Source of the DNA: Thermodesulfovibrio sp.
Lineage (GTDB): Bacteria > Nitrospirota > Thermodesulfovibrionia > Thermodesulfovibrionales > UBA6898
NCBI GenBank assembly: GCA_013824615.1
Contig: PNOC01000024.1
Span: 1 to 47,734, forward strand
Length of the DNA: 47,734 nt
Direction: 5' to 3'
Shown: one piece after another, positions 1 to 47,734 of the stretch
Position numbering within the stretch: the first letter of the stretch is position 1
How the letters are laid out: each line of letters opens with the position of its first letter
Notes under the pieces: generated by a model
Databases searched by the model: none
What the model was told of the DNA's origin: nothing
The model's input: the letters and a program-made list of their open reading frames with translations, nothing else
Translations under genes and position numbers: made by a program

Positions 1-785
1 GCTCGGTAGATATTAAAAGGGTCTGCTGTCGAGGGCCGGGAGAAGCGTTGCGAGAGTACGACCTGAAAGATGTCACCTGCCCCAATATACTCTTTTGCTG
101 CTTCGACAGAAGACATGAAGTCTTCTTTTGTCTGATTGGAATCAAGCCCCTCTTCCTTTTGGGCCCCTGAATGGTCGTTCATTGCCAGCGGTGTCCGCAA
201 CTGCTCGATGAGCGAATTTATTTTTTCTGTTGCCTCCTGATAGGCTTCTTCAGGGGTCTGCCCGGCAATATGTGCATTCGATATCACCTTGATCTTCTGC
301 CTGAGGTTGTCGAAGATCAGCATGGTATCAGTCACCATCAGGAAAAAGTCAGGGAGGTTAAGACCCTGTTTTTCCTTCAGATCGATCGTCTCGAAATAGC
401 GCACCATGTCATAGCCGATATACCCGACGAGCCCGCCGAAAAAGCGCGGCAGTCCTGCAATCTCTACCGGACGGTAGCGGGAGATTTCTTCCTGTACCAG
501 ACTCATCGGGTCGTCCGAAGTGATCACCTGGGGGGCCTGTGCCCCGTTGATAATCGAAACCGTTCGGCCCTTGCCCTTGATGATGCGCGATGGCCGCGAG
601 CCGATGAATGAATATCGGGCCCATTTCTCGCCGCCTTCGACACTTTCCAGAAGGAACGACGGCGATCCGCCGACCTTCAGGTAGGCGGTTACTGGCGTGT
701 CCGCGTCAGCCAGGATCTCTTTATAGACCGGGATGAGGTTGCCTTTTTCAGCTAATGTTTTAAATGTATCGAAGTCAGGGTGCAT
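1..785 (-). CDS. trpE: Anthranilate synthase component I, 5' part only
   Basis: The minus strand reads open from an ATG at 783-785 to the window edge, so about 261 N-terminal codons are visible and the catalytic C-terminal half is outside. The translation starts MHPDFDTFKTLAEKGNLIPV. It contains an N-terminal segment typical of TrpE (SFLLESVEGGEKWARYSFIG, then GLVGYIGYDMVRYFE), and runs into the conserved stretch GAGDIFQVVLSQRFSRP near the edge. TrpE uses chorismate and ammonia, the latter from the TrpG glutaminase, to make anthranilate, the first committed step to tryptophan. It is transcribed divergently from the two tRNA genes. PabB is related, but the N-terminal spacing favours TrpE. I see no leader peptide or attenuator in the 114 bases before the tRNAs. 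Confidence 0.9.
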   Translation of the reverse strand, partial: MHPDFDTFKTLAEKGNLIPVYKEILADADTPVTAYLKVGGSPSFLLESVEGGEKWARYSFIGSRPSRIIKGKGRTVSIINGAQAPQVITSDDPMSLVQEEISRYRPVEIAGLPRFFGGLVGYIGYDMVRYFETIDLKEKQGLNLPDFFLMVTDTMLIFDNLRQKIKVISNAHIAGQTPEEAYQEATEKINSLIEQLRTPLAMNDHSGAQKEEGLDSNQTKEDFMSSVEAAKEYIGAGDIFQVVLSQRFSRPSTADPFNIYR

Positions 786-800
786 AATAGTAAAAATCAC

Positions 801-830
801 TTGTCAAATTTTTTGGTTTTGAATTATAAT
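801..830 (+). promoter_or_regulatory. Sigma70-type promoter for the tRNA pair
   Basis: A TTGTCA (-35) at 801-806 and a TATAAT (-10) at 825-830 are separated by 18 bases. The expected start is near 837, about 60 bases before tRNA-Gly. The same AT-rich stretch is the upstream region of trpE on the other strand and contains TTGACA in that orientation, so divergent transcription from overlapping sites is possible. Confidence 0.6.
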
Positions 831-899
831 TATAACTCATGTTGCAGTAAGAAGTTAAGGACCGGTTGTTTTCAGTATGTGTCCTTATGAAGTTACGAT

Positions 900-974
900 G
901 CGGGAATAGCTCAGTGGTAGAGCACAACCTTGCCAAGGTTGGGGTCGCGGGTTCGAATCCCGTTTCCCGCTCCA
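900..974 (+). tRNA. tRNA-Gly (anticodon GCC)
   Basis: The cloverleaf closes with GCGGGAA at the 5' end and TTCCCGC at the 3' end, followed by the discriminator T and an encoded CCA. The anticodon arm is CAACC-TTGCCAA-GGTTG, giving anticodon GCC. The T arm carries GGTTCGAATCC. It is the first gene of a two-tRNA unit; the next tRNA starts 19 bases after the CCA. Confidence 0.97.
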
Positions 975-993
975 TTTTTTTGACTTTTCAAGT

Positions 994-1069
994 GGCGACG
1001 TACCCAAGTGGCTAAGGGGGAGGTCTGCAAAACCTTTATGCAGCGGTTCAAATCCGCTCGTCGCCTCCA
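994..1069 (+). tRNA. tRNA-Cys (anticodon GCA)
   Basis: The acceptor stem pairs GGCGACG with CGTCGCC, followed by T and an encoded CCA. The anticodon loop is CTGCAAA, giving GCA, and the T arm is GCGGTTCAAATCCGC. The last 22 bases overlap, on the opposite strand, the 3' end of the large unknown gene ending at 1048. No intrinsic terminator is visible; after CCA there is only a short T run (1071-1075) that is already part of the opposing gene. Confidence 0.96.
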
Positions 1070-2901
1070 CTTTTTACCGCTTCTTTAGCATCCCGCAGCG
1101 CTTCCAGTATTGCCGCGTCAAGCCCTTTCTCTTCAAAATATTCCTTCTCGAGCGATTCAATATAGAACCGGTCCAGACCGCTATTGTCGAGAAAGTCTTC
1201 TCTGAGGGCCGAGTCTTTCTTCTGAATCACCTCAGGCAGGATCTGGTTGAGATAGACCGATTCTTTTCTGAGATCAATGAATACTTTTTCGAAGAGTCTT
1301 TCAGGCAGCTTCCCGGTGATCCCGCGGTCAGCCAGTTCTGTCATGATATCTGCGCGTATTTTTTCTCTCACCTCTTTCATCTCGAGCCCGGGGAAGAAGC
1401 TTCTCATGCGCTCCTTCAGCGCTGCATGTGTTTCGTGGTAAAGCCGCTCTTCGCTGTTGAGGTTCTTCAACGAGGTGATCACGTCTTTCAGGGAGGCCTC
1501 CCCCTGCTGAATGTTGTCTATGCCATCGAGAATCTGGCGGATCTTCATCCTGCCGTAGCTCGTAATATATTTATTGGCGAGCAGATCGCGGGCAAAGACT
1601 GCTTTGAAAAGAACCGGGTCCAGTTCATCAAAGGCCTTCTTGTTGCCGACCAGGCTGCGGAGGGACTCTTCCCTGAAATCGATCTGCTTCATGAAGGCCA
1701 ACTGGCTGAGGACCGCATGGACATTGTCGTAACGGTCAAAGTAGGTTATGATCGAGCTCAGTTCCTCAAAGATGCTGAAATCATCAGTTTCACGGGATAT
1801 CTCATCGCAGGCCTTGCCGATGTCGAGCAGGACCTGCTCAAAACCGCGGTCGTTCTGTGAATAAGCAGTGTGTTTGGCCTTGATCAGCCTGACAATGTCA
1901 TCCTTGATAATATGCTGTTTGAGTGTCGGATCTTTGAAAAAAAGGTTTTCGAGTACTGCCCGGACTTCCTTGAGATAGTCCTGCTCCTCGATTTCCTGAA
2001 TCTTCTTGCCCTTCAGCAATAGCTCATCAAGCGTATCAAAAAGAACGCTCGGGATATTATTTCTGATGCTCAGGGTCCTGAGGCGGTTCAGCCGCGCATA
2101 TTCAGACCCGTGCAGGGTATCCCGCGCCATGCCTTTAAGCAGGATGTCGCGATAAGCGTCTACCACGACCCTGTTTTCCTGGTGGCGGTACATGATATCG
2201 ATCTTCATCCGCTCCTGCTGGTAACGGTCGATATTGTTTTTGAGAACGATTTTTTCGAGGAGGGTCTCATCGCCGGGGCCGAGCTCCCTGTTTCTTGCAT
2301 ACATCTCACGGTAGGTCTCGTAGTATTCCAGATTGGCCCTGTTGATCAGCTTGAAGATAAAGACGATAGAGCGGTCTTCCTTTAATTCAGCACAAAAACT
2401 GCCGAGCAGGTCAGTGTCGCGTTCGTCAGCCAGGAGGTTTGTCCTCTTGAGAAATTTTCCGACTGACTTGAGGATCTGGCGCTGGCGTTTCCGGTAATCC
2501 CCTCCGAATTCTGAAGAGACGATGAAATAATAGTTGGTGACTGCGTGCCCCTGGAGAAAAAGCCGCGAAAAGGTCTCGATGCCATCGGTGTTGTTTGTAA
2601 AAACCACCTGCTCTTTGTCATCCAGAAAGGCTCCGAACATAATAAGACGGTTCAGCAGGTCGGTCTTCTCCATGTCCTTGATCGGTTTTTCGACCCCGAA
2701 CATATATTCGCAGAAACTGCCGCCGGTCCCCCGGTACATCAGATGAGTTTCCGTAATCGAAAATTCATTGCCGCGGGAGAAAAACCGTGTCCGGGATTCT
2801 TCCTCTTCATAAAAGTATGAATTGTACGTGCTGGGCCCGGCCACGAAGGCGAAATAATCAATATTGCCGATGCTGCCGTGAATTCTGAGATCTTTGATCA
2901 T
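1048..2901 (-). CDS. Large uncharacterised soluble protein (617 aa)
   Basis: A single ORF of 617 residues, rich in charged residues and predicted helix, with no signal peptide, membrane segment or nucleotide-binding motif that I can see. The first ~150 residues look mixed alpha/beta (for example [19 protein letters not shown] and a Gly-rich turn at [16 protein letters not shown]); the rest is mainly helical (repeated K/E/R/L patterns). It reminds me of an uncharacterised family from Geobacter-like and Nitrospirota genomes (possibly TIGR04442), but that is from memory and unverified. The start ATG is 130 bases from murA, which is divergent. The last eight codons and the stop are partly templated by the complement of tRNA-Cys: TGA comes from the T-loop TTCAAAT. 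No function can be assigned. Confidence 0.8.
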
Positions 2902-3031
2902 ATCTAAAAATATACCACAGGATCAGGAAAACATTCTATTTGGAACGCATCCCCGGATCACCTGCAGGACATATTCCTTTTTGCGGTGCGATGCGATTAC
3001 AATACCTCATTGCTGCACGCGGAGGCGTACT

Positions 3032-4285
3032 ATGGATAAACTGGTAATTAATGGCGGAAAGAGGCTGGTGGGGACGGTCGAGATCAGCGGGGCTAAGAAT
3101 GCGGCCCTGCCGATTATGGCTGCATCTATCCTCGCAGAAGGTGAGCATCAAATCAGGAACGTCCCGCAGTTGCGGGATGTCAGCACCATGGGACGACTGA
3201 TCGCCAACCTTGGAGCGGGCTTTCATCTCGAAGACAGCACGGCGCTCCTGGACTGTACCATGATCGGAAATTTTGAGGCGCCCTATGATCTTGTCAGCAC
3301 GATGCGGGCGTCAGTCCTCATTCTCGGGCCGCTGCTGGCAAGGCTCGGCAAGGCAAAGGTTTCGCTGCCGGGCGGGTGCGCCATAGGCGCCAGGCCTATT
3401 AACCTGCACCTCATGGGGCTAAAAAAAATGGGCGCCACCATCAAGCTCGAGTCCGGCTATGTGCTGGCAAAGGCAAAGCGGCTGAAGGGTGCCTCCATAA
3501 ATTTTGATACCCCGACGGTGACCGGGACCGAGAATATCATGATGGCCGCGGCGCTGGCCGAGGGCAGGACGATTATCGAGAATGCAGCCCGGGAGCCGGA
3601 GGTGACTGATCTGGCGAACGCCCTGATATCGATGGGTGCGAAGATCAAAGGCGCAGGCGAAAGTCTGATCGAGATCGAGGGGGTCAGGCGGCTTGAGCCG
3701 ATGGACTACACGATTATCCCGGACCGCATTGAGGCCGGTACGTTTATGACGATTGCCGGAATAACCGGCGGGGATATTACGATAAAAAAATGCAGGCCGG
3801 ACCATCTCGATGCCCTTATCAATAAACTGAAAGACAGCGGGATCAGATTCAAAAAAGTTCGGGACGGCATCAGGGTGATCGGCCCGGAGAGGTCTTTTGC
3901 CGTAAATGCCAAGACCATGCCGTATCCGGGATTTCCGACTGATATGCAGGCGCAGTTCATGGCTATGCTGTGCATGGCAGACGGCACTTCGGTTATATCC
4001 GAAAAAATATTTGAGAACCGGTTCATGCATGTAGCCGAGCTCCGCAGAATGGGTGCAGACATTACGATCGATGGCGGTACGGCCACGATCAGGGGGATTC
4101 CCCAGCTGAAGGGTGCACCGCTGATGGCCACCGACCTTCGCGCGTCTGCCTCTCTTATTGTTGCTGCGCTTGCGGCTGAAGGGCAGACAACGGTGCACAG
4201 GATCTATCATCTCGACCGTGGCTACGAAAAGATCGAAGAGAAGCTCCAGCTGCTCGGGGCGGATATACGCAGGGAAAAGGAATAG
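3032..4285 (+). CDS. murA: UDP-N-acetylglucosamine 1-carboxyvinyltransferase
   Basis: MurA transfers enolpyruvyl from PEP to UDP-GlcNAc, the first committed step of cytoplasmic peptidoglycan precursor synthesis. The ATG at 3032 is preceded by GGAGG at 3021-3025 and gives 417 residues, the usual length; an in-frame extension back to 2894 lacks a ribosome binding site and is not family-like. Visible family features are [10 protein letters not shown] (Lys22 and Asn23 in the substrate site), the catalytic Cys116 in [10 protein letters not shown], and RIEAGTFM near residue 230. Cys at the active site predicts normal fosfomycin sensitivity. It is convergent with the permease gene, with only 9 bases between the stops and no room for a separate terminator. 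EPSP synthase is the only close alternative and lacks the Cys loop. Confidence 0.97.
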
Positions 4286-4294
4286 ACTTTCTGG

Positions 4295-5515
4295 TTATCC
4301 GAGCAGCATATACTGAATGAAGGCAGCAAGAAAAATATAGACGCTTGAGGGAATTATCTTTTTGTAAACCCCCCACATATCTGCCTTGAAATACTCCCTG
4401 GTCAGCACCAGACAGAGATGGACCGGAGAAATCAGGACCCCGATAAACCCTGCTGCAAAGGCCATGGACATGACCGGCAGTGAAGCACCTCCGGATATGC
4501 TGATGAGCAGGGGGAAGGTGCTCCCGACAAATCCGACGGTCAGCCCGGTCAGCAATCCGGTCAGAAACGGCAGGAGACAGACGATCGGCAGGATGGGGAT
4601 TCCGTTGTCAACAAACAATATACTCAGATTCCGGACCGATCCCGTAGCCGCCATTGTTTCTTTGAAGAGCATGATGCCGAGTATCAGGAAGACAACATCA
4701 AGGGCAAACCCGTGGCGTATAATCCTCCAGATATCGGAGAGGCTGTGTTTGAATATAATGAAAAGCGGGATGATCATGGTCAGAAGGGCGTAATGCAGGT
4801 CCATCCGCAGCACGACGACCAGGAGCAGTACCGCGAGGACCGGCACGAAACTCAGTAGGGCCAGGGTACGCCCGGCTTCAGTCCTTACTGAGGCCTGAAC
4901 TGCCGTGCCGGGAGAATCTGCACGCTTCCCTAGATTGCGCATGCTGTAAACAAAACCTATGCAGAAGAGCACAAGGGCATAGGAAATGTTTGCAGCGACA
5001 AAGCTGTAAAGTGGTATGCCTGAAATTGCGGAAGCCAGCAGTATGCCCGGATAGAGCGGCAGCACATACTCCCAGGGATGTCTGAACCAGTAGTTGATAT
5101 AGGCCTTTTCCTCACTGGACATATGCAGCCCCGAGGTGGCTTCCTTGACCATGGGCGCCGAGAAGTAGGCGCCGCCAAGTGAAGGGAGCATCCCGATCAG
5201 CAGCGGCATGGATATGACAACCGCCTTTCTGTTTCTCACATATGTTTTCACCGCAGACATCATGGCCGATAGCACACTGTTTTCCCGTAGGATCAGCTCG
5301 AAGACCCTGATGAGCGAAAGTGAGAGCCAAAGGGTTAAGGTGACCCTGCCTGTGAGCGCTTTCTGTCCGGCATCCGCTGCTGCGGCCAGATCCATCCGGT
5401 ATAAAAGCATAAGCGCGGCAGAGGCGATCAGCATGACGTATCCTACCGGGACCTTTTTCCTGAGCAGGGTGAGGATCAGAACAAAGGTCAGCACTATTCT
5501 GATGATATCAGGCAT
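4295..5515 (-). CDS. DUF401 family integral membrane protein (permease-like)
   Basis: A 406-residue polytopic protein with about ten hydrophobic segments. Family-like stretches include the N-terminal IVLTFVLILTLLRKKVPVGY and the loop GMLPSLGGAYFSAPMVKEA, followed by YINYWFRHPWEYVLPLYPG. These match, from memory, the DUF401 family (archaeal AF0261 type) related to gluconate/citrate-type ion transporters of the IT superfamily. The conserved PSLGGAYFSAP and GLTVGFVGSTFPLL loops, roughly one per half, resemble the two inward hairpin loops of such carriers. Substrate is unknown. The gene stands alone and is convergent with murA; the region upstream (5516-5606) shows no clear promoter on this strand. 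Confidence 0.75.
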   Translation of the reverse strand: MPDIIRIVLTFVLILTLLRKKVPVGYVMLIASAALMLLYRMDLAAAADAGQKALTGRVTLTLWLSLSLIRVFELILRENSVLSAMMSAVKTYVRNRKAVVISMPLLIGMLPSLGGAYFSAPMVKEATSGLHMSSEEKAYINYWFRHPWEYVLPLYPGILLASAISGIPLYSFVAANISYALVLFCIGFVYSMRNLGKRADSPGTAVQASVRTEAGRTLALLSFVPVLAVLLLVVVLRMDLHYALLTMIIPLFIIFKHSLSDIWRIIRHGFALDVVFLILGIMLFKETMAATGSVRNLSILFVDNGIPILPIVCLLPFLTGLLTGLTVGFVGSTFPLLISISGGASLPVMSMAFAAGFIGVLISPVHLCLVLTREYFKADMWGVYKKIIPSSVYIFLAAFIQYMLLG

Positions 5516-5608
5516 GGGTTAGTGTATCACAGGGGCAGGGCCGATGAGCATCGCCCTGCATCAATCCCTCAGCAAAAGAAGCAGCGCAACCCGCTACGGT
5601 AAAACCGC

Positions 5609-5637
5609 TTGACAAGGGATTGAAAAAGGAGTACCTT
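5609..5637 (+). promoter_or_regulatory. Promoter for the structured RNA and/or gnnA operon
   Basis: A consensus TTGACA at 5609-5614 is followed after 17 bases by TACCTT at 5632-5637. Expected start is near 5644, about 307 bases before gnnA. A mini-ORF with a good ribosome site (AAGGAG at 5644-5649, ATG at 5655, five codons MKQRL then TAA) begins right at the predicted start; it could be a leader peptide or chance. Confidence 0.55.
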
Positions 5638-5670
5638 GTAATCAAGGAGTAAGCATGAAGCAAAGGTTGT

Positions 5671-5792
5671 AAAAAGGTGGTCTTGCTCCTCTTTACTCGG
5701 CGTCTCAGGCAACAGCGTAGTATTAACGCATTGTGAGATGATTAATCTCTTAAGAGACCGGTGGTAGAGGGGACCTACAAGCCCACCTTTCT
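5671..5792 (+). ncRNA. Candidate structured small RNA or operon leader
   Basis: The transcript of this 122-base stretch can fold into one long arm with two apical hairpins. Pairings read by eye: 5673-5680 with 5783-5790 (8 bp), 5682-5685 with 5778-5781 (4 bp, after a 1x1 mismatch), 5687-5697 with 5763-5773 (11 bp, with G-U pairs), 5702-5706 with 5754-5758 (5 bp), hairpin 5715-5718/5726-5729, and hairpin 5735-5739/5745-5749. The whole stretch between the permease and gnnA (5516-5950) has no credible gene. I do not recognise a known riboswitch, tmRNA, RNase P or SRP signature. A 6S-like RNA is conceivable from the long interrupted rod, but the branched tip is not typical. Further weak pairing (5800-5806 with 5859-5866) suggests the structured part may extend toward 5870. 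Confidence 0.5.
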
Positions 5793-5950
5793 TTGTGTCC
5801 TGAATCTTTGTATGCGGGTTCTTCTCCGGGTAGTTCCCCTAACCTCTCCCTGCGGGATTTCAGTGTCTCAGCTGCTTTCTCCCGGTTTATTCTTGCTGAA
5901 AAGCCCTTTAATAGTGCAAAATATCCTAAAAAATAATCTCAGGAGACAGC

Positions 5951-6868
5951 GTGGCGCTTCGGGTTGGAGTGATTGGTGTCGGATATCTCGGAAGACACCA
6001 TGCAAGGATTTTTTCCGGTATAGAGGGGGTCGAACTCGTCGGTGTTTCTGATATCAATGAAACGGCCGCCGGGGAGATAGCGCAGACATACAGCTGCCGG
6101 CCTTATACCAGTTATAAAGAGATGCTCGGGCAGTGTGATGCGGTCAGCATTGTCACGCCGACGACGACGCATCATGCCATAGCCATGGACTGCATCGCCG
6201 CAGGCAGGGACCTTCTCATCGAGAAGCCCATAACGGCTGATATCGGACAGGCAAAGGCTGTTGTCGCGGCTGCGGCCGAGAGGAATTTGATCCTCCAGGT
6301 CGGGCATCTGGAGCGGTATAACCCGGGCATTATTGCAGCAGCGGGGATGATCGCCGAACCCCGCTTTATCGAGTCGGAACGCCTGTCGCCGTTTATGGGC
6401 AGGGCTGATGATGTAGATGTGACACTCGACCTGATGATTCATGATATCGATATTGTCCTGAGTCTCGTCAACTCGCGGTTGACCGATATTCGGGCCTTCG
6501 GCAAGAGCATGATCACGGACATGATTGATCTGGCCAAGGCGTGGCTTGAATTTGAAAATGGGACACGGGCGTTGATCACTGCCAGCAGGCTTTCACCTGA
6601 AAAGGTGCGCACCCTGAAGGTGTTCCAGAAGGACGCCATTATCGCAATCGATTATCAGAAGCAGGAGGTCAGCCGCTCCTGGAGACAGGGAAAAGAAATA
6701 GTATCCGAGGTCACCCGGCCTGAAACCCGGGAGCCGCTCAAGGAAGAATTGCATGATTTTGTTTATTGTGTCAGGAACAGAAAGAGGCCGGGAGTATCGG
6801 GCATCGAGGCGATGAATGCTCTGGACGTGGCGTTGAAAATTACCGATCTGCTGAGAAACGGGCAGTGA
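5951..6868 (+). CDS. gnnA: UDP-GlcNAc 3-oxidoreductase-type Gfo/Idh/MocA dehydrogenase
   Basis: A 305-residue NAD-dependent sugar dehydrogenase: Rossmann fold at the N-terminus (VGVIGVGYLGRHHARIF, residues 4-20) and the family Lys in LIEKPIT near residue 95. GnnA oxidises the 3-OH of UDP-GlcNAc to a ketone, which GnnB then transaminates to give UDP-GlcNAc3N, the precursor of lipid A with amide-linked acyl chains at positions 3 and 3' (known from Acidithiobacillus and Leptospira). The assignment rests on context: it lies 28 bases before a DegT/DnrJ-type aminotransferase and directly ahead of lpxB and kdtA. GTG is used as start, preceded by AGGAGA at 5941-5946. WbpB-type dehydrogenases of O-antigen synthesis are related alternatives. 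Confidence 0.78.
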   Translation: MALRVGVIGVGYLGRHHARIFSGIEGVELVGVSDINETAAGEIAQTYSCRPYTSYKEMLGQCDAVSIVTPTTTHHAIAMDCIAAGRDLLIEKPITADIGQAKAVVAAAAERNLILQVGHLERYNPGIIAAAGMIAEPRFIESERLSPFMGRADDVDVTLDLMIHDIDIVLSLVNSRLTDIRAFGKSMITDMIDLAKAWLEFENGTRALITASRLSPEKVRTLKVFQKDAIIAIDYQKQEVSRSWRQGKEIVSEVTRPETREPLKEELHDFVYCVRNRKRPGVSGIEAMNALDVALKITDLLRNGQ

Positions 6869-6896
6869 TTATGATTGTGAATGGAGATGGTTTATT

Positions 6897-7985
6897 ATGA
6901 TACCGATGGTTGATCTCAAACAGCAGTTCCATGACATAAAGGATGAAATCTGCGCAGCAATTACGGAAGTTCTCGAGAGTTCCCAGTATATTCTTGGTCC
7001 GAAGGTTATGGAACTCGAGCGGCAGATAGCTGCCTATCATGGGATGCCTGCAGCCCTTGGTGTTGCTTCAGGTACGGATGCGCTCCACCTTGCAGTGGAA
7101 GCGCTCGGCATTGGTGAAGGTGACGAGGTCATCACGACACCCTTTACTTTTTTTGCCACGGCAGAGGCGATCATGTATACCGGGGCTACCCCTGTTTTTG
7201 TAGATATAGAGCCTGACACCATGAATATAGACCCGGTTGAGATCGAAAAAAAGATTACCGAGAGGACCAGGGCTATTCTGCCGGTGCATATATTCGGCCA
7301 CCCGGCTGATATGGACAGGATTAATGCCCTGGCAAAAAAATATGCTCTTAAGGTGATCGAGGACTGCGCCCAGTCTTTCGGTGCTGAATATAACGGCAGG
7401 AAGACCGGAAGTTTCGGAGACGCAGGCTGCTTCAGTTTTTATCCCAGCAAGAACCTCGGGGCGTATGGAGACGGCGGCATGATTCTGCTGAAGGATCCCG
7501 CTGTGACAGAGGATGTCCGCAAGCTGAGGAACCATGGCTCAAAAGGTATGTACCGGCATGAATGTGTCGGGTTCAACAGCAGACTGGATGAAATTCAGGC
7601 TGCGATCCTCCTGGTCAAGTTTGGGCGCATCGACCACTATAATGAGCTGAGGAGGCAGAAGGCAGCTCTCTATAACAGCCTCTTGTCGGGCAAGGTTGAA
7701 CTTCCGGTGGAGCGGGCCGGATGCAGGCATGTCTATCATCAATACACGATCAGAAGCAATAACCGGGTGGGGCTGCAGAAGATTCTCCATGACAAGGGTG
7801 CTTCTTCAGTCGTCTATTATCCGGTGCCGGTCCATCTCCAGGAGGCGGTCAGCGTCCTGGGATACAAGAAGGGCGACCTTCCGGTGGCCGAAGAAGCGGC
7901 AGAGAAAGTCCTCTCGTTGCCGGTCTATCCGGAGCTTGAAGAATCCTCGATCAGGGAGATAGCTGAAATCATCAATCATGCCTGA
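6897..7985 (+). CDS. gnnB: DegT/DnrJ/EryC1/StrS aminotransferase, probable UDP-3-keto-GlcNAc transaminase
   Basis: A 362-residue PLP-dependent sugar aminotransferase. It shows the cofactor region GVASGTDALHLAVEALGIGEGDEV near residue 60, EDCAQSFGAEYNG (PLP-ring contacts, ~residue 158), and the Schiff-base Lys in FSFYPSKNLGAYGDGG near residue 185. Adjacent to the partner dehydrogenase and upstream of lpxB, it best fits GnnB, which uses glutamate to aminate UDP-3-keto-GlcNAc. The ATG at 6897 lies within GGTTTATTATG with a weak ribosome site (GGAGATGG at 6882-6889). Its last 8 bases overlap lpxB, indicating translational coupling. WbpE/WecE-like roles in O-antigen synthesis cannot be excluded from sequence alone. 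Confidence 0.78.
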   Translation: MIPMVDLKQQFHDIKDEICAAITEVLESSQYILGPKVMELERQIAAYHGMPAALGVASGTDALHLAVEALGIGEGDEVITTPFTFFATAEAIMYTGATPVFVDIEPDTMNIDPVEIEKKITERTRAILPVHIFGHPADMDRINALAKKYALKVIEDCAQSFGAEYNGRKTGSFGDAGCFSFYPSKNLGAYGDGGMILLKDPAVTEDVRKLRNHGSKGMYRHECVGFNSRLDEIQAAILLVKFGRIDHYNELRRQKAALYNSLLSGKVELPVERAGCRHVYHQYTIRSNNRVGLQKILHDKGASSVVYYPVPVHLQEAVSVLGYKKGDLPVAEEAAEKVLSLPVYPELEESSIREIAEIINHA

Positions 7986-9138
7986 TACGGTCATGATTGT
8001 CGCCGGAGAAACCTCGGGAGAGCTCTACGGCGCCCTGCTTGCTGCGTCACTCAGAAAAAAAATTCCTGAGCTTCAGATAATCGGCATAGGCGGCCTGCGT
8101 ATGCAGGCGGCCGGGGTCAGGCTGGTGGCCGGAATCGCGAGCGCCTTTGGGCTTGCCGAAGCGCTATCGGCGCTCAGGGAGCTCAGAAAATCCTTTCAGA
8201 AAGCCGTGGCCGCATTACAGGAAGAAAAGCCTTCAGTCCTTGTCCTGATCGATTATCCTGATTTCAATCTCCGGTTGGCTGCGAAAGCAAAACAGCTCAA
8301 TATCAAGGTCCTCTACTACGTCAGTCCCCAGGTCTGGGCCTGGCGGAGAAACCGGATTTACCGGATTGCGCGGCTTGTTGACCGGATGGCCGTAATATTG
8401 CCGTTTGAGGTGGACATCTACCGGGAGACCGGGCTGGAGTGTGAGTTTGTGGGGCATCCGGTCAATGATGAAATTCGTGGGGATGGAATCCGGGGGATGG
8501 CGGCAGACAATAGCAGGCAAAAGCAGGCACTCGGGCTCGATCCGGCCCGTCCACTCCTTTCCTTGCTGCCCGGCAGCAGGACCCATGAAATCGACAGACT
8601 GCTCCCGGTCCTTGCAGCGCTGATGGAGGTCTTCAGTTCTGAGTTCAGGGACTTTCAGTTCTGCATCCCTTTTGCCCCCAATACTGACCTGGGAAAATAT
8701 GAGGCCCTGCTTGAGCCCTTAAGAAAGCGTGGGGTCATGATAAACCAGGGCAGATCGCTTGAGGTTATGGCGGCCTCTGACTGTGCCGTGCTGGCCTCGG
8801 GGACTGCAACGCTGCAGGCAGTGCTCCTTAATCTGCCGATCGTGGTCATCTACAAGGTATCGCTGCTGACGCAGTTGATCGGCAGGCTGCTTATCCATGC
8901 CAGGTTTATGACTCTTGCCAATATCCTGGCCGACAGAGAGGTGGTGAGGGAGTTCCTGCAGGGGCAGGTGACACTTCCGAATATCATGGCGGAACTGCGA
9001 AAGATTCTGACAGATAGCAGGCATAAGGCCGGGCTGATGGATTCTTACAGAGAAATACAGGATATCTTCAGCAGCAGGCATGCCTCGGACAGGGTTGCGG
9101 AGATGGTCGTCGAGATGGCTGGCTGGAAGAACCGTTAG
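7978..9138 (+). CDS. lpxB: Lipid-A-disaccharide synthase
   Basis: LpxB is a membrane-associated GT-B glycosyltransferase (GT19) that joins UDP-diacylglucosamine and lipid X into the lipid A disaccharide. The 386-residue product has the N-terminal family motif AGETSGELYG (residues 9-18), the segment YYVSPQVWAWRRNRI near residue 120, and the C-terminal nucleotide-site segment with LLPGSRTHEI (~residue 195) and ASGTATLQAVL (~residue 265). Start ATG overlaps the end of gnnB. If gnnAB act as predicted, this enzyme must accept substrates with an amide at position 3. The next gene, kdtA, begins 22 bases downstream. Confidence 0.96.
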   Translation: MPDTVMIVAGETSGELYGALLAASLRKKIPELQIIGIGGLRMQAAGVRLVAGIASAFGLAEALSALRELRKSFQKAVAALQEEKPSVLVLIDYPDFNLRLAAKAKQLNIKVLYYVSPQVWAWRRNRIYRIARLVDRMAVILPFEVDIYRETGLECEFVGHPVNDEIRGDGIRGMAADNSRQKQALGLDPARPLLSLLPGSRTHEIDRLLPVLAALMEVFSSEFRDFQFCIPFAPNTDLGKYEALLEPLRKRGVMINQGRSLEVMAASDCAVLASGTATLQAVLLNLPIVVIYKVSLLTQLIGRLLIHARFMTLANILADREVVREFLQGQVTLPNIMAELRKILTDSRHKAGLMDSYREIQDIFSSRHASDRVAEMVVEMAGWKNR

Positions 9139-9160
9139 CCGGGATAAGGCACCCAGTCCG

Positions 9161-10411
9161 ATGTATTTTATTTATAGTCTCCTCTATACCGCTGCAGTTA
9201 CGGTATTACTGATTCCCCAGTATCTTAAGCGGCCGGCAAAGCTCCGCAGGATATGGCTGCGTGAGAAACTCGGGATTTCAGGTATCGACAGCAGAGCAGA
9301 TAATGCAAGACCCTTCTGGGTGCATGCGGTTTCTGTCGGCGAGGTGACGGCCGCTATCCCTCTTGTGAATGCCCTGAGGGCCTCCTTTCCTGATACACCG
9401 GTCATACTGTCGACCATGACCGATACCGGACGTGGTGTGGCCCTGTCAAAGGTCCCCGCCGGAGTCAGTGTCGTCTATATGCCTTTCGATTTTTCCTGCA
9501 TCATGAAGCGTTTTATGCGCAGAGTCAGTCCGCTGCTTTTTCTGATTGTTGAAACAGAGATCTGGCCTCATGCGATCAGGGCCGCACAGAGACAGGGAGT
9601 TCCGGTCATCATGGTTAACGGAAGGATCTCGGCAAAGTCATTCAGGGGCTACGCTGTAATTTCCGGTTTCATGAAAACAGTGCTGGACAGCGTGACTCTT
9701 TTTCTCATGCAGACGGAAGAGGATGCGGAGCGGATGAGACTCCTCGGTGCAGAGCGCAGCAAGGTCATTGTGGCCGGGAGTTTCAAGTTTGACAGTCCTG
9801 ATCAACAGACAATCCCTTCGTGGGCAGCTGCGCTTAAAGGCACCGTCATTGTGGCCGGGAGCACCCACGCCGGAGAAGAGGAACTTGTGATCGCCGCCTT
9901 CAGACGAAACCTTGCGCAGTTTCCTTCACTGAAACTTGTATTGGCCCCACGCCACCCGGAACGTTTTGCTGAAGTCGAAAAAGTGGTCAGGGAAAGCGGC
10001 CTTCCTTTTTTCAGGAGAACTCAGTTCCGCGAGGGGGAAGATATTGCGGATACCTGTATCATCATTCTTGACAGTATCGGCGAACTCTCTGTGGTCTACG
10101 GTGCTGCTGATATTGCGGTCATAGGCAAGAGCTTTCTGGGACACGGTGGCCAGAATCCTCTTGAACCTGCCCTCTGGGGGAAGGCGATTCTCTGCGGCCC
10201 TCATATGGAGAATTTTCCGTTTATCCGTGATTTCTATCAGGAGGGGGCTGCCTTTGAGGTGACGGCGGAAGGCCTTGCCGGGAAGCTCGGAGAGTTGCTG
10301 TCAAACCCTTCGCTGGCCATGGAGTCAGGGAAAAGGGCCCGGAAGTTATATGCGAAAAACTCCGGTGCGGTGGAGAGATCGCTTGCAGCGATCAGGAAAC
10401 ATATGTCCTGA
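9161..10411 (+). CDS. kdtA: Kdo transferase (lipid IVA 3-deoxy-D-manno-octulosonic acid transferase)
   Basis: KdtA/WaaA adds Kdo from CMP-Kdo to the lipid A precursor at the inner face of the cytoplasmic membrane. The ATG at 9161 gives 416 residues starting MYFIYSLLYTAAVTVLLIPQ, the usual N-terminal membrane anchor; a longer frame back to 9080 would overlap lpxB and is unlikely. Family segments are WVHAVSVGEVTAAIPLV (~residue 48), FLIVETEIWPH (~residue 127) and GKSFLGHGGQNPLEPALWG (~residue 322). Whether one or two Kdo are added cannot be read from sequence. It is the last gene of the lipid A operon and is convergent with the PilZ gene, 38 bases apart. Confidence 0.95.
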   Translation: MYFIYSLLYTAAVTVLLIPQYLKRPAKLRRIWLREKLGISGIDSRADNARPFWVHAVSVGEVTAAIPLVNALRASFPDTPVILSTMTDTGRGVALSKVPAGVSVVYMPFDFSCIMKRFMRRVSPLLFLIVETEIWPHAIRAAQRQGVPVIMVNGRISAKSFRGYAVISGFMKTVLDSVTLFLMQTEEDAERMRLLGAERSKVIVAGSFKFDSPDQQTIPSWAAALKGTVIVAGSTHAGEEELVIAAFRRNLAQFPSLKLVLAPRHPERFAEVEKVVRESGLPFFRRTQFREGEDIADTCIIILDSIGELSVVYGAADIAVIGKSFLGHGGQNPLEPALWGKAILCGPHMENFPFIRDFYQEGAAFEVTAEGLAGKLGELLSNPSLAMESGKRARKLYAKNSGAVERSLAAIRKHMS

Positions 10412-10449
10412 GGCAGGGACGATACGCTGACGAAACTTCTATACTGCTT

Positions 10450-11166
10450 CTACCATTGTTGGATAACCTTCCTGATCTCCCGTTCTCTTTCCATGACGTA
10501 GACCCTGATCTTTTTGCCGTCTTCCTGGTGAGGGAAAAGCTCAAGCCCATAGAAGATGCCTTTAGGTGACAATCTCGGAGACCTTGCCGTCTGTATGCCT
10601 TTGTATTCATTCTTATACACAAGAACTGCATTTGAGAGGACGGTATTATCGTTTTCGATCGGCAGCCTGATGCAGCAGATGAACTTATCTTCAAGGTCCA
10701 GGATCGTCGGGGAAATAAAGCCGACCCCGCCCTCGGATATATCCTTGACCGGGAAGGAAAGTGTTCCGTAATGAACGGTTTTCACATAAAGGATTGCAGG
10801 GGCCTTGGCCGACGGTTCAACCCGTATGAATCTCCGGGGAAAAGCTCCGAGAGCTTCGGGAATGGATGCGGTAACGACTGACTTTTCATCAACAGAGCCG
10901 TGAAAGGTTATATCCTGTATCACGCAGCCAAAGGTCAGTCCGTTTATCTCGAAGGTTGCGTGACAAAGCAGGGCAGTGCGGAGAAAAGACAGGAGCCGGT
11001 ACGGGGAAAACTTGCCGAAGGTAACCCGTGAAGTGCCGTGTACGTTGGCAACGTAACAGAGGCCCTTGCCGGTGATGATATGCCCGGTTTCCTCTTCCAT
11101 GGGGAAGGACAGGATGATCGGCAGATTTTTTTCTTTCAGGTACTGGAATGCCTCAACCGGGTTCAT
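10450..11166 (-). CDS. PilZ-domain c-di-GMP-binding protein
   Basis: I place the start at the ATG 11164-11166, giving 238 residues; the frame is open further upstream but there it only mirrors the opposite gene at 11288. The N-terminal ~100 residues resemble the YcgR-type flagellar-brake domain in organisation. The C-terminal PilZ domain has the two nucleotide-binding motifs: RRFIRVE (RxxxR, residues 111-117) and DISEGG (D/NxSxxG, residues 142-147). Such proteins bind c-di-GMP and change motility or exopolysaccharide output. A GGDEF protein lies at 36024 in the same window. No ribosome site precedes the chosen start, so it is uncertain. Confidence 0.8.
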   Translation of the reverse strand: MNPVEAFQYLKEKNLPIILSFPMEEETGHIITGKGLCYVANVHGTSRVTFGKFSPYRLLSFLRTALLCHATFEINGLTFGCVIQDITFHGSVDEKSVVTASIPEALGAFPRRFIRVEPSAKAPAILYVKTVHYGTLSFPVKDISEGGVGFISPTILDLEDKFICCIRLPIENDNTVLSNAVLVYKNEYKGIQTARSPRLSPKGIFYGLELFPHQEDGKKIRVYVMEREREIRKVIQQW

Positions 11167-11287
11167 AGCTGCATGTATTCTAATGTATTTATCTGAAATT
11201 TTGTAGCTGTAATGCCACATATTCTGCCATAAATACCATATGTATGATAGGATATTTGCCAGAAGTTGCTCGTGATAAGGAGGTTGT

Positions 11288-11665
11288 ATGGCAGAGGCAT
11301 GGCATGAAGGACTTCCGGATGATGCTTTTATGGCCGAAGCTGACCGGCAGTATATGCTTGAGATCAGGCACATCAGGGAAGCGCTGGCACGGGGACTCGG
11401 GTTTGACGAGGCGATTGCGCTGATTGAAGAGAAGGATGAAGAGGTGAAGTCAGGTATTATTGATGACACCCTGAAGGTCCTGATAGCCGAAGAGCATTTT
11501 GCCAAAGGCATTGCCCTTGAGGAGATGGCACAAGGTCTGAAAATTCCGGTGGAGAGGCTTGAGTCTGCGAAAAAGAGCATGCTTGATGAGATTGTCGGGG
11601 ATGCCTCAATGCGGGAATATCTGAATGAGCTTGACCAGGACAATCCCGGACGTATTGATGCCTGA
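11288..11665 (+). CDS. Small acidic uncharacterised protein (125 aa)
   Basis: The ATG at 11288 has a strong ribosome site, AAGGAGG at 11278-11284. The product is predicted all-helical and acidic, starts MAEAWHEGLPDDAF, and has no signal peptide, Cys or membrane segment. I recognise no domain. It is divergent from the PilZ gene (121 bases between starts) and 56 bases upstream of the L,D-transpeptidase, which has its own promoter. Function unknown. Confidence 0.7.
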   Translation: MAEAWHEGLPDDAFMAEADRQYMLEIRHIREALARGLGFDEAIALIEEKDEEVKSGIIDDTLKVLIAEEHFAKGIALEEMAQGLKIPVERLESAKKSMLDEIVGDASMREYLNELDQDNPGRIDA

Positions 11666-11681
11666 GCTTTCGGACTTCAAT

Positions 11682-11711
11682 TTGTTTTGAAAACAGGGAA
11701 CAAGATATAAT
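11682..11711 (+). promoter_or_regulatory. Promoter close to the L,D-transpeptidase start codon
   Basis: TTGTTT at 11682-11687 and a perfect TATAAT at 11706-11711 are 18 bases apart. The start codon is at 11722, so a transcript starting about 7 bases after the -10 would have a 5' UTR of only about 3-4 bases. The 15 bases before ATG contain no Shine-Dalgarno-like purine run. Confidence 0.6.
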
Positions 11712-11721
11712 AACCATTAAT

Positions 11722-12654
11722 ATGAAAAAAATTATATTGGCGGCAGTATTTTTTTTCTCCCTTGCCCCCCGTCTGTCGCAGGCCAGTCTGCTGGTGGGAG
11801 GCGACAGCGTCTACACAGTCAAAAAGGGGGATACCATCGAGCTCATCGGGGCAAGACTTGGCGTAAGCTCCAGGCAGCTTGCACAGGAAAACAACCTTGA
11901 TCCCAAGAAGCCGCTGAAGCAGGGCACATCACTCAAGGTCAACACCCGCAGGATTGTTCCCCTGGTGGTCGAAAATGGCATTGTAATCAATATCCCCGAC
12001 CGGACCCTCTATTATTTCAGGGCAGGGCAGGTGGACACAATGTTCCCCGTGGCTCTGGGTATGGTCCCCCGGAAAGATGCTGACTGGACCACTCCGCAGG
12101 GAAAATTCACGGTCCTGCGAAAAGAGAAGAACCCTTCATGGTATGTTCCCAAGTCGATCCAGGCGGAGATGGAGGCAGAGGGCAAGGAGGTTGAGACCGT
12201 GGTGCCTCCGGGGCCGACCAACCCGCTCGGGAGGTATGCAATAAAGACTTCGATTGCCGGCATCCTTATCCATGAGACAATCAAGCCCCAGTCTGTTTAT
12301 CATTTCAGGAGCCATGGCTGCGTGCGGGTAATGCCTGAGCATATGGAGAAGTTTTTTGAGAGGGTCGAGGTCAATACACAGGGGGAGCTGGTCTATCTCC
12401 CCGTTAAAGTCGCACTTTCGCCTGAGGGACGTGTATTTCTGGAGGCCCATGGCGATTTTTATAAAAAAATAAAGGACCTTAAGGCCGCGGCCAGGAAAGA
12501 AATAGAGGCTCGCGGTCTTTTGGACAGCGTCGACTGGGAGAAGGTCGAGAAGGTCTTAAAAGACAGGGATGGCGTTCCCAGGGACATAACAAAATCCCAG
12601 GAAATGACGTATCAGGCAAGGAGAGATACCCGTGGGCAGAGAAGAGCAGATTAA
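11722..12654 (+). CDS. LysM-containing L,D-transpeptidase (YkuD/ErfK family)
   Basis: A 310-residue exported protein. Residues 1-21 form a signal peptide (MKKIILAAVFFFSLA..). A LysM peptidoglycan-binding domain covers about 30-74 (YTVKKGDTIELIGARLGVSS). The YkuD catalytic domain follows (about 87-215), with HETIKP around residue 184 and the catalytic SHGCVR motif with His198 and Cys200. These enzymes make 3-3 peptide crosslinks or attach proteins to murein in the periplasm; the reaction here could be either. The C-terminal ~90 residues are charged and helical. Its end overlaps the next gene by 23 bases. Confidence 0.93.
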   Translation: MKKIILAAVFFFSLAPRLSQASLLVGGDSVYTVKKGDTIELIGARLGVSSRQLAQENNLDPKKPLKQGTSLKVNTRRIVPLVVENGIVINIPDRTLYYFRAGQVDTMFPVALGMVPRKDADWTTPQGKFTVLRKEKNPSWYVPKSIQAEMEAEGKEVETVVPPGPTNPLGRYAIKTSIAGILIHETIKPQSVYHFRSHGCVRVMPEHMEKFFERVEVNTQGELVYLPVKVALSPEGRVFLEAHGDFYKKIKDLKAAARKEIEARGLLDSVDWEKVEKVLKDRDGVPRDITKSQEMTYQARRDTRGQRRAD

Positions 12655-13315
12655 GTCAAAGATTTTTCAGGCGGCAATAAATTATGTGCGTGAAAACCAT
12701 CCCGAGGCCATAGACAGCGCCTATACCTATTTCTGGGATGAACAGCAGCCGGATGAAGTGATGGGTGGTGTTGCGCTTGAACTCGGCTTTATTAATTTTG
12801 AAGACTGGCTGATATTTGATCGCAAGGCAAATGAGAAGGGTGAGTCATTTCTGACCATCTACGGACAGTACGAGAAGGATCTGAGCCCTGAAGAGCTCCT
12901 GGTTATCGAAAAAATGAACGGGTCGATCCTGAGCCTCTATGAGGTTGCGTCGGTAGCGCGTGACAAGCGGGTGCTTCTGAAGGATCTGCTTCTGGGCGAA
13001 GAGGTCCCCCTGAGGGACAAGAGCCTGACCAAGGGGCTGAAGAAAGGGGATCTGTTTGCAACGCGGGTCCTTCATCTGGATGACAACCATGTTATGAGCG
13101 GTTGTGTTTATCCGTACAGCTCAGCCCAGAAGAAGCAGGTCCTCAGGAAGATCGAGAAACAGTTCAGCAGATACGTCAGAAATGTTAAGCCTGGCGGTAC
13201 GATGCGGGACTATCTGAAGGACTACGGTGATGTCTTTAATATTGTCTGGATGAGTTTTATCCTGGACCCGCAGGACGCCGGCGAGGGGATGCCGCCAGAG
13301 TATGCCGGTCAATAG
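12632..13315 (+). CDS. Uncharacterised cytoplasmic protein (227 aa)
   Basis: Begins with GTG at 12632 inside the end of the transpeptidase gene, with GGAG at 12620-12623 as ribosome site. The protein is soluble-looking and acidic; MGREEQIKSKIFQAAINYVR is an amphipathic helix, and a mixed region includes YTYFWDEQQPDEVMGGVALE. No signal peptide, no zinc motif. It is co-transcribed with the L,D-transpeptidase and 35 bases ahead of hisC, but neither neighbour suggests a role. I do not recognise the family. Confidence 0.7.
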   Translation: MGREEQIKSKIFQAAINYVRENHPEAIDSAYTYFWDEQQPDEVMGGVALELGFINFEDWLIFDRKANEKGESFLTIYGQYEKDLSPEELLVIEKMNGSILSLYEVASVARDKRVLLKDLLLGEEVPLRDKSLTKGLKKGDLFATRVLHLDDNHVMSGCVYPYSSAQKKQVLRKIEKQFSRYVRNVKPGGTMRDYLKDYGDVFNIVWMSFILDPQDAGEGMPPEYAGQ

Positions 13316-13350
13316 GCCCGTATCCTTCCCGGCAGCAGGATGGTGAAATA

Positions 13351-14424
13351 ATGCCGATGCCAAATCAAAAAATGAATATCAAAAAGCTGGTAAAAAAAGA
13401 TGTTGCGGCCTTGCGGGCTTATTCGGCGGTGGAAATACCCTGCCGGATAAAACTCGATGCCAATGAAAGTCCGTACGGATTCGATGAGGCACTGAAGGCA
13501 GCTGCTTTGCTCAAGACTAACCGCTATCCTGACCCCGAGGCAAAGGCCCTGAAGAAGATCCTTGCCCGTGAGATGAGAGTCAGGCCGGAAAATATCCTGC
13601 AGGGCAATGGCTCGGACGAGCTTATCTATTATCTGATTGCAACCTTCGGGGGGCCGGTACTCTATCCGGTCCCAACGTTTTCGATGTACGGCATTATTGC
13701 TCAGGCCTTTGGAGAAGAGAAGCTTGAGGTATCTCTGGATGAGGCCTATGATCTCGATGCGGCGGCCATGCTGACTGCGGTGAAACGGCAAAAGCCGAAG
13801 CTTATTTTTCTGAGTACCCCGAACAACCCCACGGGGAACTGTTTTTCCTCGGAAAGAATATTGCCGCTGCTCGAGGCAGCAAGAGGCATCGTGGTGGTTG
13901 ACGAGGCCTATCAGCCTTTTGCCAGTGACCGTGGTTTCCTGCCGCTGCTGAAGGACTACAAAAACCTGGTGATTATGAGAACGCTCAGCAAGATTGGACT
14001 TGCGGGACTGAGGTTCGGCTATATGATAGCCTCGCCTGAGATTATCGGGGAAGTCAACAAGGTGCGACTTCCTTTTAATGTCAATGCCCTCTCACAGGCC
14101 GTGGCTTTAGCCGCCCTGAAAGACAGGAAGAGACTGAAGGCATCGATACGGCAGATTGTTACTGAACGCGACCGGCTTTTCAGTGCCATGGAAGAGATAC
14201 CGGGGATAACGCCGTTTCCGTCTGAGGCAAATTTTATTCTGTTTCGGGTGGCCGGACCCGACCGGGTCTATAAGGCACTTCTGAGACAGGGCATTCTGGT
14301 GAGGAATATTCAGGATGCAGTCAAGGGAAGTCTCAGGGTTACGGTGGGAACGCCTGATGAAAATACGGCTTTTCTCAGGGCGCTCGGAAAAATTCAGAAG
14401 TCAGGAAGGCAGGAGCAGGCATGA
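13351..14424 (+). CDS. hisC: Histidinol-phosphate aminotransferase
   Basis: HisC converts imidazole-acetol phosphate and glutamate to histidinol phosphate in histidine synthesis. The 357-residue fold-type I PLP enzyme shows [10 protein letters not shown] (~residue 32), the PLP Asn segment STPNNPTGN (~residue 152), [10 protein letters not shown] (~residue 182), the PLP Lys in [15 protein letters not shown] (Lys ~213), and an Arg-containing C-terminal NFILFRV. It overlaps hisB by the ATGA arrangement at 14421-14424. No other his genes are in the window. Confidence 0.95.
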
Positions 14425-15008
14425 GAAAAGGGGAGATTGCAAGAAAGACAAAAGAGACGGATATCAAGGTGGCGATCGGCCTCGATGGTTCGGGCACTTA
14501 TGCAGTCAGCACGACAATCCCGTTTCTTGACCATATGCTCTCTCTCATGGCCAAGCACGGACTCTTTGACCTGACCGTCCGGGCAAAGGGAGACACGGAC
14601 ATCGATGACCACCATACGGTCGAGGATGCCGGTATAGCCCTGGGCAAGGCCTTGAAACAGGCTCTGGGGGATATGAAAGGCATTGCCAGATATGGCCAGG
14701 CCTCGGTCCCCATGGATGAAACCCTGGCAGCGGTCTCTCTTGATATCAGCGGGAGGTCGTTTCTTGTCTATAGAGTGGAGTTTCCCAAAAAGAGCAAACT
14801 CAGGGAATTCGATCCTGATCTGATCGAGGATTTCATGCAGGCCTTTGCTGCCAACGCAGGGATTACCCTGCATATCAATGTGACCTATGGCAGGAATACC
14901 CATCATATTATCGAGGCGATCTTCAAGGCGCTCGGCAGGGCCCTCAGGCAGGCAGTGGCGATCGACCCGAGAGTCAAGGGAATACCGTCTACAAAAGGGA
15001 AACTGTAA
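14421..15008 (+). CDS. hisB: Imidazoleglycerol-phosphate dehydratase
   Basis: HisB removes water from imidazole glycerol phosphate. The monofunctional 195-residue form is complete: [13 protein letters not shown] (~residue 35), the metal-binding [12 protein letters not shown] (~residue 60), and the second metal motif [18 protein letters not shown] (~residue 160). The window shows no N-terminal phosphatase fusion, so histidinol phosphatase must be a separate gene elsewhere. The ATGA overlap with hisC indicates coupling. Confidence 0.96.
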
Positions 15009-15339
15009 CGAAAAGAGCGGAAATGGGCGGCGGGAGCCGGCTCTGAATTTCTGTAATCGACTATATATTCAGATGTAAAATGGCCGTGCCCTGAATGGCA
15101 GGGTCATATTTTCAACGCTTCAGCAGGTCGCACGTTAAGGTGTCGTACAGAAATTCTTCTCCGACTCCCACCGTCCATAAAAGCATACATTTCCCAGGCC
15201 CTATGGGGTCTGTACATAAACATGAAATTGTCATCCTCCGGTTTGCCCGGGGGATCCAAACATTGTACCTTTGAAAAAAGTGAGCCAATATGACTATGAA
15301 TGAGCCAAAATACAATATACTGTCAACGCGCACAAACTG
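15009..15339 (+). other. Intergenic region with weak hairpin and direct repeats
   Basis: This 331-base stretch has no credible gene. It holds a perfect 10-bp palindrome GAGCCGGCTC soon after hisB, a weak hairpin 15089-15093/15099-15103 followed by ATATTTT (possible hisB terminator), and an imperfect hairpin around CAGGCCC-TAT-GGGGTCTG. The last 60 bases form the promoter region of the next gene (see separate entry). Confidence 0.6.
15281..15321 (+). promoter_or_regulatory. Direct-repeat operator candidate at the nucleotidase promoter
   Basis: The octamer TGAGCCAA occurs at 15281-15288 and again at 15301-15308, exactly 20 bases apart, i.e. two helical turns. It is immediately followed by TACAAT (15311-15316) and an overlapping TATACT (15316-15321), either of which could be the -10. 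No good -35 is seen; this is what an activator-dependent promoter would look like. Confidence 0.45.
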
Positions 15340-16032
15340 ATGATAACCCAAATACCGTTTGATAAAATAAAATACGTCCTGCTGGATATGGACGGGACGC
15401 TGCTCGACAAGTATTTTGACGACTACTTCTGGGAGCATCTGCTGCCGGAAAAATATGCTGAAAAGAAAGGCATGACCTTCGGGATGGCCAAAGAAGAGCT
15501 GCTCGCACGGTACAAGATACACGAAGGGACATTGAACTGGACTGACATCGATTTCTGGTCAAGAGAGGTTGCTATCGATATCCCTGCCCTCAAAGAGCAG
15601 ATGCGCCACCTGATTGAGGTCCATCCGCATGTTGAAGATTTTCTGAAGGCCATGCGGCGGCATAACAGGAAAGTCTTTCTCCTCACCAACGCCCATTACA
15701 AGGTGCTTGATATCAAGTTCAGGAAGACCGAGCTCGGGAAATATTTCGATGCGGCAATCACCTCTTTTGAGATCGGATACCCGAAGGAGCGGCTTGAGTT
15801 CTGGGAGAAGGCGGCAAAGCTGCTCGGTTTTGACAAGGAACAGAGCCTCTTTATTGATGACACCAAGGCAGTGCTCAAAACGGCGCGGGCCTTCGGCATC
15901 AGATATATTCTCTATAAGGCATATGCGAGCTCCAGGGCTGAAAAGGGACGGTCCCGGCAGTATATGGCGCTTGATGATTTCGGAGATCTTCTGGATGGTG
16001 GTAAGGCATGGTACAATGAAACAGGAGACTGA
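15340..16032 (+). CDS. yrfG: HAD-superfamily 5'-nucleotidase, YrfG-like
   Basis: A 230-residue haloacid dehalogenase phosphatase. Motif I is VLLDMDGTLLD (nucleophile Asp ~17), motif II is LLTNAHYKV (~residue 110), Lys motif in GYPKERLEFW (~residue 147), motif III is SLFIDDTKAVL (~residue 170). The helical cap (FDDYFWEHLLPEKYAEKKGM and TLNWTDIDFWS) closely resembles E. coli YrfG, a GMP/IMP nucleotidase. ATG at 15340 has no ribosome site and lies about 20 bases after a -10-like hexamer. Two bases separate it from the next gene, the lipoprotein. Confidence 0.82.
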   Translation: MITQIPFDKIKYVLLDMDGTLLDKYFDDYFWEHLLPEKYAEKKGMTFGMAKEELLARYKIHEGTLNWTDIDFWSREVAIDIPALKEQMRHLIEVHPHVEDFLKAMRRHNRKVFLLTNAHYKVLDIKFRKTELGKYFDAAITSFEIGYPKERLEFWEKAAKLLGFDKEQSLFIDDTKAVLKTARAFGIRYILYKAYASSRAEKGRSRQYMALDDFGDLLDGGKAWYNETGD

Positions 16033-16034
16033 AT

Positions 16035-16550
16035 ATGAAGACGACGTCACTGGTTGGACTTTCCCTTGCTGTTTTCATGTTTATCGGGGCCTGTGCCCCT
16101 CGCCAGGGCCTCCGGATTGAATCTGCCGCAATGGCGGAAATGCCCGGCAGTTACAGTCTTATCCTCTTCGGCTGCCGATATCTTGATGACCCTGAGACCG
16201 TGGCCATTTTCGACCGGGAAGGTGACCGGTACCGGTTCGAACCATATTCCCCGGAGTTTAATTACAGGGTCGAGAAGGACCTCTCTGCAGAGATGGCTCT
16301 TGAAAGGGCTCACCGTTTCATAAACTGCCACACATCTGTTCAGGGCGAGAGGCTCAGCAGTATCCGTGACCAGCCAGGGACTGCCCTGGGCTATGAGCTG
16401 CGGCCGCTTTACTTTCCGCTGACCTATGGTGTTGATGATATTCTGCTCACTGATTATCGCATTCATGGAGAAAAGATCATCGTCAATATCCGGGTAATCC
16501 CCCCGGTGGAACGGATGCTTTCCAATGGGCTTAAGGATCGGGATAACTGA
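16035..16550 (+). CDS. Putative lipoprotein of unknown function (171 aa)
   Basis: Begins MKTTSLVGLSLAVFMF and has a lipobox IGAC with the lipidated Cys at residue 20, so it should be cut by signal peptidase II and anchored in a membrane; Ala-Pro after Cys suggests outer-membrane sorting. The mature 150 residues are mixed alpha/beta with two further Cys (in FGCRYLDD and FINCHT) that could form a disulfide. No known domain recognised. It follows the nucleotidase by two bases and uses AGGAGA at 16022-16027 as ribosome site. Confidence 0.75.
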   Translation: MKTTSLVGLSLAVFMFIGACAPRQGLRIESAAMAEMPGSYSLILFGCRYLDDPETVAIFDREGDRYRFEPYSPEFNYRVEKDLSAEMALERAHRFINCHTSVQGERLSSIRDQPGTALGYELRPLYFPLTYGVDDILLTDYRIHGEKIIVNIRVIPPVERMLSNGLKDRDN

Positions 16551-16560
16551 GCACAGGCTC

Positions 16561-16590
16561 TAGACAGCAGCCGCCTGTATCTGTTATTTT
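16561..16590 (+). promoter_or_regulatory. Possible promoter for the zapB-like/zapA pair
   Basis: TAGACA at 16561-16566, an 18-base spacer and TATTTT at 16585-16590. The predicted start near 16597 leaves about 100 bases before the zapB-like start codon. Moderate match only. Confidence 0.35.
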
Positions 16591-16697
16591 ATCTAATGGA
16601 AATCAGGGAAACGCTTTTTGATGATCTGACTTTTGAGTCGAGATCTGTTACCTGTTCCGGGCGTATGAAGACAACCATGACAAAGGAGGGCCTGTCG

Positions 16698-16916
16698 ATG
16701 GATAGACTGAAGAACCTTGAAGAGAAGATTAACGCAGCGGTTGAGAGGGTCAAGGCATTGAAAGAGGAGAAGACCCTTCTTGAGAGAAAACTCCGCGATT
16801 ATGAGTCGGTGCTTGAAGACAAGAACCGTGAGATAGAGGCGTTGAAGTCAGAGAAGAGTTCGATAGGGTCGCAGATCCAGGAACTTCTGGATGAGCTTGA
16901 GACTATAGAGGTCTGA
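16698..16916 (+). CDS. zapB: ZapB-like coiled-coil cell-division protein
   Basis: The ATG at 16698 has a good ribosome site (AAAGGAGG at 16682-16689) and yields 72 residues that are almost entirely one coiled coil (MDRLKNLEEKINAAVERVKA.. with heptad leucines). An in-frame extension to 16596 adds 34 non-coiled residues without a ribosome site. Size, coiled coil and position directly before zapA match ZapB or the analogous partner seen in many Gram-negatives, which links ZapA-bound FtsZ to the division machinery. The name is by analogy; coiled coils are weakly diagnostic. Confidence 0.65.
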   Translation: MDRLKNLEEKINAAVERVKALKEEKTLLERKLRDYESVLEDKNREIEALKSEKSSIGSQIQELLDELETIEV

Positions 16917-16923
16917 GCAGAGC

Positions 16924-17190
16924 ATGGGAAGCGTTGATGTTACCATCCTCGGACAGAAGTACACGATCAAGGGAGAGGCGTCCGAGGAGCACATAAAAAA
17001 ACTCGCCTCGTTCGTCAACGGGAAACTGCAGGACGTTTACAATATGGCGCCGGGGATATCACCTCTGAAGGCCGCGATTCTTGTCTCGATGAATATAGCC
17101 GAAGAACTCCACCGGCTGCAGGATGAGCAGGAGCATATAGCCAAGAATATTGACGAGAGGGCAGACGTCCTGACCAGCCTTTTCGACTGA
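16924..17190 (+). CDS. zapA: Cell division protein ZapA
   Basis: An 88-residue ZapA: N-terminal beta segment VDVTILGQKYTIKGEASEEH, then KKLASFVNGKLQDV, and a C-terminal coiled coil ending DERADVLTSLF. ZapA tetramers crosslink FtsZ filaments at mid-cell. It lies 7 bases after the coiled-coil gene. Downstream there is no 6S RNA of the kind often found after zapA; instead, 6 bases after the stop, an R1 palindromic element begins. Confidence 0.9.
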   Translation: MGSVDVTILGQKYTIKGEASEEHIKKLASFVNGKLQDVYNMAPGISPLKAAILVSMNIAEELHRLQDEQEHIAKNIDERADVLTSLFD

Positions 17191-17195
17191 CTGCT

Positions 17196-17322
17196 GACGG
17201 GTTCGAAAAAAGTCCGTATGCTGCGTTGCGCTTCAAAACTCGTCACTGCAACGTACCAGTAAGTACGCTTCATTCCTCATTATCTTGCGCGCCTTGCCTC
17301 CGAAGCTTTTTACAAACCCGTC
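17196..17322 (+). repeat. R1 palindromic element, copy 1 (127 bp)
   Basis: Terminal inverted arms: it starts GACGGGTTCGAAAAAAG and ends CTTTTTACAAACCCGTC. The centre carries a smaller hairpin (CGTAC-cagtaa-GTACG). It is related to copies at 38676-38813 and 42004-42053, which lie in the opposite orientation. It begins 6 bases after the zapA stop and may serve as its terminator or mRNA end. No ORF and no transposase, so it is a non-autonomous or REP/MITE-like element. Confidence 0.85.
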
Positions 17323-17409
17323 TTCCTGTCGACTTTTATAAGTAATTCACAGCTTATTCACCGCAATAATCATTAAAAATCAAAGAGTTTGAGATATCTT
17401 TTTTTTGCC

Positions 17410-17462
17410 TTGACAAGCACAAGATGTTGTGGTTAAATAATCAATCGATACAATTTGTAGTT
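17410..17462 (+). promoter_or_regulatory. nrdJ promoter with tandem NrdR boxes
   Basis: A consensus -35 TTGACA (17410-17415) and TTAAAT (17433-17438) are 17 bases apart. Box 1 at 17418-17431 (CACAAGATGTTGTG) fits 12 of 14 positions of the NrdR consensus CACWATATATWGTG and fills the spacer. Box 2 at 17449-17462 (TACAATTTGTAGTT) fits 10 of 14 and starts exactly 31 bases after box 1, the three-helical-turn spacing usual for NrdR pairs. NrdR would repress here when dATP is high. The rest of 17323-17520 is AT-rich and empty. Confidence 0.75.
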
Positions 17463-17520
17463 ATCAACGTCTGTTATAGGTTCTATTAATAATCTAAATA
17501 AAAAGAATTCAGGGGGGGCC

Positions 17521-19761
17521 ATGGAGCATGCTTCAGCAACAGTGAATCTGACACCAAATTCGTTAAAAGTTCTCGAAAAAAGATACCTCAAGAAGAATGA
17601 AGACGGCAAGGTCGTTGAAACCGTTGAGGCACTTTTCCGGCGGGTGGCTGTAGCTATTGCCGCAGCTGATCTGCTGCACGGCAAATCAGAGCCCGAGGTT
17701 ATGCTGGTTGAGGAGGAATTCTATGAAATGATGACCTCCCTTGACTTTCTTCCAAACAGTCCGACGCTTATGAATGCCGGCCGCAAGCTCGGCCAGCTGT
17801 CAGCCTGTTTTGTGATCCCAATCGAGGACTCGATGGAGTCGATCTTTGATGCTGTCAAGCATACGGCGATAATCCATAAATCAGGCGGCGGTACCGGGTT
17901 CAGCTTCTCGAACCTGAGGCCCCACGGGGATATCGTCGGTTCTACCAAAGGTGTTTCTTCCGGTCCTATTTCCTTTATGACGGTCTTCGATACAGCAACA
18001 GAGGCGGTTAAGCAGGGCGGGACCCGGCGCGGCGCCAATATGGGGATACTCCGGGTCGATCATCCCAATATCATTGAGTTCATGACCGCCAAAGATGACA
18101 ACCAGCGCTTTAACAATTTCAACATATCGGTCGCCATTACCGACAGTTTCATGCAGGCTGTTGCCGATGATACTGACTATGACCTGCTTAATCCCAGGAC
18201 AAAAAAAGTGGTCAAGAAGCTCAGGGCACGGGAAGTTTTCGAACAGATCGTCAACCATGCCTGGAAGAACGGCGAGCCGGGTATTGTCTTTATCGATCGC
18301 ATCAATGCTTCGAACCCGACCCCCCATGTCGGTCAGATAGAATCGACCAACCCCTGCGGAGAGCAGCCGCTGCTACCCTACGAGTCCTGCAACCTCGGCT
18401 CGATCAACCTGGCGATGATGGTTGCGGACAAGGCGGTTGCTTACACGAAACTCCAAAAGACGATCTGGAAAGCGGTCCATTTCCTCGATAACGTCATAGA
18501 GGTCAACAAGTATCCCATTGAGAAGATTGGTGAGGTGACAAAGTCCAACCGCAAGATCGGCCTGGGCGTCATGGGCTGGGCAGACATGCTGATACAGATG
18601 GGCATACCGTATAATTCGGACAGTGCCATAACGGTTGCAGAGGAAGTGATGGGCTTTATCCAGAGTGAGGCCAGGAAGGCATCTGCTGCGCTTGCGGCTG
18701 ACCGGGGGGTTTTCCCGAACTATGAAGGCAGCATCTATGACGGAAAGATCAGGCTGCGGAACGCGACCGTGACGACCATCGCCCCGACCGGAACCCTTTC
18801 GATCATCGCCAGCTGCTCCTCCGGTGTCGAACCGCTTTTTGCGGTCTCCTATGTCCGCAATGTCATGGAGGGAACAAAGCTTCTTGAAGTAAACCCCTAT
18901 TTCGAAAAAATAGCCAAAGAACGGGGGTTCTGGTCAAGAGACCTCATGGAGCGGATCGCTGATGCAGGGTCGCTTCAGGAGTTTGATGAGATCCCTGATG
19001 ACGTCAAAGCGGTTTTTGTGACTGCGCATGATATTTCCCCGCTTGAGCATGTGACGATGCAGGCAGCGTTCCAGAAATATATTGATAACGCAGTCTCCAA
19101 GACCGTGAACTTTTCACATGATGCAACGCCGAAGGATGTTGAGGATGTGTACATGCTCGCCTATCAGCTCAACTGCAAAGGCGTGACCGTCTACCGGGAC
19201 GGCTCGCGTGAAGACCAGGTGCTTTCTACCGGCAGGACAAAGCAGGAGCCGGGGGCCGAGGCAGTTCCGACGCAGATGAAGATCGTGCCGAGAAAGAGGC
19301 CCGAAAACATCAAAGGCGACACGCGGCATATGAAGACCGGCTGCGGCAATATTTATGTTACCGTTAATTCGGATGAACACGGACAGCTCTTTGAGCTTTT
19401 CACCCATATGGGCAAAGCAGGCGGCTGCGCCTCCAGCCAGGCTGAAGCGATCGGCCGGCTCGTCAGCCTTGCGCTCCGTTCGAACATTGAACCTGAGGTG
19501 ATCGTCAAGCAGTTGAAAGGGATAACGTGTCATAACCAGGCTTGGGCGCCCGGCGGCAAGATCACCTCATGTTCAGACGCCATAGCAAAGGCTGTGGAAC
19601 TCTATGTGCATCGCGGCAGCAAGGCGAATGGCAACGGTGGCAATGGCCACGGGCATGGCGAAACCATGCGCATAGGCGCCTGCCCCGAGTGCGGCGGAGC
19701 GGTCGAACACGAAGGCGGCTGCGCCGTCTGTCACAGCTGCGGCTTTACGAAGTGTTCGTAG
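17521..19761 (+). CDS. nrdJ: Adenosylcobalamin-dependent (class II) ribonucleotide reductase
   Basis: Reduces ribonucleotides to deoxyribonucleotides using a B12-derived thiyl radical, oxygen-independently. The 746-residue protein has the N-terminal barrel entry NSPTLMNAGRKLGQLSACFV (~residue 80) with the first redox Cys, HKSGGGTGFSFSNLRP (~residue 120), the active-site loop NPCGEQPLLPYESCNLGSIN (~residue 278), and APTGTLSIIASCSSGVEP (~residue 422). After residue ~700 comes a Gly/His-rich linker and a Cys-rich tail (CPEC..CAVCHSCGFTKC), typical for this subfamily. ATG at 17521 follows GGGGGGG. Two NrdR boxes precede it and a strong terminator follows. No class I or III reductase is in the window. 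Confidence 0.95.
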   Translation: MEHASATVNLTPNSLKVLEKRYLKKNEDGKVVETVEALFRRVAVAIAAADLLHGKSEPEVMLVEEEFYEMMTSLDFLPNSPTLMNAGRKLGQLSACFVIPIEDSMESIFDAVKHTAIIHKSGGGTGFSFSNLRPHGDIVGSTKGVSSGPISFMTVFDTATEAVKQGGTRRGANMGILRVDHPNIIEFMTAKDDNQRFNNFNISVAITDSFMQAVADDTDYDLLNPRTKKVVKKLRAREVFEQIVNHAWKNGEPGIVFIDRINASNPTPHVGQIESTNPCGEQPLLPYESCNLGSINLAMMVADKAVAYTKLQKTIWKAVHFLDNVIEVNKYPIEKIGEVTKSNRKIGLGVMGWADMLIQMGIPYNSDSAITVAEEVMGFIQSEARKASAALAADRGVFPNYEGSIYDGKIRLRNATVTTIAPTGTLSIIASCSSGVEPLFAVSYVRNVMEGTKLLEVNPYFEKIAKERGFWSRDLMERIADAGSLQEFDEIPDDVKAVFVTAHDISPLEHVTMQAAFQKYIDNAVSKTVNFSHDATPKDVEDVYMLAYQLNCKGVTVYRDGSREDQVLSTGRTKQEPGAEAVPTQMKIVPRKRPENIKGDTRHMKTGCGNIYVTVNSDEHGQLFELFTHMGKAGGCASSQAEAIGRLVSLALRSNIEPEVIVKQLKGITCHNQAWAPGGKITSCSDAIAKAVELYVHRGSKANGNGGNGHGHGETMRIGACPECGGAVEHEGGCAVCHSCGFTKCS

Positions 19762-19786
19762 AAAACAATTGATATAAAACGTATGG

Positions 19787-19816
19787 AAAAGGGCTGAATG
19801 ATTATTCAGCCCTTTT
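19787..19816 (+). terminator. Strong intrinsic terminator after nrdJ
   Basis: A perfect 13-bp stem, 19787-19799 with 19804-19816, and a GATT tetraloop. The 3' arm ends in TTTT and is followed by CGTTTG. The A-run on the 5' side makes it able to act in both directions. It lies 25 bases after the nrdJ stop. Confidence 0.88.
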
Positions 19817-19845
19817 CGTTTGAGTCGCCGGCCAGAGAATGCAGG

Positions 19846-20640
19846 ATGAATATACTTAATAAACTCGAAAGAAAGTTCGGCAGGTTTGCGATCAGGGAGC
19901 TGATGGTGTATATCATCGGCATCAATGCGCTGATCTATATGCTGCGGTATGGCATGCCGCAGAGTGAGGCGATCGCCAAGCTCATGCTCGATCCGCAGCT
20001 AATTCTGCAGGGCGAGGTCTGGAGGCTTGTAAGCTGGATATTCATACCACCTTCGGCCTCGCTGCTCTGGATCTTTTTTATCTTTTATTTCTATTACATG
20101 GTCGGCACCGGCCTGGAGCATGAGTGGGGAAGTTTCAGGTTTAATGTCTTTTATTTTACCGGCGTATTAGGGACCGCCCTTGCTGCTTTTATCACCGGGG
20201 AGGGGACGACAGCGCTGTATCTTAACCTGTCGCTCTTCCTGGCCTTTGCCTACGTCTACCCGGATTACGAGATCCTGATTTTCTTCATTATCCCTGTCAA
20301 GATGAAGTATCTGGCATGGCTCAACTGGGCCTTTATTGCGTTTACGATTCTGACCTCTCCATTGCCGCACAAGATTGCGGCGCTGGTTTCTATCTCGAAT
20401 TATTTTCTGTTTTTCGGCGGCGATATCCTGTCGACGATTAAGCACCGGGGGTCTGCGTATAACCGCAGAAAAGGCTTCGCCCCGGCCCGCCAGGGCACTA
20501 TTCATTCCTGCACAATATGCGGCAGGACCGAGGCTGATGACATTAACCTGGAGTTCAGGTATTGCTCTTCATGCGAAGGCGATCACGAATACTGCATGGA
20601 TCATCTGAAGACTCACGAGCATATTACAACAAGAATATGA
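19846..20640 (+). CDS. Rhomboid-like membrane protein lacking the catalytic motif, with C-terminal zinc-ribbon-like tail
   Basis: From the ATG at 19846 (264 residues) the protein has about six membrane segments and the rhomboid-type loop GTGLEHEWGSFRFNVFYFTG after the second. The GxSG serine motif expected in TM4 is replaced by YLNLSLFLAFAY, and no TM6 His is visible, so it is probably a proteolytically inactive rhomboid-family protein. The cytosolic tail has CTICGRTEADD..YCSSCEGDHEYCMDH, a CxxC-CxxC pattern plus His that could bind zinc. An upstream in-frame extension to 19798 would start in the nrdJ terminator and is rejected. No partner genes suggest a role. Confidence 0.72.
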   Translation: MNILNKLERKFGRFAIRELMVYIIGINALIYMLRYGMPQSEAIAKLMLDPQLILQGEVWRLVSWIFIPPSASLLWIFFIFYFYYMVGTGLEHEWGSFRFNVFYFTGVLGTALAAFITGEGTTALYLNLSLFLAFAYVYPDYEILIFFIIPVKMKYLAWLNWAFIAFTILTSPLPHKIAALVSISNYFLFFGGDILSTIKHRGSAYNRRKGFAPARQGTIHSCTICGRTEADDINLEFRYCSSCEGDHEYCMDHLKTHEHITTRI

Positions 20641-20661
20641 GGGTTGTTTTGTGAGGCATCC

Positions 20662-20961
20662 GGTGCACGCTCCAAAAAATTCTCTAATATCGCGATTCAG
20701 GTTATTGCGTTTGGAACCGACTCGGATTATCACAAGGTCATAGCGTCTTGCAGTTGTTTTACACAGGTGGCTCAGAGATAATTTTTCTCCGCATACACCG
20801 GATGCCTATGTCTTGGCTCAGGTGGTGTGCATGGAGAAAATTTTATCTGAGCCACCAGGTGAGACCCTTGAAAGGTGAGGAACCGGGAGATGAAGCAATG
20901 CATTGCAAAAGGGAATAACGGAAATTGCGATAGTATAAAATTCTTCGGAATGTGTACCACC
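20662..20961. repeat. R2 element pair in head-to-head arrangement (300-bp inverted repeat)
   Basis: Two related ~140-base units face each other: unit a at 20662-20799 (plus) and unit b at 20821-20961 (minus). Inner arms are nearly identical over ~36 bases: 20766-20799 against 20821-20856, both containing GGTGGCTCAGA when read outward to inward. Outer ends also match imperfectly (20662-20706 against 20914-20961), sharing TAATATCGCGATT-like and GTTATT blocks. A third unit is at 30213-30340. There is no ORF inside. The flanking bases 20641-20661 and 20962-20999 show nothing else except the start region of the Cys-rich gene. Confidence 0.82.
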
Positions 20962-20999
20962 TGGGTGTGCTCAGAGCGGGGGAGTGAAAAAAGGATACC

Positions 21000-21254
21000 A
21001 TGAGCTATAAACATTTCATCAATACAAAGTGCGAATTCATGCCGTGCCATGATTTGAAGGATTGGCACTCGTGCCTCTTCTGTTACTGTCCTCTCTTTTT
21101 TCTTTCATGCCCCGGCAGTTTCACGGTCCTGCCCTCGGGAGTCAAGGACTGCTCTGCTTGTGTCATGCCGCATACAGAAGAAGGCTGGGATGCCATACAG
21201 GGGGAACTGCAGAAGCAGGTCTACGGGGTTCCTAGTCCGGCTCCATCCGCCTGA
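21000..21254 (+). CDS. Cysteine-rich small domain protein (84 aa)
   Basis: A short protein with eight Cys. The order [24 protein letters not shown], and [16 protein letters not shown] matches the cysteine-rich small domain (Pfam family PF04071, from memory), a putative metal-binding module of unknown function that in some genomes is fused to or near cobalamin-related proteins. ATG at 21000 is preceded by AAAAAAGGAT. The 3' end overlaps the 3' end of mnmG on the other strand by 34 bases. A link with the B12-dependent reductase 1.2 kb upstream is only a guess. Confidence 0.75.
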
Positions 21255-23158
21255 GATTCTGCCCCGGGTTTTGCTTCACTGCGCCGCTGTTTCTCGACAG
21301 CAACCATGATCAGGGATAAGGCAGCCGGGGTCATCCCCAGAATTCGCCCCGCCTGACCGAGACTCATCGGCCTGACCTCATCGAGTTTGCAGCGGAGTTC
21401 GGTTGAAATCCCGGGGATTATTTTGTAGTCAATGCCTTCGGAAATCTTCATGTCTTCAAGCCGGGAGAGCTTTTCTGCCAATTCAATCTGCCGGTTTATA
21501 TATCCTTCATACTTGACCTGGATTTCGACCTGTTTTCCCTCCTCTTCAGATAGTTGCGCATAAGATAGATGTGCATCTGGGGGCATGATATTCCTGATCA
21601 CCTCATATGTCACTTCAGGCCGCTTCAGCAGACTCTCAAGTGAGATGTCCTCGGTAATCGGTGATGTATTCAGGGCCCTGAGTGTATCATTGATCATCAC
21701 GGGTTTTATCCGGGTCTTTTTGATGCGCAGCAGTTCGGTGCCTATTTTTTCTTTCTTTGAAACAAACTTCTGGTAGATGCCGTCAGCCAGCAGGCCGATA
21801 GCATGGCCTTTCTCCATAAGCCTCAGGTCTGCGTTGTCGTGTCTCAACAGAAGACGGTATTCGGCCCGGGAGGTGAACATGCGATACGGCTCCTTTGTTC
21901 CCTTGGTGACCAGATCGTCGATCAGTACTCCGGTGTAGGCCTCATGCCTGCCGAGTACCAGAGGAGGCAAATTCTTAATAGCGAGCGAAGCATTGATGCC
22001 GGCCATCAATCCCTGGGCCGCAGCTTCTTCATACCCTGAGGTCCCGTTGATCTGTCCGGCAAGGTAGAGTCCCTCTATGGTTTTTGTTTCGAGGGAATGC
22101 TTCAGTTGGGTCGGGAAGACAAAGTCGTATTCAATAGCATAGGCCGGCCTCATGATCTCGGCCTGCTCAAGCCCGGGGATTGTCCTTACCATTTCGACCT
22201 GGATATCGAACGGCAGGCTGGTAGAGATGCCGTTTGCATAATATTCGGTCGTCTCAAGCCCCTCGGGTTCAAGAAAGACCTGGTGCCGTTCACGCTCAGC
22301 AAAGCGCACCACCTTGTCCTCGATCGACGGGCAATAGCGCGGGCCTATGCCGGTGATCTTGCCGCCGTACATGGCCGATCGGCTAATATTGTCCCGGATG
22401 ATCCGGTGTGTCTCGCTGTTTGTATAGGTGATATAACACGGCAGCTGGGGATTATCAATTTTTTCAGTGCTATGGGAAAACGGAATCGGAGGATCGTCGC
22501 CCCACTGGGCCTCTGTCTTTGTAAAATCTATGGTGTTTGCATCAAGCCGTGGCGGCGTGCCTGTCTTGAGGCGCCCGAGTTTCAGCCCGAGTTGGGCAAG
22601 AGAGTCAGAGAGGTTCACCGATGGAAATTCTCCAGCTCTGCCTGAAGGATAATTATTGTGGCCGATATGGATCAGACCTTTCAGAAAAGTGCCGGTAGTT
22701 ACGATAACAGCCCTTGCTTCGAATACAATGCCGATGGAAGTTTTTACCCCGGTGGTCCGTTGTCCTTCGACCAGAATTTCATCTATCATAGCCTGCTTTA
22801 TATCAAGATTCTTCTGCGTCTCAAGGACCTTCTGCATATGCAGCCGGTACAGCACCCGATCTGCCTGGGCCCGCAGGGACCAGACCGCAGGCCCTTTTGA
22901 TTGGTTCAGCATCCGGAACTGGATGCCGGCCCTGTCGGTTGCCAGAGCCATTTCACCGCCAAGTGCATCGATTTCCCTCACGAGATGGCCCTTTGCAAGG
23001 CCACCGATGGCAGGGTTGCAGGACATCTGGCCGATCATATCGAGGTTCAGGGTGAAGATGCAGGTTGAAAGCCCCATGCGCGCTGCAGCAAGTGCGGCCT
23101 CGCACCCTGCATGGCCGGCGCCGACAACAATGACATCGTATGATTTGGTCGGGAGCAT
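21221..23158 (-). CDS. mnmG: tRNA uridine 5-carboxymethylaminomethyl modification enzyme, FAD subunit
   Basis: MnmG with MnmE installs the cmnm5 group on U34 of certain tRNAs. The 645-residue protein shows the FAD-binding [23 protein letters not shown] (residues 7-29, with the GxGxxG core), [24 protein letters not shown] (~45-68), a second GxG region around VTTGTFLKG, and the tRNA-binding C-terminal region. ATG at 23156-23158; TATAAT lies 7 bases before it on this strand and there is no Shine-Dalgarno, so the mRNA may be leaderless. mnmE is not in the window; rsmG (gidB), a frequent neighbour elsewhere, is 9.5 kb away. Confidence 0.96.
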
Positions 23159-23473
23159 TCCGTGTATTATAGCGCAGAGGCCAACTTCAAAGGATATCTG
23201 GATATGATTTAGGTCATAGCCAGAGAGTCGGGGATTCTCTATGATGAATACGGACCGGCTTTATGAGAATGAGAAATGGCATGGCAGATTGACTATTAAT
23301 CATAGTCTGATATACTTGGCTTATGGTCCCATGTATATCCGGCAGGACCTGTATTCAGACCTCAGGTCCTCTAATATCTTTGTGCTCTTCACGAGTATCC
23401 GGCAAAACAGAATTGCCGGCAATAGGCTGGCCAGCTTAAGCATATTAAAGATTTGCGATCAAGGAGGGATGCG
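23159..23473 (+). other. Divergent control region and 5' leader of the nap operon
   Basis: This 315-base stretch has no credible gene although one frame is open across it. It holds the mnmG -10 (ATTATA, 23166-23171 on the plus strand), the nap promoter (23289-23316) and a leader of about 150 bases with two perfect hairpins: 23344-23351/23363-23370 (8 bp, 11-base loop) and 23399-23405/23413-23419 (7 bp, 7-base loop). Neither is followed by a U-run, so they are not ordinary terminators. Confidence 0.6.
23289..23316 (+). promoter_or_regulatory. nap operon promoter with palindromic operator candidate
   Basis: TTGACT at 23289-23294 and TATACT at 23311-23316 are 16 bases apart. A perfect inverted repeat GACTAT-taatc-ATAGTC (23291-23307) overlaps the -35 and fills the spacer, a typical repressor position. 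It does not match the FNR site TTGATnnnnATCAA. Confidence 0.6.
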
Positions 23474-26245
23474 ATGAAAATGACCAGGAGAGAGTTGCTG
23501 AAGACGGCCGCTGCTGTTGCTGCTGCAACTGCTGTCGGCATGAGCGTGCCGGAAGAGCTTCAGGCAGCGGCAAAACATACCGAAGCCGGCTGGAAATGGG
23601 ACAAGTCCGTATGCAGGTTCTGCGGTACCGGATGCGGGCTGATGGTGGCGACAAAAAACGACCGGATCGTTGCAGTAAAAGGAGATCCTGCCGCCCCGGT
23701 CAACATGGGGCTCAACTGCATCAAGGGGTACTTCAACGCAAAAATTATCTATGGAGCCGACAGGCTGACCGAACCCCTCATGAGGGTGAACGACAAGGGC
23801 GAGTTTGACAAAAAGGCCAATTTCAGGCCGGTTACATGGGAAAAGGCCTTTGGCGAAATGGCAAAGCAGTTCAAGAAATACTACAAGGAACTTGGACCTG
23901 CCGGCGTAGCAATCTTCGGATCAGGGCAGTACACGATCATGGAGGGCTATGCAGCAGTCAAGCTGATGAAGGGTGGTTTTAGGTCGAATAATATAGACCC
24001 GAATGCCCGGCACTGCATGGCAAGCGCCGTGGCAGCGTTCATGCAGACCTTTGGCATTGACGAGCCTGCCGGAAATTACGACGATATGCACCATTCCGAT
24101 ACGATAGTGCTCTGGGGCGCGAACATGGCCGAGATGCACCCGGTCCTCTGGTCCAAAATCACCGACAGTAAGCTGTCAAAGCCTGCACGCGTGAAGGTCG
24201 TCAATCTTTCTACCTATACAAACCGGTGTTCGACCCTGGCAGACATCGAGATTATCATCAAGCCGAATACTGACCTGGCCATCCAGAACTATATCCTCCG
24301 GGAGATCGTCTATAATCGCCCTGAGGCCATAGACAAAGAGTTTGTGGAGAAAAACTGCATCTTTGCCACCGGCTGGGTTGATATCGGCTATGGATTGCGG
24401 CCGAAGATTGATCATGCGAAATACAGGAAGGCTGAGCTCGACACCGCAAGTAAAGAATCATTTAAGATCATCACCAAAGACGAGGCTACGGCCATGTCGA
24501 GCCTTGGCATCAAGGCAGGCGACAAAATGGAGATGAAACACGCCGCGACCGCAGATGCCCACTGGGCAATCAGTTTCGACGATTTTAAAAAGGGACTGGA
24601 ACCGTATACGCTCGATTTTGTGGCTCAACTGGCAAAGGGAGATTCCGACGAGTCTCTCGAAGACTTCAAGAAGAAGCTGGTTATGCTGGCAGACCTCTAT
24701 GCAGAAAAGGGCAGAAAGGTGGTCAGCTTCTGGACCATGGGCTTTAACCAGCATGTGCGAGGCACCTGGGTGAATGAGCAGATCTATGCCATTCATCTGC
24801 TTCTCGGAAAACAGTCGCAGCCCGGCAACGGGGCATTCAGTCTCACCGGCCAGCCGAGCGCCTGTGGCACAGCACGGGAGGTCGGCACCTTCAGTCACCG
24901 GCTTCCTGCCGACATGCTTGTTGCCAATCCCAAACACCGCAAGACTACCGAAGAGATCTGGAAGCTTCCGGATGGTACTCTCAACCCTGTCCCCGGGTCG
25001 CATTATATGAAGATCATGCGGGACCTGGAGGATGGTAAGATCAAGTGGGTCTGGGTGCAGGTGAACAATCCGTGGCAGAACTCGGCCAATGCAAACCACT
25101 GGATCACTGCTGCACGCGATATGGACAACTTTATTGTGGTTGCCGAGGCCTATCCCGGCATCTCGGCGAAGGTTGCCGACCTCATCCTTCCTGCTGCCAT
25201 GATCTTCGAGAAATGGGGAGCATACGGCAATGCAGAGCGCCGGACCCAGCACTGGAGGCAGCAGGTTACCCCCCTGGGCAAGTCCATGTCAGATACCTGG
25301 CAGATGGTGGAGTTCTCTAAAAAGTTTAAATTGGGAGAGGTCTGGAAGGACTGGAAGCTCGATGACAAGACAACGCTGCCGGATGTTCTTGCAAAGGCAA
25401 AGGAGATGGGGTACAAGGAAACCGATACCCTGTTTGATGTGCTCTTTTCGAACCGGGAGGCAAAGGCATACAAATGGCCTGATCCGGTGGGGGCCGGTTT
25501 CATCAACAGCGAGGCTGCGGGGGACAAGAGAAATGTGGAGGGCTTCAAGGGGTATGGTTTCTTTCTCCAGAAATACCTCTGGGAGGAATACAGGAAATTC
25601 GGGCTTGGACACGGACATGACCTTGCTGATTTTGACACCTACCATAAGGTGAGAGGGCTCAGATGGCCGGTTGTCGACGGCAAGGAGACACTCTGGAGGT
25701 TTAACGCAGAGTATGACCCCTATGCAAAAAAGGCGAACCACGGAAAGTTTGCCTTCTACGGCGGCTTCGGGAAAGAGATCTCCAAAGGCGACCTCATGGG
25801 GCCAAAAGGCGACGAAAAGGTGAAGCTGCCGAACAAGGCAAAGATATTTCTGAGGCATTACATCGACCCGGCGGAGATACCGGATGCTGATTATCCGTTC
25901 TGGCTCTGCACCGGTCGCGTGCTCGAACACTGGCACAGCGGTACGATGACCATGAGAGTGCCGGAACTCTACCGTGCCGTACCGGAGGCGCTCTGCTTTA
26001 TGAACCCCAAGGACGTAAAGAAGCATGGACTCAGGGACGGTGAGCTTGTCTGGGTCGAGTCACGACGGGGCAAGGTCAAGGCGCGGATCGAGACAAGGGG
26101 GAGAAACAGCACCCCTCAGGGCCTTATCTTCGTCCCATGGTTTGATGAGCATGTCTTTATCAACAAGGTGACTCTGGATGCTACATGCCCCATTTCCAAG
26201 GAGACAGACTTCAAAAAATGTGCTGTGAAGATTTACAGGGCCTAG
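23474..26245 (+). CDS. napA: Periplasmic nitrate reductase, catalytic molybdopterin subunit
   Basis: NapA reduces nitrate to nitrite in the periplasm. ATG at 23474 (ribosome site AAGGAGG at 23461-23467) gives 923 residues. A Tat signal starts [19 protein letters not shown]. The [4Fe-4S] ligands are Cys47, Cys50, Cys54 and Cys82 ([13 protein letters not shown]). The molybdenum ligand is Cys181 in [10 protein letters not shown], and [19 protein letters not shown] follows. The C-terminal domain has [19 protein letters not shown], which contacts the cofactor. At 923 residues it is about 100 longer than the E. coli type and close to the ~925-residue Campylobacterota type. Formate dehydrogenase is excluded by the absence of selenocysteine and by napGHBD downstream. 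Confidence 0.93.
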
Positions 26246-26287
26246 GACTGATGGCTACATATGGAAAGCGGAGCTGACGGAGAGAAG

Positions 26288-27073
26288 ATGCCCGAGCGAA
26301 GGAAGTTCCTACTCAGCATGGCAAAGAGTTTAGGGGCTGCCACCGTAGGCGGACTGACCTGGACAGGCTATCTTGAGGGCAAGAAGGCATATTCGTCGAT
26401 CCTGAGGCCTCCCGGAGCAGTTGCTGAAGAGGACTTTCTCGCCAGATGCACCAAATGCGGCATCTGCGTGGAGGCCTGCCCTTACCAGGCCCTCATCCTG
26501 GCCAGCCCCGGAGATGAACGTCCTGTCGGGACACCGTACTTTCAGATGAGGGAGAACCCCTGCCGCATGTGCAGGGACATTCCCTGCACCGCTGCCTGCC
26601 CGACCGGAGCGCTCGACCGAACCCTGGTGAGCGACCCTGATGGTCAGGGGGTGATGAGGCTGAATATCAATAAAACTCAGATAGGCCTTGCAGTGATAGA
26701 CAGGGAGACCTGCATTGCATACTGGGGAATTCAGTGTGATGTCTGCTACCGCGCCTGTCCTGTCCTGGATAAGGCCCTGACGGTTGAGTACGTGCGGAAT
26801 GAGCGGACAGGCAGACACGCTATGCTCGCTCCTGTTATACACAGCAGCCACTGTACCGGCTGCGGCATGTGCGAGCGGGCCTGCGTCACCAAAAAGGCGG
26901 CTGTCTTTATCCTCCCCCGCGCTATGGCCATGGGGGAATCCTCCAACCGCTATATAAAGGGCTGGGACCGTGCGGACGAAGAACGCATGAACGAGGCCCC
27001 GGAGGAGACTGAGACCGCAACCCCGCGCTCGGAAAAGAGCCCCATGGACTATCTGAACAAAGGCGGACTTTGA
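26288..27073 (+). CDS. napG: Ferredoxin-type quinol dehydrogenase subunit NapG
   Basis: NapG is a Tat-exported iron-sulfur protein that passes electrons with NapH from the quinol pool toward NapB/NapA. I prefer ATG 26288 (GGAGAG at 26279-26284), giving 261 residues and a Tat motif ERRKFLLSMAKSLGAAT near the start; an ATG at 26261 lacks a ribosome site. Four cluster motifs are seen: CTKCGICVEACP, CRMCRDIPCTAACP, CDVCYRACP and CTGCGMCERAC. The protein ends in an acidic, Pro-rich tail. It follows napA by 42 bases and overlaps napH. Confidence 0.92.
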   Translation: MPERRKFLLSMAKSLGAATVGGLTWTGYLEGKKAYSSILRPPGAVAEEDFLARCTKCGICVEACPYQALILASPGDERPVGTPYFQMRENPCRMCRDIPCTAACPTGALDRTLVSDPDGQGVMRLNINKTQIGLAVIDRETCIAYWGIQCDVCYRACPVLDKALTVEYVRNERTGRHAMLAPVIHSSHCTGCGMCERACVTKKAAVFILPRAMAMGESSNRYIKGWDRADEERMNEAPEETETATPRSEKSPMDYLNKGGL

Positions 27074-27915
27074 GGTGGACCTTGGTGATAGCTGAGCTCA
27101 GAAAGAACAGGTACCTTGTCCTGCGAAGGATTTCCCAGGTGGGCATAATGCTGCTTTTTATAGCCGGGAATCTGCTTGGCTGGAAAGTACTGACCGGAAA
27201 TTTGAGCAGCTCCAGGGTCATGAATCTGGTCCCGCTCACTGATCCTTTTGCTGTACTTCAGGTCTTTGCTTCGCGGCATCTCGTTTCTGCTGAGGCGCTT
27301 GCCGGGGCGGCTCTTGTTCTGCTTTTCTTTGGGGTGCTGGCCGGCAGGGCTTTCTGCAGCTGGGTCTGCCCCCTTAATCTGGTAACGGACCTGGCCGGGT
27401 GGCTGAGGAAGAAGACAGGCCTTGAACAGGACGGCGGGCAACCGGGAATCAGCAGAAATGCGAGATACTGGGCCATAGGGGTAAGCTTTCTGGTTTCATT
27501 AGTAACCGGCATTGCTGCCTTTGAATGGATCAGCCCTATATCCATGCTGCACCGGGGCCTGATCTTCGGTATGGGCATGGGCTGGGCACTGGTGCTGGCC
27601 GTATTTCTTTTTGACCTGCTATTGGTAAAGCAGGGCTTCTGCGGACACCTCTGCCCTCTTGGCGGATTTTATTCCCTCGCCACGCGGTTCAGTCTTGTCA
27701 GAGTGAACCACTGCAAAGAGAAATGTACGCTCTGCATGAAATGCCTGGAGATATGCCCGGAGCGCCAGGTCCTCCCGATGGTGGGGAGTCTGAGCAGTTC
27801 AGTCTCCTCAGGTGAGTGTACGAACTGCGGACGCTGTATAGAGGTCTGTATGAGTGATGCCATGAAATTTGGGATCAGGTCTTATTCCAGGGACCAGGAT
27901 CCGAAGATTGCATAA
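27070..27915 (+). CDS. napH: Membrane quinol dehydrogenase subunit NapH
   Basis: Polytopic membrane ferredoxin with about four to five membrane segments, two characteristic CxxxCP motifs (AFCSWVCPLNLVTDLAGWL and FCGHLCPLGGFYS) and two C-terminal [4Fe-4S] motifs (CTLCMKCLEICP, CTNCGRCIEVC). With NapG it oxidises quinol; no napC tetrahaem protein is present, so NapGH is the likely sole quinol route. The start is TTG at 27070, overlapping the napG stop, or possibly GTG at 27085 behind GAGGTGG; both remain possible. Confidence 0.92.
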   Translation: MRWTLVIAELRKNRYLVLRRISQVGIMLLFIAGNLLGWKVLTGNLSSSRVMNLVPLTDPFAVLQVFASRHLVSAEALAGAALVLLFFGVLAGRAFCSWVCPLNLVTDLAGWLRKKTGLEQDGGQPGISRNARYWAIGVSFLVSLVTGIAAFEWISPISMLHRGLIFGMGMGWALVLAVFLFDLLLVKQGFCGHLCPLGGFYSLATRFSLVRVNHCKEKCTLCMKCLEICPERQVLPMVGSLSSSVSSGECTNCGRCIEVCMSDAMKFGIRSYSRDQDPKIA

Positions 27916-27940
27916 ACCAAGGACATATAAGGAGGGACCC

Positions 27941-28498
27941 ATGAAAAAGATATGCGGTAACAGCTTTAAGGCTCTGGCAATAGTCATTGCGCTGTCAATA
28001 GGGGCCAGCCCGGCCCTCGCAGACAGGAAGAAGCATAAAGAGACAAGAGAGGAAGAGTTGGGCCTCAGGACCGAATCCATTTATGCAGAGGAGAAGGAAA
28101 AGCCGGTTCATGGCGAATATTCAAAAACAGAACCGGGCAAGAGTAAACGGATTGAGAGGGCCTTTGAGAACAGTCCACCCCTTATCCCTCATGATCTGAC
28201 CGGGATGCTCCCCATTTCCGAGACGAACAACTCCTGCCTCAACTGCCATATGCCGGAGCATGCAAAGGCAGTGGGGGCAGTTCCTCTTCCCCGATCTCAT
28301 TTTTTCGATATGGACACGGGCAAGAATCTTGGAGGTAATCTTGACGGCAAGAGATATCCCTGCATGCAGTGCCATGTACCCCAGGTGAATATCCCTGAGC
28401 CGATAAAGAACCAGTTTAAAGCTGACTTCAGGTCAAAGAAAAGCAGGACAAGTTCAGACCTGCTGGAGACCCTGAACGAAGGTGTGAAGAGCGAATGA
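27941..28498 (+). CDS. napB: Periplasmic nitrate reductase, dihaem cytochrome c subunit
   Basis: NapB passes electrons to NapA. ATG at 27941 behind AAGGAGG gives 185 residues. A Sec signal ends near ASPALA-D (residues 1-27). Two haem c sites are CLNCH (99-103) and CMQCH (141-145), with His residues such as H120 and H84 as probable sixth ligands. The N-terminal ~50 mature residues are unusually charged (KKHKETREEELG). It overlaps napD by the ATGA arrangement. Confidence 0.92.
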   Translation: MKKICGNSFKALAIVIALSIGASPALADRKKHKETREEELGLRTESIYAEEKEKPVHGEYSKTEPGKSKRIERAFENSPPLIPHDLTGMLPISETNNSCLNCHMPEHAKAVGAVPLPRSHFFDMDTGKNLGGNLDGKRYPCMQCHVPQVNIPEPIKNQFKADFRSKKSRTSSDLLETLNEGVKSE

Positions 28499-28794
28499 AT
28501 ATCTCCGGCATAGTTGTCAAGGCTGCTCCTGCGCAGGTTGATGAGGTGATGGAGGCACTCAGGGCATCAGGCCTCTGCGAAGTCTATTTTCATGATGAGG
28601 CCGGACGAATCATCGTCACCGTGGAAGGCGCGGACACGAATGAGGAGATCAGAAAGATGAAGGAGATCATGGGTGTCCCTGGCGTGATCTCTGCAAACCT
28701 TGCCTATACCTATAATGAAGAGGAGATAGCAGGTGCCCTCGATCAGATGAAAGACGCCATACAGCAGGTGCCTGAAGCTCTTCTTGACGCCTAG
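28495..28794 (+). CDS. napD: NapA-specific chaperone NapD
   Basis: NapD binds the Tat signal of NapA and controls cofactor loading and export. The 99-residue product begins MNISGIVVKAAPAQVDEVME and has the ferredoxin-like fold pattern of the family, with VPGVISANLAYTYNEE near the middle to end. It is the last gene of the cluster, in the order A-G-H-B-D. napF and napL are absent from the window. Confidence 0.88.
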   Translation: MNISGIVVKAAPAQVDEVMEALRASGLCEVYFHDEAGRIIVTVEGADTNEEIRKMKEIMGVPGVISANLAYTYNEEEIAGALDQMKDAIQQVPEALLDA

Positions 28795-28898
28795 CCCTCA
28801 GGGTGTATGCGACAGGTTTTTCGAGAGCCTGTCTGATGAGCTGAACTCAAAAAAATGAATGGCGCTCGGAAGAGCATGCCTGCTATATTATTTCCATC

Positions 28899-29315
28899 AT
28901 GAGCATATTTCCCGTGAGTTCTGCCAAGGAGCAGGACCTTATCGAAAAGATGAATAAGCTTGGTATCCGAGAAGAGGATATCGAGGAGTCGTTTGTCCGC
29001 TCCTCAGGCAAGGGCGGACAGCATGTGAACAAGACATCGACCTGCGTTTATCTGAAGCATCTCCCGACCGGTACAGAGGTTAAGTGCCAGGAGGGCCGCT
29101 CCCAGGTTCTTAACCGCTACCGCGCCCGGGTGCTGCTTATCAGTAAAATAGATCAGCTGATCAGGGGTAAAGAGAGCGCCGAGGTCCAGAGGATAGAGAA
29201 GATAAGGCGACAGAAGAGGAAGAGATCAAAGCGGTCAAAGGAAAAGATGCTTGCTGATAAGAAGATTGTCTCTGAAAAGAAAAAAATGAGGGGCCAGGTT
29301 TCTCATCACGAATGA
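28899..29315 (+). CDS. Release-factor-like ribosome rescue protein (GGQ domain only)
   Basis: A 138-residue protein with the peptidyl-tRNA hydrolysis motif in RSSGKGGQHVNKTST (GGQ about residues 38-40), then CQEGRSQVLNRYRAR. It has no codon-recognition domain. The C-terminal ~50 residues are very basic (RRQKRKRSKRSKEKML), as in ArfB/YaeJ, which inserts its tail in the empty mRNA channel of stalled ribosomes. Classification as ArfB-like is by architecture; related RF-2-like family proteins of unknown target exist. It overlaps the next gene (ATGA). Confidence 0.8.
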   Translation: MSIFPVSSAKEQDLIEKMNKLGIREEDIEESFVRSSGKGGQHVNKTSTCVYLKHLPTGTEVKCQEGRSQVLNRYRARVLLISKIDQLIRGKESAEVQRIEKIRRQKRKRSKRSKEKMLADKKIVSEKKKMRGQVSHHE

Positions 29316-29947
29316 GGCTGAAGTTGCGCAACATGTTTGACCTGCTTTATGCCCGCTTCGGCCCCCAGTACTGGTGGCCGGGTGAGACAGCTTTTGAGGT
29401 TGCTGTCGGAGCGATTCTGACACAGAACACAAACTGGGGCAATGTCGAAAAGGCCATAGGTAATTTGAAAAGAAACGGGAAGCTCAGCGCATCTGCCCTC
29501 GACGCCCTGTCAGCTCCTGACCTTGCCCTGTTCATAAAGTCTGCCGGGTATTTTAATATTAAGGCTAAGAGGCTGAAAAATTTTATTTCCCTGCTTGTTA
29601 ACGAGTACCGGGGCAGCATGAAGAGGATGAAAAAAGTACCGTTGCTGATTATGCGGGAGAAACTCCTTGCGGTCAACGGCATCGGGCCTGAGACAGCAGA
29701 TTCCATCCTGCTCTATGCACTCGAGAAGCAGACTTTTGTGATAGACGCCTATACAAAAAGGGTGCTCTCGCGGCATAATATACTGCAGCATGAGGCGGCA
29801 TATGACACGTTTCAGGCCCTGTTCCAGGCAAATCTTGAGGAGGATATACAGCTTTACAATGAATACCATGCCCTTATCGTCAGACTTGCTAAGGAACACT
29901 GCAGGCCAAGGCCGCTCTGCGACGGCTGTCCTCTTGAGGGGTTCTGA
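29312..29947 (+). CDS. Endonuclease III-like DNA glycosylase, MagIII-type
   Basis: A 211-residue HhH-GPD base-excision enzyme. The helix-hairpin-helix is NGIGPETADSILLYALEK (~residues 122-139); the catalytic Asp is in VIDAYTKRVLSR (~residue 144). Where bifunctional Nth has the catalytic Lys (GxGRKTA), this protein has Glu, as in the monofunctional 3-methyladenine glycosylase MagIII of Helicobacter. The C-terminal Cys pattern is C-x5-C-x2-C with the fourth cluster ligand missing, since the protein ends CDGCPLEGF. It probably excises alkylated bases without lyase activity. Starts with ATG overlapping the previous stop. Confidence 0.8.
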   Translation: MRLKLRNMFDLLYARFGPQYWWPGETAFEVAVGAILTQNTNWGNVEKAIGNLKRNGKLSASALDALSAPDLALFIKSAGYFNIKAKRLKNFISLLVNEYRGSMKRMKKVPLLIMREKLLAVNGIGPETADSILLYALEKQTFVIDAYTKRVLSRHNILQHEAAYDTFQALFQANLEEDIQLYNEYHALIVRLAKEHCRPRPLCDGCPLEGF

Positions 29948-29953
29948 ACTGCC

Positions 29954-30160
29954 ATGGTAAGGATGCTGACCCAGATACTTGCCGGGCTGATGCTGATCTT
30001 CGGATCCGCGACCTTATTCCCCAAGGCGTATTTTGAGTTCAAGGCCAAAAGGACTCTGCAGGGAATAAAGTATACCATCTTCGGAATCCTTGCCACGTTT
30101 TTTGCAATCATGGCATTTACGTATGCCTATCACATTTATGAAAGCCGCATACTGAACTGA
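29954..30160 (+). CDS. Small membrane protein of unknown function (68 aa)
   Basis: Two predicted membrane helices (MLTQILAGLMLIFGSATLF and GILATFFAIMAFTYAYHIY) joined by a basic loop (KAYFEFKAKRTLQG). It lies 6 bases after the glycosylase gene and is probably co-transcribed. The ribosome site is weak. No domain recognised; coding status rests on length, hydrophobic pattern and operon position. Confidence 0.55.
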   Translation: MVRMLTQILAGLMLIFGSATLFPKAYFEFKAKRTLQGIKYTIFGILATFFAIMAFTYAYHIYESRILN

Positions 30161-30212
30161 ATAAACTGCATGCCGCAGGATTACAGGCGTGGCGTGGTGG
30201 ACGGCGGCAGGA

Positions 30213-30340
30213 GTGCATTCCGACAAATTTTATAATATCGCAATTTGTATGCGTCCCAATCACTGCTCCCGGGTTCTTCCGTGGCAGCCCTCCGCAACTG
30301 TTTTACCCGGTGGCTCAGATAAAATTTTCTCCATGCACCC
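30213..30340 (+). repeat. R2 element, unit c (single copy)
   Basis: It shares with the pair at 20662-20961 the 5' block GCATTCCGA, the block TATCGCAATTT, the block TGTTTTAC, and a 30-base 3' segment (30309-30338) identical to the reverse complement of 20827-20856. Alone, it cannot form the long inverted repeat of the paired copy. It lies in the 473-base gap 30161-30633 that contains no credible gene. Confidence 0.8.
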
Positions 30341-30400
30341 CTGCCACAGCAACGGTATCGTGCCGATAACTGGATAAACAATCCCAGAGCCTTATGTTTT

Positions 30401-30472
30401 GTCATTCCACGGCTTGACCGGGGAATCCAGTCCTGAGACCCATGGATGCCCCGATCAAGTCGGAGCATGACG
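30401..30472. repeat. R3 palindromic repeat (72 bp)
   Basis: Imperfect inverted repeat beginning GTCATTCCACGGCTTGACCG and ending in AGTCGGAGCATGACGA, with matching inner arms GAATCCA/TGGATGC. This is the widely dispersed TGTCATTCC-type intergenic palindrome of many Gram-negative genomes. Its translation produces the spurious peptide LDRGIHGSQDWIP, often misannotated. Confidence 0.75.
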
Positions 30473-30558
30473 AATGATTGTCGGCGCATTAGTCAATATT
30501 TTCAAATACTTTCTCTTGCAAATAGTCCTTAAACTAGCGCCATTCCGGACACACCGCA

Positions 30559-30587
30559 TTGACATATAATCTATTGTGTTATATGAT
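30559..30587 (+). promoter_or_regulatory. Strong consensus promoter for the LTD/IPT protein
   Basis: TTGACA at 30559-30564, a 17-base spacer and TATGAT at 30582-30587. Expected start ~30594; the leader has AAGGAGG at 30616-30622. It is one of the best sigma70 matches in the window, so the downstream secreted protein may be highly made. Confidence 0.75.
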
Positions 30588-30633
30588 CCTATTAAGCTTT
30601 TTCCCCTAATAAATTAAGGAGGATATCATAACA

Positions 30634-32529
30634 ATGTCAAATTTAAGGTGCTTTTTTCGGTTTTTCCTTCGGGCCTCAGCTTTATCTCTTCTGCTTGTGC
30701 TGCTCATCTCCGAGGCTTCGGCCCAACCGATTATCAGTGAATTCCGACTGCGCGGTCCAAATGGCGCGAATGACGAATTCGTCGAGATCTATAATAACAG
30801 CGATGTGGCTCACACGGTCACAGCAGCCAGTGGAACCGGCTACGCAGTAGCCGCCTCGGACGGTGTCGTGCGCTGCACGATCCCCAACGGCACCGTCATC
30901 CCTGCAAGGGGCTACTACCTCTGCGTCAACAGCGTAGGCTATTCGCTTGCGGCGTATCCGGCAGGAAACGGCACGACCGCAACCGGGGACGCGACCTACG
31001 CAACCGATATTCCCGACAACGCCGGGATCGCCCTGTTCAATAACAACACGGGCGGCGGTAGTTTCATTCTCGCCAACCGCCTTGACGCAGTCGGCTCCAC
31101 ATCGGAGGCCAACACTTTGTATAAGGAAGGGACCGGTTACCCGGCACTGACGCCTTTCAGCATCGATTACTCCTTTGCGCGCGACGAGTGCGGCAAGGGG
31201 GGCTCGATCACGACTACGGGGCCGTGCACGATCTCGACCCCCAAAGACACCGACAACAACGCGGCGGACTTCTATTTCGTCGACACCAACGGGACAAGCG
31301 CCGGTGCCGGCCAGCGCCTGGGGGCGCCCGGACCTCAGAACCTATCATCTCCGGTGGTCCCCGGGTCGTTCTCCGCTCTCCCTCTGGATGCCACCGTCGG
31401 CATCTACAACGCGCCCAACACGGTTCGGGACTTCACCAGCGATCCTCCGAACAACTCTACTTTCGGCACCCTATCGATGCGCGCGCGATTCGTGAACACC
31501 ACCGGTGGCAACGTCACTCGCATACGCTTCCGGATTGTCGACCAGACTACGTTTCCCGCTCCGAGCGGCGTCTCCGACCTTAGGGCGAGAACGTCCTTGG
31601 CGGTCGTGGTCGCCGGCATCAACGACGCCGCGACCTGCGCGGCGACGGGCGCTCCCGCGACGCCTCCCTGCACGGTGACCGTCCAGGGCACGACGCTTGA
31701 GCAGCCTCCGTCCTCCCCCAACGGGTCCGCTTTCAACGCCTCGATGTCGGCCGGCACGGTGACGCTCGGGACGCCGCTGGCCAACGGCGCGAGCATCAAC
31801 CTGCAGTTCCTCTTCGGCATCCAGCAGACGGGAGACGACCGCGTCACCCTCTTGCTTGAAGGTCTTCCCAACGGTGGAGCGTCGTTCTACCGGGAATGCG
31901 ATACCGAAGGCTGCGCAACCACGGTGACGGGGATTAACCCGACCTCCGGCCCAGTTGCAGGGGGTACGGCAGTGACGATAACCGGGACGAACCTGACGGG
32001 GGCAACGTCGGTGACGATAGGCGGGGCGGCAGCCACCAGCGTGGTAGTGGTTAATGCTACGACGATCACGGCAGTGACGCCTGCCGGCACGGCAGGAGCG
32101 CGGGACGTGGTTGTGACCGCACCCGGCGGAACAGGCACGGGTACAGGCCTCTTTACTTATATAGCAGCTCCGACGGTGACGGGGATTAACCCGACCTCCG
32201 GCCCAGCTGCAGGGGGTACGGTAGTGACGATAACCGGGACGAACCTGACGGGGGCAACGTCGGTGACGATAGGCGGGGCGGCAGCGACGAGCGTGGTAGT
32301 GGTTAATGATACGACGATCACGGCAGTGATGCCTGCTGGCACGGCAGGAGCGCAGAACGTGGTTGTGACTACGCCTGGCGGCACCGGTACGGGTACAGGG
32401 CTCTTTACTTACATGGCAGCGCAGGGATCGGTTGCCGTACCGACAATGAATGAATGGGGTATGATACTGTTTATGGCGTTTGCCGGATTAAGCTCTGTTT
32501 ATTACCTCAGGAGACAAAGAAGGACATAG
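30634..32529 (+). CDS. Secreted surface protein: LTD domain, two IPT/TIG repeats, IPTL-CTERM anchor
   Basis: 631 residues. Signal peptide 1-30 (ends SEASA-QP). Lamin-tail domain about 31-150 (IISEFRLRGPNGANDEFVEI, then YNNSDVAH), a Thr/Ser/Gly-rich middle with disulfide-capable Cys, then two near-identical IPT/TIG domains at about 430-513 and 514-597, each starting with TVTGINPTSGP and ending in GTGLFTY. The C-terminus has VPTMNEWGMILFM, a hydrophobic helix and YLRRQRR: an IPTL-CTERM signal normally processed by an exosortase (XrtH type), which is not in the window. Base composition of 30720-31900 is richer in GC than its neighbours, and the gene is flanked by repeats upstream and a strong hairpin downstream, suggesting acquisition. 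Likely an exported adhesin or matrix protein; ligand unknown. Confidence 0.85.
   Translation: MSNLRCFFRFFLRASALSLLLVLLISEASAQPIISEFRLRGPNGANDEFVEIYNNSDVAHTVTAASGTGYAVAASDGVVRCTIPNGTVIPARGYYLCVNSVGYSLAAYPAGNGTTATGDATYATDIPDNAGIALFNNNTGGGSFILANRLDAVGSTSEANTLYKEGTGYPALTPFSIDYSFARDECGKGGSITTTGPCTISTPKDTDNNAADFYFVDTNGTSAGAGQRLGAPGPQNLSSPVVPGSFSALPLDATVGIYNAPNTVRDFTSDPPNNSTFGTLSMRARFVNTTGGNVTRIRFRIVDQTTFPAPSGVSDLRARTSLAVVVAGINDAATCAATGAPATPPCTVTVQGTTLEQPPSSPNGSAFNASMSAGTVTLGTPLANGASINLQFLFGIQQTGDDRVTLLLEGLPNGGASFYRECDTEGCATTVTGINPTSGPVAGGTAVTITGTNLTGATSVTIGGAAATSVVVVNATTITAVTPAGTAGARDVVVTAPGGTGTGTGLFTYIAAPTVTGINPTSGPAAGGTVVTITGTNLTGATSVTIGGAAATSVVVVNDTTITAVMPAGTAGAQNVVVTTPGGTGTGTGLFTYMAAQGSVAVPTMNEWGMILFMAFAGLSSVYYLRRQRRT
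31921..32420 (+). repeat. Tandem 252-bp repeat encoding the two IPT/TIG domains
   Basis: Unit 1 at 31921-32172 and unit 2 from 32173 are nearly identical at the DNA level, with a period of 252 bases (84 codons). The few differences include AGTTGCAG/AGCTGCAG and GCAGCCACC/GCAGCGACG. Synonymous sites are almost all identical, so the duplication is recent or kept uniform by gene conversion. Confidence 0.9.
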
Positions 32530-32558
32530 ATATATTTATAAATGTATAACGAATATTT

Positions 32559-32593
32559 GCAAAAAGGGCGAGACTATGTCTCGCCCTTTTTGC
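32559..32593. terminator. Strong bidirectional terminator
   Basis: A perfect 16-bp stem: 32559-32574 pairs with 32578-32593 around a TAT loop. The 5' arm has AAAAA and the 3' arm TTTTT, so it can stop transcription of the LTD gene (30 bases after its stop) and of rsmG from the other side. Confidence 0.88.
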
Positions 32594-32679
32594 GTGTTTC
32601 TACAGGATGAACTAAATTGGGGTCCCCCATCAGTGTGTTCTATTCCAACAGAAACCTTGTGTCTGAGCCGCCTGCGCCC

Positions 32680-33309
32680 TTATACTCCCTGCTTTTTTAC
32701 CACAACAAGATGCCTGACTGTTTTTTCGAAGGGGAGGGTTGCGTCGGTAACCGTTGCTTTCAGGTTGACTGCCTCTGCCAGTTCCACCTCAAGTTTCGGC
32801 CCTTTGCTGAGAATGAATATGCCGTCATTATTCAGCATATGACCCGCTTTTTTTACAAAATCGCCGACCGTAAATAAAGCCCGAGTGACAAGGGCGTCAA
32901 CGGTTATCCCGGAAACATCTTCTGCCCGTTTATCGATAACCTGTATGTCCTGCAGTCCCAGGGTATGACAGATATGCCTGAGGAACAGGGCCTTCTTCTG
33001 CGTCGGCTCGAACAGCATGACCCTGAGGTCAGGCCGCATGATCTTTATCGGGATTCCGGGAAAGCCCGCGCCGCTGCCTATATCAGCCAGTGACTGCAGA
33101 TCATCAGGAAGGACTTTACAGAAGAGCACTGAGTCGAGGAAGTTCTTTATTATGATATCCCGGTCGGTCCTGAGCCCGGTCAGGTTATAGGCCCTGCTCC
33201 ATTTTTTCAGTTCACTGAGATAGGTGGTAAAGGCCGCTATCTGCCCGGGGGTATCGTGTATCCCGATCTGCTTGATACCATCGCTAAGGAGCTTTTCATT
33301 TTCTGTCAT
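32680..33309 (-). CDS. rsmG: 16S rRNA (guanine-N7)-methyltransferase
   Basis: RsmG (GidB) methylates G527 of 16S rRNA. The 209-residue protein shows NLTGLRTDRDIIIKNFLDSV (~residues 42-61), the SAM-binding motif LADIGSGAGFPGIPIKIMRP (~residues 74-93), and RAEDVSGITVDALVTRAL (~residues 130-147). ATG at 33307-33309. It lies downstream of gyrA on the same strand after a strong hairpin; mnmG, its common neighbour, is elsewhere in this window. Confidence 0.95.
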   Translation of the reverse strand: MTENEKLLSDGIKQIGIHDTPGQIAAFTTYLSELKKWSRAYNLTGLRTDRDIIIKNFLDSVLFCKVLPDDLQSLADIGSGAGFPGIPIKIMRPDLRVMLFEPTQKKALFLRHICHTLGLQDIQVIDKRAEDVSGITVDALVTRALFTVGDFVKKAGHMLNNDGIFILSKGPKLEVELAEAVNLKATVTDATLPFEKTVRHLVVVKKQGV

Positions 33310-33342
33310 GAGCGTTTGTCCGGAAGGGATTCAAAATTAAAT

Positions 33343-33377
33343 CCCCCCATCTCTTCTGCTGGCAAAGAGATGGGGGG
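33343..33377 (-). terminator. Hairpin terminator after gyrA
   Basis: 13-bp perfect stem, 33343-33355 with 33365-33377, with a 9-base loop and a run of six G-C pairs at the base. Read on the minus strand it is followed by ATTTAATTTT, giving a fair U-rich tract. It separates gyrA (stop at 33411) from rsmG (start at 33309), so rsmG either depends on read-through or has its own start downstream of the hairpin. Confidence 0.7.
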
Positions 33378-33410
33378 AAGAGTCAACATACATCCAATAA
33401 TAAACAAAAA

Positions 33411-35819
33411 TCAGTCTTTTTCAACAACCTTCGCAATGCTCACGATCTTGTCTTCGGCGGTCGTATCCATCAGCTTGACCCCTTGGGTGTTCCTGCCGTG
33501 CGTAGATATATTCTCGGCAGTCGTTCTTATAAGCTTGCCGTTGCTGGTGATCATGACCACCTCATCCTCTTCCCGCACCAGAAGCATCCCGACAACCTTG
33601 CCGCCCTTCTGCGTCAGCTTGATAGAGAGGATCCCCTTGCCACCCCTTGTCTGGAGGCGGTAGTCCTCAATCTTTGTCCTTTTGCCGAAGCCATTTTCCG
33701 CAACAGTCAGGATCGAGGTCTTTTCTTCGGCGACCTCACCCGAGACCACCTCGTCACCCTTGGTAAGTTTCATGCCGCGTACGCCCTTTGCCGACCTGCC
33801 CATCTCCCTTACGTCTTCTTCCTTGAACTTGATCGACATGCCGTTGTGGCTGCCCATGATCAGATCGTTTTTGCCGGAAGTTTTTCTGACGGCAATGAGC
33901 TCGTCACCCTCTTCGATGGTTATGGCAATAATACCTTTCCCGCGGGGATTGCTGTAGGCGGTCAAGGCGGTTTTCTTGATCGTGCCGTTCTTCGTGAACA
34001 TCACCAGAAAACCCTCTTTGAAATCCCTCACCGGCAGAGCTGTGGCGATATGTTCACCCTCTGAAAGCTGCAGCAGATTAATCAGGGCCTTGCCCTTGGC
34101 AGCGCGCCCGGCTTCAGGGATTTGATAGATCTTCAGCCAGTAGAGCCTGCCGAGGTTCGAGAAAAAGAGCATATAGTCATGCGTTGACCCGATGAAGAGC
34201 TGTTCGACGAAATCTTCCTCTTTGGTCTCCATGCCTATCAGGCCCTTGCCGCCGCGCCTCTGGCTGCGGTATGCGCTGAGCGGATTGCGCTTGATATACC
34301 CGGTGTGAGACAGGGTGATCACCATCTCCTCCTCGGTAATCAAATCTTCGATTGTGATCTCTTTCGTTTCTTCGTTTATCTCGGTCCTCCGGGGATCAGC
34401 ATACTTTGCTCTGATCTCGGTCAACTCGTCTTTGATGATCTTCGAGACCAGGGCATCGCTCCCCAGGATTGACTTCAGCCGCTCGATTTCTTTCAGCGTC
34501 TCGGTATATTCAGCAATGATCTTGTCCCGCTCGAGTCCGGTCAGCCTCTGGAGTTTCATATCCAGGATGGCCTGGGCCTGAACCTCTGTCAGCGGATAAT
34601 TTGTAATCAAGCCGTTTCTGGCCTCTTCAGGGCTCTTGGCAGCGCGGATTAGGGCAATGATGTCATCGAGATTGTCCAGGGCGATCTTGAGACCTTCCAG
34701 TATATGGGCCCGCTCCTCTGCCTTGCGCAATTCGAAGCGGGTCCTGCGGAGGATCACATCACGCCGGTGTTGGAGAAAGTGCGACAGGATCTCCCGCAGG
34801 CCGAGAACATGCGGCTGTCCACCGACAAGGGCAAGCATGATGATGCCGAAGGTCGTCTCCATCTGGGTATGTTTATAGAGGTTGTTCAGGAGTACTTCGG
34901 CCATTTCGTCGCGCTTCATCTCGATCACGACTCTGATGCCGTCACGGTCTGATTCATCCCGGATGTCCGAAATGCCTTCAAGTTTCTTCTCACGCACCAA
35001 CTCGGCCATCTTTTCGATGAGGCGGGCCTTATTCACCTGGTAGGGCATTTCAGTGATGATTATGCTGTCCCCACCCTTTTCTTTCCGTTCTATCCGCGCA
35101 CGGGCCCTTATTCTCAGAATTCCCCGGCCGGTTTCATAAGCACTTTTGATGCCGGCTGTGCCATGGATAATGCCGCCTGTCGGGAAATCCGGCCCCTTGA
35201 CCACAGTCATCAGGTCCCCGGTCGTTGTCCGGGGGTTATCGAGCAGCATGGACAGGCCGTCTATGATCTCGCCCAGATTATGGGGTGGTATATTGGTTGC
35301 CATGCCTACTGCAATGCCGGCAGCGCCATTGATTATCAGGTTCGGGATTCTTGAAGGCAGGACCTTCGGCTCTTCTGTTGTTTCATCGAAGTTCGGACTG
35401 AAATCGACAGTCTCCTTGTCGATGTCTGCCAGGAGTTCTTCGGAGATCTTTGCGAGCCGTGCCTCAGTGTACCGGTAGGCCGCAGCGCGGTCACCGTCGA
35501 TTGAACCGAAATTGCCCTGGCCGTCGACCAGCATGTAGCGCATATTAAAGTCCTGGGCTAACCTTACCATGGCGTCATAGACCGCGGTGTCCCCGTGCGG
35601 ATGATATTTTTTCAGAACCTCGCCGACGACACCGGCGCTTTTTGAGTATTTTTTGTTCGGCAGGAGGCCCTCACGGAACATGGCATAGAGGATTCTCCGC
35701 TGCACCGGCTTGAGGCCGTCCCTGACTTCCGGGAGTGCTCTGCCTATGATGACGCTCATCGCGTAATCAAGGTAGCTGACTTTCATCTCTTCTTCTATAT
35801 TTATCGGTACTTTGGACAT
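33411..35819 (-). CDS. gyrA: DNA gyrase subunit A
   Basis: GyrA cuts and religates DNA during negative supercoiling. 802 residues: N-terminal [17 protein letters not shown] (~residues 35-51), the quinolone region [19 protein letters not shown] (Thr at the position of E. coli Ser83, Asp kept at 87), active-site Tyr in [11 protein letters not shown] (~residue 120), and a C-terminal beta-pinwheel with the GyrA box QRRGGKG (~residue 530), which separates it from ParC. Thr at the Ser83 position is a natural variant in many lineages; no resistance should be inferred. ATG at 35817-35819 with GAGAGGGAAGGG upstream. gyrB is not in the window. Confidence 0.96.
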
Positions 35820-35961
35820 GACGGTTTATACCCTTCCCTCTCAGTAAAATCTTTGTATTTTAACATATTCGGAGGGATTCCTGCAGTGTATTATTCGAGG
35901 GCTGCCCACTGCAATAGCAGGCAGGTCTGAGGGAAAATTCCGGCCTGAAAACGCTTTGCCC

Positions 35962-35990
35962 TTGCCTTTTGATGACGGTTGCCATAAGAT
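35962..35990 (+). promoter_or_regulatory. Promoter for the GGDEF protein
   Basis: TTGCCT at 35962-35967 and TAAGAT at 35985-35990, 17 bases apart; the expected start is near 35997 and the gene start is at 36024. Confidence 0.45.
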
Positions 35991-36023
35991 AATCTGTAAG
36001 CAGGGCCGGGAAAGAAGACGCGT

Positions 36024-37349
36024 ATGAATTTAACCCTAAGAAAACAGATATTCCTCAGCTATATTGTCATGATACTGTTCAACCTGATCGTCGGGGTTTA
36101 TGCGATCTGGAGTCTGACAGAGATTACGACGATCACCAATGATCTTATCTATAACGACCTGGCAACCAGCGAAAGATTGACAAAGCTGCATGACAATGCC
36201 CTTGCCCAGGACCTTTATGAAAAGCGATACCTCGGTCTCCGGCAGCCTGATGCCGCCGAGCAGTTCTCGGCCAGAGGCAGGGAGTTCAAGGCACTGCTTA
36301 CTGAGATCAAAGGCCTTAATCCTGCATTGAAGCCTGTCCTCGAGCAGCTCACCACCCACCATGATGCCTACATCCTGCTTTTTGCCGATGAGCTTTCGCT
36401 TGTTACGGCTGAGCGGATGTCCGACGCGCTGGCGATATCAAACGGTACCCTCAAATCAAACTTTGACAAGATACTGCTTCTGATCAAGGACGGAGACCTG
36501 AAGATTAAGGCCCAGCAGAACCATCATATCAGCCGCTCCAACTCCCTGGGAGAACGGGCGCTGACGATCACGATAACCCTCAGTGTTGTTGCCTTTGTTT
36601 TCGGTATTCTTTTTGCATATTTGATCACGAATCACCTGACGACCGCCATCGGACACCTGAAGGCTGCCACGCACTCAATTCGCAGCGGTAACTTCGATAA
36701 TCTTCCCGAAATCAGGGGCGCTGATGAACTGGCTGATCTTGCGATATCTTTCAAGGAGATGTCTGCCCGGCTGAAGGAACTGGAGGAGATGAATCTTGAT
36801 GCCAATCCCCTTACAAAACTTCCCGGCAACCTTGCCATAGAAAAAGAACTTCTGACCAGACTAAACGAGACCCAGAAGTTCTCTTTCTGCCTTATCGATC
36901 TCGACAATTTCAAGGGGTTCAACGACCGATACGGCTATGCGCGCGGCAGTGATGTTATCAAGTGGCTCGGGGATATACTGCTCATGATAAAGAAAGACCT
37001 GGGGACCCCGGAGGACTTTCTCGGCCATATCGGGGGGGATGATTTTGTGATCATCTGTTCCCCTGACCGGGTCCAGGCGATATGCAACAGAATTATAGAG
37101 CAGTTTGACCGGGGGATTGTCGAGTTTTATGATGCCGAGGATGTGAAGAAGGGGTTCATTGTTTCGATCGACCGTAACGATAAGCCCGCCATATTCGGGA
37201 TTATGACGATATCGATAGCAGTGGTTAACACAGACCGCACTCTTATCCGTGAGCCCAAAGAGGTCGCGCTGAAGGTGACGGAACTTAAGCAGTATGCAAA
37301 GACCTTCCCGAAGAGTCTTTGTATTATGGACCGCCGCCGGGTGGTTTAG
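36024..37349 (+). CDS. Membrane sensor diguanylate cyclase-like protein (4HB-HAMP-GGDEF)
   Basis: 441 residues. TM1 about 10-30, a periplasmic helical bundle about 35-175 (four-helix-type sensor), TM2 about 178-200 (TITITLSVVAFVFGILFAYL), HAMP about 200-255, and a GGDEF domain from about 262 (NPLTKLPGN, then CLIDLDNFKGFNDRYGYARG). The catalytic loop reads GGDDF instead of GG(D/E)EF and the upstream inhibitory RxxD site is absent. It may still be active without feedback inhibition, or be a degenerate sensor. The PilZ protein at 10450 is a possible c-di-GMP receptor in this genome. Its stop lies only 3 bases from the stop of the convergent M16 peptidase. Confidence 0.85.
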   Translation: MNLTLRKQIFLSYIVMILFNLIVGVYAIWSLTEITTITNDLIYNDLATSERLTKLHDNALAQDLYEKRYLGLRQPDAAEQFSARGREFKALLTEIKGLNPALKPVLEQLTTHHDAYILLFADELSLVTAERMSDALAISNGTLKSNFDKILLLIKDGDLKIKAQQNHHISRSNSLGERALTITITLSVVAFVFGILFAYLITNHLTTAIGHLKAATHSIRSGNFDNLPEIRGADELADLAISFKEMSARLKELEEMNLDANPLTKLPGNLAIEKELLTRLNETQKFSFCLIDLDNFKGFNDRYGYARGSDVIKWLGDILLMIKKDLGTPEDFLGHIGGDDFVIICSPDRVQAICNRIIEQFDRGIVEFYDAEDVKKGFIVSIDRNDKPAIFGIMTISIAVVNTDRTLIREPKEVALKVTELKQYAKTFPKSLCIMDRRRVV

Positions 37350-37352
37350 GTT

Positions 37353-38819
37353 TCAGTGTTTCAGGTCTGTTTTCCTGAGGTCGCCCACAACCACAAGCAG
37401 GTAATCTTTTGAGCTGAGATACTTTTTCGCCACGCGCTGCACCTCTTCTTTTGACACCTTCTCAATGTACTGCTTGTAGTTGTCGATATAATCCAGTCCA
37501 AGTCCGTAGTACTCCATTGAAATCAGAAACCCGGCAATCTTGCTGTTGGAATCGACCCGCAGCGGAAAGCTGCCGGTAAGGTATGCCTTGGCATCATTCA
37601 GTTCCCGGTCAGTGACCGGTTCGGTTCTGATACGGTTCATCTCCCTGAGGATCTCGTCGACGGCAACCTGAGCTGTCTGGTTCTTGGTCTGAAGTCCAGC
37701 CTTGAAGCTGCCGCCGTATTTCTGAGGGGTAAAGTAACTGTGGACATCATACGAAAGTCCCTTATTGTCTCTGATATTGTCGACCAGGCGGGAGGCAAAA
37801 CCGCCACCACCGAGAATATAGTTCATAACCGTGACCGCATAATAATCAGGGTTGTCTCTTGCTATGCCAGGGTGTCCGAGAATGATATTTGCCTGGGTGA
37901 TCTCCTTCTGGATTTTTATTACGCGCGATTGAAGCAGAGGCTTAATTTCAGGCAGTTGCGTGGTCTTCGTCTGCTTTTTCTCCCATCTGCCGAAATAGCG
38001 GTTGAGCATGGCCCTGAGTTCATCCCTGCTGATGTCCCCAACGACCGCCATGATCGCGTTGTTCGGGGCATAATATTCCTTGTGGAAAGCAACAAGGTCC
38101 TGTCGCGTGATGGTATCAAGCGTCTCCTCGGTCCCCTCTGTTGGCCAGCCATAGGGGTGGTTGCCGAAGAGTTCCTTCATGAACGCCTTGGACGCAACAA
38201 CTCCGGGCTCTTCCCGCTGCTGCTGTATGGAACCCTTGATGATCGCTTTTCTCCTGCTGATCTCCTTTTCACTGAAGACAGGGTTCTGAAGTATATCCGC
38301 AAGGAGGTCAAAACCGAGGTCCATATCTTTTTTCAGGACAGAGAGGGTGGCGGTTACATAGTCCGCCCCTCCTCCGGTCTGCAGTGAGCCGCCGACGAAC
38401 TCAATCGCCTCACTGATCTCCCTGGATGACCGGGTCGTTGTGCCTTCATTCAGCAGGTCTGCCGTCAGGTTCGCAAGCCCGGCCTTAGCAGCAGTCTCCT
38501 CGATGGTTCCGGCTTTTACCGCTACAATCACGCGGATGATCGGCAGGGCCTTTTTCTCTGCATGCAGCAGCGTCAGTCCGCTGGGGAGAATCTCACGATC
38601 CGCAATTGCCGTGGCAGAGGCAGTCGAGGTGCAGACAAGCAGGGAGAAGAGAAAAATTGCAAAAGTCGCAAATGAGACGGGTTTGTAAAAAGCTCTGGAG
38701 GCAAGGCGTGCATGGTTCGACAGGCTCACCATGACAGGAGCAGAGCTTGCCCTGAGTTTATCGAAGGGAGTTTTGAAGAGCAACGCAGCATACGGACTTT
38801 CCACGAACCCGTTAATCAT
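37353..38819 (-). CDS. M16 peptidase-like protein, non-catalytic partner subunit
   Basis: The M16 fold is clear from ILPSGLTLLHAEKKALPIIR onward. The zinc motif HxxEH is missing (GLANLTADLLNEGT instead), while the substrate-binding Arg/Tyr region GGGGFASRLVDNIRDNKGLSY is kept, as in partner subunits of M16 heterodimers. A signal peptide (FATFAIFLFSLLVCTSTASA) points to export. The start is odd: ATG 38819 lies 3 bases after the stop of the catalytic subunit gene, and the first ~47 codons run through repeat R1 copy 2. The only alternative start is ATG 38732, also inside the repeat. Either way the repeat supplies the start and the signal-peptide n-region; no ATG, GTG or TTG lies between the repeat and the hydrophobic core. 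Confidence 0.85.
   Translation of the reverse strand: MINGFVESPYAALLFKTPFDKLRASSAPVMVSLSNHARLASRAFYKPVSFATFAIFLFSLLVCTSTASATAIADREILPSGLTLLHAEKKALPIIRVIVAVKAGTIEETAAKAGLANLTADLLNEGTTTRSSREISEAIEFVGGSLQTGGGADYVTATLSVLKKDMDLGFDLLADILQNPVFSEKEISRRKAIIKGSIQQQREEPGVVASKAFMKELFGNHPYGWPTEGTEETLDTITRQDLVAFHKEYYAPNNAIMAVVGDISRDELRAMLNRYFGRWEKKQTKTTQLPEIKPLLQSRVIKIQKEITQANIILGHPGIARDNPDYYAVTVMNYILGGGGFASRLVDNIRDNKGLSYDVHSYFTPQKYGGSFKAGLQTKNQTAQVAVDEILREMNRIRTEPVTDRELNDAKAYLTGSFPLRVDSNSKIAGFLISMEYYGLGLDYIDNYKQYIEKVSKEEVQRVAKKYLSSKDYLLVVVGDLRKTDLKH
38676..38813 (-). repeat. R1 palindromic element, copy 2, with nested repeat R4
   Basis: Outer arms match copy 1: on the minus strand it starts AACGGGTTCGTGGAAAGTCC and ends CTTTTTACAAACCCGTC. 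The centre of copy 1 is replaced by a different small palindrome (R4, about 38711-38767: arms GGTTCGACAGGCTCACC and GAGTTTATCGAAGGG). R4 is the widespread type whose translation gives FDKLRA..MVSLSNH. It lies between the two M16 genes and is read through in frame by the second. Confidence 0.85.
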
Positions 38820-38822
38820 CTT

Positions 38823-40145
38823 TTATTTCTTCGCCTCCAGTGGAATCAGCACTCCTGTGGTGCGCTGCTCCGGTACAAGATACTTTGCGGCCACGCGCTG
38901 AACATCGGCAGCAGTGACCCTGCGGATCGCCTCAAGGTAGGAATCGACCAGTCTCCATCCGCCGATCATCTCGAACGACCCTATGAGCCGGGCCTGCATA
39001 TAAAATGAATCCTGCTCCATGATGAACGATGCCTCCACCTGATTCTTTGCCTTGAGTATCTCCTGGTCTGTCGGAGGCTCTTTACTGATTTTTTCTATTT
39101 CGGCCAACAATGCCTTTTCAACGTCATCAATGCTTTTGCCTCGTGCGGCTGTCGCACCGGTATAGAACAGGTGTGGATCCCGCCGCATCCCGTCATACCC
39201 GGCAAAGGCTGAAAGGGCAAGCTGTTTTTCGTAGACAAGGCTGTTATGTATCCTGGTGCTCTTGCCGCCCGAGAGTATGCTGCTGAGTATGTCGAGAGCC
39301 GGGCCGTCCTCCCGGTACACTGCCGGGGCCTTATACACTGAAATAACAACCGGAAGTTCAGCCTCTTTCCTGAGCAGGATCCGCTTTTCCCCCTGCTGCT
39401 CATCTTCCGAGATATTCACTGCTTTTATCTCAGGACCGGCCGGGATCCTGCCGAAGGTGTTCCGTATCTTTGCAAGGATTTTAGCCGGTTCCACATCACC
39501 GACAACGAGAATGACGGCATTGTTCGGGGCATAATACGTTGCATAGTGCTGCCTCAGGTCCTCGGGGTTCAGCGTCTTCAGGTCCGACATCCAACCTATC
39601 ACCGGCCACCGGTAGGGATGGTTTTTGAAGGCGGTCGCCACGACTTCCTGGAAGAGCAGGTTCTGCGGATCGTCTTCATACCGCAGGCGTCTCTCTTCCA
39701 TGACTACATCACGTTCGGAAAGAACGGACTCATTGGTCAGGACCAGGTTCTGCATCCTGTCGGCTTCCAGTTCTATGGGCAGGTCGAGCCTGTCCGAGGC
39801 CAGCAGTTCAAAATATCCGGTATACTCGCTTGTGGTAAAAGCATTGTCCATGCCGCCGGCCCGCTGTATCGCCTGGGAGAAGGTCTTGGGCCCATGTTTT
39901 TTGGTGCCCTTGAACATCATATGTTCCAGCAGGTGACTCAGGCCGGTTTTCCCTATATTCTCATGCCGGGAGCCGACCCGGTACCAGACCTGGAAGGTTG
40001 CGGTTGGGGCCTTGTGGTCCTCAAGGATCAGCACCTTCAGCCCGTTGTCAAGCAGATGCTCCTGGACATTAATGGCAGATGATGAAAGGGGTGTCAGCAG
40101 CAGGACAAGCAAAGACCAGAGTACTATTGTCTGTAATTGTTTCAT
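38823..40145 (-). CDS. M16 zinc peptidase, catalytic subunit
   Basis: 440 residues from ATG 40145: MKQLQTIVLWSLLVLLLTPL is a signal peptide; the zinc-binding motif HLLEH is at 71-75 with the third ligand Glu in ELEADRM (~residue 122). Typical of processing-protease-like PqqL/YmxG proteins in the periplasm or outer membrane, working as a dimer with the Arg/Tyr subunit encoded next. An in-frame extension to 40190 adds 15 residues without a ribosome site. TAAAAT lies just 5 bases before the ATG with TTGTCA 18 bases further up, suggesting a leaderless mRNA. Confidence 0.9.
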   Translation of the reverse strand: MKQLQTIVLWSLLVLLLTPLSSSAINVQEHLLDNGLKVLILEDHKAPTATFQVWYRVGSRHENIGKTGLSHLLEHMMFKGTKKHGPKTFSQAIQRAGGMDNAFTTSEYTGYFELLASDRLDLPIELEADRMQNLVLTNESVLSERDVVMEERRLRYEDDPQNLLFQEVVATAFKNHPYRWPVIGWMSDLKTLNPEDLRQHYATYYAPNNAVILVVGDVEPAKILAKIRNTFGRIPAGPEIKAVNISEDEQQGEKRILLRKEAELPVVISVYKAPAVYREDGPALDILSSILSGGKSTRIHNSLVYEKQLALSAFAGYDGMRRDPHLFYTGATAARGKSIDDVEKALLAEIEKISKEPPTDQEILKAKNQVEASFIMEQDSFYMQARLIGSFEMIGGWRLVDSYLEAIRRVTAADVQRVAAKYLVPEQRTTGVLIPLEAKK

Positions 40146-40150
40146 GCTTG

Positions 40151-40180
40151 ATTTTAACTTTTTAGTCCGGGCCGTGACAA
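40151..40180 (-). promoter_or_regulatory. Promoter abutting the M16 peptidase start codon
   Basis: On the minus strand: TTGTCA (40180-40175), 18-base spacer, TAAAAT (40156-40151), then CAAGC and ATG. The distance from the -10 to the start codon is 5 bases, so transcription starting 6-7 bases downstream would begin at or next to the A of ATG. Confidence 0.6.
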
Positions 40181-40210
40181 ACAGTGACAATGAAGCCTCA
40201 AAAGACAGTG

Positions 40211-41938
40211 TCAGCGGATATAGGCTTCGGTGACATACCGTCGCATCATCCGGTGGGTGTTGAAGTAATAGGCATTCTTGCCGATTGCGTTTTGCATCAT
40301 CCTGATCCAGGTATGCCGGTTGTTGTAGTACAACGGCAGAATTGTATACTCAAGCTTGTTATAAAGGTCTTCCGAGTCACGGACATCGGCATCCGCCCCC
40401 GGAGCAAGTTCATGAGGCGGCGGGCCGATGGACCATCCGGTGAACCCTTCAATATGTCCCTCTATCCACCACCCGTCGAGTACGCTGAAGTTCATGACGC
40501 CGTTATGTGTTGCCTTCATGCCGCTGGTTCCTGAGGCCTCAAGCGGCCGCAGCGGCGTGTTCAGCCAGATGTCCACGCCGGAGACGATTTTCAGTGATAT
40601 GTCCATGTTGTAGTTCTTGAGATAGACGATATTTATTTTATCCTTGAAATGCTCGCTGTATTTAAAAATATTCTGAATGAGCTTCTTCCCCTGCTCATCT
40701 TTGGGATGTGCCTTGCCTGCATAGACCAGCTGAATCTTGCCGGTGCCGATGCGCGCCAGCCTTTCGAGGTCGCGGAAGAGCAGGTCTGCCCTTTTATATG
40801 CGGTTGCCCTGCGGGCAAAGCCAATGGTGAGGACATCCGGAGAAAATTCAGCGCCTGTCTTCTCCCTGATATAGGTGATGAGCTGGTTTTTTGTCTGCAT
40901 ATGCGCTTCCCAGAGTTTTTCATCCGGAATGCGGCCTACCCGCACAAAGAGCTCAGGTTCGTTTGCCCAGCCGGGAAGATATTCGTCATAGATTTTCTTG
41001 AAGGGTTCACTGGTCCAGGTAAAAGAATGCACTCCGTTGGTGATGGCGTGAATCTCATATCCCGGGAACATGCTCTGCGAAACCTGGCCATGTTTTTTGG
41101 CAACCCCATTGACATAACGCGTGAGGTTCAGCGCAAGCATGGTCATATTCAGGTAATCCCTGCCTGCAAGGTCCTGCAGTGTCGAGATCGGGATCACCTC
41201 CCCCATGACCCTGGCTACAAGGTCGTACGGGAACTTGTCATGCCCTGCCTCCACCGGGGTATGGGTTGTAAACACACAAAGATCCTTGACACTTTTTCTG
41301 TCCCAGACCAGTTTCTCGTCCCAGACGTCCTCGATCGGTTTTTTGAAGCGGTTCAGCAGTTCAAGCGTCAGAAGGCTGGCGTGCCCCTCATTCATATGAT
41401 ATTTTCTGATCTCGAGTCCCATCTCGTGCAGGATCCTCACTCCCCCTATGCCGAGGACTATCTCCTGCTTGAGGCGGTAGGTCGGGTCACCACCGTAAAG
41501 ACTGCTCGTAATATCCCTGTCTGTAGCGCTATTTACCGGTAGGTCGGTATCAAGGAAAAAAACAGGGACCGATCCGCCGGTGAGGCTCTTGACGTTATAA
41601 AGCCAGGCCTGAACAACGACGTCTCTTCCCTCGATCTGGACAGTTACCTGATACGGCAGGACCTGCATGTAGGCGGCCGGGTCCCAGACAGAGGGATGTT
41701 CTGTCTGTAGGCCGGTTTCATCAATCTCCTGGGTGAAATAGCCTTTTTTTGTAAGGATTGTCACAGCAACGAGCGGGAGCTTCAGGTCCGCAGTCGACCG
41801 GATAGTGTCCCCTGCAAGCACGCCAAGTCCTCCGCTATATGTAGGGATGTCGTTATGCACCCCGATCTCCATCGAAAAATAGGCGATCTTCGGTTCTTTG
41901 GTCAGTTCAATGATTGTATCTGCGATCGTAGTGGTCAT
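40211..41938 (-). CDS. glgP: Alpha-glucan (glycogen) phosphorylase
   Basis: Releases glucose-1-phosphate from alpha-1,4-glucans with PLP. The short (~575-residue) archaeal/thermophilic-type phosphorylase of the TIGR02094 group: IAYFSMEIGVHNDIPTYSGG (~residues 18-37), HMNEGHASLLTLEL (~residue 185), and the PLP Lys in EASGTSGMKATHNGVMNF (Lys ~503). ATG at 41938 is chosen: the upstream in-frame extension to 42031 runs into R1 copy 3 and is not conserved-looking. TACAAT is 8 bases before the ATG and there is no Shine-Dalgarno. Its stop is 20 bases before the M16 promoter, on the same strand. Confidence 0.93.
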   Translation of the reverse strand: MTTTIADTIIELTKEPKIAYFSMEIGVHNDIPTYSGGLGVLAGDTIRSTADLKLPLVAVTILTKKGYFTQEIDETGLQTEHPSVWDPAAYMQVLPYQVTVQIEGRDVVVQAWLYNVKSLTGGSVPVFFLDTDLPVNSATDRDITSSLYGGDPTYRLKQEIVLGIGGVRILHEMGLEIRKYHMNEGHASLLTLELLNRFKKPIEDVWDEKLVWDRKSVKDLCVFTTHTPVEAGHDKFPYDLVARVMGEVIPISTLQDLAGRDYLNMTMLALNLTRYVNGVAKKHGQVSQSMFPGYEIHAITNGVHSFTWTSEPFKKIYDEYLPGWANEPELFVRVGRIPDEKLWEAHMQTKNQLITYIREKTGAEFSPDVLTIGFARRATAYKRADLLFRDLERLARIGTGKIQLVYAGKAHPKDEQGKKLIQNIFKYSEHFKDKINIVYLKNYNMDISLKIVSGVDIWLNTPLRPLEASGTSGMKATHNGVMNFSVLDGWWIEGHIEGFTGWSIGPPPHELAPGADADVRDSEDLYNKLEYTILPLYYNNRHTWIRMMQNAIGKNAYYFNTHRMMRRYVTEAYIR

Positions 41939-41946
41939 AGGGAAAT

Positions 41947-41975
41947 ATTGTAAGCTATTTATCCAGGGGAAACAA
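41947..41975 (-). promoter_or_regulatory. glgP promoter close to the start codon
   Basis: On the minus strand TTGTTT (41975-41970), 17-base spacer and TACAAT (41952-41947), then 8 bases to the ATG at 41938. This predicts a 5' UTR of about one or two bases. Confidence 0.6.
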
Positions 41976-42003
41976 CTTTTTGTCCTGCAAAAATTAAGAA
42001 TGA

Positions 42004-42053
42004 GACGGGTTTGTAAAAGATTCGGAGGCATACGGACTTTTTACGAACCCGTC
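42004..42053 (-). repeat. R1 palindromic element, copy 3 (50-bp deletion form)
   Basis: It keeps only the arms: GACGGGTTTGTAAAAG at the left, then TTCGGAGGCATACGGAC, and TTTTTACGAACCCGTC at the right; the ~75-base centre of copy 1 is gone. It sits between the divergent promoters of glgP (its -35 ends at 41975) and of the RDD gene (its -35 begins at 42058). Confidence 0.85.
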
Positions 42054-42057
42054 TTTA

Positions 42058-42087
42058 TTGAAAAATGTGAAAATCATCTGTTACTAT
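42058..42087 (+). promoter_or_regulatory. RDD-gene promoter abutting its start codon
   Basis: TTGAAA (42058-42063), 18-base spacer, TACTAT (42082-42087), then TCTTA and the ATG at 42093. Five bases separate the -10 from the ATG and no Shine-Dalgarno is present. Confidence 0.55.
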
Positions 42088-42092
42088 TCTTA

Positions 42093-42497
42093 ATGCCTGA
42101 GGAATCAAGAAGTGCAGGGCTTCTTCTCAGAACTGCAGCCAGGGTCATTGATTTTCTTCTCATAGCTGCAGCACTGGAGATAGTGCCGAAGGCAGGCTAT
42201 TTCGGCGGGCTTGCCTATCTTCTTCTCGGAGACGGGTTTTTCGACGGCAGGAGTGTCGGTAAAAAGCTGACGGGACTTACTGTTGTGTCCTCCGAAACAA
42301 ACACCCCCTGCTCGATAAAAGACTCGATATTGCGCAACAGTACTCTTGCGCTGGGGTTCAGCCTCTGGATCATCCCCTGGATAGGCTGGATTTTTATCGT
42401 TGCCGCCGCTGCCCTGGAGTTCATTCTGATGCTGGGGAACAAAGACGGCAAGAGACTGGGAGACGAGATAGCGAAGACCTTAGTAAAAGAAGTCTGA
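42093..42497 (+). CDS. RDD-family membrane protein
   Basis: 134 residues with about three hydrophobic segments. Family signatures are RTAARVIDFLLIAAAL (Arg-Asp pair, ~residues 13-28), the loop GDGFFDGRSVGKKLTGLTVV (~residues 46-65), and the last part NKDGKRLGDEIAKTLV. Members are small transporters or accessory membrane proteins of unclear substrate. In frame the ORF is open back into R1 copy 3 (possible ATG at 41999-42001), but the local promoter favours 42093. It precedes mreB by 38 bases and may be co-transcribed with the rod operon. Confidence 0.75.
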   Translation: MPEESRSAGLLLRTAARVIDFLLIAAALEIVPKAGYFGGLAYLLLGDGFFDGRSVGKKLTGLTVVSSETNTPCSIKDSILRNSTLALGFSLWIIPWIGWIFIVAAAALEFILMLGNKDGKRLGDEIAKTLVKEV

Positions 42498-42508
42498 CGG
42501 AAACCTGA

Positions 42509-43564
<1,056 letters not shown>

Positions 43565-43578
43565 GCATGAACTAAAGC

Positions 43579-44358
43579 ATGTTACGAAAAAAGGCTCTCC
43601 TCCTCATCGTCATCATCGCAGCGTTTATCCTGATGACCTACCAGGGAAAGAAGGGGACCATCGGATCGCTCACCTCCCTGAATGCCCTTCTCCAGACTGC
43701 GCAGCATGCGGTTTCATCAGTGACCGACTCCCTGTCCCGGCCCTTCAGGACTATGGCCCTGCGGGAAGAAGACAACACCAGGCTCCGGAAACGTGTCGAC
43801 CAGTTGCTGCTTGAGCAGAGCGCCAACCAGGAGGCAACACTGGAAAATAAGCGCCTGAAAGATCTCCTGAAGCTCAGGGACACCCATCGGAATTACATCA
43901 CGGCTGCGCGTGTCATCTCGCGGGGTATCGGGCACTGGGAGCATACGCTTGTGCTTGATAAGGGCCTGAAGGACGGGATTGTCCGGGACATGACCGTGAT
44001 GACGCCTTTGGGGCTTGCGGGAAAGATCACCAGTGTTTCCGAATCCTATGCGACTATGCTCTGGATATCCGACATTAATTTTTCGGCCGCTGTCAGGACC
44101 AGGGAGGGGCGGCACGAGGCGGTCCTCTCCGGGACCGGTTCAAGACTCTGCCTTCTGAAGTATATGCCCTACGAAGAAGAAGTAAAGCCTGGAGATGTTG
44201 TCATTACGTCCGGCTTTGATGCTTTTTTCCCTCCGGGTATCCCGGTCGGGTATGTCTCGAAGATAGACACGCGGGGCATCGGAGGGAACTTCCAGTACAT
44301 TGAAATTACCCCGTTTCAGGATGCGGCAAAGTTGGAGGAAGTTATAATCGTCCGATGA
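43579..44358 (+). CDS. mreC: Rod-shape protein MreC
   Basis: Periplasmic scaffold that activates the PBP2-RodA complex. 259 residues: one N-terminal membrane helix (ALLLIVIIAAFILMTYQ), a coiled coil at about 60-100, and the double beta-barrel domain (VISRGIGHWEHTLVLDKGLKDGI.., VGYVSKIDTRGIGGNFQYIE). The 15-base gap from mreB and 4-base overlap with mreD show a single transcript. Confidence 0.93.
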   Translation: MLRKKALLLIVIIAAFILMTYQGKKGTIGSLTSLNALLQTAQHAVSSVTDSLSRPFRTMALREEDNTRLRKRVDQLLLEQSANQEATLENKRLKDLLKLRDTHRNYITAARVISRGIGHWEHTLVLDKGLKDGIVRDMTVMTPLGLAGKITSVSESYATMLWISDINFSAAVRTREGRHEAVLSGTGSRLCLLKYMPYEEEVKPGDVVITSGFDAFFPPGIPVGYVSKIDTRGIGGNFQYIEITPFQDAAKLEEVIIVR

Positions 44359-44810
44359 GATATGCTGCCTGGTTGCTTGCAGCCTTCTGTGCGCTCCTGC
44401 TTCAGGGGCGGGTATCCGTGCTCGGTATTGTGCCGAACCTGACAGTCCTGCTTGCCTTTTACGCCGGCATCCGGTATGGTGCAAATCAGGGCCTGCTGGC
44501 CGGTCTGCTGATAGGCTTTGTCGAGGACAGCCTCTCCGGCAGTCTCATTGGGCCGAACATGCTCGCGAAGGGTCTTGTCGGATATGTTGCTGCCTTTTTT
44601 ATCACCGGCGGACTCTTCCGCTGGACCCCCCTGCTTGGAGTCTTTTCAGTCTCTGCCCTTACTCTGGCGGGCAATATTGTTACGGTGCTGGCAAAGACCC
44701 TTTTTGATAAAATGCCGGGCAGTATTGCCTCGATTATCTTTATATCGGTTATGCAGGCCCTGCTGAATGCCATGGCCGGGGCTTTTATGAGGCCTGAACA
44801 TGCCGACTGA
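44355..44810 (+). CDS. mreD: Rod-shape protein MreD
   Basis: 151-residue membrane protein with about five hydrophobic segments (WLLAAFCALLLQGRVSVLGI, then GLLAGLLIGFVEDSLSG) typical of MreD. Overlaps mreC by ATGA at its start and mrdA at its end. Confidence 0.85.
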   Translation: MRYAAWLLAAFCALLLQGRVSVLGIVPNLTVLLAFYAGIRYGANQGLLAGLLIGFVEDSLSGSLIGPNMLAKGLVGYVAAFFITGGLFRWTPLLGVFSVSALTLAGNIVTVLAKTLFDKMPGSIASIIFISVMQALLNAMAGAFMRPEHAD

Positions 44811-46581
44811 AAAAAGCGGTGCTGAAAAGGTCCTCGTTGCCGGGTTATTGATCACCCTGGGTTTTATCGTTCTGCTCATACGCCTCTGGCAGCTGCAGAT
44901 CCTCCAGGGAAGTGAATACCGAAAGGTCTCGGAGTCGAACCGGCTGAGGGTCTTCGGTGTATCTGCCCCCCGCGGGATAATTTTTGATCGCAACGGGATT
45001 CCTCTGGTGAAGAACATTTCATACTTCTGTGCCTCCCTGATCCCGGAAGAGTTCGATAATAAGGGTCTGCCTGCCCTGGCCAGGATGCTGAAGGTGCCTG
45101 AGGAGGAATTGTCCCGGAAGATCACCAGGAAGGGACAGAGTCCTTTTACCCCGGTAAGGCTGAAGGAAGGGCTCTCGTTTAGTGAGGTGAGCTATATCGA
45201 GGCCCGGAAGTCAGATTTCCCGGGACTCATGATCGAGATTGAGGTGAGCAGGCAATATATTTATGAAACGGTCGGGGCGCATGTCATCGGGTATCTCGGC
45301 AAACTGAGCCCCAGCCAGTCAAAGGACCCGGCCTTCAGAGACGTGCCGTCTGAAGCCTTTATCGGCCAGTGGGGCGTTGAGAAGATTTATGATAAGTCTC
45401 TGCGGGGAACAGCAGGCCAGCGTATCATCGAGGTTGATGCCCTCGGCAGAGAAATCAGGCTTCTGAAGGAAAACCCGCCGGTCAAGGGCCAGGACCTTAC
45501 CCTGAGCATCGATATTGCGCTGCAGAAAGAAGTAGAGAAGGCCTTTGACGGGAGGACCGGGGCTTTGGTTGCCCTGAAGCCGGATAGCGGGGAGGTGCTG
45601 GGGCTCATCAGTTCGCCGTCGTTTGATCCGAACAAATTCGCAAAGGGGATATCCTCAGATGAGTGGACTGCCCTGATGAAGGACAAACGGCTGCCGATGC
45701 TGGACAGGGCAGTGCAGAGTCAGTATCCTCCTGGTTCGACGTTCAAGATCATCACCGCGATCGCAGGGCTTGAGTCGGGCGTTATCAACGAGGCAACAAC
45801 AGCGACCTGCAAGGGAGGCATCAGCTTTGGCAAGTGGCATTTCGGCTGCTGGAGAAAGACCGGGCATAATACGGTATCGCTGCACCGGGCGCTTGTGGAG
45901 TCCTGCGATGTTTATTTCTACGAAACCGGCCGAAAACTCGGCATAGACAGGATCTACGACTATGCAACCCGATTCGGCCTCGGCAAGGAGACCGGGATCG
46001 TGCTGGGGAGTGAAAAAAAGGGGCTGATACCGAATACTGCCTGGAAGACTGAGACAAAGAAGTCGCCCTGGTTTCTTGGTGAGACCTTTGTGAATTCGAT
46101 CGGCCAGGGCTATGTGTCCGCTACGCCGCTCCAGATGGCGGTAATGATGAGCGCTGTTTCAAATGGCGGCACGGTTTACCGGCCCACGCTTATAAAGGAT
46201 GAAAGTCCTGTTATTCTCAGGCATGCTGATGTCAAACCGGAAACCCTTGAGGCTATCAAACAGCACCTCAGCGGCGTGGTCAATGAACCCGGGGGCACCG
46301 GCGGTGCGGCGAGATCAGGCATGGCGACTGTCGGCGGAAAGACCGGCACTGCGCAGGTGGTCAGCATCAGGAAGGACTCGAAATATCTGGCTGAAAAACA
46401 TCGCGACCATGCGTGGTTTGTGGCGATGGCCCCGGTCGAAAAATCCGAGATTGCGCTTGCAGTGATGGTTGAACACGGTGGTCACGGTGGCAGTGCTGCC
46501 GCCCCGATTGCAAAACGGGCTATTGAGGCGTACATGCTGCCAGCTGAAAAAAAGAAGGAATCCCCCCGTGTTCAAAATTGA
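44800..46581 (+). CDS. mrdA: Elongasome transpeptidase PBP2
   Basis: Class B penicillin-binding protein of 593 residues. N-terminal membrane anchor at about 11-31 (VAGLLITLGFIVLLIRLWQL), pedestal region with RGIIFDRNG (~residue 60), catalytic domain with the active-site Ser313 in PPGSTFK, second motif SCD (~residue 367) and third motif KTGTA (~residue 513). Crosslinks lateral-wall peptidoglycan with RodA. Start overlaps mreD; end overlaps rodA by 14 bases. Confidence 0.95.
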   Translation: MPTEKSGAEKVLVAGLLITLGFIVLLIRLWQLQILQGSEYRKVSESNRLRVFGVSAPRGIIFDRNGIPLVKNISYFCASLIPEEFDNKGLPALARMLKVPEEELSRKITRKGQSPFTPVRLKEGLSFSEVSYIEARKSDFPGLMIEIEVSRQYIYETVGAHVIGYLGKLSPSQSKDPAFRDVPSEAFIGQWGVEKIYDKSLRGTAGQRIIEVDALGREIRLLKENPPVKGQDLTLSIDIALQKEVEKAFDGRTGALVALKPDSGEVLGLISSPSFDPNKFAKGISSDEWTALMKDKRLPMLDRAVQSQYPPGSTFKIITAIAGLESGVINEATTATCKGGISFGKWHFGCWRKTGHNTVSLHRALVESCDVYFYETGRKLGIDRIYDYATRFGLGKETGIVLGSEKKGLIPNTAWKTETKKSPWFLGETFVNSIGQGYVSATPLQMAVMMSAVSNGGTVYRPTLIKDESPVILRHADVKPETLEAIKQHLSGVVNEPGGTGGAARSGMATVGGKTGTAQVVSIRKDSKYLAEKHRDHAWFVAMAPVEKSEIALAVMVEHGGHGGSAAAPIAKRAIEAYMLPAEKKKESPRVQN

Positions 46582-47689
46582 TCGTCGCCTGGTCCAGAAC
46601 TTCGACTGGCTGACCTTTGCTACGGTCCTTGTCCTGTCCCTGGTCGGCATTATGACGATCTTCAGCGCCACCCGCCTGCCGGGAGAGGATTTTCAGTCGC
46701 CGCTGTTCATGAAGCAGCTGGTCTGGCTTTGCTTCGGCATCATCGCGATGATTGTCTGCGTGAGCTTCGACTATATATGGCTGGGGCGGATTGCCTTCCC
46801 GCTCTATGTGACCGGGATCCTGCTGCTGATCCTGGTGCTGGTCCTGGGAAAGGTCGGCATGGGGGCGCAACGCTGGATCAGTCTTGGCCCGATCGCGTTT
46901 CAGCCGTCGGAATTTTTCAAACTGATTTTTGTGATTATGATCGCCCAGTACCTCAGCATGACCGCCGGGGATATAGACATACTCCAGCTGCTGAGGACCT
47001 TTTTTGTCTGGGTCGTGCTGCCCTTTGTCCTGCTTTTTAAACAGCCTGACCTCGGTACTGCCCTGGTAGTCGCGATAATCTTTTCGACCATGATGCTGGC
47101 GCGCGGGCTCCAGCAGAAGGCAATGGTTCTGATCGTGGTCGTTTCTCTCGTCTCTCTGCCTTTTGTCGGCAACATCGTATGGACAGGGCTGAAAGACTAC
47201 CAGAAAAACAGGCTTGTTGCCTTTGTTGACCCTGAAGCAGATCCGTCAGGCATCGGGTACCATATCAACCAGTCTAAGATCACGATCGGGTCCGGTGAGG
47301 TCGTGGGTAAGGGTTTTTTGAAAGGGACCCAGGGGCCGTTCAGATTCCTTCCGGAGCGGCATACGGATTTCATCTTTGCGGTCTTTGCCGAGGAGTGGGG
47401 TTTTCTGGGGGCGGTGGTTCTGCTGTCGCTTTATTTCCTGCTGATCATGAGGGGACTCGACACGGCGCGCAAGGCAAAAGACAGCTTTGGCCGGATGCTC
47501 GCTTTCGGCATTACCTTCATGTTCTCGGTCTATTTTTTCGTGAATATCGGCATGACGCTCGGCATCATGCCGGTTGTCGGCATCCCGCTGCCCTTCATGA
47601 GCTACGGGGGGACGGCACTGCTTTCGAACTTTATCTCGATCGGTGTTTTGATGAATGTCCGCACCCGCAGGTTTACCCTCTTTTATTAG
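46568..47689 (+). CDS. rodA: Rod-shape SEDS glycosyltransferase RodA
   Basis: SEDS-family peptidoglycan polymerase of 373 residues with about ten membrane helices. GTG at 46568 is preferred (starts VFKIDRRLVQNFDW); an ATG-initiated frame at 46469 lies inside mrdA. Family segments: LGPIAFQPSEFFKLIFVIMIAQ, FKQPDLGTALV, and FLPERHTDFIFAVFAEEWGF, with GIPLPFMSYGGTALLSNFISIG near the C-terminus. The last gene of the operon. After its stop there is a G-run with seven T (47695-47702) but no good stem. Confidence 0.95.
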   Translation: MFKIDRRLVQNFDWLTFATVLVLSLVGIMTIFSATRLPGEDFQSPLFMKQLVWLCFGIIAMIVCVSFDYIWLGRIAFPLYVTGILLLILVLVLGKVGMGAQRWISLGPIAFQPSEFFKLIFVIMIAQYLSMTAGDIDILQLLRTFFVWVVLPFVLLFKQPDLGTALVVAIIFSTMMLARGLQQKAMVLIVVVSLVSLPFVGNIVWTGLKDYQKNRLVAFVDPEADPSGIGYHINQSKITIGSGEVVGKGFLKGTQGPFRFLPERHTDFIFAVFAEEWGFLGAVVLLSLYFLLIMRGLDTARKAKDSFGRMLAFGITFMFSVYFFVNIGMTLGIMPVVGIPLPFMSYGGTALLSNFISIGVLMNVRTRRFTLFY

Positions 47690-47734
47690 CTGGGGTTTTT
47701 TTGTTATAATTTCTATCTTGTTCCAAGTAGACAT

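Follow-up and report, generated by a model that had tools for sequence, protein, structure and literature searches.

An in-frame MITE-like palindromic repeat in the predicted export leader of an M16 peptidase subunit gene of Thermodesulfovibrio sp.

In-frame insertion of repetitive elements into bacterial genes is established for the enterobacterial RU elements (PMC2759123). In the Yersinia gene YPO1552, the MITE-like element RU-2 makes residues 1–30 of a protein for which residues 1–41 are the predicted signal peptide (Delihas 2007, PMC2759123), and the relatives of YPO1552 have unrelated signal sequences (PMC2759123). Rickettsia palindromic elements (RPEs) are palindromes of approximately 150 bp that lie in frame within ordinary genes and encode a conserved peptide, and RPE insertions in genes are frequent (PMC10969869). 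The Chunjie MITE of Geobacter uraniireducens, as far as the account in PMC10969869 goes, is 178–235 bp long, is found in an operon and has terminal inverted and direct repeats. Here, we describe a palindromic repeat that lies in frame at the 5′ end of a conserved M16 peptidase gene of Thermodesulfovibrio sp., on a contig of 47,734 nucleotides that was analysed as a whole (PNOC01000024.1, referred to as the window).

The locus consists of two adjoining M16 genes on the minus strand. Gene 1 (38823–40145, minus strand) was assigned by Pfam, carries the motif HLLEH and matches the PDB entry 3amj_C, ‘zinc peptidase active subunit’, while gene 2 (37353–38819, minus strand; 488 codons from ATG 38819) contains the Pfam domains PF00675 and PF05193 and has as its best PDB match 3amj_B, ‘zinc peptidase inactive subunit’, in an alignment that starts at residue 78. 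With its M16 domains, no HLLEH or other HxxEH motif and an adjoining partner that has one, gene 2 is an inactive-type subunit of the M16B kind. The pair thereby resembles the 3amj-type M16B heterodimer in both of its members, and what is unusual is the leader of gene 2 only, owing to a palindromic repeat of 138 bp (AACGGGTTCGTGGAAAGTC ... GCTTTTTACAAACCCGTC; 38676–38813, minus strand), which was delimited by alignment of approximately 20 genome copies and makes up codons 3–48 (46 codons). At the junction, the minus strand reads the gene 1 stop codon TAA (38825–38823), AAG and ATG 38819. The open reading frame 37353–38819 (minus strand; 488 amino acids) is open across the entire repeat, codons 3–48 included, as the original prediction had stated. 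In-frame start codons are ATG 38819 (codon 1), GTG at codon 6, TTG at codon 13, ATG 38732 within the repeat (38730–38732, minus strand; codon 30) and, next to it, GTG 38729; a start-codon scan found no ATG, GTG or TTG in frame from 38727 to the hydrophobic core, which bears out the further claim that translation has no start available between the repeat and this core. The open frame as such was rejected as a sign of selection: the same frame is free of stop codons in 10 of the 13 composite copies examined.

The repeat belongs to a dispersed family. In the genome of the window (G000), blastn gave 58 matches to it, the best second copy being 89% identical, and an outer palindrome bounded by GACGG(C/G)TTCGTAAAAAGTC and GCTTTTTACAAACCCGTC is present approximately 20 times. 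Most of these outer copies have a middle part without the inner palindrome that encodes FDKLR ... MVSLSNH, which is contained in a small number of copies, among them the window copy (38711–38768, minus strand, in gene 2, where it includes ATG 38732) and which also occurs alone elsewhere in the genome, as seen from blastn matches limited to query positions 58–115 and from pattern copies. Many copies of the composite form are found in G022, a genome of another genus of the same family, where the element extends 27 bp past the apparent end of the window repeat to a right terminal repeat, giving a total of 165 bp with the terminal inverted repeats GACGGCTTCGTAAAAAGTC ... GACTTTTTACGAGTCTGTC. Among 12 complete G022 elements, exact 6-bp duplications flank 8 and duplications with at most one mismatch flank 10 (shuffled right flanks gave 1.7 on average and 6 at most), and one copy in G000 is flanked by the exact 6-bp duplication ACTCTT. 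By its sequence, the anatomy of the family is that of a MITE-like element of 165 bp when complete: it is short, has no transposase, is dispersed in tens of copies in G000 and G022, and has terminal inverted repeats and a 6-bp duplication. A search with paired ends for an autonomous parent gave, among the pairs listed, pairs approximately 150–165 bp apart and no long pair. Matches were found in 7 of 149 sampled genomes of the order, and the family is therefore patchy in this order. G022 is rich in the composite element and G000 also carries it, but no copy turned up in the four remaining members of the genus of the window, a distribution which suggests horizontal spread or loss. As a peptide, the repeat was found in 4 of 60 relatives, and nowhere except in the window inside a long conserved open reading frame; likewise, among the copies examined in G000 and the relatives, the window copy alone lies wholly within such a frame. 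Several other copies sit just ahead of genes with a start of their own further down, or give a short common C-terminus.

Further copies illustrate how the element can touch the ends of reading frames. At the loci L108, L114 and L115 the element ends are read as GAGACGGGTTTGTAA, so that unrelated reading frames share the C-terminus ETGL followed by the stop codon, and the element may thus also set gene ends. Within the window, an outer-repeat copy with the ordinary middle part lies at 17196–17342 (approximately 127 bp and a remnant of the right end), and a shorter, partly deleted outer-repeat copy at 41981–42053 precedes a glycogen phosphorylase-like gene (40211–42031, minus strand), whose longest reading frame begins in this copy (MPPNLLQTRLILNF...) and whose real start is probably further down at MTTTIADTI. 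At locus L113 (G022:C6; copy 1501–1638), the end of the element on the opposite strand is mutated to TTTTTATGAAACCGTT, which places ATG AAA CCG directly before the hydrophobic stretch LLLGLLILLMSAAVSFSA; here the repeat end may supply the start codon and the n-region of a long orphan reading frame (from 1628, plus strand of the locus), for which no Pfam family and, in 40 genomes, no relative was found.

The copy inside gene 2 matches the profile made from the G022 copies with an E-value of 3e-46 and shows 88% identity in blastn over 38661–38812. Directly behind the 138-bp repeat, the stretch TCATTTGCGACTTTT (38661–38675, minus strand; codons 49–53, SFATF) forms the start of the hydrophobic core, and 14 of its 15 bases match the right part of the family, a level reached at 1 position only of 95,468 on both window strands; the following 12 bases match the family consensus at 4 of 12 positions, which is chance level. 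Judged by these matches, repeat-derived DNA extends past 38676 to about 38661 and hence into the hydrophobic core, and the copy is truncated there, with approximately 153 of the 165 bp kept and the final 12 bp missing. The left end, the only terminal end that is whole, begins directly behind ATGATT. No second ATGATT was found within 200 nt downstream of the window copy, and no target-site duplication was found flanking it. Approximately 51 codons (residues 3–53) are repeat-derived by alignment, comprising the n-region after Met-Ile and the beginning of the core, and the native n-region of gene 2 is probably missing. The repeat peptide has no family in Pfam or NCBIfam, and a literature search for the peptides themselves gave nothing relevant. 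A reading of the repeat as structured RNA was rejected, as there is no Rfam match and the stability of its fold is little above that of shuffled sequences (z −1.8).

The original prediction had the repeat supply the start codon of gene 2, and orthologous gene pairs bear on this directly. The gene 2 N-termini and starts were read in 29 relatives, of which L012–L015, L027 and L028 deviate or are unclear since the contig is cut or the assignment is ambiguous. The proposed comparison of the M16 pair with its orthologues supports one part of the prediction and not the other: the repeat is found at the N-terminus in 0 of 29 relatives, but in most of them the start lies at the gene 1 stop. In 21 of 29 relatives it overlaps the gene 1 stop by 4 nt (−4), and it is placed at +2 and +1 in the two closest relatives, G001 and G002, respectively, and at +3 in the window, where ATG 38819 (38817–38819, minus strand) follows 3 nt behind the gene 1 stop. 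The start contexts of the window (ctggaggcgaagaaaTAAaagATG) and of G002 (ctggaggcgaaaaaaTAGtATG) match. A Shine-Dalgarno-like GGAGG (38834–38838, minus strand) lies 14 nt ahead of ATG 38819, still within the 3′ end of gene 1, and is also present in G002 and as a variant in G001; pairing with the anti-Shine-Dalgarno sequence upstream of ATG 38819 amounts to −9.7 kcal/mol, the same value as in G002. Because a start at the gene 1 stop is conserved and because this is the sole good Shine-Dalgarno match, gene 2 most likely starts at ATG 38819, at an ancestral position that lies outside the repeat and predates it. Two points count against this start: the spacing of 14 nt is above the usual one, and a predicted RNA fold pairs both GGAGG and ATG 38819 when gene 1 is untranslated. 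Translation from ATG 38732, in which case the repeat would supply the start codon together with a 19-residue n-region (MVSLSNHARLASRAFYKPV) of a 40-residue signal peptide, is unlikely in our estimation. The signal peptide predicted from this start would come closer to the typical length and charge (+3), and the fold of the isolated RNA leaves ATG 38732 less paired than ATG 38819; however, ATG 38732 lacks a Shine-Dalgarno match, its pairing energy of −3.1 kcal/mol equals what random 22-mers give (median −3.0), and it sits 90 nt from the gene 1 stop, at which most relatives start. As the likeliest reading, the repeat as supplier of the start codon was therefore rejected.

Read from ATG 38819, the repeat precedes a predicted signal-peptide core and c-region (SFATFAIFLFSLLVCTSTASA; 38613–38675, minus strand), with cleavage predicted between ASA and TAIADRE according to the AxA rule. 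The assignment was made by simple rules of charge, hydrophobicity and the AxA motif. Hydrophobicity averages 2.6 over the core FAIFLFSLLVCT, where 2.5–3.1 was computed for the orthologues, and the net charge ahead of it is +4 from ATG 38819 and +3 from ATG 38732, so that a basic n-region, a hydrophobic core and an AxA cleavage site, as found by rule in Sec signal peptides, are all present. The anatomy of the sequence thus supports the part of the original prediction according to which the repeat gives the n-region of the signal peptide, as a predicted leader. An n-region of approximately 50 residues is long, which speaks against the reading from ATG 38819. As both the cleavage site and the 3amj_B match from residue 78 lie behind the repeat, the repeat peptide would leave with the signal peptide; the predicted cleavage takes off all repeat-derived residues and would leave the mature subunit unaffected.

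That the repeat reached gene 2 by insertion, as originally claimed, is supported by the 29 orthologue N-termini without a repeat, by its rarity as a peptide (4 of 60 relatives) and by the terminal inverted repeats and target duplications of the family. The best explanation, which we consider probable, is an insertion behind the coupled start followed by a deletion and by readthrough as a leader that signal peptidase removes. A MITE-like element would have inserted straight behind codons 1 and 2 (ATG ATT) of the second gene in the translationally coupled M16 pair. The complete element of 165 bp (55 codons) and the 6-bp duplication (two codons) amount to 171 bp, and both lengths are multiples of three; since these lengths keep the frame and the frame is open in most copies, an insertion behind the start codon would by default be read through. 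Assuming ATGATT as the duplicated target, a second ATG and the native gene start would at first have been left behind the element. A later frame-keeping deletion would then have removed the last 12 bp of the element, the ATGATT duplicate and probably the native n-region; we infer both the duplication and this deletion, the latter from the absence of these three pieces of sequence. Ribosomes ending gene 1 would re-initiate at ATG 38819 and translate the repeat into a basic leader of 51 residues, continuous with the core that survived, and after export signal peptidase would remove the entire leader to yield a normal mature subunit. We propose with more reserve, at somewhat below an even chance, that the insertion at the start codon, the duplicated codon and the deletion together made the host dependent on the element for a working signal peptide, which would amount to the domestication of a MITE as an export leader.

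The insertion might instead have damaged gene 2, which would then be decaying, with a leader that works poorly or not at all and a 5′ end altered by a recent lesion. Both the native n-region and any start further downstream seem to be gone, and insertions of this kind are mostly harmful; against this, the body of the gene is intact over 415 codons and, by its comparison with G001 (dN 0.125, dS 1.6), under strong purifying selection, although these values average over the whole divergence and leave very recent decay invisible. As the operon partner gene 1 is likewise intact, we regard decay as improbable. An assembly or sequencing error, in which a frameshift or misjoin conceals a normal start behind the repeat, is very improbable: the draft assembly that includes the window comprises 96 contigs and repeats are prone to misjoins, but both junctions continue into the two M16 genes, which are ordered as in the orthologues; no other copy exceeds 89% identity, which makes a collapse of reads unlikely, and no alternative in-frame start lies behind the element.

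The reshaping of proteins by insertion of mobile DNA is a known and rarely documented route, of which gene 2 presents a clear case. The insertion behind a coupled start, a frame-keeping length and duplication, and the loss of the old leader illustrate a likely path, and because signal peptides are removed, their n-region would be a low-cost entry point for mobile DNA into a conserved gene. Gene callers should note that a peptide such as FDKLR...MVSLSNH need not be spurious. The repeat-derived leader would escape ordinary N-terminal proteomics, since it is predicted to be cleaved off.

Among the known systems, the Chunjie MITE is alike in its operon insertion, its terminal inverted repeats and its direct repeats, a likeness by description only; at 178–235 bp it is not read as protein in the account of PMC10969869, whereas the element here is 165 bp long and in frame. 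With the RPEs, the likeness lies in the mode of action only, namely the in-frame insertion into a conserved protein-coding gene, and no family membership is claimed; here, in contrast, one of approximately 20 genome copies is read inside a conserved gene and is predicted to be lost with the signal peptide. The closest case is RU-2 in YPO1552, where a MITE-like repeat also forms part of a predicted signal peptide, the families being likened by description and not by sequence. There, the repeat starts from residue 1 of a small exported protein, while in the present case the repeat most likely follows the start codon, in an operon gene for a conserved peptidase subunit. In-frame insertion of MITEs and palindromes being already known, gene 2 adds a case from a Nitrospirota lineage, one in which orthologues of the conserved gene reveal the ancestral start.
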